From Polaromonas sp. (GTDB lineage: Bacteria > Pseudomonadota > Gammaproteobacteria > Burkholderiales > Burkholderiaceae_C), in the NCBI RefSeq assembly GCF_013817205.1, contig NZ_JACDDD010000009.1, positions 1-64,000 on the forward strand: 64,000 nt of DNA, read 5' to 3'. Below the pieces are notes generated by a model that was not told the origin of the DNA, made no database searches, and worked only from the letters and a program-made list of their open reading frames with translations. Below are positions 1 through 64,000 of the stretch, in pieces; the stretch's first letter is position 1; the number at the start of each line of letters is the position of its first letter. Both the position numbers and the translations under genes were made by a program.

Positions 1-133
1 ATCCACAGGTGGAAACGCCTCGTCGGCAGCGAGCCAGGGAGGGGAGTGGGGAGGCTTATGCATGCAGTGAGTAGGGCGGTGGGCTCTCGCCCTGAGCGCG
101 GGACCACGGCCTGCGTAAATGGTAACGCGTCCA

Positions 134-170
134 ACGAAAAAAGCCCGGACGCAACACGCGACCGGGCTTT
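134..170 (-). terminator. Rho-independent terminator after tRNA-Asn
   Basis: Read on the minus strand, a 9-bp stem (AAAGCCCGG pairing with CCGGGCTTT, + strand 140-148 with 162-170) is followed by a run of T. It sits a few bases past the tRNA 3' end, so it ends that transcript. Confidence 0.85.
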
Positions 171-176
171 GAAATT

Positions 177-252
177 TGGCTCCTCAACCTGGGCTCGAAC
201 CAGGGACCTACGGATTAACAGTCCGGCGCTCTACCAACTGAGCTATTGAGGA
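177..252 (-). tRNA. tRNA-Asn (anticodon GTT), CCA encoded
   Basis: The reverse complement folds as a 76-nt cloverleaf. The acceptor arms are TCCTCAA and TTGAGGA, the D-loop holds AGTTGGTAGAG, and the anticodon loop CTGTTAA has GTT, which reads Asn codons AAC/AAT. The T-arm has GGTTCGAGCC, followed by discriminator G and a genomically encoded CCA at 177-179. It is divergent from thiD, with its own TATAAT box upstream and a terminator downstream, so it is a single-gene transcription unit. Confidence 0.97.
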
Positions 253-264
253 ATACAGCCAAAG

Positions 265-270
265 ATTATA
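265..270 (-). promoter_or_regulatory. -10 element (TATAAT) of tRNA-Asn
   Basis: The minus strand shows a perfect TATAAT 12 bases before the mature tRNA 5' end, the right distance for a sigma-70 promoter with a short 5' leader. I see no good TTGACA match 17 nt further upstream. Confidence 0.6.
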
Positions 271-415
271 GCCTGAATTTTCTGCGGGTCTGCTGCTGAG
301 GCGGCCCCCGTGGCGGGCATTCGGGTGCAGATTGCCGGCTCGCGAGGCGCGCGTTGCTTCCCCGATAATCTGGCATCGCCTCCCGCAGGCTGCGGCCCCT
401 CTGGTATTTTTCTTC

Positions 416-1261
416 ATGAACAACATCTCTCTTGAATTCGAGTACCCGCGCGTGTTGTCGATTGCCGGGTCCGACAGCGGCGGCGGCGCGGGCATTCAGG
501 CCGACCTGAAGACGATTGCCGCGCTGGGTTGTTACGGCATGACGGCCATCACCGCCCTGACCGCGCAGAACACGCTCGGTGTTCGCGCCATTCACGGGGT
601 GCCACCGGAGATGCTGAGCCATCAGATTGACGCGGTGGTCGAGGACATCGGCGTTCATGCCGTAAAGATAGGCATGCTGCATGCGCCAGAGATCGTGATG
701 GCGGTGGCGGGGGCGATAGACCGCCATGCGCTGCGCAATGTGGTGCTTGATCCGGTCATGGTGGCCACCAGCGGTGCTGTGTTGATTGCCAACCCCGCGA
801 TTGAGGTGCTGGTGCGCGAGTTGTTCCCGCGCGCTGCGCTGGTCACGCCGAATCTTGACGAGGCAGCTCTGCTGGTGGGGCGACCTTTGCACAATGCACA
901 GGACATGGAGCTCGCAGCGGCCGAATTGCTGGAGCGGGGCGCGCATGCGGTGTTGCTCAAAGGGGGGCACTTGCCGGGCGATACCGTGATCGACCTGCTG
1001 CTGACCTCAGGTGGCGCCAAACACTGGATGCAGGCTCCCCGGATCCCGAGTGCCAACACGCATGGCACCGGTTGCACCTTGTCATCGGCGATTGCCGCCG
1101 GTCTGGCGTTGGGAATGCCTCTGCTGGATGCGGTTGAAATGGCGCGGGCCTATGTGCGTGCGGCCATGGTCGCCGGGGCAGCGGTCAAGACCGGCGCCGG
1201 CGGCGGCCCGCTCAATCATGGCCATGCGCCTGTGCCGATGCGGCTCAAAGCGCTGGTGTAG
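416..1261 (+). CDS. thiD: Hydroxymethylpyrimidine/phosphomethylpyrimidine kinase ThiD
   Basis: It phosphorylates HMP and HMP-phosphate to HMP-PP, the pyrimidine half of thiamine, in the cytoplasm. The N-terminus has the ribokinase-fold signature VLSIAGSDSGGGAGIQADLK, followed by the conserved GCYGMTAITALTAQN segment. The C-terminal anion-hole motif HGTGCTLSSAIAAGLALG carries the ThiD/PfkB-type catalytic region. The length of 281 residues is normal. I chose the ATG at 416. The open frame extends to an upstream start at 332, but those 28 residues lack family resemblance. No other thiamine gene is adjacent and I see no TPP riboswitch in the 160 bases upstream. Confidence 0.93.
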   Translation: MNNISLEFEYPRVLSIAGSDSGGGAGIQADLKTIAALGCYGMTAITALTAQNTLGVRAIHGVPPEMLSHQIDAVVEDIGVHAVKIGMLHAPEIVMAVAGAIDRHALRNVVLDPVMVATSGAVLIANPAIEVLVRELFPRAALVTPNLDEAALLVGRPLHNAQDMELAAAELLERGAHAVLLKGGHLPGDTVIDLLLTSGGAKHWMQAPRIPSANTHGTGCTLSSAIAAGLALGMPLLDAVEMARAYVRAAMVAGAAVKTGAGGGPLNHGHAPVPMRLKALV

Positions 1262-1272
1262 AAGCTCTGGGG

Positions 1273-2322
1273 TCAGTCCGCCCGCGGCAATTCCACGCCC
1301 AGCAGTTTGTGCAGCTTTGGGCTGGTGGTGGTGTATTGAAACGGAATCTTCTGACCGGGGAAGATGATTTCGGCCGCAGCATAAGCCGCCAGCGTGCATT
1401 CATGAAAGCCGCAGAGGATCAGCTTTTTCTTGCCGGGGTAGGTGTTGATGTCGCCGACTGCAAAGATGCCGGGGATGCTGGTGGAAAATTTTTCGGTATC
1501 CACCTGAAGCTGCTTGCGCTCCATCGCCAGGCCCCATTGGCTCAGCGGTCCCAGCCGGGGTGACAAGCCGAGCAGGACCAGCATGCAATCCACCGGCAAT
1601 GCAGTGGTGTTGCCGTCCACGTCGGTGATGCGCGCCGCTGTCAGTTTGCCATCTTCAGTGGTGATATCAGTGACCTGGCCGACCTGGAAAGAGGCGGCGC
1701 CACTTTCGCGCAAGGCTCCGAAATGTGCCAGGACTTCCGCAGAGGCTTGCAGCACATCACGCCGGTGCAGCAAGGTCACACTTTTTGACTGCTGCGGCCC
1801 GGGCCCGGCCAGACGGATCGCCGAGTCCACCGCCGCTTCATCGCCACCCACCACCAGAACGTTTTTACCAGCGAACCGTGCGGATTCGTCGGCATGGTGA
1901 AAGAGCTGGGATCCTTCAAAGCTGTCCAGCCCGGCGATCTTCAGGCGTTTGGGCTGGAAGGATCCCACGCCCGCGGCGATAAAAATGGTTTTGGCCAGAA
2001 AGGACGTGCGCGATGTTTCGACCAGAAAACGTCCGTCGTCTTGCTGCGCCAGCGTGCTGACTTCCTGACAAAGATGAAAGCTTGCGCCGAAAGGCTTGAT
2101 TTGCTGGAGAAGGCTGGCGACCAGCTCGCGGCCGGTGGTGCGGGGCGTGCCGGGGATGTCGTAAATTGGCTTGTCGGCATACAACTCGGCGCACTGGCCG
2201 CCGGGATGCGGCAGCGAATCGACCACATGAGCCTTGATGTCGAGCAAGCCAAGCTGAAACACCTGAAACAAGCCGACCGGCCCGGCACCGATCACGAGCG
2301 CGTCGGTCTGAATCACTGGCAC
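1273..2322 (-). CDS. Ferredoxin--NADP+ reductase, thioredoxin-reductase-like type
   Basis: A flavoprotein of 349 residues moving electrons between NADPH and ferredoxin. An FAD-binding GAGPVGLF is at the N-terminus, and HPGGQCAELYADKPIYDIPG is typical of the YumC-like FNR group. A second dinucleotide motif VVGGDEAAVDSA is central, and FAVGDINTYPGKKKLILCGF near the C-terminus binds FAD. The CxxC redox pair of true thioredoxin reductases is absent, which is why I call FNR. It lies 106 bases downstream of a ferredoxin gene on the same strand, its likely partner. thiD is convergent, with 11 bases between the two stops. Confidence 0.9.
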   Translation of the reverse strand: MPVIQTDALVIGAGPVGLFQVFQLGLLDIKAHVVDSLPHPGGQCAELYADKPIYDIPGTPRTTGRELVASLLQQIKPFGASFHLCQEVSTLAQQDDGRFLVETSRTSFLAKTIFIAAGVGSFQPKRLKIAGLDSFEGSQLFHHADESARFAGKNVLVVGGDEAAVDSAIRLAGPGPQQSKSVTLLHRRDVLQASAEVLAHFGALRESGAASFQVGQVTDITTEDGKLTAARITDVDGNTTALPVDCMLVLLGLSPRLGPLSQWGLAMERKQLQVDTEKFSTSIPGIFAVGDINTYPGKKKLILCGFHECTLAAYAAAEIIFPGQKIPFQYTTTSPKLHKLLGVELPRAD

Positions 2323-2428
2323 ACCCCTGCCGGACGCTCACTTCGTGTAGCACCACCTCCCCTTGCAGGGGACGACGCGTGCGGTCTGGCAAAGCCAGTT
2401 CCGCGGCGTCCGTTTGCTGAATACATGA

Positions 2429-2758
2429 TCAGCGGATCAGCTCTGTCAATTTGCCGGTTTTGTCTTTCCAATCTTCGGCATCGGGCAGCGCTTCCTTGCG
2501 CTTGGTGATGCTTTTCCAGCCTGGGGCATTGCTCAGTTCGACATTGAGCTTGATGAAGGCGATCTGGTCGGCGGGTACGTCTTCCTCGGCATAAATCGCA
2601 TTCACCGGGCACTCGGGGATGCAGACCGCGCAATCGATACATTCGTCCGGATCGATCACCAGCATGTTCGGGCCTTCGCGGAAGCAGTCGACCGGGCAGA
2701 CATCCACGCAGTCGGTGTACTTGCAGCGGATGCAGGATTCGGAAACGATGTGAGTCAT
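2429..2758 (-). CDS. fdxA: FdxA-type ferredoxin with two iron-sulfur clusters
   Basis: A soluble electron carrier of 109 residues. Cysteines cluster at residues 9, 12, 17, 21 and 25 ([17 protein letters not shown]) and at 40, 43, 46 and 50 ([12 protein letters not shown]). This is the pattern of 7Fe [3Fe-4S][4Fe-4S] ferredoxins, with the usual acidic C-terminal extension after the clusters. It lies between cysN, 90 bases upstream on the same strand, and the ferredoxin reductase, so it could carry electrons from NADPH towards the sulfite reductase of the cys operon. That link is inference from gene order. Confidence 0.92.
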
Positions 2759-2848
2759 GTTGTTCTGGCGGGGATCGGTGGAAACCCTAGATTTTAAGAG
2801 GATTCCGCAAACAGGGTGAATGCAGGCGGCGGCGGGGCTGATGCCCCG

Positions 2849-4162
2849 TCAAAGAATCAGTGCGGCACCCGAGGTCTTGTTGGAGGCGGTGTCCACCAGC
2901 ACCAGCGAGCCGAGCACGCGCGAGCGCGCGTAAGGCAGGGTGGCCAGCGCTTCCTGCAGGCTCAATTCGATATGGCCGATGGCGTTGGGCGGCAGCTCGC
3001 TGGCATCTTCCTCGGCAAGCGTGTTGACATCAAGCCTGTGCACGATGCGTTTGACCCTGGCCTTGACCCAGCGATGGCCGTGCAGCGCCCAGTAAACACG
3101 CCCGGCGACCAGCGGCTCGTCGTCCATCCAGGCGATGGTGACTGACAGTTCGCGCGTCGGCTCGAAGGTGTCCGTTGCCAGCAGCCAGTCGCCGCGCGAC
3201 ACGTCGACTTCGCGGTCCAGCACGATGCCGGCACTGTGGCCGGCTAGCACGGCGGCCGGCTGGCGCGTGTGGTCCAGCACCTGGGCCACCACGGCGCTTT
3301 GCCCGCCCGGCAGTACCGTGACAGTCTGGCCGGGCTGTATGCCGCCGGTGGCTACGCGGCCCCAGAAGACGCGGCGGCCTTGTGAGGTGTCCGAGGAAGA
3401 GGAGAATTTTTCGACCCACTGCACCGGGAAGGCAAACGCTTCGCTTGCTTCCGCCGGTGTCGCCGGCAATTGTTCGAGCAACTGCAGCAGCGACAGGCCT
3501 TCATAGCCGCACCAGCCGGGACTGGCGTCCACCACGTTGTGTCCCTTCAGCGCCGACACCGGCACGATGGCCTGGACCGAAATCCGCGCTGCCGCCGCGA
3601 AGGCCTTGAGCGCACTCTGGATATTGGCGAAGGCCAGCGTGGCATCTTCGACGGCGTCGAGCTTGTTGACCGCAAACACGATGGACGGCACGCGCAGCAG
3701 GTTGACCAGCAGCGAGTGGCGGCGGGTCTGCAGCAGCAGTTCCATAGACGGGTTTTTCCAGTCCAGCTTGGTCGCATCAACCAGCACTACGGCGGCGTCG
3801 GCGCTCGATGCGGCAGTGACCATGTTGCGGGTGTACTGCTCGTGGCCAGGCGCGTCACCGATGATGAATTTGCGGTTTTCGGTGTTGAAGTAGCGGTAGG
3901 CCACGTCGATGGTGATGCCCTGTTCGCGTTCGGCCGACAGCCCGTCGGTCAGCAGGGCTAGATCGGTCTCGCCGCCACGCTGCACGCCGGCCAGATGGTC
4001 TTGCAGCACGGCCTTGCTGTCCACCAGCAGGCGGCCGATCAGCGTGCTTTTGCCATCATCGACCGAGCCGCAGGTGATGAACTTCAGCGCGGACTTCAGG
4101 TCATTTTGGCCTGTAGCCCCCGCCGGTATTTCGTCATCAGCTATCAAATCAGTAGTGCTCAT
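2849..4162 (-). CDS. cysN: Sulfate adenylyltransferase subunit 1 (GTPase) CysN
   Basis: GTP hydrolysis by CysN drives APS formation by CysD. The EF-Tu-like GTPase motifs are visible: GSVDDGKST (G1), a GITID-containing switch, DAPGH (G3) and NKLD (G4). Beta-barrel domains follow. At 437 residues there is no fused APS kinase (CysC) domain. It starts at 4162, its ATG overlapping the cysD stop by one base (TGATG). The N-terminus is odd: about 16 codons ahead of the conserved GTPase start come from a copy of the dispersed palindromic repeat at 4104-4150. A 6-bp hairpin with GGGGC arms follows the stop at 2833-2848 but has no T run. Confidence 0.95.
   Translation of the reverse strand: MSTTDLIADDEIPAGATGQNDLKSALKFITCGSVDDGKSTLIGRLLVDSKAVLQDHLAGVQRGGETDLALLTDGLSAEREQGITIDVAYRYFNTENRKFIIGDAPGHEQYTRNMVTAASSADAAVVLVDATKLDWKNPSMELLLQTRRHSLLVNLLRVPSIVFAVNKLDAVEDATLAFANIQSALKAFAAAARISVQAIVPVSALKGHNVVDASPGWCGYEGLSLLQLLEQLPATPAEASEAFAFPVQWVEKFSSSSDTSQGRRVFWGRVATGGIQPGQTVTVLPGGQSAVVAQVLDHTRQPAAVLAGHSAGIVLDREVDVSRGDWLLATDTFEPTRELSVTIAWMDDEPLVAGRVYWALHGHRWVKARVKRIVHRLDVNTLAEEDASELPPNAIGHIELSLQEALATLPYARSRVLGSLVLVDTASNKTSGAALIL
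4104..4150 (-). repeat. Dispersed palindromic repeat, copy inside cysN
   Basis: Read on the minus strand it shows TTGATAGCTGATGACG, then GCGGGGGCTACAGGCC. This matches the layout of the intergenic copies (hairpin arm with GATAGCT, GC-rich middle, GGGCT, AGGCC tail). It encodes residues of the CysN N-terminus ahead of the GTPase domain. Confidence 0.6.
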
Positions 4163-5118
4163 CAGAAATACCCGTCTTTCTTGCGCTTTTCCATGGAAGC
4201 GTCAGATGTCTTGTCGTCCATGCGTGTGGCGCCGCGCTCGCTGACATCGGCGGCCAGGGTTTCGATCACGATCTCGGCGGCGGTGGCAGCCGCGCTGTCC
4301 ACCGGGCAGGTGCAGGTGATGTCGCCCACGGTGCGGAAACGCACGGTTTTTTCGACCACTTGCTCGCCGTCGCGCGCGGGGGTGAGGTCCGTCACCGGCA
4401 CCAGCAGGCCTTTGCGTTCGACCACCTTGCGCTGGTGCGCGTAGTACAGCGAAGGCAGGGCGATGTTTTCGCGCTCAATGTACTGCCAGACGTCCAGCTC
4501 GGTCCAGTTGGAGATCGGGAACACGCGGAAATGTTCGCCGGGCTGCAGCCGGGTATTGAACAGCGTCCACAGTTCCGGCCGCTGGGCCTTGGGCTGCCAC
4601 TGGCCGAAGCTGTCGCGGTGCGAGAAGATGCGCTCCTTGGCTCTTGCCTTTTCCTCGTCGCGGCGCGCGCCGCCGATGAGGGCGTCGAAGCGGAACTCGT
4701 CAATCGCTTCGAGCAGCGTCACCGACTGATGCACATTGCGCGACTCGCCCGGATACGCCAAGCGCACGGTGCCGCGTTTCATCGAGTCTTCCACATTGCG
4801 CACGATCAGCTCGGCGCCCAGTTCCCTGGCGCGCAGGTCGCGGAAGTCGGTGACTTCATGGAAGTTGTGGCCGGTGTCAATCATCAGCAGCGGGTAGGGA
4901 ATGCGGCCCACGCCGAAGGCCTTTTCAGCGCACTTGAGCATGACCAGCGAGTCCTTGCCGCCCGAAAACAGCAGGGCCGGGCGCTCAAAGGCGGCCGCGA
5001 CTTCGCGCAGGATGAAAATCGTTTCCTCCTCGAGCGCGTCGAGGTGGGCGTTGGACAGGCGCGCGACGGAGATCACCGGGTCGGCTGTCAGCAGGCTGGG
5101 GGGTGTTCTGGCGTTCAT
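4162..5118 (-). CDS. cysD: Sulfate adenylyltransferase subunit 2 CysD
   Basis: The catalytic adenylyltransferase subunit, making APS from ATP and sulfate. It has the N-type ATP pyrophosphatase PP-loop FSGGKDSLVMLKCAEK and the conserved region PLLMIDTGHNFHEVTDFRD. GGARRDEEKARAKERIFS and the FPISNWTELDVWQYI segment are diagnostic of CysD. The length of 318 residues is typical. It sits 3 bases after cysH and overlaps cysN by one base, so the two subunits are translationally coupled. Confidence 0.96.
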   Translation of the reverse strand: MNARTPPSLLTADPVISVARLSNAHLDALEEETIFILREVAAAFERPALLFSGGKDSLVMLKCAEKAFGVGRIPYPLLMIDTGHNFHEVTDFRDLRARELGAELIVRNVEDSMKRGTVRLAYPGESRNVHQSVTLLEAIDEFRFDALIGGARRDEEKARAKERIFSHRDSFGQWQPKAQRPELWTLFNTRLQPGEHFRVFPISNWTELDVWQYIERENIALPSLYYAHQRKVVERKGLLVPVTDLTPARDGEQVVEKTVRFRTVGDITCTCPVDSAAATAAEIVIETLAADVSERGATRMDDKTSDASMEKRKKDGYF

Positions 5119-5121
5119 AGG

Positions 5122-5742
5122 TCAGTGTGCGAGGTGCAGGCCGCATTCGCGGTTGTCCTCGCCCTTTGTAGGGTCCACGTAGTCAAAGTTATTGGGCAGG
5201 CCATGGGTCTCACAGTACTGGTAAAGGTCTTTGGACGACCAGTGCAGCAGAGGCGCAACCTTGACCAGGCCGTCGGGGTTGACACTGACCGGGTCCATTT
5301 GCGCACGCACGGCGGTGTCGGTGGCGCGCAAGGCGGTGAACCAGACCTGGGGCGCCGTCTCGCGCAGGGCGCGGGCAAAGGGCTCCAGCTTGACCTCTTC
5401 GGTGAAGGCCGCATGGCGGGGATCGTCCAGCGGCGGGGTCGATCCCTCTACGGCCTCGCGGTGCGCACGCGAGCGGCGCGGCAGGTAAATGTGCAGGTTC
5501 AGCTTGAGCAGCTTTGTCACTTCGTCGGCAAACCGGTAGGTGGCCGCTGTGTTGTAGCCGTTGTCCATCCAGATCACCGGAACTTTCGGGTTGGCGCGCG
5601 ACACCATATGCAGGATGACGGCCTCGAAGGGTCGGAAATTGGTGGTGACGATGCTGGGCTTGCCCAGTCCCACGGCCCAGTCCACCATGCCCTGCGCGTT
5701 GTGGCTCAGTTCTGCGTTGATTTTTTCGAGGTCGTAGCTCAT
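5122..5742 (-). CDS. cysH: Phosphoadenylyl/adenylyl-sulfate reductase CysH, without Fe-S cysteines
   Basis: A thiol-dependent reductase releasing sulfite from (P)APS. Conserved blocks include TTNFRPFEAVILHMVS, IWMDNGYNTAATYRFADE, WFTALRATDTAVRAQM, NPDGLVKVAPLLHW and the catalytic C-terminal ECGLH (Cys200). The only cysteines are in YQYC and ECGLH, so the CC...CxxC set that binds [4Fe-4S] in bacterial APS reductases is missing. By that rule it resembles PAPS reductases, yet no APS kinase is encoded in this window, so substrate preference is unresolved. It lies 5 bases after the DUF934 gene and 3 before cysD. Confidence 0.9.
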   Translation of the reverse strand: MSYDLEKINAELSHNAQGMVDWAVGLGKPSIVTTNFRPFEAVILHMVSRANPKVPVIWMDNGYNTAATYRFADEVTKLLKLNLHIYLPRRSRAHREAVEGSTPPLDDPRHAAFTEEVKLEPFARALRETAPQVWFTALRATDTAVRAQMDPVSVNPDGLVKVAPLLHWSSKDLYQYCETHGLPNNFDYVDPTKGEDNRECGLHLAH

Positions 5743-5747
5743 GGTGG

Positions 5748-6143
5748 TCAGGCGGTAGCCGCTTCCTTGTAGTGGGGTTGCGGGTCCACGGCGTCGCCCT
5801 GGTATTTGCCCACGCCATAACCGGGGTAAGACGCCAGCACGCGCTGGGCGGTGGGCATGTCCTGGTCGGCGCGCAGCACCGCGACGTCAAAGCCGCTGCG
5901 CTCCATCTGTGCCAGCTGGTCGGCAAGCACATCACCAGTGGCGCGTATCTCGCCCTTGAACTCTCGGCGGCGGCGCAGCAAAAACGCCTGGCTGAAGGCG
6001 CGGCCGTCGGTGAACTTCGGGAAGTACAGATCGATACGTGTCACGCCGGCCAGAGAGGGCAACAGCGGATCGGCGTCGTTGGGAAGCACCAGGGTGCTGC
6101 TGTCTTCGGCGGCGGCGTGATCGGTAAAGGGCAAAAGTTTCAT
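5748..6143 (-). CDS. DUF934 protein of the sulfate-assimilation operon
   Basis: 131 residues with the DUF934 pattern: IDLYFPKFTDGRAFSQAFLL, RRREFKGEIRATGDVLADQL and a YQGDAVDPQPHYKE tail. The family is found almost only beside sulfite reductase genes in proteobacteria. Here it lies 9 bases after cysI and 5 before cysH. Its biochemical role is not established; an accessory role in sulfite reduction is inferred from context. No signal peptide, membrane segment or cysteine is visible, so it should be cytoplasmic. Confidence 0.88.
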   Translation of the reverse strand: MKLLPFTDHAAAEDSSTLVLPNDADPLLPSLAGVTRIDLYFPKFTDGRAFSQAFLLRRRREFKGEIRATGDVLADQLAQMERSGFDVAVLRADQDMPTAQRVLASYPGYGVGKYQGDAVDPQPHYKEAATA

Positions 6144-6152
6144 GACGGATCC

Positions 6153-7964
6153 TCAGGCGGCCACAGCGGCGGCGGCAAAACGTGCGCCATTGGCGGCGGT
6201 TTTGAACGGGTCAATGCCGACGCGGCGCAGGGTGGAGACAAAGGTTTCACCGGCCTCGCGCTCCCGGCGGTAGGTGTCGAGCACGGCTTCGATCACTTCA
6301 GGCACTTCAGCGGCAGAGAAAGACGGGCCGACCACCTTGCCGGGCACAGGCGCGCCGCTCAGGGTCGAGCCGTCGGAACCGCCCAGCGTCACCTGGTACC
6401 ACTCCTTGCCGTCCTTGTCGACGCCGAGGATGCCGATGTGGCCGCTGTGGTGGTGGCCGCAGGAGTTGATGCAACCGCTGATGTGCAGGTCGATCTCACC
6501 CAGGTCATGCAACTCGTCCATGTCCTGGTAGCGCTCGGTGATGGCTTCGGCAATCGGGATCGAGCGCGCATTGGCCAGTGAGCAGAAATCGCCGCCGGGG
6601 CAGGCAATCATGTCGGTCAACAGGCGGATGTTGGGGCGCGCAAAACCGGCCTTGCGCGCGGCGCGCCACAGCTCGGGCAACTCGTCGCAGCGCACCCACG
6701 GCAGAAGCAGGTTCTGGTCGTGCGTGACACGCACCTCGCCAGCGCTGAACTGGTCGGCAAGGTCGGCAGCCACATCGAGCTGGTCGGCGGTCGCGTCGCC
6801 GGGCGCCTGGCCCAGGCGCTTGAAAGACAGCGTCACCGCGCGCAAGTCGGGGTTGTTGTGCGGCGCCACGTTTTGCTTGAGCCAGCGGCCGAACTCGATG
6901 TCGTCCTCGGCAGCCGCGCGCAGGATGCCGGCGATTTTGGCGTCGGCGCTTTTGCGGTCGCACTTGAGCGTGGGGGGCACAAAAGACGCCGTCACGCGGT
7001 CCAGCTCGGCCTGGGTGATGGTATGCGGGCCGCCGTCGTGTTCCATGATCTGCTGGTACTCGGCTTCAACGTCGTCGATGTACTTCTGGCCCTCAGCCTT
7101 GACCAGGATCTTGATACGCGCCTTGTACATGTTGTCGCGGCGGCCGTAGCGGTTGTACACGCGCACGATGGCCTCAATGAAGTTCATGATCTGGTGCCAG
7201 GGCAAAAACTCGCGGATCACGGTGCCAATAATGGGCGTGCGGCCCATGCCCCCGCCCACCAGCACCTTGAAACCCAGCTCGCCTTCGGCATTGCGGATCA
7301 GGTGCAGGCCGACGTCATGCCAGGCGGTAGCGGCGCGGTCTTCCTTTGCGCCGCTGATGGCGATCTTGAACTTGCGCGGCAAAAAGGCGAATTCGGGGTG
7401 CAGCGTGCTCCACTGGCGCAGGATCTCGCCAAAAGGCCGCGGGTCGGCGATTTCGTCGACCGCGATGCCGGCACGTTCGTCGCTGGTGATGTTGCGTATG
7501 CAGTTGCCGCTGGTCTGGATACCGTGCATGTTGACACTGGCCAGCAGGTCCATCACGTCGGCCGACTTGTCCAGCGGGATCCAGTTGTACTGGATGTTCT
7601 GGCGCGTCGTGAAGTGGGCGTAGCCGGCGGTCAGCCTGGAGGCCACCGACAGTCCGTTTTTCAGATTGACCGGGCCGAGCTTGTCCTGGGCCGCCTGGGC
7701 GTCGGCGAACATCGCGGCGTTGGGCTGGTCGTACTCGCGGGCAATTTTCGCCAGCACACGCACCTGGGCGCTCGACAGCTCGCCATAAGGCACGGCCACA
7801 CGCAGCATGGGCGCGTAACGCTGCACATACCAGCCGTTTTGCAGGCGCAGCGGGCGGAATTCGTCTTCCGGCAACTGGCCAGCCTGCCAGCGGCCCAGTT
7901 GGTCACGGTACTGGTCGGCGCGGGCTTTCACGAACTGGCGGTCAAAGTCTGTGTATTGGTACAT
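6153..7964 (-). CDS. cysI: Sulfite reductase haemoprotein (nitrite/sulfite reductase family) CysI
   Basis: Reduces sulfite to sulfide using sirohaem and a [4Fe-4S] cluster. The cluster cysteines are C455 and C461 (CPGGDFCSLANAR) and C498 and C502 (GCINSCGHHHSGHIG). TRQNIQYNWIP and TSGNCIRNIT are family blocks of the two sulfite-reductase half-domains. The length of 603 residues is normal. No flavoprotein subunit (cysJ) is adjacent, so electrons must come from elsewhere. The ferredoxin and ferredoxin reductase genes at 1273-2758 are the nearest candidates. It begins 37 bases after the tauE-like gene. Confidence 0.92.
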   Translation of the reverse strand: MYQYTDFDRQFVKARADQYRDQLGRWQAGQLPEDEFRPLRLQNGWYVQRYAPMLRVAVPYGELSSAQVRVLAKIAREYDQPNAAMFADAQAAQDKLGPVNLKNGLSVASRLTAGYAHFTTRQNIQYNWIPLDKSADVMDLLASVNMHGIQTSGNCIRNITSDERAGIAVDEIADPRPFGEILRQWSTLHPEFAFLPRKFKIAISGAKEDRAATAWHDVGLHLIRNAEGELGFKVLVGGGMGRTPIIGTVIREFLPWHQIMNFIEAIVRVYNRYGRRDNMYKARIKILVKAEGQKYIDDVEAEYQQIMEHDGGPHTITQAELDRVTASFVPPTLKCDRKSADAKIAGILRAAAEDDIEFGRWLKQNVAPHNNPDLRAVTLSFKRLGQAPGDATADQLDVAADLADQFSAGEVRVTHDQNLLLPWVRCDELPELWRAARKAGFARPNIRLLTDMIACPGGDFCSLANARSIPIAEAITERYQDMDELHDLGEIDLHISGCINSCGHHHSGHIGILGVDKDGKEWYQVTLGGSDGSTLSGAPVPGKVVGPSFSAAEVPEVIEAVLDTYRREREAGETFVSTLRRVGIDPFKTAANGARFAAAAVAA

Positions 7965-8001
7965 AACTGTCAGGAGTAGCTGTCAGGGATCAAAAAAAGA
8001 T

Positions 8002-8793
8002 TCAGATGGCGATGAGCTTGACGCCGGCATAGGCCAGCAGCACGGAAAGCAGGGAACGTATCCAGCGGTCAGGGGTGCGTGTCACCAGGCGCGCGCCCAG
8101 CCAAATACCGGGCAACGAGCCGGCCAGCAACTTGGCCAGCAGCACCCAGTCCACCGAGCCGATGGACGCGTGGCCCAGGCCGGCCACCAGCGTCAGCGGC
8201 ACGGCATGGGCAATGTCGGCGGCGACGATGCGCGGCAAGGGCAGGGTGGGGTAAAGCAGCATCAGCACGATCACGCCAATGGCTCCAGCGCCGACCGAGG
8301 TGATGGTGACCATGGCGCCTATCACCGCGCCAAACAGGATGGGCAGGGCCCAATGCCGGGCCTGCGTCGCGGCGTGCAGTGCCGACGCTTCGATATGGCG
8401 CGGAGCGGCCTTGCCATAAACCGCCTTGTACAGCATGGCGATGGCCGTCAGCAGCAAGGCGACGCCCAGCGTGGTGGTCATCACCGCATGGGCGGCCGGG
8501 CTGGCCGGTCCGAGCAGGTGCAAGGCATACAAGGTGGCCAGCGAAGCCGGGATGCTGCCCGCTGCGGTCTGGCCGACAATTTTCCAGTCGACGATGCGCG
8601 CGCGCGCGAGGCTGACCGTGCCCCCCATCTTGGTGAAGGCCGCAAACAGCAGGTCGGTGCCAATCGCCAAGTGCGGTTTGACGCCGAAAAAGAAGATCAA
8701 CAGGGGCGTCATCAGCGAGCCGCCACCGACCCCGGTCAGGCCAACCACCAGACCCACCGCAAAACCAGCGAAGACGAATACGAAATCATGCAT
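8002..8793 (-). CDS. TauE/SafE-family sulfite or sulfonate exporter
   Basis: An inner-membrane transporter of 263 residues with about eight hydrophobic segments. The N-terminal FAGFAVGLVVGLTGVGGGSLMTP is the hallmark of TauE/SafE (PF01925). A second GxGAGxI-like half is at TITSVGAGAIGVIVL. As the first gene of the cys operon it may export excess sulfite or a related oxyanion. Family members also move sulfoacetate or other organosulfonates, so the substrate is not fixed by sequence. Start ATG at 8793. Confidence 0.88.
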   Translation of the reverse strand: MHDFVFVFAGFAVGLVVGLTGVGGGSLMTPLLIFFFGVKPHLAIGTDLLFAAFTKMGGTVSLARARIVDWKIVGQTAAGSIPASLATLYALHLLGPASPAAHAVMTTTLGVALLLTAIAMLYKAVYGKAAPRHIEASALHAATQARHWALPILFGAVIGAMVTITSVGAGAIGVIVLMLLYPTLPLPRIVAADIAHAVPLTLVAGLGHASIGSVDWVLLAKLLAGSLPGIWLGARLVTRTPDRWIRSLLSVLLAYAGVKLIAI

Positions 8794-8849
8794 AAGCCGG
8801 GTACTTTAGGGGGGCGGCTTATGAAAACAAACGACATATTTGTAGTTCA

Positions 8850-8869
8850 CTTATGCGCATAAGCTTATT
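8850..8869 (-). promoter_or_regulatory. Palindromic operator candidate upstream of the cys operon
   Basis: CTTATGCGCATAAG (8850-8863) is a perfect 14-bp palindrome, immediately followed by AAGCTTATT, 57 bases upstream of the first operon gene. A LysR-type sulfur regulator (CysB/Cbl) is the expected binder for this operon. That is inference from the pathway, not from a matched consensus. Confidence 0.45.
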
Positions 8870-8967
8870 CACCTGCTTTTATGCGGCCTGCGGGTTGTCG
8901 GCAACGCCGCTGGGGAGCGTCTGAAACCCGCATAATCCAGAGCAAACAATGACGGAGCGGCGGGACT

Positions 8968-9753
8968 GTGAAGCAGATTTTTGTCAAGTACTTCGGCTTT
9001 AGCGAGCCCGAGCGCCACGCGCTGGACACGGTGTTCCGCCTGTCCGAATCTGGCGCAATGGCCTATTCGCCGTGGACGCCGACATCACGCGAACCCCCTG
9101 TGGTGATGCTGGTGGATGGCGACAGCTGGGAAGCCGTGCTGGAACTGGCCAACCCGGCGAATGATGGCATCCGGCTGGTCTGGGTGGGACACGGCGCCCC
9201 GGCCGACGCTTGGCGGGTGTTCGCAGCGCCGGTCAGGTGGTCGGCGGTAATTGAGGCGCTGGACGCGGAATTTGCGCCGGTGCGCACCAAGGCTCTTTCG
9301 CTGGACCTCGAACTGGAGCACACTCAAGACATGGACGTGCAACTCGACGCCGAAGAAGACACTGCGCCCATGGCGCTTGAAGGTGCGCCAGCCAGCACCC
9401 GGCGGGTATTGGTGGTGGACGCCGGGCGCGATGCGCGCCTGTACCTGCGCGCCAAACTGGCCAGCGCCAGCCTGCATGATGTTGATGAGGCTGCCAGTGG
9501 CGCTGATGCGCTGGCCTTGCTGCAAAGCCATACCTACCACCTGGTGATTGTGGATCTGGGCCTGACCGACATGAACAGCTGGCAAGTGGTCAAGGCCGTG
9601 GACAGGACCCGGCCGGTGATTCCCCACATGTTTGTCACCGACGCTGAATCGGCCTGGTGGCGCGGGGTGCAAGCCCGGTATTCCGGCGCGCAGGTCTATC
9701 TGCCCAAGCCGCTGGATCCTGAAAAACTCAAAACTCTGCTACAAACTTTGTAG
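8968..9753 (+). CDS. Response-regulator-like protein: degenerate N-terminal module plus REC domain
   Basis: 261 residues, GTG start preceded by a GGAG-like ribosome site. Residues 145-261 form a standard receiver: acidic D151 and D155 (VVDAGRD), phospho-acceptor D196 (VIVDLGLTDMNSW), T224 and K247 (LPKP). Residues 44-100 look like a decayed receiver-like half (VVMLVDGDSW, VWVGHGA, AAPVRW) without a clear phospho-site. There is no DNA-binding or enzymatic output domain and no histidine kinase nearby. The final codons (TLLQTL-stop) lie inside a copy of the dispersed repeat. mnmC is convergent. Confidence 0.75.
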   Translation: MKQIFVKYFGFSEPERHALDTVFRLSESGAMAYSPWTPTSREPPVVMLVDGDSWEAVLELANPANDGIRLVWVGHGAPADAWRVFAAPVRWSAVIEALDAEFAPVRTKALSLDLELEHTQDMDVQLDAEEDTAPMALEGAPASTRRVLVVDAGRDARLYLRAKLASASLHDVDEAASGADALALLQSHTYHLVIVDLGLTDMNSWQVVKAVDRTRPVIPHMFVTDAESAWWRGVQARYSGAQVYLPKPLDPEKLKTLLQTL

Positions 9754-9788
9754 CTGCTCACGCCCGCTCGACAAGGGTCAGAGCCTTG
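9737..9788 (+). repeat. Dispersed palindromic repeat copy
   Basis: TGCTACAAACTTTGTAGC is an imperfect hairpin, followed by TGCTCACGCCCGCTCGACAA and GGGTCAGAGCC. Hairpin first, then a GC-rich segment with ACAAGGG and AGxGCC, is the layout shared by the other copies. It overlaps the 3' end of the receiver gene. Confidence 0.75.
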
Positions 9789-9796
9789 AATGCTTG

Positions 9797-11668
9797 TTAA
9801 GCAGGGGCCCGGCGCAAGAAGCGGCTGGCCGACAGCGCCTGCGCCAGGCGTTGCTCCACCGGCAGCGGCTCGCCATGCAGGCGTGCTGCCAGCAGTTCAC
9901 CGCACAGGATCGCAAAACTGAGCCCGCGTGAGCCCATGGCCGTGCTGAGCCAGAGGCCGGGTTGCTGCGCCTCATCAACCGCGCCCACCAGCGGCAGCCG
10001 GTCGGGCGAGGCGCAGCGCGCACCGGCCCAGGCGCGCACCGACCCGCTTTTAAAATCGGGCGCCAGCGTCAGCGCCGTGGCCGGCAGCAGGGTTTGCAGG
10101 CGCTGCAGATTGGCAGCCTGATCGCCGGATCGCGTTTCGGTGCTTTCCTCATCGCGCTGGAAGCTGGCACCCGCAAGCCAGGCCATGCCGCCATCGGTGG
10201 GCACGGCCGGGATGAAACTGCCGCTGCCATTGACCACAAAAGGTGGAAAAGCCGCTGCGCCCGCCGTATCGGCGTGTAGGGCCCAGGACATCTGGCCGCG
10301 AATCGCCTGCAGCGGCAAGTCGCCCCCGACCAGCAGGCGGCTGGCATGGCCTGCGGCCAGCACCACCATGGCGGCCTGCGCCAGCCCCTTGCCCTGCGCA
10401 TCAAGCACCTGCCAGTGTCCGGTTTCCGGATTCCGCTGCAATCGGCTGGCCGCGATGCCACCGCGCCAGCGAAGGCCAGACTGCGCCAGCAGGGCCTGCA
10501 CCAGCCGGGCCGGCTTGATCCAGCCGCCACGCGTGTGCCAGCAAGCCGGGCCGTCGGTCGCGACCAGTCCCGCCAGGGCCAGTTTCGATGGGTCGGCGAT
10601 GTCACTCCAGTCGCGCCCGGCCTCCGGCCAGTCAGCCGCCAGACCCGCACTACCATCCAGCCGCCGCTCCAGCACACCGCAGGCCTGCCAGTCCTCGCCG
10701 GCTTGCAGCAGGGCTTCGGCCTGCTGCAAGGTGGCGCGCACGCCGCAGCGCGTCAGGCGCGACAGCAGGCTGTCGTCGGGCGAGACATGCGGCACCAGCA
10801 CCCCGGCCGGCAGCCCCGAAGCGCCGCCGGCGGGCGCTGCGTGGCTGTCCAGCACCTCGACCTGCCAGCCACGCCGAGCCAGGCTGGCCGCCGCCGCCGC
10901 GCCAGCCAGACCGCCGCCTATCACCACGCAACTCGTCGGGTTCACGGTGGTGAAGGTTTGGGCCTTGCGCGGCTCCCAGCGCGGGCCGAACACGCCCTGC
11001 AGGTTGTCGCGCTTGGGCGGCAGGCCGGGTGTTTTGTGCACCACAAAACCGCATTGGGTGAGGTTGTCGAGTACCGCCCGCGCAATTGTCCAGCTCGCGA
11101 TCCGGGTGCCGCGGCGGCAGCAGCGCGCCACCGCCTTGAGGGTGTGCAGGGCCCACATGTCCGGGTTTTTTGCGGGGCTGAAGCCGTCGAGATAAACCGC
11201 ATCGGCTTGGAAGTGTTGTTCGCGCAGCATCGCTTTGGTGTCACCGATGCACAGGCTCAGCAGGACCCGGCCTTCTTCAAACACCAGCCGATGCACGCCC
11301 GGCAACAGCCCCCAGAACTGCGCCTGCAGTTGCTGCGCCAGGGGTATCAGTTCCGGATGCGCGGCGGCGGCACGCAGGATGTCATCGGCGCTGGCTGGAA
11401 AGGCCTCGGTCGAAACCAAATGCAGCAGGCGCGGCCGCGCGGGATCGGCCTTCCAGGCCTGCCAGGTCACCAGAAAGTTCAGGCCCAGGCCGAAACCGGT
11501 TTCCAGAATGCGCCACTGCGGCTGGTGCGCCCAGGCTCCGGGCAACCCGCAACCCCGCAGAAACACCTCACGCGATTGCGCCAGCCCGCCAAGTTCGCTG
11601 CGGTAACGGTCGCCAAAGCGCGGGCTATAAGGTGTGCCGTCGGCCAGCCACTCAATCCGCTCGGCCAT
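9797..11668 (-). CDS. mnmC: Bifunctional tRNA wobble-uridine modification enzyme MnmC
   Basis: Finishes mnm5s2U34 synthesis: the C-terminal FAD oxidoreductase removes the carboxymethyl group and the N-terminal SAM methyltransferase adds the methyl. The N-terminus has PYSPRFGDRYRS and the SAM loop ILETGFGLGLNFL, with the DUF752 block DAVYLDGFSPAKNPDMW and PGLPPKRDNLQGVF. The second domain opens with the Rossmann motif VVIGGGLAGAAAAASLARRG. It ends with the DAO-type GSRGLSFAILCGELLAA. The length of 623 residues fits a complete fused enzyme. It begins 8 bases after yggX on the same strand. Confidence 0.95.
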   Translation of the reverse strand: MAERIEWLADGTPYSPRFGDRYRSELGGLAQSREVFLRGCGLPGAWAHQPQWRILETGFGLGLNFLVTWQAWKADPARPRLLHLVSTEAFPASADDILRAAAAHPELIPLAQQLQAQFWGLLPGVHRLVFEEGRVLLSLCIGDTKAMLREQHFQADAVYLDGFSPAKNPDMWALHTLKAVARCCRRGTRIASWTIARAVLDNLTQCGFVVHKTPGLPPKRDNLQGVFGPRWEPRKAQTFTTVNPTSCVVIGGGLAGAAAAASLARRGWQVEVLDSHAAPAGGASGLPAGVLVPHVSPDDSLLSRLTRCGVRATLQQAEALLQAGEDWQACGVLERRLDGSAGLAADWPEAGRDWSDIADPSKLALAGLVATDGPACWHTRGGWIKPARLVQALLAQSGLRWRGGIAASRLQRNPETGHWQVLDAQGKGLAQAAMVVLAAGHASRLLVGGDLPLQAIRGQMSWALHADTAGAAAFPPFVVNGSGSFIPAVPTDGGMAWLAGASFQRDEESTETRSGDQAANLQRLQTLLPATALTLAPDFKSGSVRAWAGARCASPDRLPLVGAVDEAQQPGLWLSTAMGSRGLSFAILCGELLAARLHGEPLPVEQRLAQALSASRFLRRAPA

Positions 11669-11676
11669 GCGCCGAA

Positions 11677-11949
11677 TCAGGCAGTGGGTGGAATGTAGCC
11701 TTGGACTTTATCGGCGCCGGTGCCGAAAAAGTGGTTTTCCATTTGCCGGGCCAGGTACTGGCGGGCGCGGGCATCGGCCAGGTTCAGGCGGTTTTCATTG
11801 ACCAGCATGGTCTGCTGCTTCATCCACTCGGCCCAGGCTTCCTTGCTGACTTCTTCCCACAGGCGCTTGCCCAGCGGGCCGGGGTAGGGCGGGAAATCCA
11901 GGCCTTCTGCTTCGCGGCCCAGTTTGATGCAGTTGACGGTGCGTGCCAT
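11677..11949 (-). CDS. yggX: Probable Fe(2+)-trafficking protein YggX
   Basis: 90 residues covering the whole family. [20 protein letters not shown] carries the conserved Cys7, then [31 protein letters not shown] and a C-terminal MENHFFG. YggX proteins protect Fe-S enzymes from oxidative damage and may shuttle ferrous iron. The gene is transcribed just ahead of mnmC, 8 bases apart. Confidence 0.95.
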
Positions 11950-12214
11950 GGGGATGTCTTTCGTGAGAGGTCGTTATGGGTGTGCTTGAGAGCCGGCGCT
12001 TTATTTTCACTCGCACCGTGCCGGGTCGGGGCTTGCGGAATCCAGTTGGCTGCTCAAGCCATCCCAATTGAACTGAAATCCGAAAGCAGACCCGTGACCC
12101 CGCGCGGCCATTTTATGAATGTTTCCACCCTTCTCGCAGTAGCCGTTGGGCTGGCAGGGTCAGGCGTGCGCCGCGCTCGCGCAATCCTTCGCGACTAACT
12201 GCCCTCGACCCAGC

Positions 12215-13402
12215 TCAGCGCGGTCTGCGACCCGCTGACCCGAATTTTTTTTGCAGCACCAGAGCCAGCAGCGCCAGGCCTGCGGAGGACACGCCGTAAA
12301 CCAGGGCACGCTGCCTCAGCGTGCTTGTCGCAGGGCGCAGCGCACTTGCCACAGGGCGATGAGCCGGGGCGGGCAGTGCGTCCTGGGGGACGGCAGGAAT
12401 TTCTTTGCCCCCCGCGTCGCTGCGGTGCGGAGCCGCGACCGCAGGCGCAAGCACGCTGCCCCCGTCGGCATCGGATCCCGCAACCGGCGTCTCCTTGTGG
12501 CCGACCTGGCCCTTGAGCGAGCCGTGTTCATGCGCAAACACCCAGGTGAATTCTGCGCCCAGCAAGAAAATCTGCGCCGAGTAGTAGACCCACAGCAGCA
12601 GCACCACCAGCGAGCCGGCCGCCGCAAACGAGGAGGTCACGCTGCTTTTTCCGATGTACAGGCCGATCAGCGTTTTGCCGATCTCGAACAGCACGGCGGT
12701 GACGGCGGCGCCGACCCAGACATCGCGCCAGCTCACGCTCGCCTGCGGCATCAGCTTGAAAATCATGGCAAACAGCAGGCTGGAGACCCCGAGCGAAATC
12801 GCTGTGTTCACCACCTGCAGCAATACCTCCCACCCCGGGAACAAGCCGTTGGCCCAGCCGCCGAAAGCTGCCACGCCAGCGCTGAAAACCAGCGATACCG
12901 ACAGCAAAAAGCCAAGTCCCAGGATAAAGCCCAGCGACAGCAGGCGCGCGCGCAGGGTGGCCCAGATGCCGGACGCCTTTTGTGAGGGTGGCACGTCCCA
13001 GACCCGGTCCAGCGCGCTTTGCAGTTCGGCAAATACTGTGGTGGCACCCACCACCAGCACAGCCACGCTGATCAGGGTGGCGAAGACGCCTTTGGCTGGT
13101 TTGTTGGCACTTTCGATCAGGGCTTGCACGCCAATAGCGCCGTCCTTGCCGATCAGGCCGGTGAGTTGGGCCACTATTTCACCCTGTACGGCGTCGCGCC
13201 CCCAGAGCATGCCGGCGACGGCGATCACAATGATCAGCAGCGGCGCGATCGAAAACACGGTGTAGTAGGAAATCGCCGCCCCCATGCTGGGCGCGTAGTC
13301 GTCGATCCAGGCGGTGACAGATTGCCTGGCAAGGCGGTAGAAAAGCTGGAAATGCACGGTGGGGTCCTGGCAAAACACCGGCGACGGCCGGCAACGGTAC
13401 AA
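12215..13402 (-). CDS. YihY/BrkB-family inner-membrane protein
   Basis: Up to 395 residues. The family core is clear: DYAPSMGAAISYYTVFSIAPLL near the N-terminus, GATTVFAELQSALDRVWDV, and six hydrophobic segments ending at AGSLVVLLLWVYYSAQIFLLGAEFTWVFA. The last 100 residues are a polar, Ala/Pro-rich tail with one more possible hydrophobic stretch. The start is uncertain. An in-frame GTG at 13357 (VHFQLFYRLARQ) fits family alignments better than the ATG at 13402. The function of the family is not settled, despite the historical RNase BN name. About 265 bases separate it from yggX, with nothing recognisable between. Confidence 0.88.
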   Translation of the reverse strand: MYRCRPSPVFCQDPTVHFQLFYRLARQSVTAWIDDYAPSMGAAISYYTVFSIAPLLIIVIAVAGMLWGRDAVQGEIVAQLTGLIGKDGAIGVQALIESANKPAKGVFATLISVAVLVVGATTVFAELQSALDRVWDVPPSQKASGIWATLRARLLSLGFILGLGFLLSVSLVFSAGVAAFGGWANGLFPGWEVLLQVVNTAISLGVSSLLFAMIFKLMPQASVSWRDVWVGAAVTAVLFEIGKTLIGLYIGKSSVTSSFAAAGSLVVLLLWVYYSAQIFLLGAEFTWVFAHEHGSLKGQVGHKETPVAGSDADGGSVLAPAVAAPHRSDAGGKEIPAVPQDALPAPAHRPVASALRPATSTLRQRALVYGVSSAGLALLALVLQKKFGSAGRRPR

Positions 13403-13516
13403 AGTGTTTCAGATGGAGGCCGCGGGCGCCGTCGGTCCGGGCTGTAAGCTCGTGTAGGCGGGCTGCCATGGCTACATCCACCCGGTCCGACTGCCTCACC
13501 TCACGTAACCGGCACG

Positions 13517-13575
13517 GTATGAAAAATATCCCCGGGCCCACGACTGGCAAGCGTCGTGCGCTACAAAAATAATAG
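13517..13575 (-). repeat. Probable degenerate copy of the dispersed repeat
   Basis: On the minus strand TATTATTTTTGTAGCGCACG is followed by CGCTTGCCAGTCGTGGGCCC and a TATTTTTCAT tail. The order of blocks matches other copies, but the sequence is the most diverged of the set. It lies in the 270-base gap between yihY and the next + strand gene. Confidence 0.4.
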
Positions 13576-13673
13576 TGAACCGGCCGGGTACCGGGGCAAA
13601 CCCGCAGCATGACTGCTGGTAAAATGGCCGTTCTGGCGCTTGTTTTCGGGCCCGGGACCCCCAGCTCTGAAGC

Positions 13674-14027
13674 ATGACCACCACCCCCACCTCTTCTCCC
13701 AGCGCCAGCCTGACCGTGACCCACGTTCTCGCAGAGTTGCTTGAGCGTCTGGAGCACAGCCAGGAGCCGGTCGGGCCGGAGCAATACCTGTCGGTCGTGA
13801 ACCACTTGGCCGAGGCCTTCGGCAGCGCGCCGCAGGGCACGGAACTGGGGGCATTGCTCGATACCCACCCGGCTGCGGCCGAGTTGTACGAAAATATGCA
13901 CTACCAGTACGCGGGCTTGTGCCGTTCTCCGCTGGAAACATCCCTCAGCGCCGAGCAGCAAGCCAGGCAAGTCATCGGGCGCGCCATGCGCTCATCCAAC
14001 AAAGGAACCCCCTATGGCCAGAGCTGA
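13674..14027 (+). CDS. Conserved-looking small protein of unknown function
   Basis: 117 residues, not recognised. A Thr/Ser/Pro-rich first 12 residues precede a helical segment (VTHVLAELLERLEHS, VNHLAEAFGSA, ELGALLDTHPAAAELYENMH). There is no signal peptide, membrane span or cysteine motif apart from a lone Cys. Its stop overlaps the start of the next gene by 14 bases and trxC follows. The three form a probable operon and the two small proteins may share a redox or zinc-related setting. The function is unknown. Confidence 0.65.
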   Translation: MTTTPTSSPSASLTVTHVLAELLERLEHSQEPVGPEQYLSVVNHLAEAFGSAPQGTELGALLDTHPAAAELYENMHYQYAGLCRSPLETSLSAEQQARQVIGRAMRSSNKGTPYGQS

Positions 14028-14247
14028 TGCCAAAACCACTGTCCTCGCCGACGGGCTGCGCTACAAATCCAAGGTGTCGGGTTCGCCCTTTGTCGCGTCC
14101 GCCTCTTTCGGCGCGGCCACCATGTCCTGCTTCATGTGCGGCAAACACCGCCCACGCTCGCAAATGGGCACCCGCAAAGTGCTGGGCAAGTCGCACGCGG
14201 TCTGCGCGCCTTCCTGCAAGGCGTTGGACGAAGCCAACAACAGCTGA
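14014..14247 (+). CDS. Small cysteine-motif protein of unknown function
   Basis: 77 residues. Two paired cysteine motifs, CFMCGKHRPRSQ and CAPSC about 25 residues later, look like a zinc-binding knuckle. Basic residues between them (GTRKVLGKSH) could contact nucleic acid. It overlaps the preceding gene by 14 bases and is 32 bases ahead of trxC. I do not recognise the family, and zinc binding is inferred only from cysteine spacing. Confidence 0.65.
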   Translation: MARADAKTTVLADGLRYKSKVSGSPFVASASFGAATMSCFMCGKHRPRSQMGTRKVLGKSHAVCAPSCKALDEANNS

Positions 14248-14279
14248 CACCTTGCTGAAAAGCCCACCGGGCACGCGCG

Positions 14280-14717
14280 ATGGCTGATCCCCTGCACATT
14301 GTCTGCCCGCATTGCCACACCACCAACCGGGTGCGGCAGGACGACCTGGCCAAGGCGCCCGACTGCGGCAGTTGCCACAAGATGCTGTTCACCCAGCGTC
14401 CGGTGGCGCTGGATGAGGCGGCGTTTGACCGCCACGTCGGGCGCAACCAGATTCCGGTGCTGGTCGATTTCTGGGCGCCCTGGTGCGGCCCCTGCCTGCA
14501 GATGGCGCCGGCCTACGAACAGGCCGCCGCCGAGCTTGAGCCTGCTTTCCGCCTCGCCAAGGTCGATACCGAAGCTTCACCCACCCTGGGCGCGCGCTTC
14601 AACATTCGCAGCATCCCGACCCTCGCCCTGTTTGTGGGCGGCCGCGAGGTCGCGCGCCAACCCGGCGCCATGGGCCTGGCCGACATCGTGCGCTGGGCGA
14701 AGTTCCACGCACTCTGA
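14280..14717 (+). CDS. trxC: Thioredoxin 2 TrxC with N-terminal zinc finger
   Basis: A cytoplasmic disulfide reductase of 145 residues. The N-terminal zinc module has CPHC (9-12) and CGSC (29-32). The thioredoxin fold follows with active site WCGPC (C69 and C72) in VLVDFWAPWCGPCLQMAP, and the cis-Pro loop FNIRSIPTLALF. The four extra cysteines distinguish TrxC from TrxA. It ends the three-gene run beginning at 13674. Confidence 0.95.
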   Translation: MADPLHIVCPHCHTTNRVRQDDLAKAPDCGSCHKMLFTQRPVALDEAAFDRHVGRNQIPVLVDFWAPWCGPCLQMAPAYEQAAAELEPAFRLAKVDTEASPTLGARFNIRSIPTLALFVGGREVARQPGAMGLADIVRWAKFHAL

Positions 14718-14808
14718 GCTTGTTTCAGGCCTTTGCACGGGCTCTTGCTTCTGCACCAACGCACTGACAACCTGTTCCGGCTTGAGATCGTGCGAAAAAC
14801 CTTCTATG

Positions 14809-14860
14809 TGCTATATATTTCATAGCTACTCACACCCACCAGACAAGGGCTAAGGCCTGA
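14809..14860 (+). repeat. Dispersed palindromic repeat copy
   Basis: TGCTATATATTTCATAGC hairpin, then TACTCACACCCACCAGACAA and GGGCTAAGGCC. It lies between trxC and the following oxygenase gene. Confidence 0.8.
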
Positions 14861-14956
14861 TTTGATGCCTCAAACTGGCACATGTCCGGTTGCGGCCAGC
14901 GCGGGCGGGTGAGGGCGCTTACGCTTGCGCTCGTGCCACTTGATGCGATGTTAGCC

Positions 14957-15655
14957 ATGCCAACTTTTACCGAAACGCCATCTCAAGGCCTTGCGGATAC
15001 GCTGCAGACCCACGGCCACGCCGTGTTGCCGCAACTGCTCAGTGAGGCCGAATGTGCCGCCGTCACTGCCCTCTATCCGCAGACGGACAGCTTCCGCAGC
15101 CGCGTCGTGATGGCGCGTCACGGTTTTGGTCGGGGTGAATACCAGTATTTCAGCTACCCCTTGCCGGATCTGGTGCAAAGTCTGCGGGGTCGGCTTTATC
15201 CGCAGCTGGTAGAAGTGGCGAACCGATGGAACGAAGCCATGGGCATCGCCGTGCGTTACCCGGCAAGCCATTCGGAATTTTTGGCGCGCTGCCATGCGGC
15301 CGCACAAACGCGGCCAACGCCTTTGCTGCTGCAATATGCCGCAGGCGATTACAACTGCCTGCATCAGGACCTCTACGGTGACCATGTGTTTCCGCTGCAG
15401 GTGGCCATCCTGCTGTCGCGGCCCGGCGGGGACTTCACGGGCGGCGAGTTTGTGTTGACCGAGCAGCGCCCGCGCATGCAGTCGCGCGCCACCGTGGTGC
15501 CGCTGCAGCAGGGTGATGCGGTGGTGTTTGCCGTGCACCATCGGCCGGTGCAGGGCAGCCGGGGCTTTTACCGGGTCAACATGCGGCACGGCGTGAGCGA
15601 GGTCCGCTCAGGCCGGCGCCACACGCTGGGGATTATTTTTCATGACGCGCAGTAA
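14957..15655 (+). CDS. 2-oxoglutarate/Fe(II)-dependent dioxygenase family protein
   Basis: 232 residues from the ATG at 14957; the frame stays open to 14882. A facial-triad HxD is in YNCLHQDLYGDHVFPLQVAI. FTGGEFVLTEQRPRMQSR is the typical post-HxD strand of prolyl-hydroxylase-like enzymes. HHRPVQGSRGFYRVNMRHG supplies the distal His and the Arg for 2-oxoglutarate. The substrate is unknown. It is followed 26 bases later by alkB on the same strand, so two dioxygenases of one superfamily are neighbours. Repair-related or protein hydroxylation roles are both possible. Confidence 0.82.
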   Translation: MPTFTETPSQGLADTLQTHGHAVLPQLLSEAECAAVTALYPQTDSFRSRVVMARHGFGRGEYQYFSYPLPDLVQSLRGRLYPQLVEVANRWNEAMGIAVRYPASHSEFLARCHAAAQTRPTPLLLQYAAGDYNCLHQDLYGDHVFPLQVAILLSRPGGDFTGGEFVLTEQRPRMQSRATVVPLQQGDAVVFAVHHRPVQGSRGFYRVNMRHGVSEVRSGRRHTLGIIFHDAQ

Positions 15656-15681
15656 ACACGCGGGGCAGGGAAAATGACCGC

Positions 15682-16344
15682 GTGACTGCCGATCTGTTTG
15701 ATGACCTGGAGGCGCCCTCGCCGGCGCAGGAGCTACTGGCGCCCGGCGCCGTGCTGCTGCGCGGGTTTGCGCGGGACGTGGATGCCGCGCTGTTGCAAGC
15801 TTTGGACGATGTGCTGGCCGCCGCGCCGCTGCGCCATCTGGTCACGCCCGGCGGGCACACCATGTCGGTGGGCATGAGCAATTGCGGCCCGCTGGGCTGG
15901 GTGTCTGACCGGCGCGGCTACCGCTACGACGCGCGGGACCCGCTGACCGGCCAGCCCTGGCCCGCGATGCCCGGGCTGCTGCGCGCCTTCGCCGTGCGTG
16001 CAGCCCGGGCAGCGGGCTACCCGGACTTCATGCCCGACGCCTGCCTGATCAACCAGTACCTGCCGGGCAGCAAACTGTCGCTGCACCAGGACAGGGACGA
16101 GCAGGATTTTTCAGCGCCCATCGTGTCGGTTTCGCTGGGCCTGCCTGCGGTGTTTTTGTTCGGCAGCGAGCGCCGCGCCGACCGGCCACAGCGTTACCGC
16201 CTGCAGCACGGCGACGTGGTGGTATGGGGCGGCGCAGCGCGGCTGGCTTTTCATGGCGTGGCGCCGCTGGCCGACGGTGAACACGCGTTGCTGGGGCGAC
16301 GTCGCATCAACCTGACATTCCGGCGTGCCGGTCTGGATCTGTAG
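15682..16344 (+). CDS. alkB: DNA oxidative demethylase AlkB
   Basis: Removes methyl groups from 1-methyladenine and 3-methylcytosine using Fe(II) and 2-oxoglutarate. 220 residues with a GTG start. Diagnostic blocks are GGHTMSVGMSNCGPLGWVSD, the substrate-lid region GYRYDARDPLTGQPWPAMP, NQYLPGSKLSLHQDRDE with the HxD pair, the distal His in LAFHGVAPL, and RRRINLTFR with the 2OG-binding arginines. All key residues are present. Confidence 0.95.
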   Translation: MTADLFDDLEAPSPAQELLAPGAVLLRGFARDVDAALLQALDDVLAAAPLRHLVTPGGHTMSVGMSNCGPLGWVSDRRGYRYDARDPLTGQPWPAMPGLLRAFAVRAARAAGYPDFMPDACLINQYLPGSKLSLHQDRDEQDFSAPIVSVSLGLPAVFLFGSERRADRPQRYRLQHGDVVVWGGAARLAFHGVAPLADGEHALLGRRRINLTFRRAGLDL

Positions 16345-16350
16345 ATCAAA

Positions 16351-16394
16351 TCGGCCTCTAGCCCCCGTCTAACGGGCGCTAACAGCTATCAAAA
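16351..16394 (-). repeat. Dispersed palindromic repeat copy
   Basis: Minus strand reading: TTTTGATAGCTGTTAGCGCC, then CGTTAGACGGGGGCTAGAGG. It sits just past the alkB stop. Confidence 0.75.
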
Positions 16395-16409
16395 CAAGAG
16401 CAAAAATGC

Positions 16410-17204
16410 TCAGCGACACATGCTGAAGCCGCCGGTCTCCAGGTGGAAGTGGTCCTTGTGCGCCGCGTTGTAGTCCGGCCCCAGCACGCCCTTGAAATAG
16501 CGGCAGGCGCCGCTGTGCGCCGCCTTCAGGAACAGTGCTTCGGGTCCGGCCCCGGTCGCGTCGTCGTCCTGCCACTGCCGCAGCACCGAGATGGATTTGC
16601 CGTTGGCCAGCGTGAAACCGGCGATGTCCAGCGCATCGGCGGTGGCATGGCGGCTGCGGTTGCCCGAGGGCGCATTGGGCGCGGCACCTTCACCTGTATT
16701 GACGTTGCGGCAAGCGTAGCTGCCAAGGTGGGTGATGGCGGTGACGCGCTGGCCCGCGTGCAACTCTGCCGCCGGTTGCAAGGCATGCCTTTCCCACATC
16801 GCAAACGACAAGGCCATGGGGCAACTCAGCGACACCGGCGCACCCAGCTTCACGCCGGATTCCCGCAGCAGTACCGCGTTCTCGAAGCCGCAGCCCGGCC
16901 CGGTGACGCGGTCTGGCAGCGGGCTCTACCGCATGCCGGTCTGTGCCAGCGCAGCCAGGCAGCGCTGCGGATCCGCGCGCGCCCGCGCGAGTTTCATCGG
17001 CGTCAGGACGTTGGGCGGTGCCGCCACATCCAGCGGCGCCCAGGGGTTGAAGCGCTCGGGGATCGTGACTGCGCCGCTGTACACCGCATAGCCGCCGGCA
17101 ACCAGCGCAGCCCCCAGCAGCGCAAAGACCCAGCGACCCCAGCGGGGGCGGTTGGCAGGGGCAGGCGTATCAGAGGTGGCGTGCGGGCGCGGGGAAGGAG
17201 CCAT
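16410..17204 (-). pseudogene. Extensin-like C-domain protein split by an in-frame amber codon
   Basis: One continuous frame of 265 codons is interrupted only by TAG at 16926-16928. The N-terminal part (92 residues) has a membrane anchor (WVFALLGAALVAGGYAVYSG) and a PQRCLAALAQTGMR block. Just after the stop the reading continues in frame with SPLPDRVTGPGCGFENAVLL, then SLSCPMALSFAMWE, HATADALDIAGFTLANG and the C-terminal AHKDHFHLE. This is the complete order of the extensin-like family (PF06904). A tyrosine codon is expected at the stop, so one base change would explain it. Loss of function, readthrough or a base-call error cannot be told apart here. Confidence 0.85.
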
Positions 17205-17211
17205 GATTTGT

Positions 17212-17738
17212 TTACAGGCTTGCCGCGGCGCGGTGTTTGCCGACCAGACGCACGACGGTGTTCCAGTTTCTCGTGGTCACCGGGGCGCCGAGGAGCTTTT
17301 CCAGAAACGCATTGGGACTGCCCGGAGATTTGCCGATCAGGTGGCTGAGGCTCAGAACCTCGGTCGGGCTCACACGCAGGATGTTCACATCGCCACGGTT
17401 CGAGGCTTGCGGCCAGTCGGCCGGTGCGGCATATTTTTCGGGCAGAAAGGATATGCAGCGGGCGTAGACGCTGCCGGTTGCGACTGAGCGAAACGGCTGG
17501 CCGGCAACCAGGTCGGCCAGATCTTTCATCTCACGCAGATAAGCCGGTTCCCTGAGCCCGGATTCGTCCTGCAATATGCGGCAGGCTTGGGCCAGCACTT
17601 TGCGCGCTCCCGCCTTGCTGCCGGACGAAAAAACAAGCGTGCCATTGGTGAGGAACGACGCGGCGCTTCCAGCTGCGCCCCGGTCGGGCAGTTTGCGCGG
17701 CCCATGTTCAGGTTGCGGAAGAAGACGGCGTGTTTCAT
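17212..17738 (-). pseudogene. DUF1697 family protein with a frameshifting deletion
   Basis: The family N-terminus (MKHAVFFRNLNMGRANCPTG, from ATG 17738) is in one frame. The rest (SAASFLTNGTLVFSSGSKAG through SPGSPNAFLEKLLGAPVTTR and NWNTVVRLVGKH) is in another. The switch is at about 17660-17668. Compared with my memory of the family, roughly ten residues are also missing there (the stretch after QLEAA), so a small deletion of a non-multiple of three is the likely cause. It lies 7 bases upstream of the broken extensin-like gene, giving two adjacent inactivated genes. Confidence 0.8.
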
Positions 17739-17824
17739 GGCCTGAAGGCGGCTGTTCTGTACGCAAGGGCCGAATACGGATGACCTGGCGAGTAGGGAAG
17801 GCTGGATCGGCGTGTGCCTGCGCC

Positions 17825-18202
17825 TTATCGCAGCACGTAACCGGCCAGAACACTTTGCACTTCATAAATGCTGAGCTTCTTGTTGAAGCGTTTCTGCACC
17901 GGCAGCGCCGTGCCGGAAATCCATATCTTCAGCTCGGCGTCGAGGTCGAGGTGGCCACCGGTCTCGACGCTGAAGTGTGTGATGCTTTTGTAGGGAATCG
18001 AGTGGTATTCGACCTTGCTGCCGGTCATGCCCTGTTTGTCCACCAGCACCAGTCGTTTGTTGGTGAACACAAAGTAGTCGCGCAGCAACTGGTAGGCATG
18101 TTCAACCTGCTCGCCCGTGGCCAGCACTTGGGCAAACTCCTGTTGAATCTTCGCCGCATCCACTTTGGACGCGTTGCCCATCATTCCGTCCAGCAAACCC
18201 AT
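17825..18202 (-). CDS. Bacterial PH-domain protein
   Basis: 125 residues, start at ATG 18202 because AAGGA lies 7 bases upstream; an ATG at 18232 is less well placed. The pattern DYFVFTNKRLVLVDKQGMTG, VEYHSIPYKSITHFSVETGG and AELKIWISG is that of bacterial pleckstrin-homology domains (PF08000). Family members are small soluble proteins of unknown role, often linked to envelope stress. The HAD gene lies 87 bases upstream on the same strand. Confidence 0.85.
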   Translation of the reverse strand: MGLLDGMMGNASKVDAAKIQQEFAQVLATGEQVEHAYQLLRDYFVFTNKRLVLVDKQGMTGSKVEYHSIPYKSITHFSVETGGHLDLDAELKIWISGTALPVQKRFNKKLSIYEVQSVLAGYVLR

Positions 18203-18289
18203 GATTATTCCTTTATAAAAGCTGAGGGCCATTGTGATGCCGGTGGCGGCGCAAGCTCGCAGCCGAGCGCCACCAGTGCCGTGCGCACA

Positions 18290-18907
18290 TCAGCCGGGCT
18301 GCACACACACCGCCTGCAGTCCCGCAGCGCGCGCGCCGGCCACGTTGTCGGCCAGATCGTCAAAAAACAGGATGGATTGCACCGGCACGCCGATCGCATC
18401 GGCGATGTGCTCGAACGCGCGCCGCTCGGGCTTGCGCAGCCCGATGTCGGATGAGACAAAAATCCGGTCAACGGCTTGCACCACCGCCGGGTACATGCGG
18501 GACCAGGCCGCCTGGTGCACGCTGTTCGAGTTGCTGAAGGCGTAACAGGGCAGCTGGGCGCGGGCAGCCCGCACCAGCGCCAGTGTTTCACCGATCTCGC
18601 CGGTGAAGATGGCATTCCAGCCCTGGGCAACCGCCTCGTGGTCATCCTTCAACTGAAGTTGCTGGACGAGGTGCGCGAAGTAGTCCGAGGCACTGATCTC
18701 GCCGCGTTCGTGCTGTTCATAGGCCGCGTCAAAGCTGAACTTGTCCCGGATGCTTTCCAGCGACAGGGTGGAGAGCGTCTGCCAATGTTCGAAGGCGCGT
18801 TTGAAATCGATGTCGATCAGTACGCCGCCGAGGTCAAACAGCAGTGCCGGGACAGGGCTTGCCCGGGCGGGAAGGGCCTGTCTGCGCGTGTTGGGGTCTG
18901 ACCTCAT
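18290..18907 (-). CDS. HAD-superfamily hydrolase
   Basis: A phosphatase-type hydrolase of 205 residues from ATG 18907. Motif I is LLFDLGGVLIDID with nucleophile Asp, motif II is YAFSNSNS, the motif III Lys is in GLRKPERRAFEHI, and motif IV is ILFFDDLADNV. The subfamily is that of YihX-like alpha-D-glucose-1-phosphate phosphatases and haloacid-dehalogenase-like enzymes; the substrate is unknown. Its ATG overlaps the stop of the DUF1003 gene (ATGA), indicating translational coupling. Confidence 0.9.
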   Translation of the reverse strand: MRSDPNTRRQALPARASPVPALLFDLGGVLIDIDFKRAFEHWQTLSTLSLESIRDKFSFDAAYEQHERGEISASDYFAHLVQQLQLKDDHEAVAQGWNAIFTGEIGETLALVRAARAQLPCYAFSNSNSVHQAAWSRMYPAVVQAVDRIFVSSDIGLRKPERRAFEHIADAIGVPVQSILFFDDLADNVAGARAAGLQAVCVQPG

Positions 18908-19452
18908 GGCGTCCGGGGCGATTTGTCCAGCAATTGCGTCATGAGCTGGATCTGCTCCTGCTGTATGCGCAGCAGTTCGCCCCATTGGCCCTCGCGCAGC
19001 AGGTCGACTTTTTCATGCAGCAGCATGATTTCGAGCTCGGCCTTGAGGTTGACCTCGTAATCGTGTGTGGCGACGAGCCGGTCTTTTTGGGCCTGGCGGT
19101 TTTGAGACATCAGGATGATGGGCGCCTGGATGGATGCCAGCATCGACAAAAACAGGTTGAGCAGGATGTAGGGGTAGGGGTCGAAGCTGCGGTCATAACG
19201 TGCCAGGATCACCGAATTGAGCACAACCCAGGCGACCAGCGTGGCACCGAACAGCATGATGAAGGTCCAGGACCCGCCGAAGCGCGCCACCGCATCAGCC
19301 GCGCACTGTCCGGCCGTGTTGGCGTCGTCGTCTGCCGTGTTGCGGGAGATATGCTGGCGCGCCGCGACATGGCGCGCCACCTTGCGGGCCGCCTCGTCCA
19401 GGGTGTCATACGGCATGCCCAGATGGCTGGCGATTTCTTCGGCTTGTTTCAT
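18904..19452 (-). CDS. DUF1003 membrane protein
   Basis: 182 residues. DUF1003 features are FGGSWTFIMLFGATLVAWVV, LNSVILA, DPYPYILLNLFLSMLASIQA and PIILMSQNRQAQKDR, giving two transmembrane segments and a conserved cytosolic start to a long helical tail. The final 50 residues (LKAELEIMLLHEKVDLLREG onward) look like a coiled coil. The function of the family is not known. It is the first gene of the minus-strand run into the HAD and PH-domain genes. Confidence 0.9.
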   Translation of the reverse strand: MKQAEEIASHLGMPYDTLDEAARKVARHVAARQHISRNTADDDANTAGQCAADAVARFGGSWTFIMLFGATLVAWVVLNSVILARYDRSFDPYPYILLNLFLSMLASIQAPIILMSQNRQAQKDRLVATHDYEVNLKAELEIMLLHEKVDLLREGQWGELLRIQQEQIQLMTQLLDKSPRTP

Positions 19453-19689
19453 GGGTCGTCCTCATGCGTGCGCGTGCAGGAAGGCACGCCCTGCAACGAG
19501 TTTATGCCCGCGGTGTTCCCTTACCCCGGGCTTTCGTCGAGCCCCGCCGCCAACGCGCTGCGTAACAAGGCGTTTCCGGGGTGGCGGATGACATGCGATG
19601 AAACCTGGTATTTGCATAATGGTCCAGCCCGCCCCGCTACAGTGCCTTGCCGGCGCTGGAGGCTCTTTCCCTTGTTTCAGGAGATTCCC

Positions 19690-20244
19690 ATGGCCCAGTA
19701 CAACATCGCCGTCGTCGTCGGCAGCATCCGCAAAGACTCCTTCAACCGCAAACTCGCCCGCGCGCTGGAAAAGCTGTTCCCGGCAGAGTTCAGCTTCACG
19801 CATGTGCGCATCGACGACCTGCCGCTGTACAACCAGGACGATGACGCCAGCCCGTGCGCCCCAGTCTCGCGCCTGAAGGGCGAGATCACGGCCGCGCAGG
19901 GCGTGCTGTTCCTCACGCCGGAATACAACCGCTCCATTCCAGGCGTTCTGAAAAACGCCATCGACCACGCGTCCCGCCCCTATGGCAAAAGCGTCTGGAA
20001 CGGCAAGCCCGCCGGCGTCATCGGCGCCTCGGTCGGCCCGATTGGCACGGCGCTGGCGCAGCAGCACCTGCGCAACATTCTGGCCTACCTGAACACGCCG
20101 ACGCTGGGCCAGCCCGAGGCCTTCATCCACAACAAGGAAGGCCTGTACGACGCGGACGGCAACATCGGTGAGGCCAGCAGAAAATTCCTGCAGTCCTGGG
20201 TCGACGCGTATGTGGCCTTTGTCAAAAACACTGTGAACGCCTAA
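19690..20244 (+). CDS. NADPH-dependent FMN reductase (ChrR/quinone-reductase type)
   Basis: A flavodoxin-like oxidoreductase of 184 residues. It has the FMN phosphate loop VVVGSIRKDSFNRKLARAL, then FLTPEYNRSIPGVLKNAIDH with the conserved PEYN, and GKPAGVIGASVGPIGTALAQ. The start at 19690 is preceded by AGGAG; upstream codons in the open frame lack family similarity. Relatives reduce quinones, azo dyes or chromate with NAD(P)H. An amino-acid permease follows 3 bases later. Confidence 0.9.
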   Translation: MAQYNIAVVVGSIRKDSFNRKLARALEKLFPAEFSFTHVRIDDLPLYNQDDDASPCAPVSRLKGEITAAQGVLFLTPEYNRSIPGVLKNAIDHASRPYGKSVWNGKPAGVIGASVGPIGTALAQQHLRNILAYLNTPTLGQPEAFIHNKEGLYDADGNIGEASRKFLQSWVDAYVAFVKNTVNA

Positions 20245-20247
20245 GCC

Positions 20248-21648
20248 GTGGCTGCCGCGCCCGACCCGGCCAAGCCCGCAGCCGGCGGCGCTACGGACCA
20301 GCCGTCGCTGCACCGCGTGATGGGGCCGTGGCTGCTGCTGCTCTTCATCGTCGGCGACATCCTGGGCACGGGCATCTACGCCTTGACGGGCCAGGTCGCC
20401 AAACAGGTGGGCGGTGTGGTCTGGCTGCCGTTTCTGGTGGCCTTCGCGGTGGCCCTGATCACGGCTTTCAGTTATCTGGAGCTGGTCACCAAGTACCCGC
20501 GTGCGGCCGGCGCGGCCCTGTATGTGCACAAGGCTTTCGGCGTGCACTTCATCACTTTCATCGTCGCCTTTGCGGTGATGTGTTCTGGCATCACCTCGGC
20601 CTCTACCGCGTCGCGGGCGTTTGCGGCCAATCTGGCGGGCACCTTCGACCTGGACCTGGGCAGCGGCTTTGGCATCACGGCGGTGGGCCTGGGCTTCATG
20701 GCAGTGGTTGCGGCGGTGAACCTGCGCGGCATCGGTGAAAGTGTCAAAGCCAACGTGCTGCTGACCTGTGTGGAGCTGACCGGCCTCTTGATCATCATCT
20801 GCATCGGCTTCTGGGCCATAGGCACAGGGCAGGGCGACGTGGGGCGGGTGATGGAGTTCAAGGCCACGACGGACGGCGGCAGCGCCTTCTGGTCGGTGAT
20901 TGCCGGCACCTCGCTGGCTTTTTTTGCGATGGTGGGTTTCGAGGACTCGGTCAACATGGCCGAGGAGAGCAAGGATCCGTCACGCATCTTCCCCAAGGTG
21001 CTGCTGGCCGGCCTGTTCATCACAGGGCTGGTGTATGTGCTGGTGTCCATTGCGGCGATCACGCTGGTGCCACCCGAAAAACTGGCCGAAGGCGAAACCC
21101 CGCTGCTGCAGGTGGTGCAGGCCGGCGCGCCCGGCTTTCCGGTTGAGCTGTTTGGCTTCATTACCATGTTTGCGGTGGCCAACAGCGCGCTGATCAACAT
21201 GCTGATGGCCAGTCGGCTGGTCTACGGCATGAGCCGCGAAGGCGTGTTGCCGCCGCTGCTGGGCAGGGTGCATGCGGCGCGGCGCACACCTTATGTGGCG
21301 ATTGCTTTCACCACCCTGCTGGCCTTCGGCCTCATCACCTTTGTAGGCGAAGTGCCGGCGCTGGGCGGGACCACGGCGCTGCTGCTGCTGCTGGTCTTCA
21401 CCATCGTCAATATTGCCGTTCTGGTGCTGCGCAAGGACAAGGTCAGCCACAAGCACTTTCACGCGCCGCTGGTGTTGCCGGTGCTTGGCGCGCTGACTTG
21501 CGCTTTTCTGGTCGGGCCGTGGACCGGCCGGGACCCAGTGCAGTACACCATTGCCGCCGTGTTGCTGGGCTTAGGTGTGCTTCTGTGGGGTCTGACGCAG
21601 CTCTTTCCGCGCATCATGCGGCGCCGCACCGCAAGCACAGCCGACTAG
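20248..21648 (+). CDS. APC-family amino-acid permease
   Basis: 466 residues with about twelve hydrophobic segments and a GTG start 3 bases after the flavin reductase. Helix 1 contains [15 protein letters not shown], the substrate-binding GxG break of APC transporters. [12 protein letters not shown] follows the middle helices, a classic APC loop. The substrate cannot be assigned from sequence. The stop overlaps the azoR stop on the other strand by four bases. Confidence 0.9.
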
Positions 21649-22295
21649 GCTGCCAGTGCTGCAGTCGGCTGGTTGGCGGCCTGCGTGGCCAGCGCCTTGA
21701 TCTCCAGATCAGCAGCGGCCAGGGCCGCAGCCTTGGCCGCTTCACCCATGGCCAGGCCCTCGGCGCGCACAAAACGCACGTCGGTGATGCCGAAGAAACC
21801 AAACACCACCTTGAGGTAGCTTTCCTGGTGCTCCATCGCATTGCCGGCTTCACTGGTGGAATACATGCCGCCACGGGTGGAAGCCACGATCACCGCCTTG
21901 CCACCGGCCAGGCCCACCGGGCCCTTGTCGGTGTACGAGAAGGTGCGCCCAACCTGCGCCACCCGGTCAATCCAGGCCTTGAGCTGGCTCGGGATGCTGA
22001 AGTTGTACATCGGCGCGCCGACCACGATCACGTCAGCCGCCAGGAATTGCGCCACCAGCGCTTCGGACACGGCGTTTTCACGCTGCTGCATCTCGCTCAG
22101 CGCGCTGCCGGCGGGCAGGCGAAAACCCAGCGATTCGGCCGAAAGATGGCTGGGCGCGTCGGCAGCCAGGTCCAGGTAGCTGATTTCGGTGCCAGGGTGG
22201 CTGGCGCGCCAGGAGGCGACGATCTGGGCGGTCAGCTGGCGCGAGACCGAGTTGCCGCCGAGGATGCTGGAGTCGATGTGAAGAAGCTTGCTCAT
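21645..22295 (-). CDS. azoR: FMN-dependent NADH:quinone oxidoreductase/azoreductase AzoR
   Basis: 216 residues with a flavodoxin fold. The N-terminus is [20 protein letters not shown] (phosphate-binding SxxxxxxS), then [18 protein letters not shown] and the family block TRGGMYS. It reduces quinones and azo compounds by two-electron transfer from NADH. It is divergent from a LysR regulator that shares its 143-base promoter region, so control by that regulator is likely. Confidence 0.93.
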
Positions 22296-22405
22296 GAGGG
22301 ATTCCTTGAAGTTTTGTCGGTTGTTGGCCGGTTCACCTGAATCTCAGCCACGGATAGATTGTGTGGATGAGTCGATTGATTCATAAGTCGGCAAAATCGC
22401 GATAC

Positions 22406-22427
22406 ATTGTTCTATCAACAGGACAAT
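22406..22427 (+). promoter_or_regulatory. LysR-type operator candidate between azoR and lysR
   Basis: ATTGTTCT-N6-AGGACAAT forms a near-perfect inverted repeat (7 of 8 positions) 11 bases ahead of the regulator start codon. Placement in the shared divergent region suggests autoregulation and control of azoR. Confidence 0.6.
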
Positions 22428-22438
22428 AAAAGCTAACC

Positions 22439-23344
22439 ATGCAGGATTTGAACGACATGCTGTATTTCGCCGAGGTGGTGGAGCGGGGCGGATTTGCCGC
22501 CGCCGGGCGCGCGCTGGGCTTGCCCAGATCGCGGCTGTCGCGGCGCGTGGCCGAGCTGGAGGCCAGACTTGGCGCCCGCCTGCTTCAGCGCACCACCCGC
22601 AAGCTGTCTCTGACCGAAGTCGGTGAGATTTATCTGCGGCACTGCAGCGCCATGCGCGACGAGGCGCTGGCGGCCGGCGAAGCGGTGGCGCAGCTGCAGG
22701 TCGAGCCGCGCGGCACCTTGCGCATCAGTTGCCCTGTGACGCTGGCGCAAAGCACCGTGGGTTATCTGGTGCCGCGCTTCATGGCGCTGTACCCGCTGGT
22801 CAAAATCGACATGCGCGTCACCAACCGGGTGGTAGACCTGGTGGAAGAAGGTGTAGACATTGCGCTGCGTGTGCGGACCACGCTGGACGACAGCGGCAGC
22901 CTGGTGGTTAAAAACCTGGGCGCCAGCACCGGCCAGCTACTGGCCAGCCCGGAGCTGCTGCGCCGGCAGGGCATGCCGGCAACACCCGAGGAGCTGAACA
23001 AACTCGACACCGTCGCCATGTCCTGGATCGACGGGCGCGCCGCCTGGACCTTGCTGGGCCCGGATGGCCGGGAGTTTGTGCTGCAGCATCAGCCGCGTTA
23101 CGTGGCCGACGACCTGCTGACCCTGAAACTGGCCATGCTGGCCGGCACCGGCATGAGCTTTTTGCCCGACTCGCTGAGCGCGGCAGAGCGGCAGGCGCAA
23201 TTGCTGGTGCCGGTGTTGCCAGGCTGGACCCTGCGCGCTGGCGTGGCCCATGCCGTCTTCCCTTCACGCCGCGGCCAAGTCCCGGCGGTGCGCAGCTTTC
23301 TGGACTTTCTCGGCGAGCACATGCGCGGGGAGATGCTGGTCTGA
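22439..23344 (+). CDS. LysR-family transcriptional regulator
   Basis: 301 residues. The N-terminal winged helix spans MLYFAEVVERGGFAAAGRAL, GLPRSRLSRRVAELEARLG and LLQRTTRKLSLTEVGE. The effector domain follows from PRGTLRISCPVTLAQ. It belongs to the CrgA/DsdC-like group often found beside quinone or azo reductases. Here it is divergent from azoR, its probable target. Its inducer is unknown; quinones or electrophiles are the usual signals for such pairs. Confidence 0.93.
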   Translation: MQDLNDMLYFAEVVERGGFAAAGRALGLPRSRLSRRVAELEARLGARLLQRTTRKLSLTEVGEIYLRHCSAMRDEALAAGEAVAQLQVEPRGTLRISCPVTLAQSTVGYLVPRFMALYPLVKIDMRVTNRVVDLVEEGVDIALRVRTTLDDSGSLVVKNLGASTGQLLASPELLRRQGMPATPEELNKLDTVAMSWIDGRAAWTLLGPDGREFVLQHQPRYVADDLLTLKLAMLAGTGMSFLPDSLSAAERQAQLLVPVLPGWTLRAGVAHAVFPSRRGQVPAVRSFLDFLGEHMRGEMLV

Positions 23345-23360
23345 AGCCAGAAACGCTCCG

Positions 23361-23400
23361 TTTTTGATAGCTGCTTGAGCTTGCTGGACGAGGGCTGCAG
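23361..23400 (+). repeat. Dispersed palindromic repeat copy, shortened
   Basis: TTTTTGATAGCTGCTTGAGC, then TTGCTGGACGAGGGCTGCAG. It lacks the left hairpin arm seen in other copies. It lies 16 bases after the LysR stop. Confidence 0.7.
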
Positions 23401-23642
23401 GTTAATTGGCATATAAACCGAGGGGCGCCCAACGCTGGCCTCCGGCAGCCGCAGGGAGTGGATTTAGGGCAAATAAAAACAAACTTTGCCCACAGGGACT
23501 TAGGCCTCAGCCTACAAACTCGGATGCCGATTGACCGAGAAAATTTATTCAAAGTTTCTGCTTCAACTGATTACTTTTCTGGTGAAGCAAACTTTTTTAA
23601 CTTTTTCTTTTTTTGTTCAACAATTTTTACCGGGAGTCCTTC

Positions 23643-23915
23643 ATGTTTAAAACCACCCTTGCTGTAGCACTTGTTTCCGTAGGTGCATTGGGCCTGAGCG
23701 CCTGCGACGTCAAAAAAACCCAGGAAGGCAACATCACTGTGCCTAAAGTGGAGGTCACCAAGACCAAGGAAGGTGACATCACGCTGCCAAAATACGACGT
23801 CAAGACACCGGACGTTAGCGTGGGTACCACCGAGAAAACGGTGACGGTTCCAACCGTCAAGGTAGAAGAGAAAAAAATCGAAGTGCCTACCGTGACGGTG
23901 ACACCCGCCAAGTAA
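23643..23915 (+). CDS. Small repeat-containing lipoprotein
   Basis: 90 residues, start at ATG 23643 behind GGGAG. A signal peptide (MFKTTLAVALVSVGALGLSA) ends in the lipobox LSAC, giving a lipidated Cys at about residue 21. The mature part is a low-complexity Lys/Val/Thr-rich chain with near repeats (EGNITVPKVEV, EGDITLPKYDV, KTVTVPTVKV, KIEVPTVTV), likely extended beta structure at the membrane. A terminator follows. The 200 bases upstream are unusually AT-rich with T-tracts. The function is unknown. Confidence 0.82.
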   Translation: MFKTTLAVALVSVGALGLSACDVKKTQEGNITVPKVEVTKTKEGDITLPKYDVKTPDVSVGTTEKTVTVPTVKVEEKKIEVPTVTVTPAK

Positions 23916-23936
23916 ATCCCGTCCTGGGTGATTCAA

Positions 23937-23970
23937 GCTGCCGCGCGGATTTTCCGTGGCGGCACTTTTT
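23937..23970 (+). terminator. Rho-independent terminator after the lipoprotein gene
   Basis: A GC-rich stem (TGCCGCGCGG pairing with CCGTGGCGGCA, loop ATTTT, one mismatch region) is followed by CTTTTTG. Confidence 0.75.
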
Positions 23971-24091
23971 GTTTCAGCACGTCCGGCAAGCTGCCTGGCC
24001 TGACGCCAGGAGTTCATGCGCCCATTGGGAACTTATCAGCGCCTAAACTCACGAACATCGGACAATTACCGTTGAGATTCAAAGGACGCTG

Positions 24092-24613
24092 ATGTTGTTG
24101 ACGTATTTCGAAGCCGCGCCGCGCCGTGTGCTGGCCCTGGTATCCGTGGCCTGTGTTGCCATGCTGGCTTTTGGCCTCTACCTGCAGCATGTCGTCGGGC
24201 TGGAGCCTTGCCCCATGTGCATCGTGCAGCGTTATGCGCTGGCAGTGGTTGCCATTGTGGCCGGCGTGACGGCCTTCTTCAGCACCAAGTGGCTGGTTAT
24301 GGCCGGCGCGGCCAAGACCATGCTTTTTGCCGGCTTTGGCGCATTTGTGGCGGCCCGCCAGAGCTGGCTGCAGTGGTACCCGCCCGAAGAGGCGTCCTGT
24401 GGGCGTGACTTTTACGGAATGATCGAGACCTTTCCGCTGCAGCGCGTGATCCCGATGATCTTCAAGGGCAGCGGCGACTGCACCAAGATCGACTGGGCTT
24501 TTCTGGGCCTGTCGATTGCCAACTGGTCGTTTCTTTGTTTTTCTGGCATTGCGCTGCTGATGCTGGTTTTGCTGGTGGTCCAGGCGCGCGGGGCGGGGCG
24601 CAGCAAGGCCTGA
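24092..24613 (+). CDS. dsbB: Disulfide bond formation protein B DsbB
   Basis: An inner-membrane quinone reductase that re-oxidises periplasmic DsbA. 173 residues with four hydrophobic helices. The first periplasmic pair is C40 and C43 in GLEPCPMCIVQRYAL, with the quinone-contacting Arg47 in that block. The second pair is C103 (ASCGRDF) and C130 (GSGDCTKIDW). All four catalytic cysteines are present. Confidence 0.95.
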   Translation: MLLTYFEAAPRRVLALVSVACVAMLAFGLYLQHVVGLEPCPMCIVQRYALAVVAIVAGVTAFFSTKWLVMAGAAKTMLFAGFGAFVAARQSWLQWYPPEEASCGRDFYGMIETFPLQRVIPMIFKGSGDCTKIDWAFLGLSIANWSFLCFSGIALLMLVLLVVQARGAGRSKA

Positions 24614-24727
24614 AAACTCGGGGGAACGGGCCGACAGCCCTGCGGCCCTCCGGTAGACGCCTTTTTTGTGAGGTGATGCCAAAAGCCTTGGGAGCCCGGC
24701 CCTTCCCTGAGCCGTGGAAAAGTGTGA

Positions 24728-24747
24728 TACTGGATGAATACACAGTA
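24728..24747 (+). promoter_or_regulatory. LexA-type SOS box ahead of imuA-imuB-dnaE2
   Basis: TACTGGATGAATACACAGTA has the arms TACTG and CAGTA around ten central bases, close to the gammaproteobacterial/betaproteobacterial LexA palindrome. It ends 24 bases before the imuA start, where a repressor would block the promoter. DNA damage control of this operon family by LexA is well established. Confidence 0.8.
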
Positions 24748-24771
24748 TTGTGACGCTTTTCAATCCTCGCC

Positions 24772-25557
24772 ATGCCTGCTTTTTCTTCTGTATCCCCAGC
24801 TACTGCCTTGCCTGCAGGCGTCTGGTGCGCGGGCGAGCTGGGCAGCACGCGTGCACAGACTGTGGGCACAGGTTACCCGCCGCTTGACCGGGCACTGCCC
24901 GGCGGCGGCTGGCCGCAGGGGGCGCTGGTTGAAGTGCTGCAGCCGCAGGCCGGGCTGCATGAGTGGGGCTTGGTGGCACCGGCGCTGGCCGCCGTGCAGG
25001 CCGCAGCGCCCGGCAAACTGCTGGTGCTGGTGGGCGCCCCCTGCTTGCCTTTTGGTCCGGCGCTGGGTGCTCGCCAGCTCAAGCTGCAGCGCATGGTCTG
25101 TGTGCACAGCCAGGGGCCGGCGCTGCTGTGGGCCACGCGTGAAGCCCTGCAGTGCGCCGATGTCGCCGCCGTGCTGGCCTGGCTTCCCGATGCCCGCAGC
25201 GCGCACCTGCGCCGCCTGCAGATTGCCGCGCATGACCATGGCAAGTTGCTGTTTGTCTTCAGGCCGCCGCATGCGCAGCAGGAGTCTTCGCCGGCGCCGC
25301 TGCGCCTGCTGGTCGAGGGCGCGGCCGCTGAAGCCGGCCAGCTGCGCGTGCAGGTGCTCAAGCGGCGCGGCCCGCCGCTGGCGGCACCCCTGCTGCTCGA
25401 CAGCCTGCCGCCCCGGCTGGCGGCGCTGCTAGCGGCCAGCCGTGAGCGCCTGCGCCGCCGCCGCGAGGAACTGGCGCCTTTGCCGCTGCCTCTCAACTCA
25501 CCGGACAACCCCGTTCATGCGCTGCTGGATCGCATTGCACACCTCGATCACCACTGA
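24772..25557 (+). CDS. imuA: Translesion synthesis-associated protein ImuA
   Basis: 261 residues, RecA-like fold without a standard Walker A. Blocks include GTGYPPLDRALPGGGWPQGA, LVEVLQPQAGLHEWGLVAPAL and GALLWATREALQ-like segments (QGPALLWATREALQCADVAA). It is a partner of ImuB and DnaE2 in the SOS mutasome. Its end overlaps the imuB start by 41 bases, and a LexA box lies upstream. Confidence 0.92.
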   Translation: MPAFSSVSPATALPAGVWCAGELGSTRAQTVGTGYPPLDRALPGGGWPQGALVEVLQPQAGLHEWGLVAPALAAVQAAAPGKLLVLVGAPCLPFGPALGARQLKLQRMVCVHSQGPALLWATREALQCADVAAVLAWLPDARSAHLRRLQIAAHDHGKLLFVFRPPHAQQESSPAPLRLLVEGAAAEAGQLRVQVLKRRGPPLAAPLLLDSLPPRLAALLAASRERLRRRREELAPLPLPLNSPDNPVHALLDRIAHLDHH

Positions 25558-27127
25558 GCCCGGTGCTGCTCTGGTGGACCAAGCCGACGCGCAACGCGCG
25601 GTGGCCAGCATGGCGCTGGGTTTCACGCCGCGCGTGACGCTGCTCGATGAAGCCGTTCTGATGGACGTGACCGGTAGCCTGCGCCTGTTCGGTGGCCTGG
25701 CGCGGCTGATGCAGCAACTGGAACAGCGCCTGCTTGCATTTTTTGAATCGAATCAGCCAGGAGCCTGTCAGGCTTGGAACGTCGAAAGCGAAAATCGGCC
25801 CCAGCGAGGACAGTTTTTGCCGGATTTGCAGGCCCATAGCCCAGCTATGGGACAAAAAGACGGTGAAAAATGGACCGCTGCGGTCGGTTTGCAGCCGACG
25901 CTTTCCAGGCTTGATAGGCTCCCTGCCCTTGTCCGGCGGGCGCAGGGCGCTACATCTTTAATAGCACTGGGGCGACTGCGGATGAAGCTGGAGCAAGGCG
26001 AAGGATTGCGGCAGCGGGTGGCCGAGTTGCCCATGCACAGCCTGAGCGCAGCGCGCCCGCATCTGGGCGTGCTGGAGCGCACCGGTTGCCGCAACTGGGG
26101 CGACCTGCTGCGCCTGCCGCGCGATGGCGTGGCCCGGCGCTTCGGCGCGGATCTGCTGCAGGCGCTGGACCGCGCCCGTGGCACGCTGGCCGACGAGTAC
26201 GAATGGCTGGTGCTGCCCGAACACTTTGAAGAAAAAATCGAGCTCGATGCCCTGGTGATCCATGCGCCGGCGCTGATGGCCGGCGCCGAACGCCTGCTGG
26301 TCCGGCTGCAGGCCTGGCTGCTGGGCCGGCAAAGCGGCCTGAGTGCGCTGCGCCTGACCTGGCACCTGGACAAACGCAGGGACGTGCCGCCCACCGGCGA
26401 GATCGAGGTGCGCACGGCCCAGCCCGCGCAGGACTTGCGCCATGTGGCGCGCCTGCTGGGCGAACAGCTGGCGCAGCACAAGCTGCCGGCGCCGGTGCAT
26501 TCGCTGAGCCTGCGCTCGCTGGTGACCGAGCCACTGGCCGATGCGGCCGCCGCCACCGCCAGCCTCTTGATGTCGGAACGCAAACAGGGCGACAGCGCGG
26601 TCGAGCTGATCGAGCGCCTGAGCGCGCGCCTGGGCCCGGCGCAGGTGTTGGCCTGGCAGCCCCAGGCCGACCACCGGCCCGAGCAGATGCAACGCTGGGT
26701 GCCGGCCCACTCCGCTATCAAATTGATAGCTAGTAGCGCAGATTCGACAAGGGCCAGAGGCCAAAAAGGCTTGAAAAATCCGGCATCTCCCGTGATTCGC
26801 AGCGAAGCGCTCTACCCGAGCTGGCTGCTGCCCGAACCACTGAAACTGGCCGTGTCTGGCAACAGCCCGGTCTACCAGGGCCGTCTGCAGCGCCTGGCCG
26901 GCCCGCAGCGGCTGGAGGCCAGCGGCTGGCTCGCGCCCAGCGAAGGCGCCTACCACGCGCACGCCGAACGCCAGGTGCCGCCGACCATGCGCGACTACTA
27001 CATCTACCGCAGCGCTCAGGGCAGCCTGTTGTGGATTTACAGCGTGCGCCTGGCCTTGCCCGCCGCGCCCGCCAAGCCGGCGCTGCAACTGCGGCACGAC
27101 TGGTATCTGCACGGTTTTTTTGCCTGA
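25517..27127 (+). CDS. imuB: Y-family polymerase-like mutasome protein ImuB, with repeat-derived insertions
   Basis: 536 residues from ATG 25517 (MRCWIALHTS), overlapping imuA. ImuB links DnaE2 to the beta clamp and resembles a Y-family polymerase without catalytic acidic residues. Family blocks are LGFTPRVTLLDEAVLMDVTG, LRLFGG, GATSLIALGRLR, LSAARPHLGVLERTGCRNWG and LPRDGVARRFGADLLQALD. The C-terminal ALYPSWLLPEPL region and HDWYLHGFFA end match the family. Two stretches do not belong to the family. About 65 residues after LLAFF (25740-25940) include a 19-bp palindrome and a reverse copy of the dispersed repeat. About 20 residues (26714-26770) are a forward copy. Both keep the frame open. 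Confidence 0.9.
   Translation: MRCWIALHTSITTEPGAALVDQADAQRAVASMALGFTPRVTLLDEAVLMDVTGSLRLFGGLARLMQQLEQRLLAFFESNQPGACQAWNVESENRPQRGQFLPDLQAHSPAMGQKDGEKWTAAVGLQPTLSRLDRLPALVRRAQGATSLIALGRLRMKLEQGEGLRQRVAELPMHSLSAARPHLGVLERTGCRNWGDLLRLPRDGVARRFGADLLQALDRARGTLADEYEWLVLPEHFEEKIELDALVIHAPALMAGAERLLVRLQAWLLGRQSGLSALRLTWHLDKRRDVPPTGEIEVRTAQPAQDLRHVARLLGEQLAQHKLPAPVHSLSLRSLVTEPLADAAAATASLLMSERKQGDSAVELIERLSARLGPAQVLAWQPQADHRPEQMQRWVPAHSAIKLIASSADSTRARGQKGLKNPASPVIRSEALYPSWLLPEPLKLAVSGNSPVYQGRLQRLAGPQRLEASGWLAPSEGAYHAHAERQVPPTMRDYYIYRSAQGSLLWIYSVRLALPAAPAKPALQLRHDWYLHGFFA
25833..25851. repeat. Perfect hairpin in the ImuB insertion
   Basis: CCCATAGC-CCA-GCTATGGG is an 8-bp perfect stem with a 3-base loop. 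It lies inside the segment absent from other ImuB proteins, so it may mark a second repeat family distinct from the ACAAGGG-type element that follows it. Confidence 0.6.
25911..25966 (-). repeat. Dispersed palindromic repeat, copy inside imuB (reverse)
   Basis: Minus strand: GCTATTAAAGATGTAGC hairpin, then GCCCTGCGCCCGCCGGACAA and GGGCAGGGAGCC. This is among the best matches to the intergenic copies. Its hairpin doubles as codons for the ATSLIA segment of ImuB. Confidence 0.75.
26714..26770 (+). repeat. Dispersed palindromic repeat, copy inside imuB (forward)
   Basis: GCTATCAAATTGATAGC perfect hairpin, then TAGTAGCGCAGATTCGACAA and GGGCCAGAGGCCAAAAAGGC. It is translated in frame as the SAIKLIASSADSTRARGQKG stretch of ImuB. 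Confidence 0.85.
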
Positions 27128-27135
27128 AGCGCCGC

Positions 27136-30100
27136 ATGTTCTCCGACGCCCCGATTGAGTTCCTGCAGTTGCCCAACTATGCGGAGCTGCATGTACTGTC
27201 CAACTTCAGCTTCCAGCGCGGCGCCTCGCACGCACACGAGCTGGTGGAGCGCGCAGCAGAGCTGGGCTACCGTGCCATTGCCATCACCGACGAATGTTCC
27301 GTGGCCGGGGTGGTGAAGGCGCATGAAGCCGCACGGGTGCTGGGCATCCAGCTGCTGCCGGGCGCGGAGTTCCTGGTCAAGGCCGATGACGGCAAGCAGG
27401 CCTTCCGCCTGGTGGTGCTGCCGCACAATGCGGCCGGCTGGGGCAACCTGTGCGAGTTCATCACCACCGCGCGGCAGCTCGGTGACGGGACTGAAAAAGG
27501 CAGCTACCGCGTGGTCCTGGGTGAAACCGAATTTTCAGTGCTCACCGATTGCGAAGTCATGCTGTCACCCCTGCCCGATGCTATCGATACCGAAGCACTC
27601 TGCGCTTATGCCACCTGGGCTAACAACAATTTTGGTGCACATGCCTGGCTGGCGGTCGAACTGCTGCAGGGTCTGGACGACGCCTTGCGGCTGGCCCAGC
27701 TGCGCGAGGTGGCCCGGCGCAGTGGCATCGCGCTGGTGGCGGCCGGCCAGGTGCTGATGCATGTGCGTTCGCGCAAGCCGCTGCACGATGTGCTGACCGC
27801 AATCCGCCTGGGCTGCACGGTGCATGAATGCGGCTTTGAACTGCAGGCCAACGCCGAGGCGCATTTGCGCCAGCGCATGCGGCTGGCCGAGGTCTACCCG
27901 CGCGACCTGCTGCGCGCCACGGGGGTGGTCGCTGGCCGCTGCCACTTCAATCTTGATGAAATCCGCACGCTCTACCGTTACCCGGCAGACGACATCGTGC
28001 CGCGCGCCGAAACCCCTGCGCACTGCCTGCGGCGGCTGGCCTGGCAAGGCGCGCACAGGCGTTATCCGCAGGGCATTCCGCCCAGGATACGGCGGCAGGT
28101 GGGCAAGGAGCTGGCCCTGATTGAGGAGCTGGGCTACGAGATGTACTTCATCACGGTGCATGACATCGTGCGTTTTGCGCGCAGCCAGGCGATTCTTTGC
28201 CAGGGGCGCGGTTCCGCCGCCAATTCGGCGGTTTGTTATTGCCTGGAGGTCACCGCCATCGACCCCTCGCAAAGCAATCTGCTGTTCGAGCGTTTCATCA
28301 GCCGCGAACGCAGCGAACCGCCGGACATTGATGTGGACTTCGAGCATCAGCGGCGCGAGGAGGTGATCCAGTACATCTACGGCAAATACGGCCACGACCG
28401 CGCCGCGATTGCCGCCACCGTTATCAGCTACCGTTCACGCAGCGCGGTACGCGATGTGGGCAAGGCCTTGGGTATTGATCCCGACATTGTGGAGCTGTAC
28501 GCCAAAGAACATTTCTGGTTCGACGGCAGCCGCGTGCTGGAAGAAAAAATCCGGGAGGCCGAGGCGCAGGACAACATCGGCCCAGTGCTGCAGTGGCTGG
28601 AACTCGCACGCCTGCTGATGGCGGTGTACCCCCAAGCCGAAGACGAGGTCGCCGACGCCGACGACGGCCAAAAGCGCAAAAAGCGCGAGAAGGCGCGCCC
28701 GGCCTTCCCGCGCCACCTGAGCCAGCATGTCGGCGGCTTTGTGCTGACCCAGGGAAAACTCACGCGGCTGGTGCCGGTGCAGCCGGCTTCGATGGTGGAC
28801 CGCCGCATCATCCAGTGGGACAAGGACGACCTCGAAGCCATGGGCCTGATGAAGGTCGATGTGCTGGCGCTGGGCATGCTCTCGGCCATCCGGCGCTGCC
28901 TGGACCTGGTGAACCGTAGCCGTGGCAGCGACCTGGAAATGCACAAGCTGCCGCTGGAGGATGAGGAGACCTACGACATGATCTGCGCGGCCGACACCGT
29001 GGGTGTGTTCCAGATCGAGAGCCGCGCCCAGATGTCCATGCTGCCTCGCCTGCAGCCGCGCTGTTATTACGACCTGGTGGTCGAAGTCGCCATCGTGCGG
29101 CCCGGTCCCATCCAGGGCGGCATGGTGCACCCCTACCTGAAGGCGCGCGAGATCGAACGCGGCGGCGGCAAGGTGGTGGCCGACTACCCGGCGCTCAACC
29201 CCGCGCTGGAGCGCACCCTGGGCATTCCTATTTTTCAGGAACAGGTGATGCAGGTCGCCATGATCGCGGCCGACTTTACGCCCGGCGAGGCCGATGAATT
29301 GCGCCGCGCCATGGCCGCCTGGAAGCGCAAGGGCGGGGTGGACCGTTTCCGTGGCCGCCTGATCAACGCCATGGTGAAAAACGGCTACACGCCCGAGTTT
29401 GCCGAGCGCATTTTCAGCCAGATCCTGGGCTTTGGCGACTACGGCTTTCCTGAAAGCCATGCCGCCAGTTTTGCCAAGCTGGTCTATGTGAGTTGCTGGC
29501 TCAAGTGCCATGAGCCCGCCTGTTTCCTGGCGGCTTTGCTCAACTCGCAGCCCATGGGTTTTTATGCACCCTCACAACTGGTGCAGGACGCGCGCCGGCA
29601 CGGCGTCGAGGTGCGGGCTGTCGACGTGATGCACAGCGAATGGGACTGCACGCTGGAGCCTTCTGAAAATCTTCCCCCGCCGGCTTATCCTGCCATCGCG
29701 GCAAACCAGCCCGCCGTTCGCCTGGGTCTGTGCCTGGTGGCGGGCTTGTCTGAAGCCGCTGCCGGGCGCATTGAAGAAGCTCGCGCGCAAGCACTGTTCA
29801 CTTCCACCGAAGACCTGGTGTCGCGCGCGAAACTTGGCACCTTGGAGATCAACGCGCTGGCCGCTGCCGATGCCTTGCTGCCGCTGGCCGGCCACCGGCG
29901 CCAGCAGGTCTGGGAGGCGGCAGCGATCAAGTCCGCGCCCGGCCTGCTTAAGGCCGTGCCCATCCACGAGGCACCCTTGCTGCTGGCCGACACCCCCGAA
30001 GGCGAAAACATCCTGTTTGACTACAAGGCCACGGGTCTCACCCTGCGGCGCCACCCGCTGGCCCTGCTGCGGCAGGGGCTGGCCAGGCGCGGCCTGCTCA

Positions 30101-30441
30101 GTGCCAGTGAACTCAACGCCTTGCCCAATGGCCGCCAGGTGGCTGGCTGCGGCATTGTCACCGTGCGCCAGCAGCCGCAAACCGCCAACGGCACGATTTT
30201 TGTGACGCTGGAAGACGAAACTGGACCGGTCAACGTCATCGTCTGGAAATCATTACGTGAAAGCCAGCGCGCCGAGCTGCTGCACGCGCGTCTGCTGGCG
30301 GTGTTTGGCGTCTGGCAGCGCAGCGAGGAAAGCGGAACCGAGCCGGGTTACGGCGCGGTGCGCAACCTGGTGGCGCAGCGGCTGGAGGATTTGACGCCGC
30401 TGCTCGGGCGGCTGGGCACGTCCAGCCGGGATTTCCATTGA
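27136..30441 (+). CDS. dnaE2: Error-prone DNA polymerase DnaE2
   Basis: A C-family polymerase of 1101 residues that carries out damage-induced mutagenic synthesis. The N-terminal PHP domain begins YAELHVLSNFSFQRGASHAH. The palm motif PDIDVDFEHQRREEVIQYIY carries two catalytic Asp residues, after CQGRGSAANSAVCYCL. The third Asp is expected near VDVLALGMLSAIRRCLD. The C-terminus has an OB-type fold (IFVTLEDETGPVNVIVW). Its start follows the imuB stop by 8 bases, completing the imuA-imuB-dnaE2 operon. Confidence 0.96.
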   Translation: MFSDAPIEFLQLPNYAELHVLSNFSFQRGASHAHELVERAAELGYRAIAITDECSVAGVVKAHEAARVLGIQLLPGAEFLVKADDGKQAFRLVVLPHNAAGWGNLCEFITTARQLGDGTEKGSYRVVLGETEFSVLTDCEVMLSPLPDAIDTEALCAYATWANNNFGAHAWLAVELLQGLDDALRLAQLREVARRSGIALVAAGQVLMHVRSRKPLHDVLTAIRLGCTVHECGFELQANAEAHLRQRMRLAEVYPRDLLRATGVVAGRCHFNLDEIRTLYRYPADDIVPRAETPAHCLRRLAWQGAHRRYPQGIPPRIRRQVGKELALIEELGYEMYFITVHDIVRFARSQAILCQGRGSAANSAVCYCLEVTAIDPSQSNLLFERFISRERSEPPDIDVDFEHQRREEVIQYIYGKYGHDRAAIAATVISYRSRSAVRDVGKALGIDPDIVELYAKEHFWFDGSRVLEEKIREAEAQDNIGPVLQWLELARLLMAVYPQAEDEVADADDGQKRKKREKARPAFPRHLSQHVGGFVLTQGKLTRLVPVQPASMVDRRIIQWDKDDLEAMGLMKVDVLALGMLSAIRRCLDLVNRSRGSDLEMHKLPLEDEETYDMICAADTVGVFQIESRAQMSMLPRLQPRCYYDLVVEVAIVRPGPIQGGMVHPYLKAREIERGGGKVVADYPALNPALERTLGIPIFQEQVMQVAMIAADFTPGEADELRRAMAAWKRKGGVDRFRGRLINAMVKNGYTPEFAERIFSQILGFGDYGFPESHAASFAKLVYVSCWLKCHEPACFLAALLNSQPMGFYAPSQLVQDARRHGVEVRAVDVMHSEWDCTLEPSENLPPPAYPAIAANQPAVRLGLCLVAGLSEAAAGRIEEARAQALFTSTEDLVSRAKLGTLEINALAAADALLPLAGHRRQQVWEAAAIKSAPGLLKAVPIHEAPLLLADTPEGENILFDYKATGLTLRRHPLALLRQGLARRGLLSASELNALPNGRQVAGCGIVTVRQQPQTANGTIFVTLEDETGPVNVIVWKSLRESQRAELLHARLLAVFGVWQRSEESGTEPGYGAVRNLVAQRLEDLTPLLGRLGTSSRDFH

Positions 30442-30464
30442 GCCCTGCCAGCCGCGTTGGGGCA

Positions 30465-30516
30465 TAAAAATAGCCGTCAGCCCATGTCTGACGGGCGCAA
30501 GCGGCTATCAAAAAAG
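30465..30516 (-). repeat. Dispersed palindromic repeat copy
   Basis: Minus strand: TTTTTTGATAGCCGCTTGCG, then CCCGTCAGACATGGGCTGAC. It lies between the convergent dnaE2 and kinase genes and ends 5 bases before the kinase stop. Confidence 0.75.
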
Positions 30517-30521
30517 GAGCA

Positions 30522-32678
30522 TCAGGGCAATTTTTGGGTAGCGGCCAGAAATTTTTCGCGCTCGGCCGCATGGTCGATTTCGCCGGCCAGCGCCTCGCGC
30601 AACGCCGCCAGTGAGGTGTGCCGGGCGATGTGCTTTTTGAGCAGCATTTTTGCCAGCGGGCCGATCACCTGGCTTAGCGCGCGTTCCAGATGCGTCAGTT
30701 GCGCTGCGCTAAACCAGGGCGAAGACAGGGGCGCGGAGCGCCCGCTGATGCTACCGCTGATGGTTCCACTGTGCGATGGGCTGACGGGGTGACTCAGGTC
30801 CGGATGCGAGCGGTTTGATGCGTCAGGCCGCCCGCCGAATGCCGGCATGCCCACGGGCTGGGTTTTCTGGCCTTTCGGGTGGAGGAACGCCTCGCGCGCC
30901 TTCGGGTCCGGGATCGACACTGCCAGCAGCTTGCGCAGGCCCTGGGCACCGACGCTGCGTGGCAGCGCCTTTTTGACCAGCACCTTGGCCAGAGGCCCGA
31001 TGCTGTGCGCCAGTTCCGACTCAATATCGACCAACACCTCCGGCGTCAGCGAGGAGAGCGTGGCATAAGAGGCGGTGTTGGCAAATTCACTGTTGTGGGC
31101 ATTGGCCTGCGCCGGTCGCGCTTGCGGCTCCATGACGGCATAAATTTCGTGCGAGCGCAGGTGTTTGTCCAGATGTGGTCCCATGGGGCTGAACAAGCCG
31201 TTGGCGTTGTCGGTGATGCGCGAAATCACATCGTAATAGGCACGCGACACCACAATCTGGTTGGGCTGGGCAAAGTCCGTGATGCGCTGAGCCACATTGA
31301 TGCCGTCGCCGAGCACATTGGCCTGCTGGTTGACGTCGAACACGAGGCGTATCGGTCCCAGATGCACACCGATACGCACCGACACCATTTGCCCGTATTT
31401 CTGCAACAAGAGGCTGCGCAGCAGCAGCGCCGACTGCAGCGCTTCCTCCGGGTCGCCCAGGAAGCAGGTGGCGGCCCCGTCACTGGTGTCGATCACGATG
31501 CGCGATGCCTGGGGCACCCCCATGAGTGCCTTGTCGAGGAGTTCGTTGAAGCGCTGCTTGAGCGTCGCCTGCTGGGCGACCGGGTGCCGTGAGTAAGCCA
31601 CCAGGTTCAGGGACATCACGGTGCCCAGCACATTCTTGCGCCCGTGCTCGGCGCTGCCTCCTGGCGTGGCCTGGGCGCTGGCGGCAAAGGCCAGCACGTC
31701 GCTGGCAGGACCGGGCCGGGTGTCGCCGGGCGGTGACACGCCAGCCGCCGACAGGCCGGTGGCTGCGCGCTCGGCCGCCAGCAGCGCGGCGCGCAACTCG
31801 GCCACACACTGAGGCCGGCGTTTTTCGTCGGGAGCCATGGCCCAGTCGATAGCGCGCAACAAGCCCGGGCCAAAGACGGCTGCATTGCCGATCGCCTGCG
31901 CCGCCAGCAGGCTGTCGTCCTGCACGCGCGCAGCCGACTCCAAGGGTTTTTCGCCGGTGACCATCCAGTACATCACCGCGCCCAGCGAGTAGATGTCGCT
32001 CCAGGGGCCCTGGTGGCCCTTGCTGTGGTACTGCTCGAAGGGTGCAAACCCCGGGCTCACGATGTTGGTTAGGTCGCGCCCACCGGTGGTGCGGCGTGCG
32101 GCGCCAAAGTCGAGCAGCACCGGCGTGCCGTCGGCGCGGATGTAGATGTTGTCGGGCTTGATGTCGCGGTGCAGAAAGTCCAGCTTGTGCACGGCTTCCA
32201 GTCCATCGAGCAGCGGGTAAATCACCTTGAGCAGCGCTGCCTGGTCCAGTGGCGGCTGGCGCGCCAGCCAGCGTTTGAGCGGGTCGCCCGACTCGTACTC
32301 CATGACGATATAGGCGGTGCCGTTGTCGCGGAAGTAGCGCAGCACGCGCGCAATGTTGGGGTGGCGAAACGAGGCCAGCGCGCGAGCCTCGTCGAGAAAA
32401 CGCTCCAGCCCCCAATTGAACTGCTGCTCGGCGTCCGGCGCGCGCACATGCACGGTGTGGTCGGCCGCCCTGACCGTGAGCTCGCCGGGAAAGTATTCCT
32501 TGAGCGCGACCGGTAGTTCCAGATTGATGTCGCGCGCCAGGTAGGTGATGCCAAAGCCACCGCCACCGAGAGTTTTTTCAATGCGGTATTCGAACACCTT
32601 GTGCCCGGCGGGCAGGGCGGCCTCATCCACGCCGGGTGCGTTCGGAGGGCTGCGGGGGGCCACCGGCCCGGGTGTCAT
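30522..32678 (-). CDS. Ser/Thr protein kinase fused to a class III nucleotide cyclase-like domain and a tandem C-terminal repeat
   Basis: 718 residues, no transmembrane segment seen. Residues 30-300 are a Hanks-type kinase with all key residues: glycine loop LGGGGFG (37-43), K60 (VALKEYFP), HRDIKPDN (170-177, Asp172) and DFG (190-192). Residues 350-480 resemble a class III adenylate/guanylate cyclase (GTVMSLNLVAYS, DTSDGAATCFLGDPEEAL, VRIGVHLGP, LGDGINVAQRI). The first metal Asp is replaced by Asn358 while the second acidic position and the N/R pair are kept, so activity is doubtful. A Ser/Gly-rich linker separates two copies of one module: SIGPLAKVLVKK (559-570) and VIGPLAKMLLKK (671-682), each followed by a helical tail. 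The haem-sensor gene is 13 bases upstream on the same strand. Confidence 0.85.
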   Translation of the reverse strand: MTPGPVAPRSPPNAPGVDEAALPAGHKVFEYRIEKTLGGGGFGITYLARDINLELPVALKEYFPGELTVRAADHTVHVRAPDAEQQFNWGLERFLDEARALASFRHPNIARVLRYFRDNGTAYIVMEYESGDPLKRWLARQPPLDQAALLKVIYPLLDGLEAVHKLDFLHRDIKPDNIYIRADGTPVLLDFGAARRTTGGRDLTNIVSPGFAPFEQYHSKGHQGPWSDIYSLGAVMYWMVTGEKPLESAARVQDDSLLAAQAIGNAAVFGPGLLRAIDWAMAPDEKRRPQCVAELRAALLAAERAATGLSAAGVSPPGDTRPGPASDVLAFAASAQATPGGSAEHGRKNVLGTVMSLNLVAYSRHPVAQQATLKQRFNELLDKALMGVPQASRIVIDTSDGAATCFLGDPEEALQSALLLRSLLLQKYGQMVSVRIGVHLGPIRLVFDVNQQANVLGDGINVAQRITDFAQPNQIVVSRAYYDVISRITDNANGLFSPMGPHLDKHLRSHEIYAVMEPQARPAQANAHNSEFANTASYATLSSLTPEVLVDIESELAHSIGPLAKVLVKKALPRSVGAQGLRKLLAVSIPDPKAREAFLHPKGQKTQPVGMPAFGGRPDASNRSHPDLSHPVSPSHSGTISGSISGRSAPLSSPWFSAAQLTHLERALSQVIGPLAKMLLKKHIARHTSLAALREALAGEIDHAAEREKFLAATQKLP

Positions 32679-32691
32679 GGTTCTGCCACCA

Positions 32692-33573
32692 TCAGTTCCC
32701 GTCGCGCTCTATCATCTGCATGGCTTTTTCAAGGCTGCGGCGCATTCGGTTGAAGGAGCTGCCGAGCACCGAGACCTCATCACGGCCGGCATCGGAAAAT
32801 TCGGGTACATCGAAGTCGCCGTTGCTGATCTTGTCAGCCGCCTGTGACATGTTACGGATAGGCCGCACGATCAGCCAGCTCAGCATCAGGTTCAGTACGA
32901 TGAAGACGACGCCGAACACACCGGCCAGCGAGGCCATGAAGGTTTTGAGGGCGCGGTCGGCATTCTGGATGGGAATGTCCATGGGCACGGTCACCACCTG
33001 GGCGCCGACGATCTCATTGTGCTTCCAGCCAAAGCCGTTGGCCGCGCCGTAGATTTTGATCATGCTGGCGGGTGCTGCGGCCGGCACGCTGTGGCATTGC
33101 AGGCATGCGGCATTGGTGATCTGGATCGGCTTGGCGATGTAGAGGATGCGGCCAGTGCCGCCGCTGCGCTCGGACACCAGTTCCTTGGATTCACTGTTTT
33201 GCCTGAACTGGTGGACGATGTCGGCTTCCCAGTCGGTGGCGCGGTGGCGGGGGTTGGTCGGGTTGAGCGTGGCTTCCCTGTAGCCGAAGTCGCGATATTT
33301 TTTCTGGATGTGGTTCAGGGTTTCGGTGGCGGCGTAGGCCGGCACGGTTTGCGGCAGGAAAACTGCCTCGAGCTGTTTGTCCAGGTGTGGCTTGACCTGT
33401 TCCACGGTGTAGCTGCGAACAGCCAGCGCTGTGTCCATCATCAAGCGGGCATTGCGCAGCACCTCTTCACGTGCGTTGTCCTGAAGCAGTTGTCGCGAGA
33501 TCAAGCCCGTGGCCGCAAAGCCGGCCAGGAACACCGTGATCAGCACCAGATTGAATTTGAGCCGCAGTCCCAT
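32692..33573 (-). CDS. DUF3365 c-type haem sensor with HAMP domain
   Basis: 293 residues. Transmembrane helix 1 is at 7-28 and helix 2 at about 213-236, enclosing a periplasmic domain of the DUF3365 (Tll0287-like) type. Within it CLQCH (157-161) is a covalent haem-c motif. A HAMP linker (RPIRNMSQAADKISNGDFDV) follows, with a short coiled-coil end and no kinase, cyclase or methyl-accepting output domain. The protein therefore needs a separate partner. The kinase-cyclase protein encoded 13 bases downstream is the obvious candidate, forming a redox or gas-sensing relay. The pairing is inferred from gene order. Confidence 0.85.
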   Translation of the reverse strand: MGLRLKFNLVLITVFLAGFAATGLISRQLLQDNAREEVLRNARLMMDTALAVRSYTVEQVKPHLDKQLEAVFLPQTVPAYAATETLNHIQKKYRDFGYREATLNPTNPRHRATDWEADIVHQFRQNSESKELVSERSGGTGRILYIAKPIQITNAACLQCHSVPAAAPASMIKIYGAANGFGWKHNEIVGAQVVTVPMDIPIQNADRALKTFMASLAGVFGVVFIVLNLMLSWLIVRPIRNMSQAADKISNGDFDVPEFSDAGRDEVSVLGSSFNRMRRSLEKAMQMIERDGN

Positions 33574-33681
33574 GCGAGCACCCTTGTAAGCCTTTTGTTA
33601 CCATTCTAGACTTCCGTCTGTGCCGTCTGTCCCGAGCCTGCCTCCTGCTGTCAGGTCGGGGGCAGCAATGATAATCCTTCC

Positions 33682-34434
33682 ATGTCCTCCTCTCCCAAAG
33701 TTCTGTTTGGCTTTCATGCCGTTGGGGTGCGCCTCAAAACCGCGCCCCAATCCGTTTTTGAGGTGTTTTTCGACGCCTCGCGCCGTGACGCACGCATGCG
33801 CCAGTTCATGGACCGCGCCCGGGAGGCGGGCGTGCGCCTGATTGAGTCCGACGGGCTGCGCCTGGCCAAGATGTGCGGCAGCCACGGCCACCAGGGCGTG
33901 GTCGCGCGGGTTGACCCGCTGGCGCAGGTGAAATCGCTGGACGAACTGCTCGAGCAGCTGGAAGCGGCGTCGGACCAGCCGCCCCTACTGCTGGTGCTCG
34001 ACGGCGTGACCGATCCGCACAACCTGGGCGCCTGCCTGCGTGTGGCTGATGGCGCCGGGGCCCATGCGGTGATTGCACCCAAGGACCATGCGGCAGGTAT
34101 CAACGCCACGGTTGCCAAGGTGGCCAGCGGCGCTGCCGAAACCATGCCTTACTTCATGGTGACGAATCTGGCGCGAACCCTGGGCGAGCTCAAGGAGCGC
34201 AACATCTGGTGCATTGGCACCAGTGACGATGCGCCCCGAACGATTTACGACGTCAAGTTGACCGGGCCGGTGGCCTTGGTGCTGGGTGCCGAAGGCGAGG
34301 GCATGCGCCAGCTCACGCGCAAGACCTGTGATGAACTGGTCAGCATTCCCATGCGCGGCGCGGTCGAGAGCCTGAACGTCTCGGTGGCCAGCGGCGTGTG
34401 TCTGTACGAGGCCTTGCGCCAGCGGACAGTCTGA
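33682..34434 (+). CDS. rlmB: 23S rRNA (guanosine-2251-2'-O)-methyltransferase RlmB
   Basis: A SPOUT-class methyltransferase of 250 residues. An N-terminal substrate-binding domain (KVLFGFHAVGVRL) precedes motif 1 (LVLDGVTDPHNLGACLRVAD), motif 2 (LVLGAEGEGMR) and motif 3 (SIPMRGAVESLNVSVASGV). It methylates G2251 in the ribosomal P-loop. It is divergent from the haem-sensor gene. Confidence 0.96.
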   Translation: MSSSPKVLFGFHAVGVRLKTAPQSVFEVFFDASRRDARMRQFMDRAREAGVRLIESDGLRLAKMCGSHGHQGVVARVDPLAQVKSLDELLEQLEAASDQPPLLLVLDGVTDPHNLGACLRVADGAGAHAVIAPKDHAAGINATVAKVASGAAETMPYFMVTNLARTLGELKERNIWCIGTSDDAPRTIYDVKLTGPVALVLGAEGEGMRQLTRKTCDELVSIPMRGAVESLNVSVASGVCLYEALRQRTV

Positions 34435-34528
34435 AGGCCTGCGCGGCACTCAGTCACGGTAGCGCAAGGTCTGCGCGGACCAACTGGGTCCTGGGCGCGA
34501 TGCCGACCGGGCGGCCATGCGGTTGGGC

Positions 34529-34996
34529 TCAGGCGAGCTCGTAAAACTGCATCACCACGCGGTCGGGGTGGCGGACGCCGCTGCCGGCAAACATGCGTTC
34601 GGTGATCCAGGCCAGGGCCGGCGACGCCGTTTCAAAACTGGGCGAGCAGCGAAAGTAGATTTGCGCCGGATCGACCGGCTCGCCGCGTACCAGCTTGGCC
34701 ATCAGCGCCGCCGGGCCGGAACGGACAGCGCGATTGCGCACGTAAATCATGTCGCCACCGTCGGTCTCCATCAGGTAGCGCGCATCGAGCTCGGCGAGCC
34801 GGTCGCTCACCAGCAGCTGGAAGTCGGCGCCACCCGCCAGCACGCGCGCGGTCCAGCCATGGCCGGTGGCTTCGCCGCCAAGGATGGGAATCAGCCGGCG
34901 CCGGCCTCGCATGGTCTGGCCGACTTCCTGCGCCTGGCCGACCTGCACGGAAACGTCGGCGAAATGGACGAGCTGAGGTGGGGTGGGCGCGTTCAT
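34529..34996 (-). CDS. DUF3237 family protein
   Basis: 155 residues with the DUF3237 pattern: GRRRLIPILGGEATGHGWTA, DARYLMETDGGDMIYVRNRA, VYFR-like QIYFRCSPSFETASPALAWI and a C-terminal VVMQFYELA. This is a small beta-barrel family of unknown function, often encoded in catabolic settings. The gene follows the zinc-ribbon protein gene by 5 bases on the same strand, so the two are probably cotranscribed. Confidence 0.88.
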   Translation of the reverse strand: MNAPTPPQLVHFADVSVQVGQAQEVGQTMRGRRRLIPILGGEATGHGWTARVLAGGADFQLLVSDRLAELDARYLMETDGGDMIYVRNRAVRSGPAALMAKLVRGEPVDPAQIYFRCSPSFETASPALAWITERMFAGSGVRHPDRVVMQFYELA

Positions 34997-35001
34997 GTTG
35001 C

Positions 35002-37146
35002 TTAGAACAGGTAGCCGCCCACCCGCTGAAGCAGTGATTCGGCTTCAGCATAACGTCCAAGCCCCTGTAACACGCGGGCCATGGCCAGGTCGCTGCGCAC
35101 GATCAGGTCCGTCGCGATGGCGGTGCTTTCCGCGGGGCTCAGGCCGGACGTGGCCTGCGCCATTTTCCGGTAACGCTCGGCACGGGCCGGCAGGCCGCCG
35201 TTGGCGTACAGCAGGGCGAGTTGGGTCAGTGCCTGCGCTTTTTCGAGCCCCGACTTGCTTTCGAGCTGCGACTGCAGGCTGGTCGTCATGGCATCCATTT
35301 GCTCCTGGGCTGCGGCGTCGCCGAGTTGTGCAATGCTGCGCAGCCAGGTCGCCCGTTCCGCCAGATTGCCGTTCTTGCCGGCTTGCGTCAGCGCGGCGTC
35401 AAGACGTTGCAGGGCCTTGTCGGCCTGTCCCAGCTGAAGCTGGACTTGGTGATCCACCGCGTAAAGGCGCAGTTGCGCCCAGGGATCTGCCGCTTGCTTG
35501 ATCAGGTCTTCGATCTGCGCCGCGCTGGCCTGTGCTTTAGACCACATGCCCGCCCGTGCCCGCGCGGCGGTTTCATTGGAAAAAACTTCCGCCATGGAGA
35601 CCGCCAGATCACCCAGCACTGCATTGGGCTGGCCGACGCCGGTTACCGACTTCAGAGATTCGGCCGCAAGCGACAGGAAGGCGCGCGGCACCTCCGGCGG
35701 CAACTGGCCGCCGCGGCTCAGGATAACGGCCGTTTGTCCCAACAATTGGGTGCGTTCGGCAGGGTCAGCCACCGCGAGTATTTTTGTTTTCAGGTCTTCG
35801 ACAGCTTTGCCTGGCGCACCGGCTTCCCGGCGCTGGATCGCCCAGGCCATGGATCTTGTCTCGGCACTTCGCAGGGCGGCCGCTGCCGCAGGCTCGGCCA
35901 CCGGATCGACCGAGGCCATGGCCGCCTTCAGCACGCCCCGGGCGCGTGCTGACTGTCCCAACTCGGCCAAGGTGCGGGCAAATTCGGCCGTCAGCACGAG
36001 TTTGGTCTGTTTGGACACCGTAGGGGTGGCGTCGGTCGAGGCGCCGCCTGTCGGGCCAGCGGCCGAACCCTGGGTGGCAGTGCCGGAAGCACCTGCTGCC
36101 GAATCGATTTTGCTGTCCATGCCGCCTGCGCCGCCTCCAGGCGCGCCGGCTGCCTTGCCGCCCGTGGCCCCGCCTGCAAGTGCCCGTTCAGCCGTGGTGT
36201 TGCCGACGGATTTGCCCAGCACATTGGCGGCAGCGACGGCCTGTTCGAGCGTTAATCCCTTGGCGCCAACGCGTTTGCCGCCTATGGCCTGCATCATGGG
36301 ATCATCAACGTCGGGGTCCCCGGTTGCGTTCGCAGTGGCAGTTGCATCCGCGCCTGCGCCACCTCCGGCCCCGCCTGCGGCCTCACCGCCCTGTGTGGCT
36401 TTATCCAGGCTTTGAGCGGTCATGGCGGCCGGGGCTCCGTCCTTGGCTTTGGCGCTGGTGCCTATGAAGGGAAGCCCCTCTGTCGAGAAGCCCCGGCCAC
36501 CCATGAATGCCAGCGCCACCAGGCCCAGCAGTCCGACGGCCTTGAACAGGCGCGCCGACCCCGGGAACAGGCCCGGTTTTTCCCGCTTGATGCCATATTC
36601 CTTTTCGAGCTCTTCGCGAACTTTTGCACGCACCGACGCTTCCATGAGTTCGCGTGCACGCTTGTCGCTTTCTTTCGCCGATTTGGCCTGGGCGAATTCG
36701 ATCTTGCCGCGCTCCTGCTCCAGCAGCTTGCGCCTGAGCAGGAATTCGTCGGTGACCTTGTCCACAAAAATACCGCAAGCCGGGCACTGTCGGTTTTCGG
36801 GCAACACCACACGTGTATTGCAGGCAGGGCAGGCAAAGGTGCCGTCATAACTGCCTGCCAATGCCGTCTGAATTGTCAGCAGCGGGGTGACGGTCACCAG
36901 CAGCCCGGCCTTGGTGAACTGTTGCTTGGCCAGGTCGGCCTTTTCACGGGTGACGCCCGATCCAATTTTTGCCTGGGGCGACCCCTGAAGCACCTGCATC
37001 AGGCGCTCGATCCGGTCGGGCGCAATGCCCGCGACATCACGCGCCAGCCGCTCGATTTCAGCAAGCCGGGCGCCCGGCGGCACATTGATCATCACATCAA
37101 AAAGCGGGATGGTCGATTCGATGGCTTTTTCAGCAGGTTCAGACAT
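35002..37146 (-). CDS. Multi-domain protein: L7/L12-like fold, zinc ribbon, membrane anchor, helical-repeat C-terminus
   Basis: 714 residues from ATG 37146; the frame stays open to 37200. The first 90 residues (ARLAEIERLARDVAGIAP, GSGVTREKADLAKQQFTKAG) resemble the ribosomal L7/L12 C-terminal fold. Two CPAC motifs 20 residues apart form a zinc ribbon. A charged coiled coil (RKLLEQERGKIEFAQAKSAK onward) precedes one membrane helix (FKAVGLLGLVALAFMGG). A long Gly/Ala/Thr-rich linker leads to some 330 residues of helical TPR-like repeats. I do not recognise the full-length family. The topology suggests a cytosolic sensing head and a periplasmic helical domain, but the orientation is inference. 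Confidence 0.75.
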   Translation of the reverse strand: MSEPAEKAIESTIPLFDVMINVPPGARLAEIERLARDVAGIAPDRIERLMQVLQGSPQAKIGSGVTREKADLAKQQFTKAGLLVTVTPLLTIQTALAGSYDGTFACPACNTRVVLPENRQCPACGIFVDKVTDEFLLRRKLLEQERGKIEFAQAKSAKESDKRARELMEASVRAKVREELEKEYGIKREKPGLFPGSARLFKAVGLLGLVALAFMGGRGFSTEGLPFIGTSAKAKDGAPAAMTAQSLDKATQGGEAAGGAGGGAGADATATANATGDPDVDDPMMQAIGGKRVGAKGLTLEQAVAAANVLGKSVGNTTAERALAGGATGGKAAGAPGGGAGGMDSKIDSAAGASGTATQGSAAGPTGGASTDATPTVSKQTKLVLTAEFARTLAELGQSARARGVLKAAMASVDPVAEPAAAAALRSAETRSMAWAIQRREAGAPGKAVEDLKTKILAVADPAERTQLLGQTAVILSRGGQLPPEVPRAFLSLAAESLKSVTGVGQPNAVLGDLAVSMAEVFSNETAARARAGMWSKAQASAAQIEDLIKQAADPWAQLRLYAVDHQVQLQLGQADKALQRLDAALTQAGKNGNLAERATWLRSIAQLGDAAAQEQMDAMTTSLQSQLESKSGLEKAQALTQLALLYANGGLPARAERYRKMAQATSGLSPAESTAIATDLIVRSDLAMARVLQGLGRYAEAESLLQRVGGYLF

Positions 37147-37267
37147 TCCGGATTCTTGTGGGAGTGAGGCTAAAACCATTGTATCTATGTGTATCTGCAT
37201 GTTCAGGATGGAGGCGTCATGTTTTACCCTGCTGTCAGTGCGATGCCGGACAGGCTAACTCGGCTGG

Positions 37268-37840
37268 TTAAACCAAGCCAAACCATCCGAGCAGTGCGCC
37301 CGCGCCCAGCAGCCACAGCAGGTGCAAGCGGGTGCGCCAGACGATGGCTGCCGTGACAGCCGCCAGCAGGGGCACGCGCCAGTCGCTGAGGCTGTGGACG
37401 CTGGCACCAGCCAGAATCCAGCCGGTGGCGATCAACAAGGCGATCACGATGGGTGCCATGCCTTGCTTGAATGCTCGCACCCAGCGCAGGTTGCGGTTGC
37501 GGTGGCCCCAACTGGCGGCCAGGTAGGTGAGGGTGGTGCTGGGCAGCATGATGCCCAGCATGGTGACCAGCACGCCGACCAGGCCCACCATCGGGCCGCC
37601 AGCGTTCAGGCCTACGTGCCAGCCCATCAGTGCCACAAACAACACATTGGGTCCTGGCGCGGCCTGCGCGATCGCGACCGAGGCGTTGAACTGAGAGGCG
37701 CTCAGCCAGTGGTGATCGTCCACGAGGTAACGGTGCATGTCTGGCGCGGTGGTGATGGCGCCGCCCACCGACAGCAGCGACAAAATCATGAAGTGACCGA
37801 ACAGCGCCAGCCAGTCGCTCCATTGCAAAGTGATGTCCAT
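37268..37840 (-). CDS. Chromate transporter, second half (CHR domain)
   Basis: 190 residues from ATG 37840, with five to six hydrophobic segments and one CHR domain: GHFMILSLLSVGGAITTAPD and AQAAPGPNVLFVALMGWHVG. Short-chain CHR proteins work as pairs, and the other half begins 11 bases upstream. Family members export chromate; other anions are possible. Confidence 0.9.
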   Translation of the reverse strand: MDITLQWSDWLALFGHFMILSLLSVGGAITTAPDMHRYLVDDHHWLSASQFNASVAIAQAAPGPNVLFVALMGWHVGLNAGGPMVGLVGVLVTMLGIMLPSTTLTYLAASWGHRNRNLRWVRAFKQGMAPIVIALLIATGWILAGASVHSLSDWRVPLLAAVTAAIVWRTRLHLLWLLGAGALLGWFGLV

Positions 37841-37851
37841 CGGTCCGGCCT

Positions 37852-38436
37852 TTATCGGTCCAGTTTTTGGTAGGTCAGGGTGCAGGCGGCGACCCCAAGG
37901 CCCAGCAGCACGTAGAGGAGGGGCAGGCGCAGCAGCGCGATGCCGGTAAAGCACAACAAGGCCAGCGCAGTGCACAGCGGCAGGCCGAGCGGGTGGCTTT
38001 TCAGTGCCCCCATCAGCTTGAGCCCGGTAGCAGCAATCAGGCCGGCGGCCACCGCACCCATGCCGCGCAGCGCCCCCGCCACCCCCGGATGTCCGGCGAA
38101 CTGCGCATATACCAGCGCCAGCATCAGCACCACCAGCAAGGGGACGGTCAGCATGCCAGCAAGCGCGGCCATGGCGCCGCGCAGGCCGAAATAGCGGTGA
38201 CCAATCATCAGCGAAAGGTTGACCACATTGGGGCCGGGCATGATCTGCGCCACGGCCCATTCCTCGACAAACTCCTCGCGCGTCATCCAGCGTTTTTTCT
38301 CGACCAGCTCGCGCTGCACCACGGCCAGCACGCCGCCGAAGCCCTGCAGCGCCAGCAGGGTGAAGGAGACAAACAGGTCAGTCAGGGATTGGGGTTGCGG
38401 ACGGGGTTCGTCTTCGTCGGTGGGCGCGGCGGTCAT
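37852..38436 (-). CDS. Chromate transporter, first half (CHR domain)
   Basis: 194 residues from ATG 38436; an earlier start at 38475 is open. CHR signatures: FVSFTLLALQGFGGVLAVVQ and AVAQIMPGPNVVNLSLMIGH. The PGPN motif is shared with the downstream half, consistent with an ancestral duplication that stayed split. The two genes form an operon. Confidence 0.9.
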   Translation of the reverse strand: MTAAPTDEDEPRPQPQSLTDLFVSFTLLALQGFGGVLAVVQRELVEKKRWMTREEFVEEWAVAQIMPGPNVVNLSLMIGHRYFGLRGAMAALAGMLTVPLLVVLMLALVYAQFAGHPGVAGALRGMGAVAAGLIAATGLKLMGALKSHPLGLPLCTALALLCFTGIALLRLPLLYVLLGLGVAACTLTYQKLDR

Positions 38437-38492
38437 GGGTGGATTATCGCCGCGCCGGCGCTGTCTGGACGGCACGCCGGATACGCGGAAAC

Positions 38493-38544
38493 GCTATAAA
38501 AATAGTAGCTGCTTGCGCCCGCCAATCAAGGGCTGGAAGGCTCA
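38493..38544 (+). repeat. Dispersed palindromic repeat copy
   Basis: GCTATAAAAATAGTAGC hairpin, then TGCTTGCGCCCGCCAATCAA and GGGCTGGAAGGCTC. It lies between the chrA pair and the MarR-GNAT gene. Confidence 0.8.
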
Positions 38545-38584
38545 ATGATTCCGCAACCAGAATAGGCAGAGCGTTGCTTGCCGT

Positions 38585-39538
38585 TCACAGCTTGAGCTCC
38601 CAGGTCTCGCCGATCAGGTCCTTGCCGAAGCCGGTATAGGGGTCGCTTTTGACAAGTTTGAAGCCGCGCCGTGCGTAGATGTCGCGGGCGCTGCCCAAGC
38701 AGCTGTTGGTCCAGAGCACCATCTTCTTGTAGCCCTTGCTGCGCGCAAAGGCGATGCACTCGTCGGTCAATAGTCCGCCCAGTCCCCGGCCGCGCGCCTG
38801 CGCCGTCAGGAGCAGCATGCGCAACTGGGCCACGGTCGGCGACTTGCGCACGACGAACACCGATCCCACGCGCTGCCCGTCCAGCTCCGCGATCCAGCAG
38901 CGTTCCCAGGCCGGCTGATGCTTGCGCAGGTAGCTGGCCACGATGTCTGCCACCAACGCTTCGAACTCGCTGTGCCAGCCGTACTCGCGCGCGTAAATTT
39001 CGCCGTGTTGTTGCACCACCCAGCTCATGTCGCCGGGTTGCGGATCGCGCAGCACCACGCCAGAGGTCGTTCGGGCTGGCGCCGGATTGAGCAGGCGCTG
39101 CACCGTGGCCAGCGCATCGGTCAGCGCCTGCTGCGCGGGCGCGCTCAGGGGCGCGAGCAGGGCTGCGGCCTCGTCGCGCGAGCGTTGCTGCAGCGGCGCA
39201 AACACATGGTAGCCGGCCTCAGTCAGGCGCAGCAGGCTTTGCCGGGCATCGGCAGGTGAGGCCGAGCGAACCATCCAACCCTTGTTTTCAAACCGGCGCA
39301 GGATGCGACTCAGATAGCCGGCGTCCAGCGCCAGATCGCGACCGAGTTCGCTGGCCGTCGGCTGGTCGCGGTGGGCCAGTTCGTAAAGCACGCGCACCTC
39401 GGTCAATGAAAACTCGCTGCCAAGGTAAGGGGCCAGCACGCCAATACGCTGCGTGTAGAAGCGGTTGAACCCGCGCACGGCCTTCACGTGGGCGGCGGGC
39501 ACGGGAGGAAAGGTGGCGGCTTGCATCGCTGCCATCAT
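38585..39538 (-). CDS. MarR-GNAT fusion: transcriptional regulator with acetyltransferase domain
   Basis: 317 residues. Residues 15-150 form a MarR winged helix (FSLTEVRVLYELAHRDQPTA, ELGRDLALDAGYLSRILRRF, ENKGWMVRSASPADARQSLL). Residues 160-317 form a GNAT fold with the acetyl-CoA loop LLLTAQARGRGLGGLL and YARRGFKLVKSDPYTGFGKD. This fusion is a recurring family; the acetyl acceptor is unknown. The next MarR gene starts further upstream on the same strand, so two MarR-type proteins are consecutive. Confidence 0.92.
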   Translation of the reverse strand: MMAAMQAATFPPVPAAHVKAVRGFNRFYTQRIGVLAPYLGSEFSLTEVRVLYELAHRDQPTASELGRDLALDAGYLSRILRRFENKGWMVRSASPADARQSLLRLTEAGYHVFAPLQQRSRDEAAALLAPLSAPAQQALTDALATVQRLLNPAPARTTSGVVLRDPQPGDMSWVVQQHGEIYAREYGWHSEFEALVADIVASYLRKHQPAWERCWIAELDGQRVGSVFVVRKSPTVAQLRMLLLTAQARGRGLGGLLTDECIAFARSKGYKKMVLWTNSCLGSARDIYARRGFKLVKSDPYTGFGKDLIGETWELKL

Positions 39539-39558
39539 CCTAAAATTGTTTGACTAAG

Positions 39559-40047
39559 TCAAGTAATTGATGGATGGCCTGCGCCCGCGACACCGCGGCT
39601 GATCAGGGTGCGCAGAATTTTTTTCAACGCCATGACGTCGCGCTGGCTGAAGCCCTGGAGCAGGGTGTTTTCGTGCACCTTGGCTTGTGCCAGCAGTGCA
39701 GCCACGGTATCGCGCCCCCGTTGCGTCTCAAAAACTAGGGTGCGCCGGGCGTCGGCCGGATCGGCGCCGCGCCGAACCCAGCCGGCTTTTTCCATGCGCT
39801 GGACAAGCTTGGTCAGGGTCGGTTGCTGGGCCAGGATCTCGCGCGCCAGCTCGCCAATGGTCAGGCCGTCACCGTCTGACAGTGTGGCCAGCAGGCGCCA
39901 TTCGAGCGAACCCAGGCCGGTCGCCTGCACCTGGGCGTGAAATTCCCGGTACACGGTGTGGCTGGCGCGCGCCAGCAGGTAAGAGAGGTAGTCGTCAATG
40001 AACTTGCCGGGTGGAGCGGGGCAGTCCGGTGCGGGTTTTCGGCTCAA
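39559..40047 (-). CDS. MarR-family regulator, probable controller of the adjacent catabolic operon
   Basis: 162 residues. I chose the TTG at 40047 because GAAGG lies just upstream and because the reading in front of it has no Met before the conserved region. The winged-helix core is LGSLEWRLLATLSDGDGLTI, GELAREILAQQPTLTKLVQR and MEKAGWVRRGADPADARRTL. It is divergent from the flavin reductase-NicX-like operon, and a 12-bp palindrome lies in the shared 63-base gap. Pyridine catabolic clusters are often controlled by MarR repressors (NicR, PicR), which fits the context. Confidence 0.88.
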   Translation of the reverse strand: MSRKPAPDCPAPPGKFIDDYLSYLLARASHTVYREFHAQVQATGLGSLEWRLLATLSDGDGLTIGELAREILAQQPTLTKLVQRMEKAGWVRRGADPADARRTLVFETQRGRDTVAALLAQAKVHENTLLQGFSQRDVMALKKILRTLISRGVAGAGHPSIT

Positions 40048-40085
40048 GGCAGGCCTTCGATGGAGTTGAGGTGCTTGTGATTTAC

Positions 40086-40097
40086 ATGAATATTCAT
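40086..40097. promoter_or_regulatory. Palindromic MarR operator candidate
   Basis: ATGAATATTCAT is a perfect 12-bp palindrome midway between the MarR start and the flavin reductase start. It overlaps an AT-rich stretch (CATATATTAT) that could be the operon -10 region. Confidence 0.6.
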
Positions 40098-40110
40098 ATA
40101 TTATCGGCAG

Positions 40111-40629
40111 ATGAATGCTGCCTTGCAAGCCATCCCGCAGATTGCCCCGCCACTGGACAGCCGGGCGCTGCGTACGGCGCTGGGCCAGTTCGCCACCGGC
40201 ATCACAGTGGTGACCACACGCGCTGCGGACGGCGCTTTGGTCGGCCTCACCGTCAATTCTTTTTCGGCCTTGTCCCTGGAGCCGCCAATGATCCTCTGGT
40301 CGCTGCGTTGCAGCTCGCCCAGCCTGCCGGTGTTTGAAGCTGCGGAACGGTTTGTCGTCAACGTGCTGGCCGAGGCGCAAGTCGAAGTCTCGCGCAGGTT
40401 TGCCCTGCCGGTGGCCGACAAGTTTGAAGGCGTGGCGCATGCTGAAAACGTCTGGGGCCAGCCTTTGTTGCACGGCGCCGCTGCCTGGTTTGAATGCCGC
40501 ATCCTGTCGCGGCAGGTGGCGGGGGACCATTGCCTGTTTATTGCTGAGGTCGAGCGGTTCACTTCGTCGGAAGCGACGCCGCTGCTCTTTCATGCGGGCG
40601 GCTATTTCGCCCTCGGTTCACGCCTTTAA
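40111..40629 (+). CDS. Flavin reductase (HpaC/DIM6-NTAB family)
   Basis: 172 residues. Family blocks: LRTALGQFATGITVVTTRA, VGLTVNSFSALSLEPPMILW, FEAAERFVVNVLAEAQVEVS and the C-terminal GGYFAL. It supplies reduced FMN/FAD to a separate oxygenase component. In this operon the acyl-CoA-dehydrogenase-fold protein at 42489 is the likely recipient. It is the first gene of a five-gene run with gaps of 3-15 bases. Confidence 0.92.
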   Translation: MNAALQAIPQIAPPLDSRALRTALGQFATGITVVTTRAADGALVGLTVNSFSALSLEPPMILWSLRCSSPSLPVFEAAERFVVNVLAEAQVEVSRRFALPVADKFEGVAHAENVWGQPLLHGAAAWFECRILSRQVAGDHCLFIAEVERFTSSEATPLLFHAGGYFALGSRL

Positions 40630-40640
40630 CAAGGAATTGC

Positions 40641-41687
40641 ATGCTGCAGGAACGCATCGAAGCCCGCTGGATAGACTGTTTTGCCGATACCTTTGCGCTT
40701 TGCGACGTGAAGCGCGGCGACACGGCCGCCATCCTGTCGGAGACGCAATCGCGGCCGGTCAATGTGCAACTCGCCGAATTGGCGCTAGCACGCCTGGGCG
40801 CGCGGGCCTTTCACTTGATGCTACCCACCCCCCGGCTGGCCGCTCCGGTGCCGGTGCGTTCCACCGGCGCATCGGACGCCATCGGGCAGCTCGCGCCGGT
40901 GGTTCAGGCGCTGGCTGCCTGCACGTTTGTAGCGGACCTGACGGTGGAGGGTCTGCTGCATGCGGCTGAACTGCCTGCCATCCTGCAGGGCGGTGCCCGG
41001 GTGTTGATGGTGTCCAACGAACATCCTGAAATCCTCGAGCGCTGCGTGCCCGATCCGACACTCGAGCCCAAGGTCAAGGCCGGCATCAAGCTGCTCAGGA
41101 ATGCCAAGGCCATGCACGTGACTTCCAGCGCAGGCACAGACCTGCGCGTTTCGCTGGCCGGCGCGCAGGCCGGCGGCGGCTGGGGCTACACCGCCCGACC
41201 CGGCACGATTTCGCACTGGCCGGGTGGCCTGTGCCTGGCTTTTCCGGCCAGAGGCAGCGTTAACGGGACCCTGGTGCTGGCCCCAGGCGACGTCAACCTG
41301 ACCTTCAAGCGTTACCTCGAGCAGCCGGTCGTGCTGACGATAAAAGACGATTTTGTGACCGACATCGCCGGGCAACACGTCGACGCCGAGTTGATGCGCA
41401 GCTACTGGGCGGCGTGGGGCGACCGCGAAGCCTACGCGGTGTCGCACGTGGGCTGGGGCATGAACCCGAAGGCGCGCTGGGATGCCATGACCATGTACGA
41501 CAAGAAGGATTTCAACGGCACAGAGCTGCGTGCCTTTGCAGGCAACTTCCTGTATTCAACCGGCGCCAACGAAGTCGCCGGCCGCCACACATTGGGGCAT
41601 TTCGACCTGCCGTTGCGAGGCTGCACCGTGACGCTCGATGGCCAGGTGGTGGTGGACGCAGGAAGTCTTGTCGGTGAGTTGGCCTGA
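40641..41687 (+). CDS. NicX-like 2,5-dihydroxypyridine 5,6-dioxygenase family protein
   Basis: 348 residues, M29-peptidase-like fold. I recognise close resemblance to NicX of the nicotinate pathway: RNAKAMHVTSSAGTDLRV, HWPGGLCLAFP, LRSYW-like LMRSYWAAWGDREAYAVSHV, GWGMNPKARWDAM, RAFAGNFLYSTGANEVAG and GHFDLPLRGCTV. The three positions matching the NicX iron ligands are kept (His269, His320, Asp322). NicX opens the ring of 2,5-dihydroxypyridine to N-formylmaleamate. The actual substrate here may differ, because the neighbours include a CoA ligase that the nicotinate pathway does not have. Confidence 0.85.
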   Translation: MLQERIEARWIDCFADTFALCDVKRGDTAAILSETQSRPVNVQLAELALARLGARAFHLMLPTPRLAAPVPVRSTGASDAIGQLAPVVQALAACTFVADLTVEGLLHAAELPAILQGGARVLMVSNEHPEILERCVPDPTLEPKVKAGIKLLRNAKAMHVTSSAGTDLRVSLAGAQAGGGWGYTARPGTISHWPGGLCLAFPARGSVNGTLVLAPGDVNLTFKRYLEQPVVLTIKDDFVTDIAGQHVDAELMRSYWAAWGDREAYAVSHVGWGMNPKARWDAMTMYDKKDFNGTELRAFAGNFLYSTGANEVAGRHTLGHFDLPLRGCTVTLDGQVVVDAGSLVGELA

Positions 41688-41690
41688 GCC

Positions 41691-42473
41691 ATGAGCTTGC
41701 CCGCATATTTTGAGCAAGGCGACGGTGATACCGCCATTTTTTTGCTGCACGGTGTGGGTGGTGGCAAAGCGGCCTGGGTGCACAACCAGCCGGTATTGGC
41801 GGCAGCGGATTACAAAACGGTCGCCTGGGATATGCCGGGTTATGGCGACTCCCGGGCGATTTTGCCGTGTACCAACGCGCTGCTGGCCGATGCGCTGAGA
41901 ACATTGATGGCCCATATCGGCGCCAAACGCAATGTGCTGCTGGGCCACAGCATGGGCGGCATGATTGCGCAGGAACTGGCCGCGTTACATCCCTCACTGG
42001 TGCACGGACTGGTGCTCTACAGCACGTCACCGGCCTTCGGCAAGCCGGATGGCGCTTGGCAGCAGCAGTTCCTGCAAAGCCGCTTTTCCCCGCTGGATCA
42101 AGGCCTGGGCATGGACGGACTGGCCGAAAAAATCGTGCCGGCCATGTTTGCCCCCGGTGCGGGTCCGTCGCGACTCGCCGAGGCCACCAGCTTGATGAGC
42201 CGCGTGCCCGCAGACAGCTACCGGGCTGCGCTCTCGGCCATTGTTTCCTTCAACCGGCTGGCTGCGCTCGGCGACATTGCCGTGCCCACCCTGTGCCTGG
42301 CCGGTGAACTGGACCTCAATGCACCGCCGGCGGTCGTGGAAAAAATGGCCAACCGCATCCCCGGCGCGCAATACGCATGCCTTCCCGGCGTGGGCCATAT
42401 CTCCAACATCGAGCGCCCCGTGCTGTTCAACAGCGCGGTGCTGGATTTCCTGAAGCACCACTTTCCGACCTGA
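41691..42473 (+). CDS. Alpha/beta hydrolase, candidate deformylase (NicD-like context)
   Basis: 260 residues. Oxyanion loop LLHGVGGGKAAW, nucleophile elbow GHSMGG (Ser87), acid in LAGELDLNAPP, and His in GVGHISNIERP give a complete triad. It starts 3 bases after the NicX-like gene. In nicotinate and picolinate clusters the NicX product is cleaved by an alpha/beta hydrolase (N-formylmaleamate deformylase), so the same step is the first hypothesis. Sequence alone cannot separate this from a CoA-thioesterase or ring-cleavage hydrolase. Confidence 0.85.
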   Translation: MSLPAYFEQGDGDTAIFLLHGVGGGKAAWVHNQPVLAAADYKTVAWDMPGYGDSRAILPCTNALLADALRTLMAHIGAKRNVLLGHSMGGMIAQELAALHPSLVHGLVLYSTSPAFGKPDGAWQQQFLQSRFSPLDQGLGMDGLAEKIVPAMFAPGAGPSRLAEATSLMSRVPADSYRAALSAIVSFNRLAALGDIAVPTLCLAGELDLNAPPAVVEKMANRIPGAQYACLPGVGHISNIERPVLFNSAVLDFLKHHFPT

Positions 42474-42488
42474 ACCGAGGACCCTGCC

Positions 42489-43775
42489 ATGTCTGCCTTG
42501 CCTGTTTCTTCACCATCGGCCGGACGTTACACTCCGCCTTCGATCGCTGGCGACTACAGCGAACTCACGCCCCAACAAACCGAGCTGCTGGCGATTGCCT
42601 CCCGCCTGGGGCGCGAGAAATTCGCTCCGCGCGCGCAGCAGATCGACCGCGACGCGGTGTTCCCCTTTGACAACTATGCCGACCTGCGCGAGGCCGGATT
42701 GCTCGGCATTTGCGTTCCGCAAGCGCATGGCGGGTGGGGCGCTGACTTTGCGACCTACGTGATGACGGCGGCAGAAATCGGCCGCCATTGTGGCGCGACT
42801 GCCCTGACGCTGAACATGCACGTGAGCTCGACCATGTGGACCGGCTTCATCGCCGACGACCTCGACATGACGCCGGAGCAGCGCGCCAACCACGAGGCGC
42901 ACCGCAAGATCCACTATCAGCGCGTGGTGGGTGAGGGCAAGGTGTATTCACAGCCTTTTTCCGAAGGCGGCGCGGCAGCTGCGGGCAAAGCTCCTTTCGG
43001 TACGCTCGCCAAAAAAGTGGAGGGCGGCTACCTCGTCAACGGGAAGAAGATTTTTGCCTCGCTGGCCGGCGCGGCCGACTACTACGGCATTCTGTGCACG
43101 CTGGACAAGCCGGGCGCTACCCAGCGTGATTCGCTTTACCTCGCAGTGGACAAAAACCTGGAAGGCGTCAGCGTCACCGGCGACTGGGACCCGCTAGGCA
43201 TGCGCGGCACGGTCTCGCGCACGCTGATCTTCAAGGATGTGTTTGTGCCCGAGATCGAGCGCCTGATTCCCGAGGGGGTGTATGCCCAGGCTGCGTTGCG
43301 CTGGCCGCACATGTTTGCCACCTTGTCGCCGACCTATATGGGCATCGCCCAGGCCGCCTATGACTTCACCGTGCAGTACCTGCGCGGTGAGGTGCCGGGT
43401 ACACCGCCGGTGAAGCGCCGCATGTACCCGACCAAACAGATCGCGGTGGCGGAAATGAAGGTGCGGCTCGAGCAGACGCGTGCGATCTTTTTGCAGAATG
43501 CCCGTGCGGCCCGGGTTGACCCCTCCAAGGAAATCCGTCTTGGGCTGTACGCGGCGCATTACACCATCATGGAAAACGCCAATGAAATCTGCCGACTCGC
43601 GGTGCGTACCTGCGGCGGCCAGTCCATGCTCAAGACGCTGCCGCTGGAACGCATGTACCGCGATTCCCGCTGCGGCTCGCTGATGTTGCCGTGGACCGCC
43701 GAACTTTGCATCGACCGGTTGGGCCGCGAATGCCTGTACGAGCCGGGTGAACAGGACGAACAGGCCGTGCTGTAG
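42489..43775 (+). CDS. Acyl-CoA-dehydrogenase-fold flavoprotein lacking the usual catalytic Glu
   Basis: 428 residues, longer than typical acyl-CoA dehydrogenases because of a 20-residue N-terminal extension. FAD-binding regions are recognisable (LGICVPQAHGGWGADFATYV, SLAGAADYYGIL). The C-terminal loop that normally reads EGT-x-EI with the catalytic base is instead SLMLPWTAEL, and the GYxxE block is changed to SMLKTLPLERMYRDSR. With a flavin reductase in the same operon, it could be an oxygenase of this fold, as with the IacA-IacG indole-3-acetate pair, rather than a dehydrogenase. Confidence 0.82.
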   Translation: MSALPVSSPSAGRYTPPSIAGDYSELTPQQTELLAIASRLGREKFAPRAQQIDRDAVFPFDNYADLREAGLLGICVPQAHGGWGADFATYVMTAAEIGRHCGATALTLNMHVSSTMWTGFIADDLDMTPEQRANHEAHRKIHYQRVVGEGKVYSQPFSEGGAAAAGKAPFGTLAKKVEGGYLVNGKKIFASLAGAADYYGILCTLDKPGATQRDSLYLAVDKNLEGVSVTGDWDPLGMRGTVSRTLIFKDVFVPEIERLIPEGVYAQAALRWPHMFATLSPTYMGIAQAAYDFTVQYLRGEVPGTPPVKRRMYPTKQIAVAEMKVRLEQTRAIFLQNARAARVDPSKEIRLGLYAAHYTIMENANEICRLAVRTCGGQSMLKTLPLERMYRDSRCGSLMLPWTAELCIDRLGRECLYEPGEQDEQAVL

Positions 43776-43787
43776 GCCGGGGTCGGA

Positions 43788-45266
43788 ATGAACCTCGCGC
43801 AGATCATAAAGCGGCACGCGCAGTTCTCGCCGCGGCAGGTGGCGATTCATGCGGAAGGGCAAGACATCACTTATCCCGCCTTGTGGCGGCGCATTGAGAG
43901 CGCGACGAGGGTGTTGCTGGCGGTCGGTGTGCAGCCGGGCGACCGGGTGGCCTGGCTGGGCTTCAATGACCCGGTCATGCTGGTTCTGCTGTTTGCGCTT
44001 TCTCGCCTCGGTGCGATTTTGCTGCCGCTCAACCACAGGCTGGCCGCGCCCGAACACGCGGCGATTCTTGGCCATGCGGGGGTGCGTCTGGTGATCAGCG
44101 ACAGCGCACACGATAGCGCGGCGGCCGCGCTGACCGTGGTCCCGGGCTATCGGCTGCTGCCTGCCGCCGGGCTGGCCGCGGACGGCGGCGGCACTGCCCA
44201 CACCGGCGTTCTCGCGGGCGGGTACACCTCGCCGGTGCTGCTGGTGCATACCTCGGGCACCACCGGTCGGCCCAAAGGCGCCTTGCACACGCAATCGGGC
44301 CTGATCTGGAACTGCGTGATTTCCGCCCATGCGCATGAACTCGGGCAGGACGACCATGTGCTGAGCGTGTTGCCCCTGTTTCATGTTGGCGGCCTGTGCA
44401 TCCAGACCCTGCCGGCCCTGCATGCCGGTGCCACCGTGACCCTCCGTGCCCGTTTTGACGCGGCGGCCTGGCTAGCCGATGTGGCCAGGCGGCGGCCCAC
44501 GCTGTCGCTGATGGTGCCCGCCACCTTGCGCGCGGTGCTGGATCATATCGATTTTGCGTCGACCGATCTGTCTTCCCTGCGGTTTCTGGCTGCGGGCTCT
44601 TCCACGATTCCCTCGTCGATGATTGCGGCCATGCATGTGCGTGGTGTGCCGCTTGGCCAGGTTTATGGCGCGACCGAAACCGGCCCAGTCTCGATCTACC
44701 TGCGCCGTGCGGATGCGATGCAACACGTGGGTGCGACGGGCAAGGCTGGCTTGCATGTGGATGTGAAACTGGTCAACACGCTGGGCGAAACCGTGACCCC
44801 GGGTGAGGTCGGCGAAATATGGGTGCGTGGGCCCAATGTCATGGCTGCGTATTGGGCCGACGCGGACAACCCGGCATTTGCCGAAGGCTGGTTTCACACC
44901 GGCGACCTGGGGCGCTGTGATGCCGCCGGCTTTTACGAAGTGGTGGGGCGCTCGAAAGACATGATCATCTCCGGTGGGGAAAACGTCTACCCGGCCGAGA
45001 TTGAAAACCTGCTGGCTGATTGCCCGGAGATCCTGGAGGCCGCTGTGGTCGGCCAGCCCGACGCACGCTGGGGCGAGGTGGTGGTGGCGGTTGTGGTGCG
45101 CAAGCCCGGGGCCGAACTTGACGCGGCCCAAGTGCTGCAATTGTTTGACGGCCGCCTGGGTCGTTTCAAACATCCCAAACGCATTGTGTTCTGCGAGGCC
45201 TTGCCCAAAACTGCTCTGGGCAAGGTGCAGAAAGCCGGCCTGCTCGCAAGCCTCGCTGCTCAGTAA
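43788..45266 (+). CDS. AMP-forming acyl/aryl-CoA ligase
   Basis: 492 residues, ANL superfamily. The P-loop VHTSGTTGRPKGALHTQSGL, A5 motif YGATETGPVS, A7 GWFHTGDLGRCD, A8 hinge ISGGENVYPAEIE and A10 PKTALGKVQKAG with the catalytic Lys are all present. It activates a carboxylic acid to its CoA thioester; chain type cannot be read from sequence. It is the last gene of the five-gene operon and its end overlaps the converging fadB-like gene by seven bases. Confidence 0.93.
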   Translation: MNLAQIIKRHAQFSPRQVAIHAEGQDITYPALWRRIESATRVLLAVGVQPGDRVAWLGFNDPVMLVLLFALSRLGAILLPLNHRLAAPEHAAILGHAGVRLVISDSAHDSAAAALTVVPGYRLLPAAGLAADGGGTAHTGVLAGGYTSPVLLVHTSGTTGRPKGALHTQSGLIWNCVISAHAHELGQDDHVLSVLPLFHVGGLCIQTLPALHAGATVTLRARFDAAAWLADVARRRPTLSLMVPATLRAVLDHIDFASTDLSSLRFLAAGSSTIPSSMIAAMHVRGVPLGQVYGATETGPVSIYLRRADAMQHVGATGKAGLHVDVKLVNTLGETVTPGEVGEIWVRGPNVMAAYWADADNPAFAEGWFHTGDLGRCDAAGFYEVVGRSKDMIISGGENVYPAEIENLLADCPEILEAAVVGQPDARWGEVVVAVVVRKPGAELDAAQVLQLFDGRLGRFKHPKRIVFCEALPKTALGKVQKAGLLASLAAQ

Positions 45267-47422
45267 ACCGGCTGGTGCTTGCGAATGGCCGCCTTGACTT
45301 CGTCGGTCAATAGGAAGCCGGAGCCAAATTTCGCAGCCAGTTGCGCGGCCCGCTCCTCAAATGCCTCGATCCCCATGCCATAGATGAACTGCATCGCCCC
45401 GCCAGTCCAGGCGGGAAAGCCGATGCCAAAGATGGATCCGATGTTGGCGTCGTGCACGCTGGTCAACACGTTTTCACTGAGGCAGCGCGCGGTTTCCACC
45501 GCCTGCCGGTACAGCAGACGATCCTTGATGTCGTTGATATCCCAATTCAGGTTCGATTTTTCGAACAGGAGTTTGAGCTCGGGCCACAGCGATTTATTCG
45601 CGCCTTTTTCTTCGGGGTAATCGTAGAAGCCGGCACCGGCGACACGGCCGTTGCGGTTGAACTCCTTGACCATGCGCTCTACGATCAGTTCGCCCGGCGT
45701 GGCGATATAGGTTTTGTTATCGGCCACATAGTCAGCGCGGGTCTGGTCCAGCACGTGCACGCTCAACGACAGGGCGGTTTCGTCCAGCACGGCGAGCGGG
45801 CCGACAGGCATGCCGCACTGGACGCCGGCGTTTTCTATCACAGCAGCAGGTATGCCTTCGCCCAGCATGGCTGCACCTTCCATCACAAAAGTGCCGAAGG
45901 TGCGGCTGGTATAAAAGCCACGCGAGTCGTTGACCACAATGGGGATCTTGCCAAGCGCCTGGACATAGTCAAAGGCCCGCGTCACGGTTTCGTCCTTGGT
46001 CTGCTTGCCTCGGATGATCTCCACCAGTTTCATTTTGTCGACCGGGCTGAAGAAGTGGATGCCGATGAAATTGTCCGGGTGTGCACTTGCCGTGGCCAGC
46101 CCGCTGATCGGCAGGGTAGACGTGTTCGATGCAAAAAAGCCGCCAGGTGCGAGCAGGGGCTCGGCTTCCTGCGTGACTTTGGCTTTCAGGTCCCGGCGCT
46201 CGAACACGGCTTCGATGATCAGGTCGCAACCGGCCAAGTCTGCCACCTGGTCGGTGGCCTGGATACGGGCGAGCAGGGCGTCCTGCTCAGTTGGGCTCAT
46301 GCGGCCCTTGTCCACGCGTGCCTGCGTCAGTTTGGCGCTGTAGGCCTTGCCGGTATCGGCCTTGTCCTGGCTCACGTCTCTGAGCACGGTGCTGATACCG
46401 CGGCTGGCCTGGGCGTAAGCAATGCCCGCACCCATCATGCCGGCGCCTAACAGGCCGACTTTCTGCGGCTTGTAACGCGGGACATCTTTCGGACGCGAGC
46501 GGCCCGACTTGATCGCGTTCATGTTGAAGAAGAAGGTGTTAATCATGTTCTTGGCCACGGAGCTCACGATCAGCCGGGCCAGGTAACGCGACTCGATGCG
46601 CAGCGCCGTGTCGAAGTCGACCTGCGCACCTTCGACCATGGCGGCCAGCGCGTATTCGGGGGCGGGGTAGAGGCCGCGCGTTTTCTGCTTGAGAACCGCC
46701 GGCGCTACGGCGAGCATGCCGGCGATTTGCGGGTTGGCAGGCGTGCCACCAGGCATCTTGTAGTTTTTGTCGTCCCAAGGGTGATGCGCGGGTGCGGCGG
46801 CCCCATCATGCGTCGCTATCCAGGCCAGCGCTGCAGGGCGCAGCGCGCCGGCGTTCGGCACCAGTTCTTGCACCAGTCCCAGCTCCAGCGCCTCACGCGG
46901 ATTGAACAGCTTGCTCTCCAGAATGAAGGGCTGCGCGCCCATCAGGCCCAGCAGGCGCGTCATCTTGGTGATGCCGCTGGCGCCCGGAATCAGACCCAGC
47001 GTGATTTCGGGCAGGCCGAACTGGATTTTGTTGTCATCGACGGCAATACGGTAGTGGCCAACCAGCGCCACCTCCCACCCGCCACCCAGCGCAGTGCCGT
47101 TGAGACAGCTGACCACTGGCCTGCCCAGGGTTTCGAGGGTGCGGAAGTTCTTCTTGGTCTGCTCGATTTCGCGGAAAACCCCCGCAGCGTCGGACGCCTT
47201 CAGGCGCATCGTTGCCTTCAAATCGGCTCCTGCAAAGAATGTGCTTTTGCTCGAGGTCAGGATGATGCCGCGAATGGATTCCCGATCTTTGACCACCTGC
47301 GCGGTGACTTCGGTCAGGTCGGTTTGCCACTGCGCGCACATGGTGTTGACCGGCGAGCCTTCCTCATCGAAGGTCAGGGTGGCGATGCCATCGCTCAGTT
47401 CGTACTTGATGGTTTTCATCAC
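45260..47422 (-). CDS. Multifunctional enoyl-CoA hydratase/3-hydroxyacyl-CoA dehydrogenase
   Basis: 720 residues. The crotonase half has the oxyanion motifs FFAGADLK and [13 protein letters not shown]. The dehydrogenase half begins [20 protein letters not shown] and includes [20 protein letters not shown] and [12 protein letters not shown]. It performs the middle two steps of beta-oxidation as FadB/FadJ-type alpha subunit. Start could be either of two adjacent ATG codons. It overlaps the thiolase gene by four bases (ATGA). Confidence 0.94.
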
Positions 47423-48624
47423 ACTCTTTCCACAATCGTTGCAATGCCCATTCCGCCGCCGACACAGAGCGTGGCTAGGCCGTAACGCAGCTTGCGCCGG
47501 TGAAGCTCGTCGATCAGGGTGCCGAGAATCATGGCGCCGGTCGCACCCAGCGGATGGCCCATGGCGATGGCGCCGCCGTTGACATTGACCCTGTCATGCG
47601 GCACCTTCATCTCCTTCATGAAACGCATGACGACAGCCGCAAAAGCCTCGTTGACCTCGAACAGGTCGATCTGGTCGATCGTGAGGCCGGCCTTGGCCAG
47701 TGCCTTGCGCGCTGCCGGCATGGGGCCGGTCAGCATGATGGTCGGGTCGGCACCACTTAATGCCACCGCGACGATGCGGGCTCGCGGCGTCAGGCCGTGG
47801 TTTTTACCCGCAGCCTCCGAACCGACCAGAACAGCTGCTGCGCCATCGACGATGCCCGAGGAGTTGCCAGCGTGGTGTACGTGGTGAATACGTTCGACGT
47901 GTGGGTAACGGGTCAGGGCGACCTGATCAAACCCCATGCCTCCCATTTGTTCAAAAGCCGGCCGGAGCGAGGCCAGTCCCTCCAGCGTGGTGTGCGGCTT
48001 GATGAATTCGTCCTGAGCCAGAATGATCTGGTCGAGAAAGTCCTTTACCGGTACCACCGAGTCGTCGAAATAACCCGCTTCACGCGCCTTGGCCGCGCGT
48101 TTCTGGCTTTCCATGGCGAATGCGTCCACATCTGCGCGGCTGAAGCCCTCGATGGTGGCGATCAGGTCGGCGCCTATGCCCTGCGGCACAAAGGCAGTGG
48201 CGCTGTTGGTTTCCGGGTCCTGCGCCCACGCGCCGCCGTCTGAGCCGATGGGCACGCGGCTCATGCTTTCAACGCCGCCCGCCACCACCAGGTCCTCCCA
48301 ACCCGAACGCACCTTTTGCGCGGCCATGTTGACGGCCTCCAGGCCGGAGGCGCAAAACCGGTTGACCTGCACGCCTGAAGCGCGAAAGTCCCAACCCGCC
48401 TTGAGCGCGGCAACTTTGGCAATCACCGAACCCTGCTCGCCGATGGGCGACACCACGCCCATTACCACGTCATCGACCTGTGCTGTGTCGAAGCCGTTGC
48501 GCCGCTGCAGTTCGGTCAGCACGCCGGCCAGCAGGTTGACAGGCTTGACCTCGTGCAGGCTGCCGTCTTTTTTTCCCTTGCCGCGCGGCGTGCGGATGGC
48601 GTCGTAAATGAATGCTTCGGTCAT
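47419..48624 (-). CDS. Acetyl-CoA C-acyltransferase (thiolase)
   Basis: 401 residues, beta subunit of the fatty-acid oxidation pair. Acyl-enzyme Cys is in [17 protein letters not shown]; catalytic His residues are in FEVNEAFA and [14 protein letters not shown]; the second Cys is in [10 protein letters not shown]. The ATGA overlap with the fadB-like gene indicates coupled translation of a trifunctional complex. Confidence 0.94.
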
Positions 48625-48729
48625 GGAAGGCTCCTGCTGTAAAAGAGAGTGCAGGAACGAGTATATTCATTTCACCAAGCAACTGCTTTTCATAAATATG
48701 GCTCCGGCCTCCAACGTGACAGGTGACCC

Positions 48730-49893
48730 ATGATCGACCGCACCCTTTTTTCCAGCGACCACGAGGCCTTCCGTGACGCCTTTCGCAAGTTTTGCGACAA
48801 GGAGGTCGCGCCGTTTCATGAACAGTGGGAGGAACAGGGCTACGTGGACCGAGCAGTCTGGAACAAGGCCGGTGAAAACGGCTTCTTGTGCATGACCATG
48901 CCGCAAGCCTATGGTGGAGCGGGCGCCGACAAGCTGTACTCTGTGGTGCAGATGGAGGAGTTGGCGCGGGGCGGCTACAGCGGCATTGGCTACGGCCTGC
49001 ACAGCGAAATTGTTGCGCCCTACATCCTGCACTACGGCACCGAAGCACAAAAGCTCAAGTACCTGCCCAAACTCGCCAGCGGTGAAATGGTCGGCGCGAT
49101 TGCGATGAGCGAACCCGCTGCCGGTTCGGATTTGCAGGGGGTGAAGGCCACGGCGATCAAACAGGCCGACGGCAGTTACCTGCTCAACGGCAGCAAGACC
49201 TTCATCACCAATGGCTGGCATGCCGACCTGGTGGTGGTGGTGGCCAAAACCAATCCGGCGGCGGGCGCCAAGGGCACCAGCTTGCTGCTGGTCGAGCGCG
49301 GCATGCCTGGCTTCTCGGTGGGCAAGCGCCTGAAAAAACTCGGTCTCAAAGCGCAGGACACGTCGGAACTCTTTTTCTCCGACGTCAGCGTTCCGGCGGC
49401 CAACCTGCTGGGCGGCGAAGCGCATGAAAACCGTGGCTTCATCTGCCTGATGGAGCAACTGCCCTGGGAGCGGCTACAGATCGCCATCACGGCGGTCGCC
49501 TCGGCGCAGGCGGCCATCGACTGGACGGTGGACTATGTGAAGGAGCGCAAGGTGTTTGGCCAGCCCGTGGCTAGCTACCAGAACACGCGTTACACCCTGG
49601 CTGAGCTGCAGACGCAGGTTCAGGTGGCGCGGGTTTTTGTTGACAAATGCACCAAGCTCATCGCAGCGGACAAACTCGACACAGCTACAGCCAGCATGGC
49701 CAAGTACTGGACCACCGACCTGCAGTGCAAAGTCATGGACGAATGTGTGCAGCTGTTTGGCGGTTACGGCTACATGTGGGAATACCCGATCACGCGAGCT
49801 TATGCCGATGCCCGGGTGCAACGGATTTACGGCGGCACCAACGAAATCATGAAGGAAGTGATTTCGCGCGCGATGGGGCTGGGTGTCAGGTAG
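48730..49893 (+). CDS. Acyl-CoA dehydrogenase
   Basis: 387 residues with the standard three-domain architecture: MTMPQAYGGAGADKLYSVVQ, AIAMSEPAAGSDLQGVKATA, TFITNGWHADLVVVVAKT, QLFGGYGYMWEYPITRAYAD and RIYGGTNEIMKEVISRAMG. In the last motif Gly replaces the Glu of medium-chain enzymes, so the base is probably the Glu in LPWERLQIAI, the arrangement of isovaleryl- and long-chain-type dehydrogenases. It is divergent from the thiolase gene and supplies the first beta-oxidation step. Confidence 0.92.
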   Translation: MIDRTLFSSDHEAFRDAFRKFCDKEVAPFHEQWEEQGYVDRAVWNKAGENGFLCMTMPQAYGGAGADKLYSVVQMEELARGGYSGIGYGLHSEIVAPYILHYGTEAQKLKYLPKLASGEMVGAIAMSEPAAGSDLQGVKATAIKQADGSYLLNGSKTFITNGWHADLVVVVAKTNPAAGAKGTSLLLVERGMPGFSVGKRLKKLGLKAQDTSELFFSDVSVPAANLLGGEAHENRGFICLMEQLPWERLQIAITAVASAQAAIDWTVDYVKERKVFGQPVASYQNTRYTLAELQTQVQVARVFVDKCTKLIAADKLDTATASMAKYWTTDLQCKVMDECVQLFGGYGYMWEYPITRAYADARVQRIYGGTNEIMKEVISRAMGLGVR

Positions 49894-49907
49894 TCCGATG
49901 CGGCATG

Positions 49908-49945
49908 AAAAAAGCCCCGCAGCCTGTAATGCCGGGGGCTTTGTT
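49908..49945. terminator. Bidirectional rho-independent terminator
   Basis: AAAGCCCCG and CGGGGGCTTT pair around a 13-base loop. On the minus strand six T residues follow the stem; on the plus strand only TTT. It separates the acyl-CoA dehydrogenase gene from the converging small membrane protein gene. Confidence 0.8.
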
Positions 49946-49983
49946 CTGAACTGAAACCTGCATTGCAGGCTCCATTTCACCCA

Positions 49984-50154
49984 TCAGGAGGGATCTTTGC
50001 TGCGGGTTCGGCTCACGGCGCTGAAAATGCCTACGCCCAGAAAAATCAGCGCGCCAATGCCGATATACAGGTGCGGCACACCCGCTACGACGGCGGCCCA
50101 GATGACGCCGCCCAGAAAAATAACAAACCCGATCATGTAAAGCGCGAAAGACAT
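49984..50154 (-). CDS. Two-helix small inner-membrane protein
   Basis: 56 residues from ATG 50154, preceded by a strong GGAGG site. Two hydrophobic helices (ALYMIGFVIFLGGVIWAAVV and YIGIGALIFLGVGIFSAV) flank a short VPHLYIG turn, with a basic tail (RTRSKDPS). Such small proteins are common in stress-related loci; I do not assign a function. Confidence 0.75.
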   Translation of the reverse strand: MSFALYMIGFVIFLGGVIWAAVVAGVPHLYIGIGALIFLGVGIFSAVSRTRSKDPS

Positions 50155-50513
50155 GGCTTCCTCCAAAAGTTGTAGGGTAAGTATGGACATGACCCGGGTC
50201 CTTGGCTATCGGTTACCAGCTTTGACGACTGTGGGAGGCGGCCTACTGCTGCGCGGCAAGGCAGCTCCTTGCGAAAAGTTCCAAAGGTGTCCGTCTGATG
50301 TGCGTATGGGACTAACGCTGGTTGGGAGAGCAGAAATTCATCACATTGACGTTCAAATTGCGATGCATCAAAACGTGACAAACTGTAATGGAAGGAATAC
50401 GATGACGTGCTGGTGACTCCGTGCGCACCGACCGCACTGACCGCACTGACATAACTCGAATGACGTTTTGTCAAGAGGTTGGAAGGCCTCACCCACACGT
50501 TTTGGATACTGCC
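50155..50513. other. Gene-free stretch with a short tandem repeat
   Basis: No supported gene in 359 bases. It holds three consecutive 9-base units CGCACYGAC at 50424-50450 and mixed-composition sequence around them. Promoters for the genes on each side must lie here, but I see no convincing -35/-10 pair. Confidence 0.6.
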
Positions 50514-50849
50514 ATGTCATTCTTTCAAAACCTTTTTTCCTCCTCCTACGGTGGTGCTCGCGAAAGCGTTGCCGGTCCCGAAACCGGACCAGTCAAGATG
50601 AACCTTGACGAACGCATGGCATTCCGGCGGGAGATGCTGTTCGACTCGGTAAAAAGCACCATGGAGAGCCGCGGGATTCTCAGTGCCAGTTACCGCTTTA
50701 AGGTGGTACGCGCCACCACCCAGGAACTGGCAGCATTCGAGTGCGCCTGGCAAAAAAGCAGCGAGCTGTCGATTGGCAACCGGACCTATTCGTCTGACCT
50801 GGCGCCCCTGGGCGGTGGCAGCAAGGACGGCGTCGGGGACAGCCGCTGA
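50514..50849 (+). CDS. Hypothetical protein
   Basis: 111 residues from ATG 50514. The frame is open further upstream, but it would run through the 9-base tandem repeat (RTDRTDRTD), which argues against the longer form. The reading is polar with one likely folded region (MNLDERMAFRREMLFDSVKS, TMESRGILSASYRFKVVRAT). There is no signal peptide or known motif. Not recognised. Confidence 0.55.
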   Translation: MSFFQNLFSSSYGGARESVAGPETGPVKMNLDERMAFRREMLFDSVKSTMESRGILSASYRFKVVRATTQELAAFECAWQKSSELSIGNRTYSSDLAPLGGGSKDGVGDSR

Positions 50850-50945
50850 CAGTGAGCCGCGCTGGGCGCCAACCGGCGGCGCAGTCGCCCCCGATAATGG
50901 CGCTCTGTTCACCGACCCGGTTCCCCTCATGTTGTCTCCTGCTTT

Positions 50946-52169
50946 ATGCCTGCCCCTGCCAGGCATCTCCGGTTCTGCCCTGAAAGTTGCCGCGTGAGTG
51001 GGCCCGCCACCATTGGCTGGACCGAAGCCAGCGAGGCGCGATCTGCGCGCTGGCGTTCTGAAAGCGGTGCCCCGCCGCCCAGGCGCGTGGTGCTTGTCGA
51101 TGACACGCTCAGCGCCGATGCGGCCTTCCGCCTGGCCAGCGAAGGCACCGGCATGTTGTGGCGTGGCGACTTCCAGAATGCACGCCTGCTGCTGCAGGCG
51201 CTGGCCCGACGCATCGACAAGCCTCGCAAGACCAAGAGGGCGAGGGCCGATGCGCCGATGCCATCGCCGGTCGATGTCTTCAATCTCTATCGCCAGGCGC
51301 AGTCACAACGCGCACGTACCCTCGCGATGCTGCTGATCGAGTTTGACGGAGCGCACCACATCGGGCTGCGCCGTGCGCCCGATGTGGTGCAGGCCTGCAG
51401 CGCGGTTTTTGGCGCCGGCGATGCCAGTCAGGGCAACTACGTCGCGCCGCTGCGCGAGCTGCAGGGCCTGATAGGCGCACACGAATGGCGAAAGAAGGGT
51501 GTGGCCATCGCGTCCCTGGGCGGAGAACGGATCTACCCGCATTACGGCGTATTTGCGCCGGTACGCGGCGACTACATGGAGTTGCTGGCGCAGGCGCCTT
51601 TGCCGCCCGCGTTGTCTGCCGGCGGGGTGGCCTTCGACATCGGTACCGGCACCGGCGTGCTGGCCGCCTTGCTGGTGCGCCGTGGTGTGAGTCGCGTGGT
51701 GGCCACCGATACCGACCCGCGCGCGCTCGCCTGTGCGCGCGAAAACCTGGCAAGACTGGTGCCGGGCGGGCAGGTCGAGCTGGTGCAGGCCGATCTTTTT
51801 CCTGGAGGCATCGCGCCACTGGTGATCTGCAACCCGCCGTGGGTGCCGGCCCGACCGAGTTCGCCCATTGAACACGCGGTCTACGACCCCGACAGCCGCA
51901 TGCTGCGCGGTTTTCTTGACGGTCTGAAGGCACACCTGGCGCCGGGCGGCGAAGGCTGGCTGATTCTGTCGGACCTGGCCGAGCACCTCGGCCTGAGGTC
52001 GCGCGCCGACCTGATGGGCTGGATCGATGCGGCCGGCCTCCAACCGCTGCACCGCCTGGACGTGAAGCCGATACACCCCAAGGCGGAAGACCCCGGCGAC
52101 CCGCTTCATGCTGCACGCTCGGCCGAAATCACCTCGCTTTGGCGTTTGGTGGTCAAACCGACGCCCTGA
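50946..52169 (+). CDS. SAM-dependent methyltransferase with N-terminal accessory domain
   Basis: Up to 407 residues; a GTG at 50994 is an alternative start. The SAM loop is AFDIGTGTGVLAALLVRRG, followed by ATDTDPRALACARENLARL and the catalytic NPPW in LVICNPPWVPARPSSPIEHA. The (N/D)PPW motif places it with PrmC/RlmG-like enzymes that methylate glutamine or nucleobases. The N-terminal 180 residues, including DDTLSADAAFRLASEGTGML and WRGDFQNARLLLQALARRID, resemble the substrate-binding part of this group. The target is unknown. Confidence 0.82.
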   Translation: MPAPARHLRFCPESCRVSGPATIGWTEASEARSARWRSESGAPPPRRVVLVDDTLSADAAFRLASEGTGMLWRGDFQNARLLLQALARRIDKPRKTKRARADAPMPSPVDVFNLYRQAQSQRARTLAMLLIEFDGAHHIGLRRAPDVVQACSAVFGAGDASQGNYVAPLRELQGLIGAHEWRKKGVAIASLGGERIYPHYGVFAPVRGDYMELLAQAPLPPALSAGGVAFDIGTGTGVLAALLVRRGVSRVVATDTDPRALACARENLARLVPGGQVELVQADLFPGGIAPLVICNPPWVPARPSSPIEHAVYDPDSRMLRGFLDGLKAHLAPGGEGWLILSDLAEHLGLRSRADLMGWIDAAGLQPLHRLDVKPIHPKAEDPGDPLHAARSAEITSLWRLVVKPTP

Positions 52170-52174
52170 CGGAT

Positions 52175-52222
52175 TGCTATAAAAGTGATAGCTACTATCG
52201 CTTGACCGGTAAGGGCCGGAAG
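52175..52222 (+). repeat. Dispersed palindromic repeat copy
   Basis: TGCTATAAAAGTGATAGC hairpin, then TACTATCGCTTGACCGGTAA and GGGCCGGAAG. It starts 5 bases after the methyltransferase stop. The remaining 279 bases before the next gene show nothing recognisable. Confidence 0.75.
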
Positions 52223-52501
52223 TGTTTTTTGTATGAAGTATTGCACCCCACCCGCCCTCGCCAGAATGGCCCTTTCGCAGCACCCGAGGTGCGCGTGACT
52301 GGCCCCAGTCAGGCCGCTGGTTGAGCCATGAACTAGGTGCCGCGCATACGGCGCGTTCTCCTACAGGTGCCCATGCCCCTGCCTGACCGAGGGCAGCCGG
52401 ATGCAGCTTGAGGATGAATTTCTGACCGCAAAAGCCGGTGTCAAAGACGCCGTAATCGACAGTCATTCATTCCCCCAACCCTCATCCCTAGGAGCATCTA
52501 C

Positions 52502-53461
52502 ATGGCACTCGACCACAAAGACAAGGATCTCAATCTCGACCCGATCACCGACGCACCCGGTGCACACCCGGTAGGTACCGGCCTGGGGGCTGCGGCTGGA
52601 GGCGCAGCTGCTGGTGCAGTTGCCGGCGCTTTCGCTGGACCGGTGGGCGCTGTTGCCGGCGCGATTGTGGGTGCCGTTGCCGGTGGCCTGGGAGGCAAGG
52701 CGGTGGCAGAAGCCATCAATCCGACGGCTGAAGAGGCGTACTGGCGCGACAACTATAGCCAAGAGCCCTATGTTCAGAGCGGCCGAAGCTATGAAGACTA
52801 CGCCCCGGCATACCGCCTCGGCGTGTACGGCCGTACCAACCACACCGGTACGTTTGACGAAGCGCAAAGTGATCTGTCCGTGTATTGGGACAGCCGCAAG
52901 GAAAATTCACGGCTGTCGTGGCCTGAAGCCGAGGCGGCCAGCCGGGCAGCCTGGACGCGTGTAGACCACCAGCTCTCGGGCAGCAGCAGTGTGTCCGGTC
53001 AGTTGGCCGACAACGACGACGTGATCGATACGCTCAATGACTTGCTCGAATCCAGTCGCGACGGTGAGTACGGATTTACCGAGTGCGCCGAACATGTGAA
53101 GGCCCAGGACATCAAGACCCTGCTGCTTCGTCAGGCCGATGAGTGCCGCGGCGCAGCCGCCGAACTCGCCAGCCAGATCCGCCAGCTGGGCGGTGAACCC
53201 GATGAAGGTGGGACAGCCAGTGGCGCCATGCATCGCGGCTGGGTTTCGGTGCGCGGCGCACTCAGCGGTTACACCGACCTGGCCATGCTGGAAGAGTGCG
53301 AGCGTGGTGAAGACGCAGCATTGGCCCGCTACCGCAAGACGCTCAAAGAGGATGATCTACCTTCGGGCATTCGGGCACTGATCGAGCGTCAAGCCCAGGG
53401 TGCGCAACGCAACCATGACCAGATCAAAGCCATGCGTGATGCGCTGAGGGCCGCGTCCTGA
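52502..53461 (+). CDS. Glycine-zipper protein with C-terminal DUF2383 (PA2169-type) four-helix domain
   Basis: 319 residues. Residues 25-70 are a glycine zipper (GTGLGAAAGGAAAGAVAGAF, AVAGAIVGAVAGGLGGKAVA) likely to embed in membrane. A middle region (TFDEAQSDLSVYWDSRKENS) is polar. The last 150 residues match the ferritin-like DUF2383/PA2169 domain (DVIDTLNDLLESSRDGEYGF, LLLRQADECRGAAAELASQI, HRGWVSVRGALSGYTDLAML, EECERGEDAALARYRKTLK). Fusion of the two parts suggests an envelope stress role. A terminator follows. Confidence 0.85.
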   Translation: MALDHKDKDLNLDPITDAPGAHPVGTGLGAAAGGAAAGAVAGAFAGPVGAVAGAIVGAVAGGLGGKAVAEAINPTAEEAYWRDNYSQEPYVQSGRSYEDYAPAYRLGVYGRTNHTGTFDEAQSDLSVYWDSRKENSRLSWPEAEAASRAAWTRVDHQLSGSSSVSGQLADNDDVIDTLNDLLESSRDGEYGFTECAEHVKAQDIKTLLLRQADECRGAAAELASQIRQLGGEPDEGGTASGAMHRGWVSVRGALSGYTDLAMLEECERGEDAALARYRKTLKEDDLPSGIRALIERQAQGAQRNHDQIKAMRDALRAAS

Positions 53462-53479
53462 TCGCTGTCTGATCAAAAA

Positions 53480-53511
53480 CAAAAAAAAGCTGGCCTCGGT
53501 CAGCTTTTTTC
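53480..53511 (+). terminator. Rho-independent terminator
   Basis: AAAAAAGCTGGCC and GTCAGCTTTTTT form a stem around a TCG loop, with a T run at the 3' side. It follows the DUF2383 gene; because the A run mirrors the T run it could also serve the converging minus-strand lipoprotein pair. Confidence 0.8.
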
Positions 53512-53599
53512 ATTAGAACAATTTGATCCTCGGCGGTCCCGACAAGGCCCTGCGGCGAGCGATCCGGTGGCGCATTGCTGCAAGAACTTCTTCAGTGCT

Positions 53600-53929
53600 T
53601 TAGTTTTTCTGCTGGCTGCAGATTACCTGTGCACTCAGTGTCGCGCTTTGCTGGCTGAAGCTGCTGTCGGTTACCTTGCAGCCCGACGCTTTCTCAACGG
53701 CCTGGATCAAGCTGGCGGCCTTGGGCAAGAGGCCTGTCAAGACCGCCGCCGGTGTGGCAGTCCAGGTGCTGGCGGTGATCTGTTCAACCCGGTAGCTCCG
53801 TCCATCGACTTCGATCCTGTGCGCGGTATCGGTCTGCGGATTGATCAGCACGCTGCAAGCCGCCAGGCAGCAAGTCATGAGGGTCAGTGCCAGCTTTGTT
53901 GCGACCAGCCTGACCAGCTTGGCGCTCAA
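53600..53929 (-). CDS. Small lipoprotein, TTG start coupled to the upstream lipoprotein
   Basis: 109 residues from the TTG at 53929. A signal peptide (KLVRLVATKLALTLMTCCLA) ends in the lipobox LAAC, then a mature domain containing VDGRSYRVEQITASTWTAT and ASGCKVTDSSFSQQ with two cysteines that could pair. The TTG overlaps the stop of the preceding gene (TTGA), which supports this start although no ATG is available before the lipobox. Unrecognised family. Confidence 0.65.
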   Translation of the reverse strand: MSAKLVRLVATKLALTLMTCCLAACSVLINPQTDTAHRIEVDGRSYRVEQITASTWTATPAAVLTGLLPKAASLIQAVEKASGCKVTDSSFSQQSATLSAQVICSQQKN

Positions 53930-54063
53930 AAAAGGCCCGCCAAGCTCAACGCGGCTTTGGGCTGGGGCACCAGGGGAGGCGTGTCTGGCGTTCTCGACTG
54001 GGGACAACCGGTCAGGAAAACCACAGCAAGCAGGACGGGCAGAGCGGGGTAAATATATTTCAT
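53926..54063 (-). CDS. Very small lipoprotein
   Basis: 45 residues, start ATG 54063 with GGGAG about 8 bases upstream. A signal peptide (MKYIYPALPVLLAVVFLTGC) ends in lipobox LTGC, leaving a 26-residue proline-rich mature peptide (PQSRTPDTPPLVPQPK). Its stop overlaps the TTG start of the next lipoprotein. It is too short to show up in length-filtered gene lists. Function unknown. Confidence 0.65.
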   Translation of the reverse strand: MKYIYPALPVLLAVVFLTGCPQSRTPDTPPLVPQPKAALSLAGLF

Positions 54064-54219
54064 GACGGACTCCCGGAGGAATGATCAAAGTCGTTGATGG
54101 GCACCGGTCGCAAGACTGCACCGATGATCAAGGAACGATACGCTTCCGCGGGCCGCTTTTCAACCAGTGAGGGACTGCGCTGCTGTCGGCGGACAACGCA
54201 TTGGCTTGTGATGGCTGGC

Positions 54220-56853
54220 CTACATGGAGCGCTTATGGGGGCGCGCCTTGGTACTGGCAGTGCCGCCAGGCACGAAACCCATGGCTTTCATGGCGGCGGG
54301 TAACGTGGCCCGCGATGACTCATACGCCTCCCATGGCGAGTTGCCTATTGGCAGGCGTTCGCCGATGTTGCGGGCATTCCAGTGGGCAGCGCTTGTCAGG
54401 CCATCGAGCTCTTCCCACGCGATGGGCACCGAGACGCCCATACCCGGGCGGGCACGCACCGACCAGGCGCAGACCGTGGTGGCGCCAAAGCCGTTGCGCA
54501 GGTAGTCCGGGAAGATCTTGCCGATCCGGTTGCGCGGCCCGCTCTTCGCGACAAAACGCTCGGGGATGACGCTGGACAGATGTTGCACAATCGCCTGGGA
54601 AAACGTCTTTACCGTGTCCCAGTCGTAAGAGGGCTTGAGCGGCACCACCACATGCAGGCCCTTGCCGCCGCTGGTTTTGACGAAACAGGGCAGGTTCAAT
54701 TGCTTGAGGAAGGCCTGCACCAGCTGAGCCGACTCCTGCACTCGCGCCCATGACACCCCCTCGCCGGGGTCGAGGTCGAAGGTCATGCGGTCCGGCTTGC
54801 CGATAGCACGGGTGGTCGCGTTCCAGGTGTGGAACTCCATGACATTGAGCTGCGCCACCGCGAGCAGGCCTTCTGGGCTCGCAATTGCCAGCAGCGGGCC
54901 ATGACCGGGGTCGAACTTGGGGTCAAGCTGCTTGATGCCGGGAATGCTGGTGGTGTCCGCGTGTTTCTGGAAAAACAGCTCGCCGGTGATGCCGCCAGGC
55001 GCGCGCACCAGCGCTACGGGCCTGGCTTTGAGGTGCGGCAGGATCAGCGGCGCCACGTGTGCGTAGTGCTCGATCAGCTCCAGCTTGGTGAAGCCGGTGC
55101 CGGGGTCGATGATGCGTTCCGGGTGGGTGACACGCAGCTTGCCGGTGCTGACTGGCGGCAATGCGGCCGCAGTTTTGGCGGCCGTGCTTTTTTTTGCTGC
55201 AGGTTTCTTCGCGACGGCGGGTCTTTTTGTGGCCATGACTTTCTCGACGGGTAAGGCTGATTCACGCACAACATTGCGCGCAGCTTTGTCGCTGCGCAAG
55301 CCCTGGAACACCGCGTGGCGGATGTTGCCGGCGTGAGTCCATTGCGCAAAAACCACCTCGGCCACCAGTACAGGCTTGACCCATTGGCCCTTGACGGAAG
55401 AAGGCAGACCGACAAACGCTGTGCGGGTGGCGCTGAGCGGTTTGAGCGCAGCCAACAGGTTTCTGAGGGTTTTTTCGGTGAAACCGGTGCCCACATTACC
55501 GACGTGTTTGAGCTCACCATCTTCGTTGTAAACACCCAGCAGCAGCGCGCCCAGGCCGGTGCGCGAGCCTTGGGGCTCGGTGTAGCCACCGATGACAAAT
55601 TCCTGGCGCAGCTGGGTCTTGATTTTGATCCAGTCGGTGGAGCGCCCCGAGATATAGGTCGATGCGGCCCGTTTTCCGATCACACCTTCCAGGCCAAGGC
55701 TCGCGGCGGAATTGAGCAGGTCCTGCCCGTCGCTGTCGAAGGTCTCACTAAAACGCAGATGGTCCAGGGCGGCGCCGCTGACCAGCCCGCGCAGCAGTTC
55801 ACGCCGCTGGACCAGCGGCAGCTGGCGCAGGTCATGACCGTCGTAAAACGGCAGGTCAAAAACGTAATAAGCGATCTGAGCCGTGCTGGCGCTGTCGAAA
55901 GCGTTTTGCAGCGCGCCGAAATCGGGCACACCGTCCTGGCCATGGACCACGATTTCGCCATCCAGCCAGCCCGACTTCAGGCCAAGTTGCGAAAGTGTTT
56001 TGACAAGGGGCTGGAGCTTGCCCGACCAGTCGTGGCCGTTGCGCGTGAAACACTGGATGGACTCGCCATCAATGCGGGTCAGCAGACGATAGCCGTCGAA
56101 CTTGATTTCATACAGCCAGTCGCCGCTGTCTTCAGGCACGGCTGTGACCAGTGTGGCCAGCTCCGGTGCCAAGCTGGGAGGCAGCGCCGCCTTGATGGCG
56201 CCCGCCGGCAGTGATTGCCGGCTTCTTTTTGCTGCCGTTTTTTTTGCCGGCTTTTTTGCCGTCGTGGTTGTGGCGTTTGCGCGTTTTCTGGGAGCCAGCG
56301 GCTGGCCGGTCAACACGCTGTTCGGCAGGGCTTCCAGCACGTCATAGTCGGCAACGGCCAGCGCCCGGTCGTCCTTTTCCTTGATCAGCAGCCAGGGTGG
56401 TTGGTGTTCGTCGCCCTTGCCATGCATGCGTACCAGCGTCCAGTGCCCCTTGAGTTTTTCGCCCTGCAACTCGAACTTGAGCTTGCCGCTTTTTATGGCT
56501 TTTGCAGCATCGCCGGCCGGCAGCCAGCTTCCCTGATCCCAGACGATGACATTGCCGGCGCCGTATTGCTTGTCCGGAATGTTGCCCTCGAAGCTTGCAT
56601 AAGAGATCGGGTGGTCCTCGACCTGCACCGCCATGCGTTTGACCTTGGGGTCCAGGCTGGGGCCTTTGGGCACGGCCCAACTTTTCAGCGTGCCTTCAAG
56701 CTCAAGGCGAAAGTCGTAGTGCAGACGGCTCGCATCATGTTTCTGAACCACGAACCTCAGGGTTTTCGAACTGCGACCGCCCGCGGCTGGTTCGGGCGTG
56801 CGGCGGAAATCCCGCTTGCTGCGGTAGCTCTCGAGGGAGTCGGCTGTGGCCAT
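54220..56853 (-). CDS. ligD: Multifunctional DNA ligase D (phosphoesterase-ligase-polymerase)
   Basis: 877 residues from ATG 56853; a GTG at 56868 is also in frame. Domain order (numbered from the GTG): 3'-phosphoesterase (FVVQKHDASRLHYDFRLELE, about 35-165), an Ala/Lys linker, ATP-dependent ligase with adenylated K256 (WLYEIKFDGYRLL, 250-540), a second Lys/Ala-rich linker, and primase-polymerase (SGKGLH-like TSGGKGLHVVVPL, metal-binding FDLDPGEG, 600-860). It repairs double-strand breaks by end joining with Ku, whose gene is immediately upstream. All three enzymatic modules look intact. Confidence 0.96.
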   Translation of the reverse strand: MATADSLESYRSKRDFRRTPEPAAGGRSSKTLRFVVQKHDASRLHYDFRLELEGTLKSWAVPKGPSLDPKVKRMAVQVEDHPISYASFEGNIPDKQYGAGNVIVWDQGSWLPAGDAAKAIKSGKLKFELQGEKLKGHWTLVRMHGKGDEHQPPWLLIKEKDDRALAVADYDVLEALPNSVLTGQPLAPRKRANATTTTAKKPAKKTAAKRSRQSLPAGAIKAALPPSLAPELATLVTAVPEDSGDWLYEIKFDGYRLLTRIDGESIQCFTRNGHDWSGKLQPLVKTLSQLGLKSGWLDGEIVVHGQDGVPDFGALQNAFDSASTAQIAYYVFDLPFYDGHDLRQLPLVQRRELLRGLVSGAALDHLRFSETFDSDGQDLLNSAASLGLEGVIGKRAASTYISGRSTDWIKIKTQLRQEFVIGGYTEPQGSRTGLGALLLGVYNEDGELKHVGNVGTGFTEKTLRNLLAALKPLSATRTAFVGLPSSVKGQWVKPVLVAEVVFAQWTHAGNIRHAVFQGLRSDKAARNVVRESALPVEKVMATKRPAVAKKPAAKKSTAAKTAAALPPVSTGKLRVTHPERIIDPGTGFTKLELIEHYAHVAPLILPHLKARPVALVRAPGGITGELFFQKHADTTSIPGIKQLDPKFDPGHGPLLAIASPEGLLAVAQLNVMEFHTWNATTRAIGKPDRMTFDLDPGEGVSWARVQESAQLVQAFLKQLNLPCFVKTSGGKGLHVVVPLKPSYDWDTVKTFSQAIVQHLSSVIPERFVAKSGPRNRIGKIFPDYLRNGFGATTVCAWSVRARPGMGVSVPIAWEELDGLTSAAHWNARNIGERLPIGNSPWEAYESSRATLPAAMKAMGFVPGGTASTKARPHKRSM

Positions 56854-56874
56854 GGCGCGTGAAGCCACACAGCC

Positions 56875-57795
56875 TCAGGCTGCTTTGCGCCGAGCCGGCG
56901 CGGCCTTGGCCACTGGTTTTGGTGTGGTTTTGGTCGCTGCCTTTTTGGCGGGTGGTTTGGCCGCGCTGTCGCCGGGTTTGTCTGCCCCGCCCTTGTTGCG
57001 CAGGCTGCGTTGCAGCAACTCGGTGAGGTCGATGATCCTGGCGCCGGATCGGCCTGCGGTTTCCTCGTCTTCTCCAGGCTGCTCCACGGTTTCGATCTTT
57101 CCTTCTTTCACCTTCTGTTTAACCAGCGCCATGATGTCGTCCTTAAAGGAATCGCTGAACTGCTCAGGCTGCCACTTGCCAGTCATGTCATCGACCAGTT
57201 GTTTGGCCATGGAGAGTTCCTTGTCGCTCAGACCGGCGGCTTTGGAGCCTTCGGCCGGCAAGTCCAGGTCTTCCCAACTGCGGATATCGGCGCCCCAGCG
57301 CAGTAGATTGAGGATCAGGCCGGGACCGGACGGCACCAGCACGGCCAGGTGCTGCTTGGTCTGGATTACCACGCGGGCAATGCCGACACGCTGGGTTTTC
57401 AGCAAGGTGTCGCGCAGCAGGGCATAGACCTTTTTGCCTTTGTTAATGGGTGCGATGTAATAGGGCCGTTCCAGGTAGACAAAGGGAATGTCCGTGTTTG
57501 GCACAAAACTCTCGATCTCTATGGTCTGGGTAGTTTTGGGGTATGCCCCGGCGATTTCTTCAGCGGAGAGCACCACGTACTGGCCGTCTTCGTAGGCAAT
57601 GCCCTTGACGATGTTTTCCTTGGTGATTTCCTTGCCGGTTTTTTTGTTGATGCGTTTGTAGCCGACCGGGTCCATGCTGCGTTTGTCCAGCCAGTCAAAG
57701 TCAATGCCGCTTTCGGTCGTCGCCGAATGCAGCGACACCGGAATGTGTACCAGCCCGAAGCTGATGGCGCCTTTCCACAATGCTCGGGAAGCCAT
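56875..57795 (-). CDS. ku: Ku protein, non-homologous end joining
   Basis: 306 residues from ATG 57795 (MASRALWKGAISFGLVHIPV). Conserved core: YKRINKKTGKEI, ENIVKGIAYEDGQYVVLSAE, FVYLERPYYIAP and MAKQLVDDMTGKWQPEQFSD. The C-terminus is a Lys/Ala/Pro-rich basic tail (KPPAKKAATKTTPKPVAKAA) of the kind that contacts DNA and LigD. It binds DNA ends as a homodimer and recruits LigD. ligD follows closely on the same strand. Confidence 0.96.
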   Translation of the reverse strand: MASRALWKGAISFGLVHIPVSLHSATTESGIDFDWLDKRSMDPVGYKRINKKTGKEITKENIVKGIAYEDGQYVVLSAEEIAGAYPKTTQTIEIESFVPNTDIPFVYLERPYYIAPINKGKKVYALLRDTLLKTQRVGIARVVIQTKQHLAVLVPSGPGLILNLLRWGADIRSWEDLDLPAEGSKAAGLSDKELSMAKQLVDDMTGKWQPEQFSDSFKDDIMALVKQKVKEGKIETVEQPGEDEETAGRSGARIIDLTELLQRSLRNKGGADKPGDSAAKPPAKKAATKTTPKPVAKAAPARRKAA

Positions 57796-57950
57796 GTTTA
57801 TGCAGCTCCGCAGTGGATAGCAGGGAGGGGAAAGAGGGCAAGGGTGGATCGCATTGTGAGGTCCCGGAAGTTGGCCGCGGGCAGCGCCTGAGGAAGCCGA
57901 CTTTAGGAGGAGGCCCGTGTGGGGGTTGTCGGCAGGCGGCCAGCACCACC

Positions 57951-57972
57951 GTAGGACGGCAGACTGTCCTAC
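57951..57972. promoter_or_regulatory. Inverted repeat in the ku / secreted-protein divergent region
   Basis: GTAGGAC-N8-GTCCTAC has perfect 7-bp arms. It lies 100 bases before the + strand secreted-protein gene and 156 bases before ku. It is a plausible dimeric-regulator site; the regulator is unknown. Confidence 0.5.
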
Positions 57973-58071
57973 ATGCCGGGCCAGAGGCCCGCCGTAAGAT
58001 GAATTGACCTGAATGGCTACCGCAAACAAGGCGGCGGTCTGAACCAACCCAACCCAACCGAACTTGACGCC

Positions 58072-58365
58072 ATGAACACACATCTGTCTGCCTTCCTCAC
58101 ATCCGCCATCCTGGCAGTTTCCGCCTCCGCGGCCCTTGCGCAGCCGGCGGCTATGGAAGAGCGACTGCTGGCGCGCGGCGCCGTAGCCGACGTGACCCCG
58201 CAGCAGCGCTACCGCACCGCCATCAACGAGGCGGGGGGCGGCTACAAGCTATGGCTTGCCGAATGTGCCGCCATGGCGGCGACCGAGCGCACGGCCTGCC
58301 GGCGCGAAGCCAAAGTCGCCTATGACCGAGACATGGCAACCGCCCGCGCCATCCTTCGCAAGTAA
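58072..58365 (+). CDS. Small secreted protein
   Basis: 97 residues with a clear signal peptide (MNTHLSAFLTSAILAVSASA then ALA-QP cleavage site at about residue 24). The mature part is helical and charged with two cysteines (LAECAAMAATERTACRREAK) likely to form a disulfide. Family not recognised. A strong terminator follows. Confidence 0.75.
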   Translation: MNTHLSAFLTSAILAVSASAALAQPAAMEERLLARGAVADVTPQQRYRTAINEAGGGYKLWLAECAAMAATERTACRREAKVAYDRDMATARAILRK

Positions 58366-58386
58366 GCGGCATACGGTCTCCTCCTT

Positions 58387-58414
58387 GGCCCCGCCCCGGT
58401 GCGGGGCCTTTTTT
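58387..58414 (+). terminator. Rho-independent terminator
   Basis: GGCCCCGC and GCGGGGCC form a perfect 8-bp stem around CCCGGT, followed by six T. Confidence 0.9.
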
Positions 58415-58549
58415 GTCCGATCGTTTGCGGAACCAGAGGGAAAAAAAACCGGTGGTTTTTCCTGATTTGGTTCGTTTTCGGGCCCGAAGTAACCATTCAG
58501 GCGTACGCGGCGGCTTAAAACCTTAAAATGGCTGCTTCCCCAAAGTACC

Positions 58550-60928
58550 ATGAACGCCCCCATCGACGTCTCCTTTTTTGCGCGCGCCGCCAAACCGCTG
58601 ACCAGCTACCGAAAGTACTGGGCCAGCCGCTTTGGCACGTCGAAATTTTTGCCCATGAGCCGGGCCGAAATGGACCTGTTGGGCTGGGACAGCTGCGACA
58701 TCATCATCATCACCGGTGACGCCTATGTGGACCACCCGAGCTTCGGCATGGCGGTCATAGGCCGCATGCTCGAAGCCCAGGGTTTTCGCGTCGGCATCAT
58801 TGCCCAGCCTGACTGGCAAAGTGCCGACCCTTTCAAGGTGCTGGGCAAACCGAACCTGTTTTTCGGCGTGACCGCCGGCAACATGGATTCGATGATCAAC
58901 CGCTACACGGCGGACCGCAAAATCCGCAGCGACGACGCCTACACGCCCGGTGATATCGGAGGCAAGCGGCCGGACCGCGCCGCGTTGGTCTATTCCCAGC
59001 GCTGCCGCGAAGCCTACAAGGACGTGCCCATCATCATCGGCGGCATCGAAGGTTCGCTGCGCCGGATTGCACATTACGACTACTGGTCTGACAAGGTGCG
59101 GCGTTCCGTCGTGATCGACGCCAAGTGCGACCTGCTGCTATACGGCAATGCCGAACGCGCGATTGTCGAAATTGCGCACCGCCTGGCTGCCAAAGAGCCG
59201 GTGGCTCACATGACCGACATCCGCGGCACGGCCTTCATCCGCCGCAGCGGCGACGACACGGCTGGGGGCTGGTTCGAGATCGATTCGACCAGCGTCGATG
59301 CGCTGGGCCGGGTTGAGGCGCATGTCAATCCCTACTTGATGATTTCCGAGCAGGCGAAAGAGCAGGGCGCTACATGTGCGCGTGAGGACGAGGCCGCCGA
59401 GGTGGCGGCGCGGGCTGAATCCTCAGGTTCTCCGGTTTTGACTAAAGCGCCGCAGGCCAATCCGGCGATCAAACCGCTTACTTTTGTCCCCAACCCAGCC
59501 TTGCCCCACAGGCAGGGCAAGATCAAGGTGCCGCCGCGCGACCGCTCGGTGATCCGCCTGCCGTCCTACGAACAGGTCAAAAGCGACGCGGTGCTTTACG
59601 CCCACGCGAACCGCGTATTGCACCTGGAGACCAACCCTGGCAATGCGCGGGCGCTGGTGCAGGCGCACGGCGAGGGCGCGATCGCGCGTGACGTCTGGAT
59701 CACGCCCCCGCCAATTCCGCTGACCACGGCCGAGATGGACTACGTCTTCGACCTGCCTTATGCGCGCGCGCCGCACCCGGCCTACCAGGACGAGAACGGC
59801 AGCCACGACGGCGCGACCAAGATCCCTGCCTGGGAAATGATACGCTTCAGTGTGAACATCATGCGCGGCTGTTTCGGCGGCTGCACCTTCTGCTCCATCA
59901 CCGAGCACGAAGGCCGCATCATCCAGAGCCGCTCTGAAGACTCGGTGATCCGCGAGATCGAAGCCATTCGCGACACTGTCAAAGGTTTCACGGGCTCCAT
60001 TTCTGACCTCGGCGGGCCGACTGCCAATATGTACCGCATCGGCTGCAAGACGCCCGAGATTGAGGCCGCCTGCCGCAAGCCGAGCTGCGTCTATCCCGGC
60101 ATCTGCTCCAACCTGAACACCGACCACAATCCGCTGATCAAGATGTACCGCCGTGCGCGGGCGCTCAAAGGCGTAAAGAAAATCCTGATCAGTTCCGGCC
60201 TGCGTTACGACCTGGCCGTGCAGTCGCCTGAGTATGTGAAAGAGCTGGTCACGCACCACGTCGGTGGTTACCTGAAGATTGCGCCAGAGCACACCGAGCA
60301 GGGGCCGCTGACAAAAATGATGAAGCCCGGCATCGGCAGCTATGACAAGTTCAAGCAACTGTTCGAGAAGTACAGCCTCGAAGCCGGCAAGAAGCAGTTT
60401 CTGATTCCCTACTTCATCGCCGCACACCCCGGCACCAGCGACGAAGACATGATGAACCTGGCGATCTGGCTCAAGAAAAACGGCTTTCGCGCCGATCAGG
60501 TGCAGACCTTCTACCCCTCGCCCATGGCCACAGCCACCACGATGTACCACACCAATAAGAACCCGCTGCGCAAGATCACGCGCGACAGCGAAACGGTGGA
60601 CATCGTGCGCGGCGACAAGCGCCGCCGCCTGCACAAGGCTTTTTTGCGCTACCACGACGCCAACAACTGGCCGCTGCTGCGCGAGGCGCTCAAAGCCATG
60701 GGCCGCGCCGATCTGATCGGCAACGGCAAGCACCATTTGATCCCGACCTTCCAGCCGATGACGGACGGCAGCTACGTGAGTGCGCGCAAGAAGAATTCAA
60801 CGACAGTGGCCATGAAGCCTGCGGTACCCATCAAGGGCCGCATTCTGACCCAGCACACCGGCTTGCCGCCGCGTGACAACGGCTCAGCCAGGCACAGCCC
60901 GAAACCCTTGGCCCGCAAACCCCGCTGA
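58550..60928 (+). CDS. YgiQ-family radical SAM protein
   Basis: 792 residues. The N-terminal conserved region includes [33 protein letters not shown] and [18 protein letters not shown]. The radical SAM cluster CxxxCxxC is in [19 protein letters not shown], followed by [20 protein letters not shown] and extra cysteines ([11 protein letters not shown]). The reaction catalysed by YgiQ proteins is not settled. A segment of about 45 residues after [10 protein letters not shown] is low-complexity and looks like an insertion relative to the family core. The C-terminus is basic and disordered. Confidence 0.92.
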
Positions 60929-61309
60929 GCCGGTTCGATACCGGCGACCAGCAAAAGTTGATCCTTTTCAGGGGATCATGCGACCTGACGCATGTGTTTT
61001 GGTTTGGCTCGCGCTCTGACTCCGGAGCCTGAATGTCAGACGCATTGCTCGCAATCCTTATAGCTCCGCTGTTGAAGCGCCAGCGTCAAAACTGTGTTCA
61101 TCGGGATATTTCCGCAACTTGGGGTTTGGCAGCCTCCTTGGTTCATCGTTCACAGGGCAGAATTTTGTGTCAGGTTTTTGCGTCGCGGTGACTTGCGTGA
61201 ACAGCACTACAACACCCGCCTCGCGCGGGCAGAAACGCGCAGGACATTGGTGCGCTTGTTCCCCAACATTGCTTTCAACTACGCCGTCAAGTACGACACA
61301 GACAGCTAA
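60929..61309. other. Gene-free stretch
   Basis: No supported gene. Short open frames on both strands have no signal peptide, domain or credible ribosome site. TGATCC-N6-GGGGATCA near 60960 could be a weak hairpin after ygiQ but lacks a T run. Confidence 0.5.
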
Positions 61310-61417
61310 CTGCGCAACTTTGCCCGCCCCGACCAAGGTGTCAGCGGCCGTGGCTGGAGCCTTCGGCCTGCGCTGATCGTCGGGACAATCCAGGCGCTGC
61401 GTGTGCGTATGCCCTGA
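61310..61417 (+). pseudogene. Decayed 3' end of a LysE-type transporter gene
   Basis: The stretch aligns with the last 108 or so bases of the intact LysE-type gene at the window end: CTGCGCAACTTTGCCCGCCC, ACCAAGGTGTCAGCGGCCGT, GCTGATCGTCGGGACAATCC, then TGCGTATGCCCTGA. Reading needs two frame changes (TKVSAAVAGAFGLR in one frame, LIVGTIQALRVRMP in another), one of them a single missing base before CTGATCGTCGG. The upstream part of the gene is gone or unrecognisable. Confidence 0.75.
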
Positions 61418-61476
61418 AGTGCTGGCAGACCGTACGACCTACGCGCGGACTTTCTTCAACGCCGCCTGAAACCTGA

Positions 61477-61863
61477 TCACTGACAGGGCTGAAACCGGGC
61501 GCAGGGCGCTGCAGCGCGCAGGGAGGTGATGGTGTTCTCGCCGGCCGAACGTGCCGCCGTGAATGCCACGCTGCTGCCTTCAGCCAACCCGGCTAGCAGG
61601 GCACGGTCGGTCACGCGAAAGGTTAAGGTTGTGAAAGGTTTGTCGTGAAGCTGAACCAGTTTCAGGCGGATGTAGATGCGCTGGCCGCCGTCTTCTTCAA
61701 AGATGGAGCGCACCGTGGCGCGAGTGTCCACCAGCGGCTGAGCGCTGCCTGCTGAGCCTGTGTCAGCAGTTGACGGGCCGGCTGCGTGGCCGGGTTGCGC
61801 CAGCAAGCACAGAGCCGCAAGTGACAGCGAAAAAATCCGGCCTGTCCTGATTCCAGGTTTCAT
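61477..61863 (-). CDS. Secreted CusF-like small protein without copper ligands
   Basis: 128 residues from ATG 61863; upstream codons of the open frame are less likely. Signal peptide (RIFSLSLAALCLLAQPGHA-AG). The mature domain ATVRSIFEEDGG, KLVQLHDKPFTTLTFRVTDR and ALLAGLAEGSSVAFTAAR follows the beta-barrel pattern of CusF/CopK-related periplasmic proteins. The Trp/Met/Met ligands typical of CusF are replaced (FTTLTF), so metal binding is doubtful. It is the last gene of the SPFH-RHH run. Confidence 0.65.
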   Translation of the reverse strand: MKPGIRTGRIFSLSLAALCLLAQPGHAAGPSTADTGSAGSAQPLVDTRATVRSIFEEDGGQRIYIRLKLVQLHDKPFTTLTFRVTDRALLAGLAEGSSVAFTAARSAGENTITSLRAAAPCARFQPCQ

Positions 61864-61934
61864 CCCTGGGCCGCGCGTTCCGCTTCGGAAGTGCGGCTCA
61901 GATCGTGCATCGGCATCGCGCATCCATTTTCTTC

Positions 61935-62129
61935 TCATTTGGGCAACTCCTTTTTCCCTGTGTTTGCAGTCGGCACGGGCAAGCGCCCCCGCTTCGCCAA
62001 TGCCTCGCGCAGCAGAAACTCAACCTGGGCGTTTGCGCTGCGCAAGTCCTGGGCGGCCAGGCGCTCGATCTCCGCCCAGAGGGCCGGATCGATTCGCAAC
62101 GGGAAAGACTTCTTGCCAGGGCTCGCCAT
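61935..62129 (-). CDS. Arc-type ribbon-helix-helix protein
   Basis: 64 residues from ATG 62129; an ATG at 62153 is also in frame. KKSFPLRIDPALWAEIERLA, AQDLRSANAQVEFLLREALA is the ribbon strand and two helices of an RHH dimer, with the basic pre-strand region of Arc/MetJ repressors. It follows the SPFH gene by 27 bases, a recurring pair in proteobacteria. It probably represses its own operon, where a 16-bp palindrome lies in the promoter. Confidence 0.82.
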   Translation of the reverse strand: MASPGKKSFPLRIDPALWAEIERLAAQDLRSANAQVEFLLREALAKRGRLPVPTANTGKKELPK

Positions 62130-62156
62130 CGGGCTAGTCTCAGGTCGATGCAACGC

Positions 62157-63053
62157 TCAGGTGTACAGCGTTCCCGTGTTGATCACGGGTTGCGCGTCGT
62201 TGTCTGAACACAGGACCACCAGCAGGTTGGACACCATGGAAGCCTTGCGTTCATCGTCCAGCGTCAGCAGGTTGCGCTCGGACAAACCCTTCAGCGCGGC
62301 TTCGACCATTCCCACGGCACCGGCAACAATCTGGTGCCTGGCGCTGACGATGGCTGTTGCTTGCTGCCGCCTCAGCATCACCTGCGCAATTTCCGGCGCG
62401 TAAGCCAGGTGAGTCAGCTTGGCGTCGAGCACCTCGACACCGGCGCTAACAAAGCGATGGTTCAACTCGTTCTTCAGGGCATCCGCCACGGTATCGAGAC
62501 CGGCGCGCAGCGTTGTTTCATCGGGGTCAAGGTCTTCACCCGTGTCATACGCATATTGCGTTGCCAGGTGGCGGATGGCTGCCTCGGCCTGGATGCTGAC
62601 GAACCGGGTGTAGTCGTCAATCTCGAAGACGGCGCGCGCGGTGTCCTGCACCCGCCAGACAACTGCGGCGCCAATCTCGACGGGGTTGCCTCGCTTGTCG
62701 TTGACCTTCAAGGCAGGGGTATGGAGGTTTCTGGCACGCAGCGATATCTTGCGGCCGCTTTGAAACGGGTTTGTCCACCGCAAGCCTTCGGAGCGGTCCG
62801 TTCCCTGGTATTTCCCGAACAGGGTGAGAACGATGCCTTCGTTGGGTTGCAGCATGTAAAGGCCTGACAGCAGGGCCGCGCTGGCCAGCACAAGGAGTAT
62901 GCCGACATAGACGGGCGCAAGTTGCCGCACAAGAACGAAGCCTCCCAGGGCCAGCAGGGCTACGGCCGCAAGGACCATGGAATAGCCGTTCAGGGAGTGA
63001 TAGCGAGCTTCCGTGCGTTCGAGGCGGTGTACATCGAGAGCTGGGTTGGTCAT
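62157..63053 (-). CDS. SPFH (stomatin/prohibitin-like) domain protein
   Basis: 298 residues from ATG 63053, with AGGAG upstream. Two N-terminal hydrophobic segments (MVLAAVALLALGGFVLVRQL, VGILLVLASAALLSGLYML) anchor it. The SPFH core includes NEGIVLTLFGKYQGTDRSEG, VWRVQDTARAVFEIDDYTRF, EAAIRHLATQYAYD, FVSAGVEVLDAKLTHLAYAP and EIAQVMLRRQQATAIV. Such proteins form membrane rings or scaffolds. The end segment mentions no protease motif, so it acts as a scaffold only. Confidence 0.9.
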   Translation of the reverse strand: MTNPALDVHRLERTEARYHSLNGYSMVLAAVALLALGGFVLVRQLAPVYVGILLVLASAALLSGLYMLQPNEGIVLTLFGKYQGTDRSEGLRWTNPFQSGRKISLRARNLHTPALKVNDKRGNPVEIGAAVVWRVQDTARAVFEIDDYTRFVSIQAEAAIRHLATQYAYDTGEDLDPDETTLRAGLDTVADALKNELNHRFVSAGVEVLDAKLTHLAYAPEIAQVMLRRQQATAIVSARHQIVAGAVGMVEAALKGLSERNLLTLDDERKASMVSNLLVVLCSDNDAQPVINTGTLYT

Positions 63054-63067
63054 GGAGGTCTCCTGAA

Positions 63068-63083
63068 AAAGTGATATCACTTT
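63068..63083 (-). promoter_or_regulatory. Perfect palindrome upstream of the SPFH-RHH operon
   Basis: AAAGTGATATCACTTT is a 16-bp perfect palindrome 15 bases ahead of the SPFH start, followed by a second half-site-like AATATCAAAA. It would cover the promoter and ribosome-site region, the place for autoregulation by the RHH protein encoded in the operon. Confidence 0.7.
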
Positions 63084-63369
63084 AATATCAAAAATTCTTG
63101 CTGTCAACAAGTTCTCACGGCGCCCACGCGGTGCTTTTCGGAAAACATAGGTCCTCTTCTTGTGCTGAAGCGCTGCCTTGGCGCGCGATAAGTCCTCTCC
63201 GGAATAGCGCCGTTTTCGCTGTCCGCCGCGTGTTTGGTGAGCCACATGTTTGTGACATCTGCGCGGGTGCGGTGATCGTGTAGTCTGTAGGGTCGTGCTG
63301 CCGTGCTGGGACCGACTGTCCGGCCCACGGCTGAAATTGAAGATTCATGCAAGCCCCTGATTGGTGCCA

Positions 63370-64000
63370 ATGTTTGCCTCGCTTTTCGCCATCGCGCTGC
63401 TCCACTGGGCCGTTCTTCTGGTACCCGGGTTCAATGTGGTGCTGCTGGCTCAACTCGCTGGTGCTCAAAGCCGCGCCGTGGCTTTTGCTGCCGTGGTGGG
63501 CATGACCACTGCGACTCTGGTCTGGGCGACGCTGGCTGTTTTGGGGATTGGCGCGGTGTTTTCCACCTTGCCGGTGTTGCGCCAAGGCGCGCAGATAGCG
63601 GGTGGGTTGTACCTGCTTTATCTGGCTTGCAACCTCTGGCGTTCGGGCACGTCGACGGCTTCCGTGGCCCCGCAGTCCTTGAGCCGGGCGGCGGCATTCC
63701 GGGTGGGTTTCATGACCAGTGCACTCAATCCCAAAATCGCGCTGTTTTATGGCAGCGTGTTCGCAACTGCCTTGCCGCCGTCGCCGTCCTGGCTGCATGT
63801 CGCCTGCGCCGTCGCTGTGGTGTACCTCAACTCCATCATCTGGCACACCAGCCTAGCGCTTGCCTTTTCGCAAAAATCCGTCCAGCAGGCCTATATGCGC
63901 AACCTGGCCCGCCTGACCAAGTTGTCGGGCGCGGTCATCGGCGCTTTCGGCCTTCGGCTGATCGTCGGGACGATTCAGGAACTGCGCGCCCGAATGCCCT
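63370..64000 (+). CDS. LysE-family amino-acid exporter (reaches window end)
   Basis: 210 codons are visible from ATG 63370 (MFASLFAIALLHWAVLLVPG). The LysE/RhtB signature is VPGFNVVLLAQLAGAQSRAV followed by GMTTATLVWATLAVLGI, and the central NPKIALFYGSVFATALPPSP. About six hydrophobic helices are present. The last base of the window is the first base of the codon after RARMP; the decayed copy at 61310-61417 has TGA at that point, so the gene is probably complete at 210 residues. The exported solute is unknown. The 286 bases before it, shared with the SPFH operon, contain no other recognisable element than the palindrome. Confidence 0.85.
   Translation, partial: MFASLFAIALLHWAVLLVPGFNVVLLAQLAGAQSRAVAFAAVVGMTTATLVWATLAVLGIGAVFSTLPVLRQGAQIAGGLYLLYLACNLWRSGTSTASVAPQSLSRAAAFRVGFMTSALNPKIALFYGSVFATALPPSPSWLHVACAVAVVYLNSIIWHTSLALAFSQKSVQQAYMRNLARLTKLSGAVIGAFGLRLIVGTIQELRARMP

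What the first reader, a model, noticed from the sequence alone, without database searches (positions are those of the whole stretch)
40111..45266. Uncharacterised CoA-dependent (N-hetero)aromatic degradation operon
Seen: five genes with gaps of 3-15 bases, combining a NicX-like ring-cleaving dioxygenase with all three iron ligands, an alpha/beta hydrolase, a flavin reductase, an acyl-CoA-dehydrogenase-fold protein and a CoA ligase, under a divergent MarR. Known: NicX plus deformylase occurs in nicotinate and picolinate pathways, which have no CoA ligase; flavin reductase plus acyl-CoA-dehydrogenase-fold oxygenase occurs in IacA/IacG. Inference: a carboxylated heteroaromatic is activated to CoA, hydroxylated, then cleaved. 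Maleamate amidase and maleate isomerase genes are absent here.
Basis: partly seen in the sequence, partly recalled or inferred. Interest (0 to 1): 0.75.

Follow-up and report, generated by a model that had tools for sequence, protein, structure and literature searches.

The report
Conserved operon, probably for anthranilate breakdown
A five-gene bacterial operon, inherited together with its own repressor gene and DNA switch, looks like an unrecognised route that opens the ring of an amino-aromatic compound, most likely anthranilate made from tryptophan, using a relative of an enzyme known from the breakdown of pyridines.

Summary
The five genes, the divergent MarR gene and the 3-15 bp gaps are real. 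Of the 80 best NicX-like loci, 53 keep hydrolase, ACAD-like gene and CoA ligase together downstream. The MarR gene travels with a palindromic operator, ATGAATATTCAT, at 40086-40097. The NicX-like protein keeps the iron ligands of P. putida NicX but sits in a separate, well-supported clade and lacks Glu177, which holds the pyridine nitrogen. The ACAD-like protein lacks the dehydrogenase Glu. Neighbours point to anthranilate rather than a heteroaromatic: kynA/kynU/kynB beside the operon in 15 of 15 Pandoraea loci (none of the other 65); an NF006101-type aryl-CoA hydroxylase gene upstream in 6 of 80, and in one string with ACAD and nicX in an Acidimicrobiales genome. Against: genome co-occurrence is unspecific, since a benzoate-pathway control scored alike, and four Pseudomonadales genomes have the operon without either gene set. 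Best reading: a CoA-linked anthranilate hydroxylation and ring-cleavage module; the substrate is inferred, not shown.

The parts
39559..40047 (-). MarR-family regulator, divergent from the operon (probable TTG start at 40047)
   Evidence: Pfam MarR_2 3.1e-14; start codon; orthologue within 3 kb upstream of nicX in 35 of 80 loci
40086..40097 (.). Perfect 12-bp palindrome ATGAATATTCAT, probable MarR operator, 13 bp before the flavin reductase start
   Evidence: Exact in 10 of 10 Polaromonas loci and 14 of 15 Pandoraea loci; ATGA-N4-TCAT form within 1.2 kb upstream of nicX in 39 of 77 loci scored (3 of 80 too short), in 34 of 35 with the clustered MarR gene; background 0.005 per kb
40111..40629 (+). 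NAD(P)H:flavin reductase (HpaC/HsaB/FerA type)
   Evidence: Pfam Flavin_Reduct 2e-39; best PDB match p-hydroxyphenylacetate 3-hydroxylase reductase component 5zc2, 2.8e-34
40641..41687 (+). NicX-like non-haem Fe(II) dioxygenase of a separate clade
   Evidence: 7cn3 4.5e-60; ligands H269, S306, H320, D322 and E177->G180; tree; model TM 0.91 to 7cn3
41691..42473 (+). alpha/beta hydrolase (thioesterase, cleavage-product hydrolase or deformylase; undecided)
   Evidence: Abhydrolase_1 4.7e-29; closest NCBIfam PcaD-like, 141.9 bits, under its cut-off of 255.85
42489..43775 (+). ACAD-fold flavoenzyme without the dehydrogenase Glu; probable oxygenase
   Evidence: RDSRCG(S/A)LMLPW where dehydrogenases have IYEGT; MLPW in 63 of 63; Foldseek rank 1 5gj7 (putative acyl-CoA dehydrogenase) and rank 3 5z8t (near-identical chain, titled flavin-containing monooxygenase)
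43788..45266 (+). AMP-forming acyl/aryl-CoA ligase
   Evidence: AMP-binding 2.4e-75; best PDB matches 8weu (fatty-acyl-CoA synthase) and 8wev (feruloyl-CoA synthetase)

Best explanation
A MarR-controlled module for aerobic, CoA-linked breakdown of anthranilate (2-aminobenzoate) or a close hydroxylated derivative, in several hosts supplied by tryptophan via kynurenine. Inferred steps: (1) the ligase makes anthraniloyl-CoA, or another ligase does so where this gene is missing; (2) the flavin reductase feeds the ACAD-fold enzyme, which oxygenates the ring, most likely at C5, para to the amine; (3) the NicX-like dioxygenase cleaves the resulting p-aminophenol-type ring, as thioester or free acid, next to the new hydroxyl; (4) the alpha/beta hydrolase removes CoA or splits the cleavage product. 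Shown by sequence: operon, regulator and operator, iron site, loss of the pyridine-binding Glu, loss of the dehydrogenase Glu, neighbours. Inferred: substrate, position of hydroxylation, order of steps, and whether the ring is opened as CoA ester.
For: Pandoraea: kynA, kynU, kynB (each over its NCBIfam cut-off in the one representative scanned) next to the operon in 15 of 15 loci, on the strand of and beyond the FlvR-MarR pair. In 6 of 80 loci an NF006101-type gene (named salicylyl-CoA 5-hydroxylase/oxidoreductase; I recall the 2-aminobenzoyl-CoA monooxygenase/reductase as its homologue) lies upstream, over cut-off in the three scanned; in L014 and L015 it comes with a CoA ligase and a RidA gene. 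Acidimicrobiales L164: such a gene, ACAD and nicX consecutive, gaps 47 and 27 bp (1054.5 bits, just under the cut-off of 1078). Shinella variant operon: CoA ligase, KynA, ABC transporter genes, KynU and an NF006101-type gene within 24 kb, the three named ones over cut-off. Own genome: kynB, kynU, kynA and an NF006101-type gene, all over cut-off. Chemistry (my inference): 5-hydroxyanthranilate is 2,5-dihydroxypyridine with ring N replaced by C-COOH and 2-OH by NH2; His105 and His189 are kept and Glu177 is Gly, Val, Ser or Thr in 80 of 80. Glutamine-synthetase-like genes stand where the ligase is missing in rhizobial and Acidimicrobiales variants, which fits an amine. 5-Hydroxyanthraniloyl-CoA is a reported product of 2-aminobenzoyl-CoA monooxygenase/reductase when NADH is short (passages of PMC3534580).
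Against: The kyn neighbourhood among the 80 loci is confined to one genus; none of the other 65 loci has a kyn gene in its flanks. NF006101's name speaks of salicylate, so those neighbours do not by themselves name anthranilate. Co-occurrence is not specific: in 150 family genomes NF006101 is over cut-off in 21 of 22 operon genomes against 67 of 128 others (p 5e-5), but the control BoxB gives 20 of 22 against 59 of 128 (p 5e-5). All 18 operon genomes already have an NF006101 gene elsewhere, so the operon need not be their only route. In a wider set NF006101 is over cut-off in 12 of 32 (two more full-length ones just under) and KynU in 17 of 32; the four Pseudomonadales genomes have neither. 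In Acidimicrobiales the nicX type at >=67% identity shows no KynU association (4 of 11 against 46 of 187, p 0.29), and the one kyn cluster scanned there has a 3-hydroxyanthranilate dioxygenase. No step has a biochemical test.
Confidence: 0.4

Rival explanations
1. Shunt salvage: the NF006101-type enzyme (ABM) hydroxylates anthraniloyl-CoA, partly giving 5-hydroxyanthraniloyl-CoA; the operon rescues this dead end, with the ACAD-fold enzyme working like TdaE (CoA-ester oxygenolysis) and the NicX-like enzyme opening the ring.
For: ABM over cut-off in 18 of 18 and 21 of 22 operon genomes in two sets; ABM-ACAD-nicX string in L164; TdaE precedent: an ACAD-like flavoprotein dioxygenase acting on a catabolic CoA shunt product (passages of PMC8283759); side product reported.
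Against: ABM is over cut-off in only 12 of 32 diverse operon genomes, two more just under; the window operon has its own CoA ligase; the benzoate control is as strongly associated.
Confidence: 0.17
2. Indole route: ACAD plus flavin reductase oxidise indole to indoxyl, the NicX-like enzyme cleaves its HO-C=C-N bond to N-formylanthranilate, the hydrolase deformylates, and the ligase makes anthraniloyl-CoA for ABM.
For: Matches NicX bond chemistry, the gene set, and the ligase as a dispensable last step; indole degraders use acyl-CoA-dehydrogenase-like indole oxygenases (passages of PMC6221969).
Against: Would need another anthranilate sink in operon genomes without ABM (not tested there); fits kynBUA adjacency less well. 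No IifC or IacA sequence was at hand to compare.
Confidence: 0.13
3. One reading: a carboxylated N-heteroaromatic is activated to CoA, hydroxylated and cleaved.
For: NicX fold, iron ligands, His105 and His189 kept; CoA ligase present.
Against: Glu177, which binds pyridine N1 in NicX, is lost in all 20 operon-clade rows of the tree and is Glu (7) or Gln (3) in the 10 outgroup rows; no pyridine-pathway neighbour noticed; the ligase is missing from many operons.
Confidence: 0.13
4. Another amino- or hydroxy-benzoate (3-hydroxyanthranilate, an aminosalicylate, salicylate) is the substrate.
For: NF006101 is named salicylyl-CoA 5-hydroxylase; Aminobacter has a gentisate/5-aminosalicylate-dioxygenase-like cupin (both models under cut-off) and an FAA hydrolase next to its variant operon; the Acidimicrobiales kyn cluster scanned goes through 3-hydroxyanthranilate.
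Against: In Pandoraea L044 the kyn genes next to the operon are kynA, kynU and kynB, and no kynurenine 3-hydroxylase gene was seen by eye in that stretch.
Confidence: 0.17

Closest known systems
2,5-Dihydroxypyridine 5,6-dioxygenase NicX of Pseudomonas putida (7cn3)
   Same: Fold (TM 0.91, 36% identity in the structural alignment), four protein iron ligands, R293, H105, H189
   Different: Separate clade (support 100/99, inner branch 1.17); E177 lost; no maleamate amidase or maleate isomerase homologue in the window; partners differ
2-Aminobenzoyl-CoA pathway of Azoarcus evansii and Arthrobacter Rue61a
   Same: CoA activation of anthranilate; a gene of what I recall as that enzyme's family (NF006101) neighbours the operon in some genomes
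   Different: That pathway uses one flavoenzyme giving a non-aromatic ketone (passages); this operon has a separate ACAD-fold flavoenzyme with reductase and a NicX-like dioxygenase
Nocardia opaca anthranilate route via 5-hydroxyanthranilate and gentisate (Cain 1968, seen only as cited in PMC4539516)
   Same: 5-hydroxylation of anthranilate
   Different: The enzyme for that route is called unreported in PMC6221969 (passages); here CoA activation and a NicX-like enzyme are inferred
TdaE, ACAD-like flavoprotein dioxygenase of tropone biosynthesis
   Same: ACAD-like enzyme, described as distinct from classical dehydrogenases and group D monooxygenases, acting on a CoA ester (passages)
   Different: Sequence not compared here; different pathway
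IacA and IifC indole oxygenases (named in PMC6221969; partners IacG, IifD recalled)
   Same: ACAD-like oxygenase, with a flavin reductase
   Different: Not comparable here, no sequence at hand; operon partners differ

Membership tests
NicX 2,5-dihydroxypyridine dioxygenase | Four protein iron ligands H265, S302, H318, D320 | tested here: met
   Of 80 sequences (window plus 79 loci): H265 80, S302 80, H318 79 (1 gap), D320 78 (1 gap, 1 Tyr)
NicX 2,5-dihydroxypyridine dioxygenase | Glu177 holding pyridine N1 and O1 | tested here: not met
   Gly 37, Val 35, Ser 7, Thr 1 of 80; Glu 7 and Gln 3 in 10 outgroup rows. Caveat: H105 also varies within the outgroup rows
NicX 2,5-dihydroxypyridine dioxygenase | Clade and gene context of pyridine pathways (maleamate amidase, maleate isomerase) | tested here: not met
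   Separate clade; no such homologue in the window
NicX 2,5-dihydroxypyridine dioxygenase | Activity on 2,5-dihydroxypyridine | not testable with these tools
   Needs purified enzyme
M29 aminopeptidase | Match to aminopeptidase models and closest fold | tested here: not met
   No Pfam or NCBIfam hit of any kind at E<=0.001; fold far nearer NicX than AmpT or PepS
Acyl-CoA dehydrogenase | Catalytic Glu in the IYEGT region | tested here: not met
   Leu400 or Pro401 at that place, depending on the gap, invariant in 63 of 63; the acyl-CoA dehydrogenases of two canonical clusters keep IYEGATE. The alternative isovaleryl-type position was judged by eye only
Two-component (group D) flavin monooxygenase | Flavin reductase partner in the operon | tested here: inconclusive
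   Present in the window and within 3 kb upstream in 42 of 80 loci; absent or undetected in the rest
Two-component (group D) flavin monooxygenase | Oxygenation of substrate with reduced flavin | not testable with these tools
   Needs assay
2-Aminobenzoyl-CoA (abm) pathway | NF006101-type monooxygenase/reductase in the operon | tested here: not met
   Not in the window operon; elsewhere in the same genome at C83:4149-6455, 1279.9 bits

The most novel reading that the evidence does not exclude
An undescribed aerobic anthranilate pathway in which an ACAD-fold oxygenase of a new type hydroxylates anthraniloyl-CoA and a NicX-family dioxygenase, so far tied to pyridines, cleaves a homocyclic amino-hydroxybenzoyl ring, possibly as its CoA thioester; widespread in Proteobacteria and in part in Acidimicrobiia, with a glutamylation-based variant in rhizobia and Acidimicrobiales.
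Probability: 0.33. Interest if true: 0.8.

Novelty: new variant of a known kind. Interest (0 to 1): 0.55.

Why it matters
It would give a function to a large clade whose plasmid-borne members are annotated 'peptidase M29' or not at all, extend NicX chemistry beyond pyridines, supply genes for the old observation that some bacteria handle anthranilate through 5-hydroxyanthranilate, and define a MarR operator kept across two classes of Proteobacteria. The test is cheap: five enzymes and a short substrate panel.

Tried and rejected
Plain aminopeptidase: rejected. Classical nicotinate/picolinate operon: rejected on clade, Glu177 and missing partners. Ordinary beta-oxidation dehydrogenase: rejected on the lost Glu.

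Genome co-occurrence as proof of the anthranilate link: dropped, because the BoxB control is equally associated. KynU in Acidimicrobiales as support: dropped, because the kyn cluster scanned there includes 3-hydroxyanthranilate 3,4-dioxygenase. L053 was first read as nicX-ACAD-ABM; it is only an OYE-type reductase of 379 aa and is not counted. L018's ABM is cut by the edge of the locus. My first gene caller picked antisense frames and was replaced; a recount by position changed ACAD from 66 to 65 and ligase from 61 to 60.

No box within one mismatch of the operator was found in the own-genome kyn and ABM stretches fetched, so shared control of kyn genes in this host has no support. Literature: searches found no paper; one found one, 19 five, 38 seven, 39 eight, 48 seventy-five (20 listed). 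I read passages of PMC3534580, PMC7910607, PMC6221969, PMC4539516 and PMC8283759, and only listings of the rest; none of these described this operon. Most subscription papers are not held.
Full report
Observation. The regulator lies divergently at about 39559-40047. The NicX-like protein has no Pfam or NCBIfam match at E<=0.001 but matches solved NicX at 4.5e-60, and its predicted structure (mean pLDDT 92.6) superposes on it at TM 0.91.

Conservation. Counted by position, the hydrolase is downstream of nicX in 68, the ACAD in 65 and the ligase in 60 of the 80 loci; 53 have all three; a flavin reductase lies within 3 kb upstream in 42 and the MarR in 35. Ten of the 80 are Polaromonas and 15 Pandoraea; among the other 55 the counts are 44, 41, 36, 17 and 10. 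Only 62 loci have 5.5 kb or more after nicX. In the bacterial family of the window, 25 of 150 sampled genomes have a hit, 22 of them at 61% identity or more. Of 20 family loci fetched with flanks, 7 show the CoA ligase; two of the other 13 lie on contigs under 5 kb.

Regulation. A perfect palindrome, ATGAATATTCAT, sits 13 bp before the first gene. It occurs exactly once in each of the 10 Polaromonas loci and the window (11 hits in 225 kb) and in 14 of 15 Pandoraea loci, in the gap between the divergent genes. The looser form ATGA-N4-TCAT is found within 1.2 kb upstream of nicX in 39 of 77 loci scored (3 of the 80 were too short), in 34 of the 35 with the clustered MarR, and at 0.005 per kb elsewhere in these loci; the 35th, L018, has the exact palindrome farther out. 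In shuffles of the 61-bp intergenic stretch such a palindrome arises in 1.2% of trials. Regulator, operator and operon thus form one inherited unit in these lineages.

NicX-like enzyme. P. putida NicX binds iron with His265, Ser302, His318 and Asp320 and holds its substrate with His105, Glu177 and His189; Glu177 contacts ring N1 and O1 (passages of PMC7910607). In 80 sequences (window plus 79 loci) Arg293, His105 and His189 are kept in all, the iron site in all but one or two (gaps, one Tyr), while Glu177 is Gly, Val, Ser or Thr in all 80. A tree of 30 proteins separates 20 operon and variant sequences from 10 others, four of them from plasmid clusters with pyridine-pathway-type genes, with support 100/99 and an inner branch of 1.17. 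The 10 others have Glu (7) or Gln (3) at 177; His105 and, once, His189 also vary among them, and one variant row (L172) has Tyr for His189, so single residues are not a perfect test. It works like NicX in fold and iron site, but by clade and Glu177 it is not filed as the 2,5-dihydroxypyridine enzyme.

ACAD-fold enzyme. Where dehydrogenases have IYEGT, the orthologues read RDSRCG(S/A)LMLPW, with MLPW in 63 of 63 (window plus 62); the catalytic Glu falls on Leu400 or Pro401, depending on a one-residue gap. A closely similar motif is in the ten variant operons checked, while the dehydrogenases of two canonical clusters keep IYEGATE. The nearest solved structures are 5gj7 and 5z8t, near-identical chains, one titled flavin-containing monooxygenase; no paper naming them was found. 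With a flavin reductase in the same operon, oxygenation is the likely role. TdaE shows that an ACAD-like enzyme can also cleave CoA esters oxidatively (passages of PMC8283759).

Substrate. In all 15 Pandoraea loci, genes for tryptophan 2,3-dioxygenase, kynureninase and arylformamidase lie just beyond the reductase-MarR pair, on the same strand; none of the other 65 loci has one in its flanks, so this is one genus, not 15 independent cases. In L014, L015, L018, L036, L039 and L067 (four titled Burkholderiales, one Betaproteobacteria, one Proteobacteria) an NF006101-type gene lies in the 8 kb upstream, over cut-off in the three scanned (L015, L036, L039), in L014 and L015 with a ligase and a RidA gene. 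NCBIfam names that family salicylyl-CoA 5-hydroxylase/oxidoreductase; that 2-aminobenzoyl-CoA monooxygenase/reductase belongs to it is my recall. In Acidimicrobiales L164 such a gene forms a string with the ACAD and nicX genes. In Shinella a variant operon is followed by a CoA ligase, KynA, ABC transporter genes, KynU and an NF006101-type gene. The window's own genome has kynB, kynU, kynA and an NF006101-type gene. Anthranilate dioxygenase is over cut-off in 0 of 19 operon genomes tested (weaker Rieske matches in all 19) and NF006101 in 18 of 18 (14 Pandoraea, 2 Polaromonas, 1 Comamonadaceae, 1 Kordiimonadales).

Results against. The family co-occurrence (KynU 20 of 22 against 76 of 128; KynA 21 of 22 against 75 of 128; NF006101 21 of 22 against 67 of 128) is matched by the benzoate-pathway control BoxB, 20 of 22 against 59 of 128, so it reflects aromatic metabolism in general. 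In 32 more diverse operon genomes NF006101 is over cut-off in 12, with two more full-length genes just under, and KynU in 17; the four Pseudomonadales genomes have neither. In 198 genomes of the order of G182 (titled Acidimicrobiales) the close nicX type shows no KynU association (4 of 11 against 46 of 187, p 0.29), the 49-59% type does (16 of 20 against 34 of 178, p 8e-8), both together 17 of 28 against 33 of 170 (p 2e-5); but this split was made after seeing the data, and the kyn cluster scanned there carries 3-hydroxyanthranilate 3,4-dioxygenase.

Reading. Anthranilate, or a hydroxyanthranilate, as substrate is the reading that joins the Pandoraea, Proteobacteria, Shinella and L164 neighbourhoods. 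5-Hydroxyanthranilate maps onto 2,5-dihydroxypyridine with ring N replaced by the carboxyl-bearing carbon, which would explain why the Glu that touches N1 is gone while the His near the 2-substituent stays; this mapping is my inference. Known aerobic anthranilate routes are via catechol, gentisate, 3-hydroxyanthranilate and 2-aminobenzoyl-CoA (passages of PMC4539516); the gentisate enzyme is called unreported in PMC6221969 (passages). Whether the operon is a full alternative route, a salvage of 5-hydroxyanthraniloyl-CoA, or an indole-to-anthranilate route cannot be settled from sequence.

Noticed in passing
window 38585-39538 (-): MarR domain fused to a GNAT acetyltransferase, next to the operon's own MarR; found beside the operon in the 10 Polaromonas loci and one Rhodoferax locus.
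   Followed up: no
window 45260-49893: An enoyl-CoA hydratase/3-hydroxyacyl-CoA dehydrogenase fusion and a thiolase converge on the operon (the former overlaps the ligase end by 7 bp) and an acyl-CoA dehydrogenase diverges from the thiolase (Pfam); kept next to the operon mainly in Polaromonas.
   Followed up: partly
L109 10001-17729, L110 6263-18376, L133 3404-11045: Rhizobial variant: nicX-ACAD-long hydrolase with a polyketide-cyclase-like N-terminal domain-TetR-glutamine-synthetase-like-permease, flavin reductase before or after; no ligase in the operon; Aminobacter adds a gentisate-dioxygenase-like cupin, an FAA hydrolase and a nitrilase-like gene.
   Followed up: partly
L165-L174: Acidimicrobiales variant: hydrolase, ACAD, nicX and a glutamine-synthetase-like gene, in several loci with a Peptidase_C26 amidotransferase, a LigB-type dioxygenase and P450-type genes nearby (one representative of each scanned).
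   Followed up: partly
L118 11221-12480, L120 7096-8328, L122 6947-8173: A Pfam Beta-lactamase (serine hydrolase) type gene sits between hydrolase and ACAD in some family members.
   Followed up: no
L112 6548-9050: In Terrirubrum a nicX relative follows a gene annotated as 4-hydroxyphenylacetate 3-hydroxylase N-terminal domain protein: another unstudied NicX-family context.
   Followed up: no
L039 4433-5509 and 8001-9044: One locus carries a NicX relative from the other side of the tree and the operon type 2.5 kb apart.
   Followed up: no
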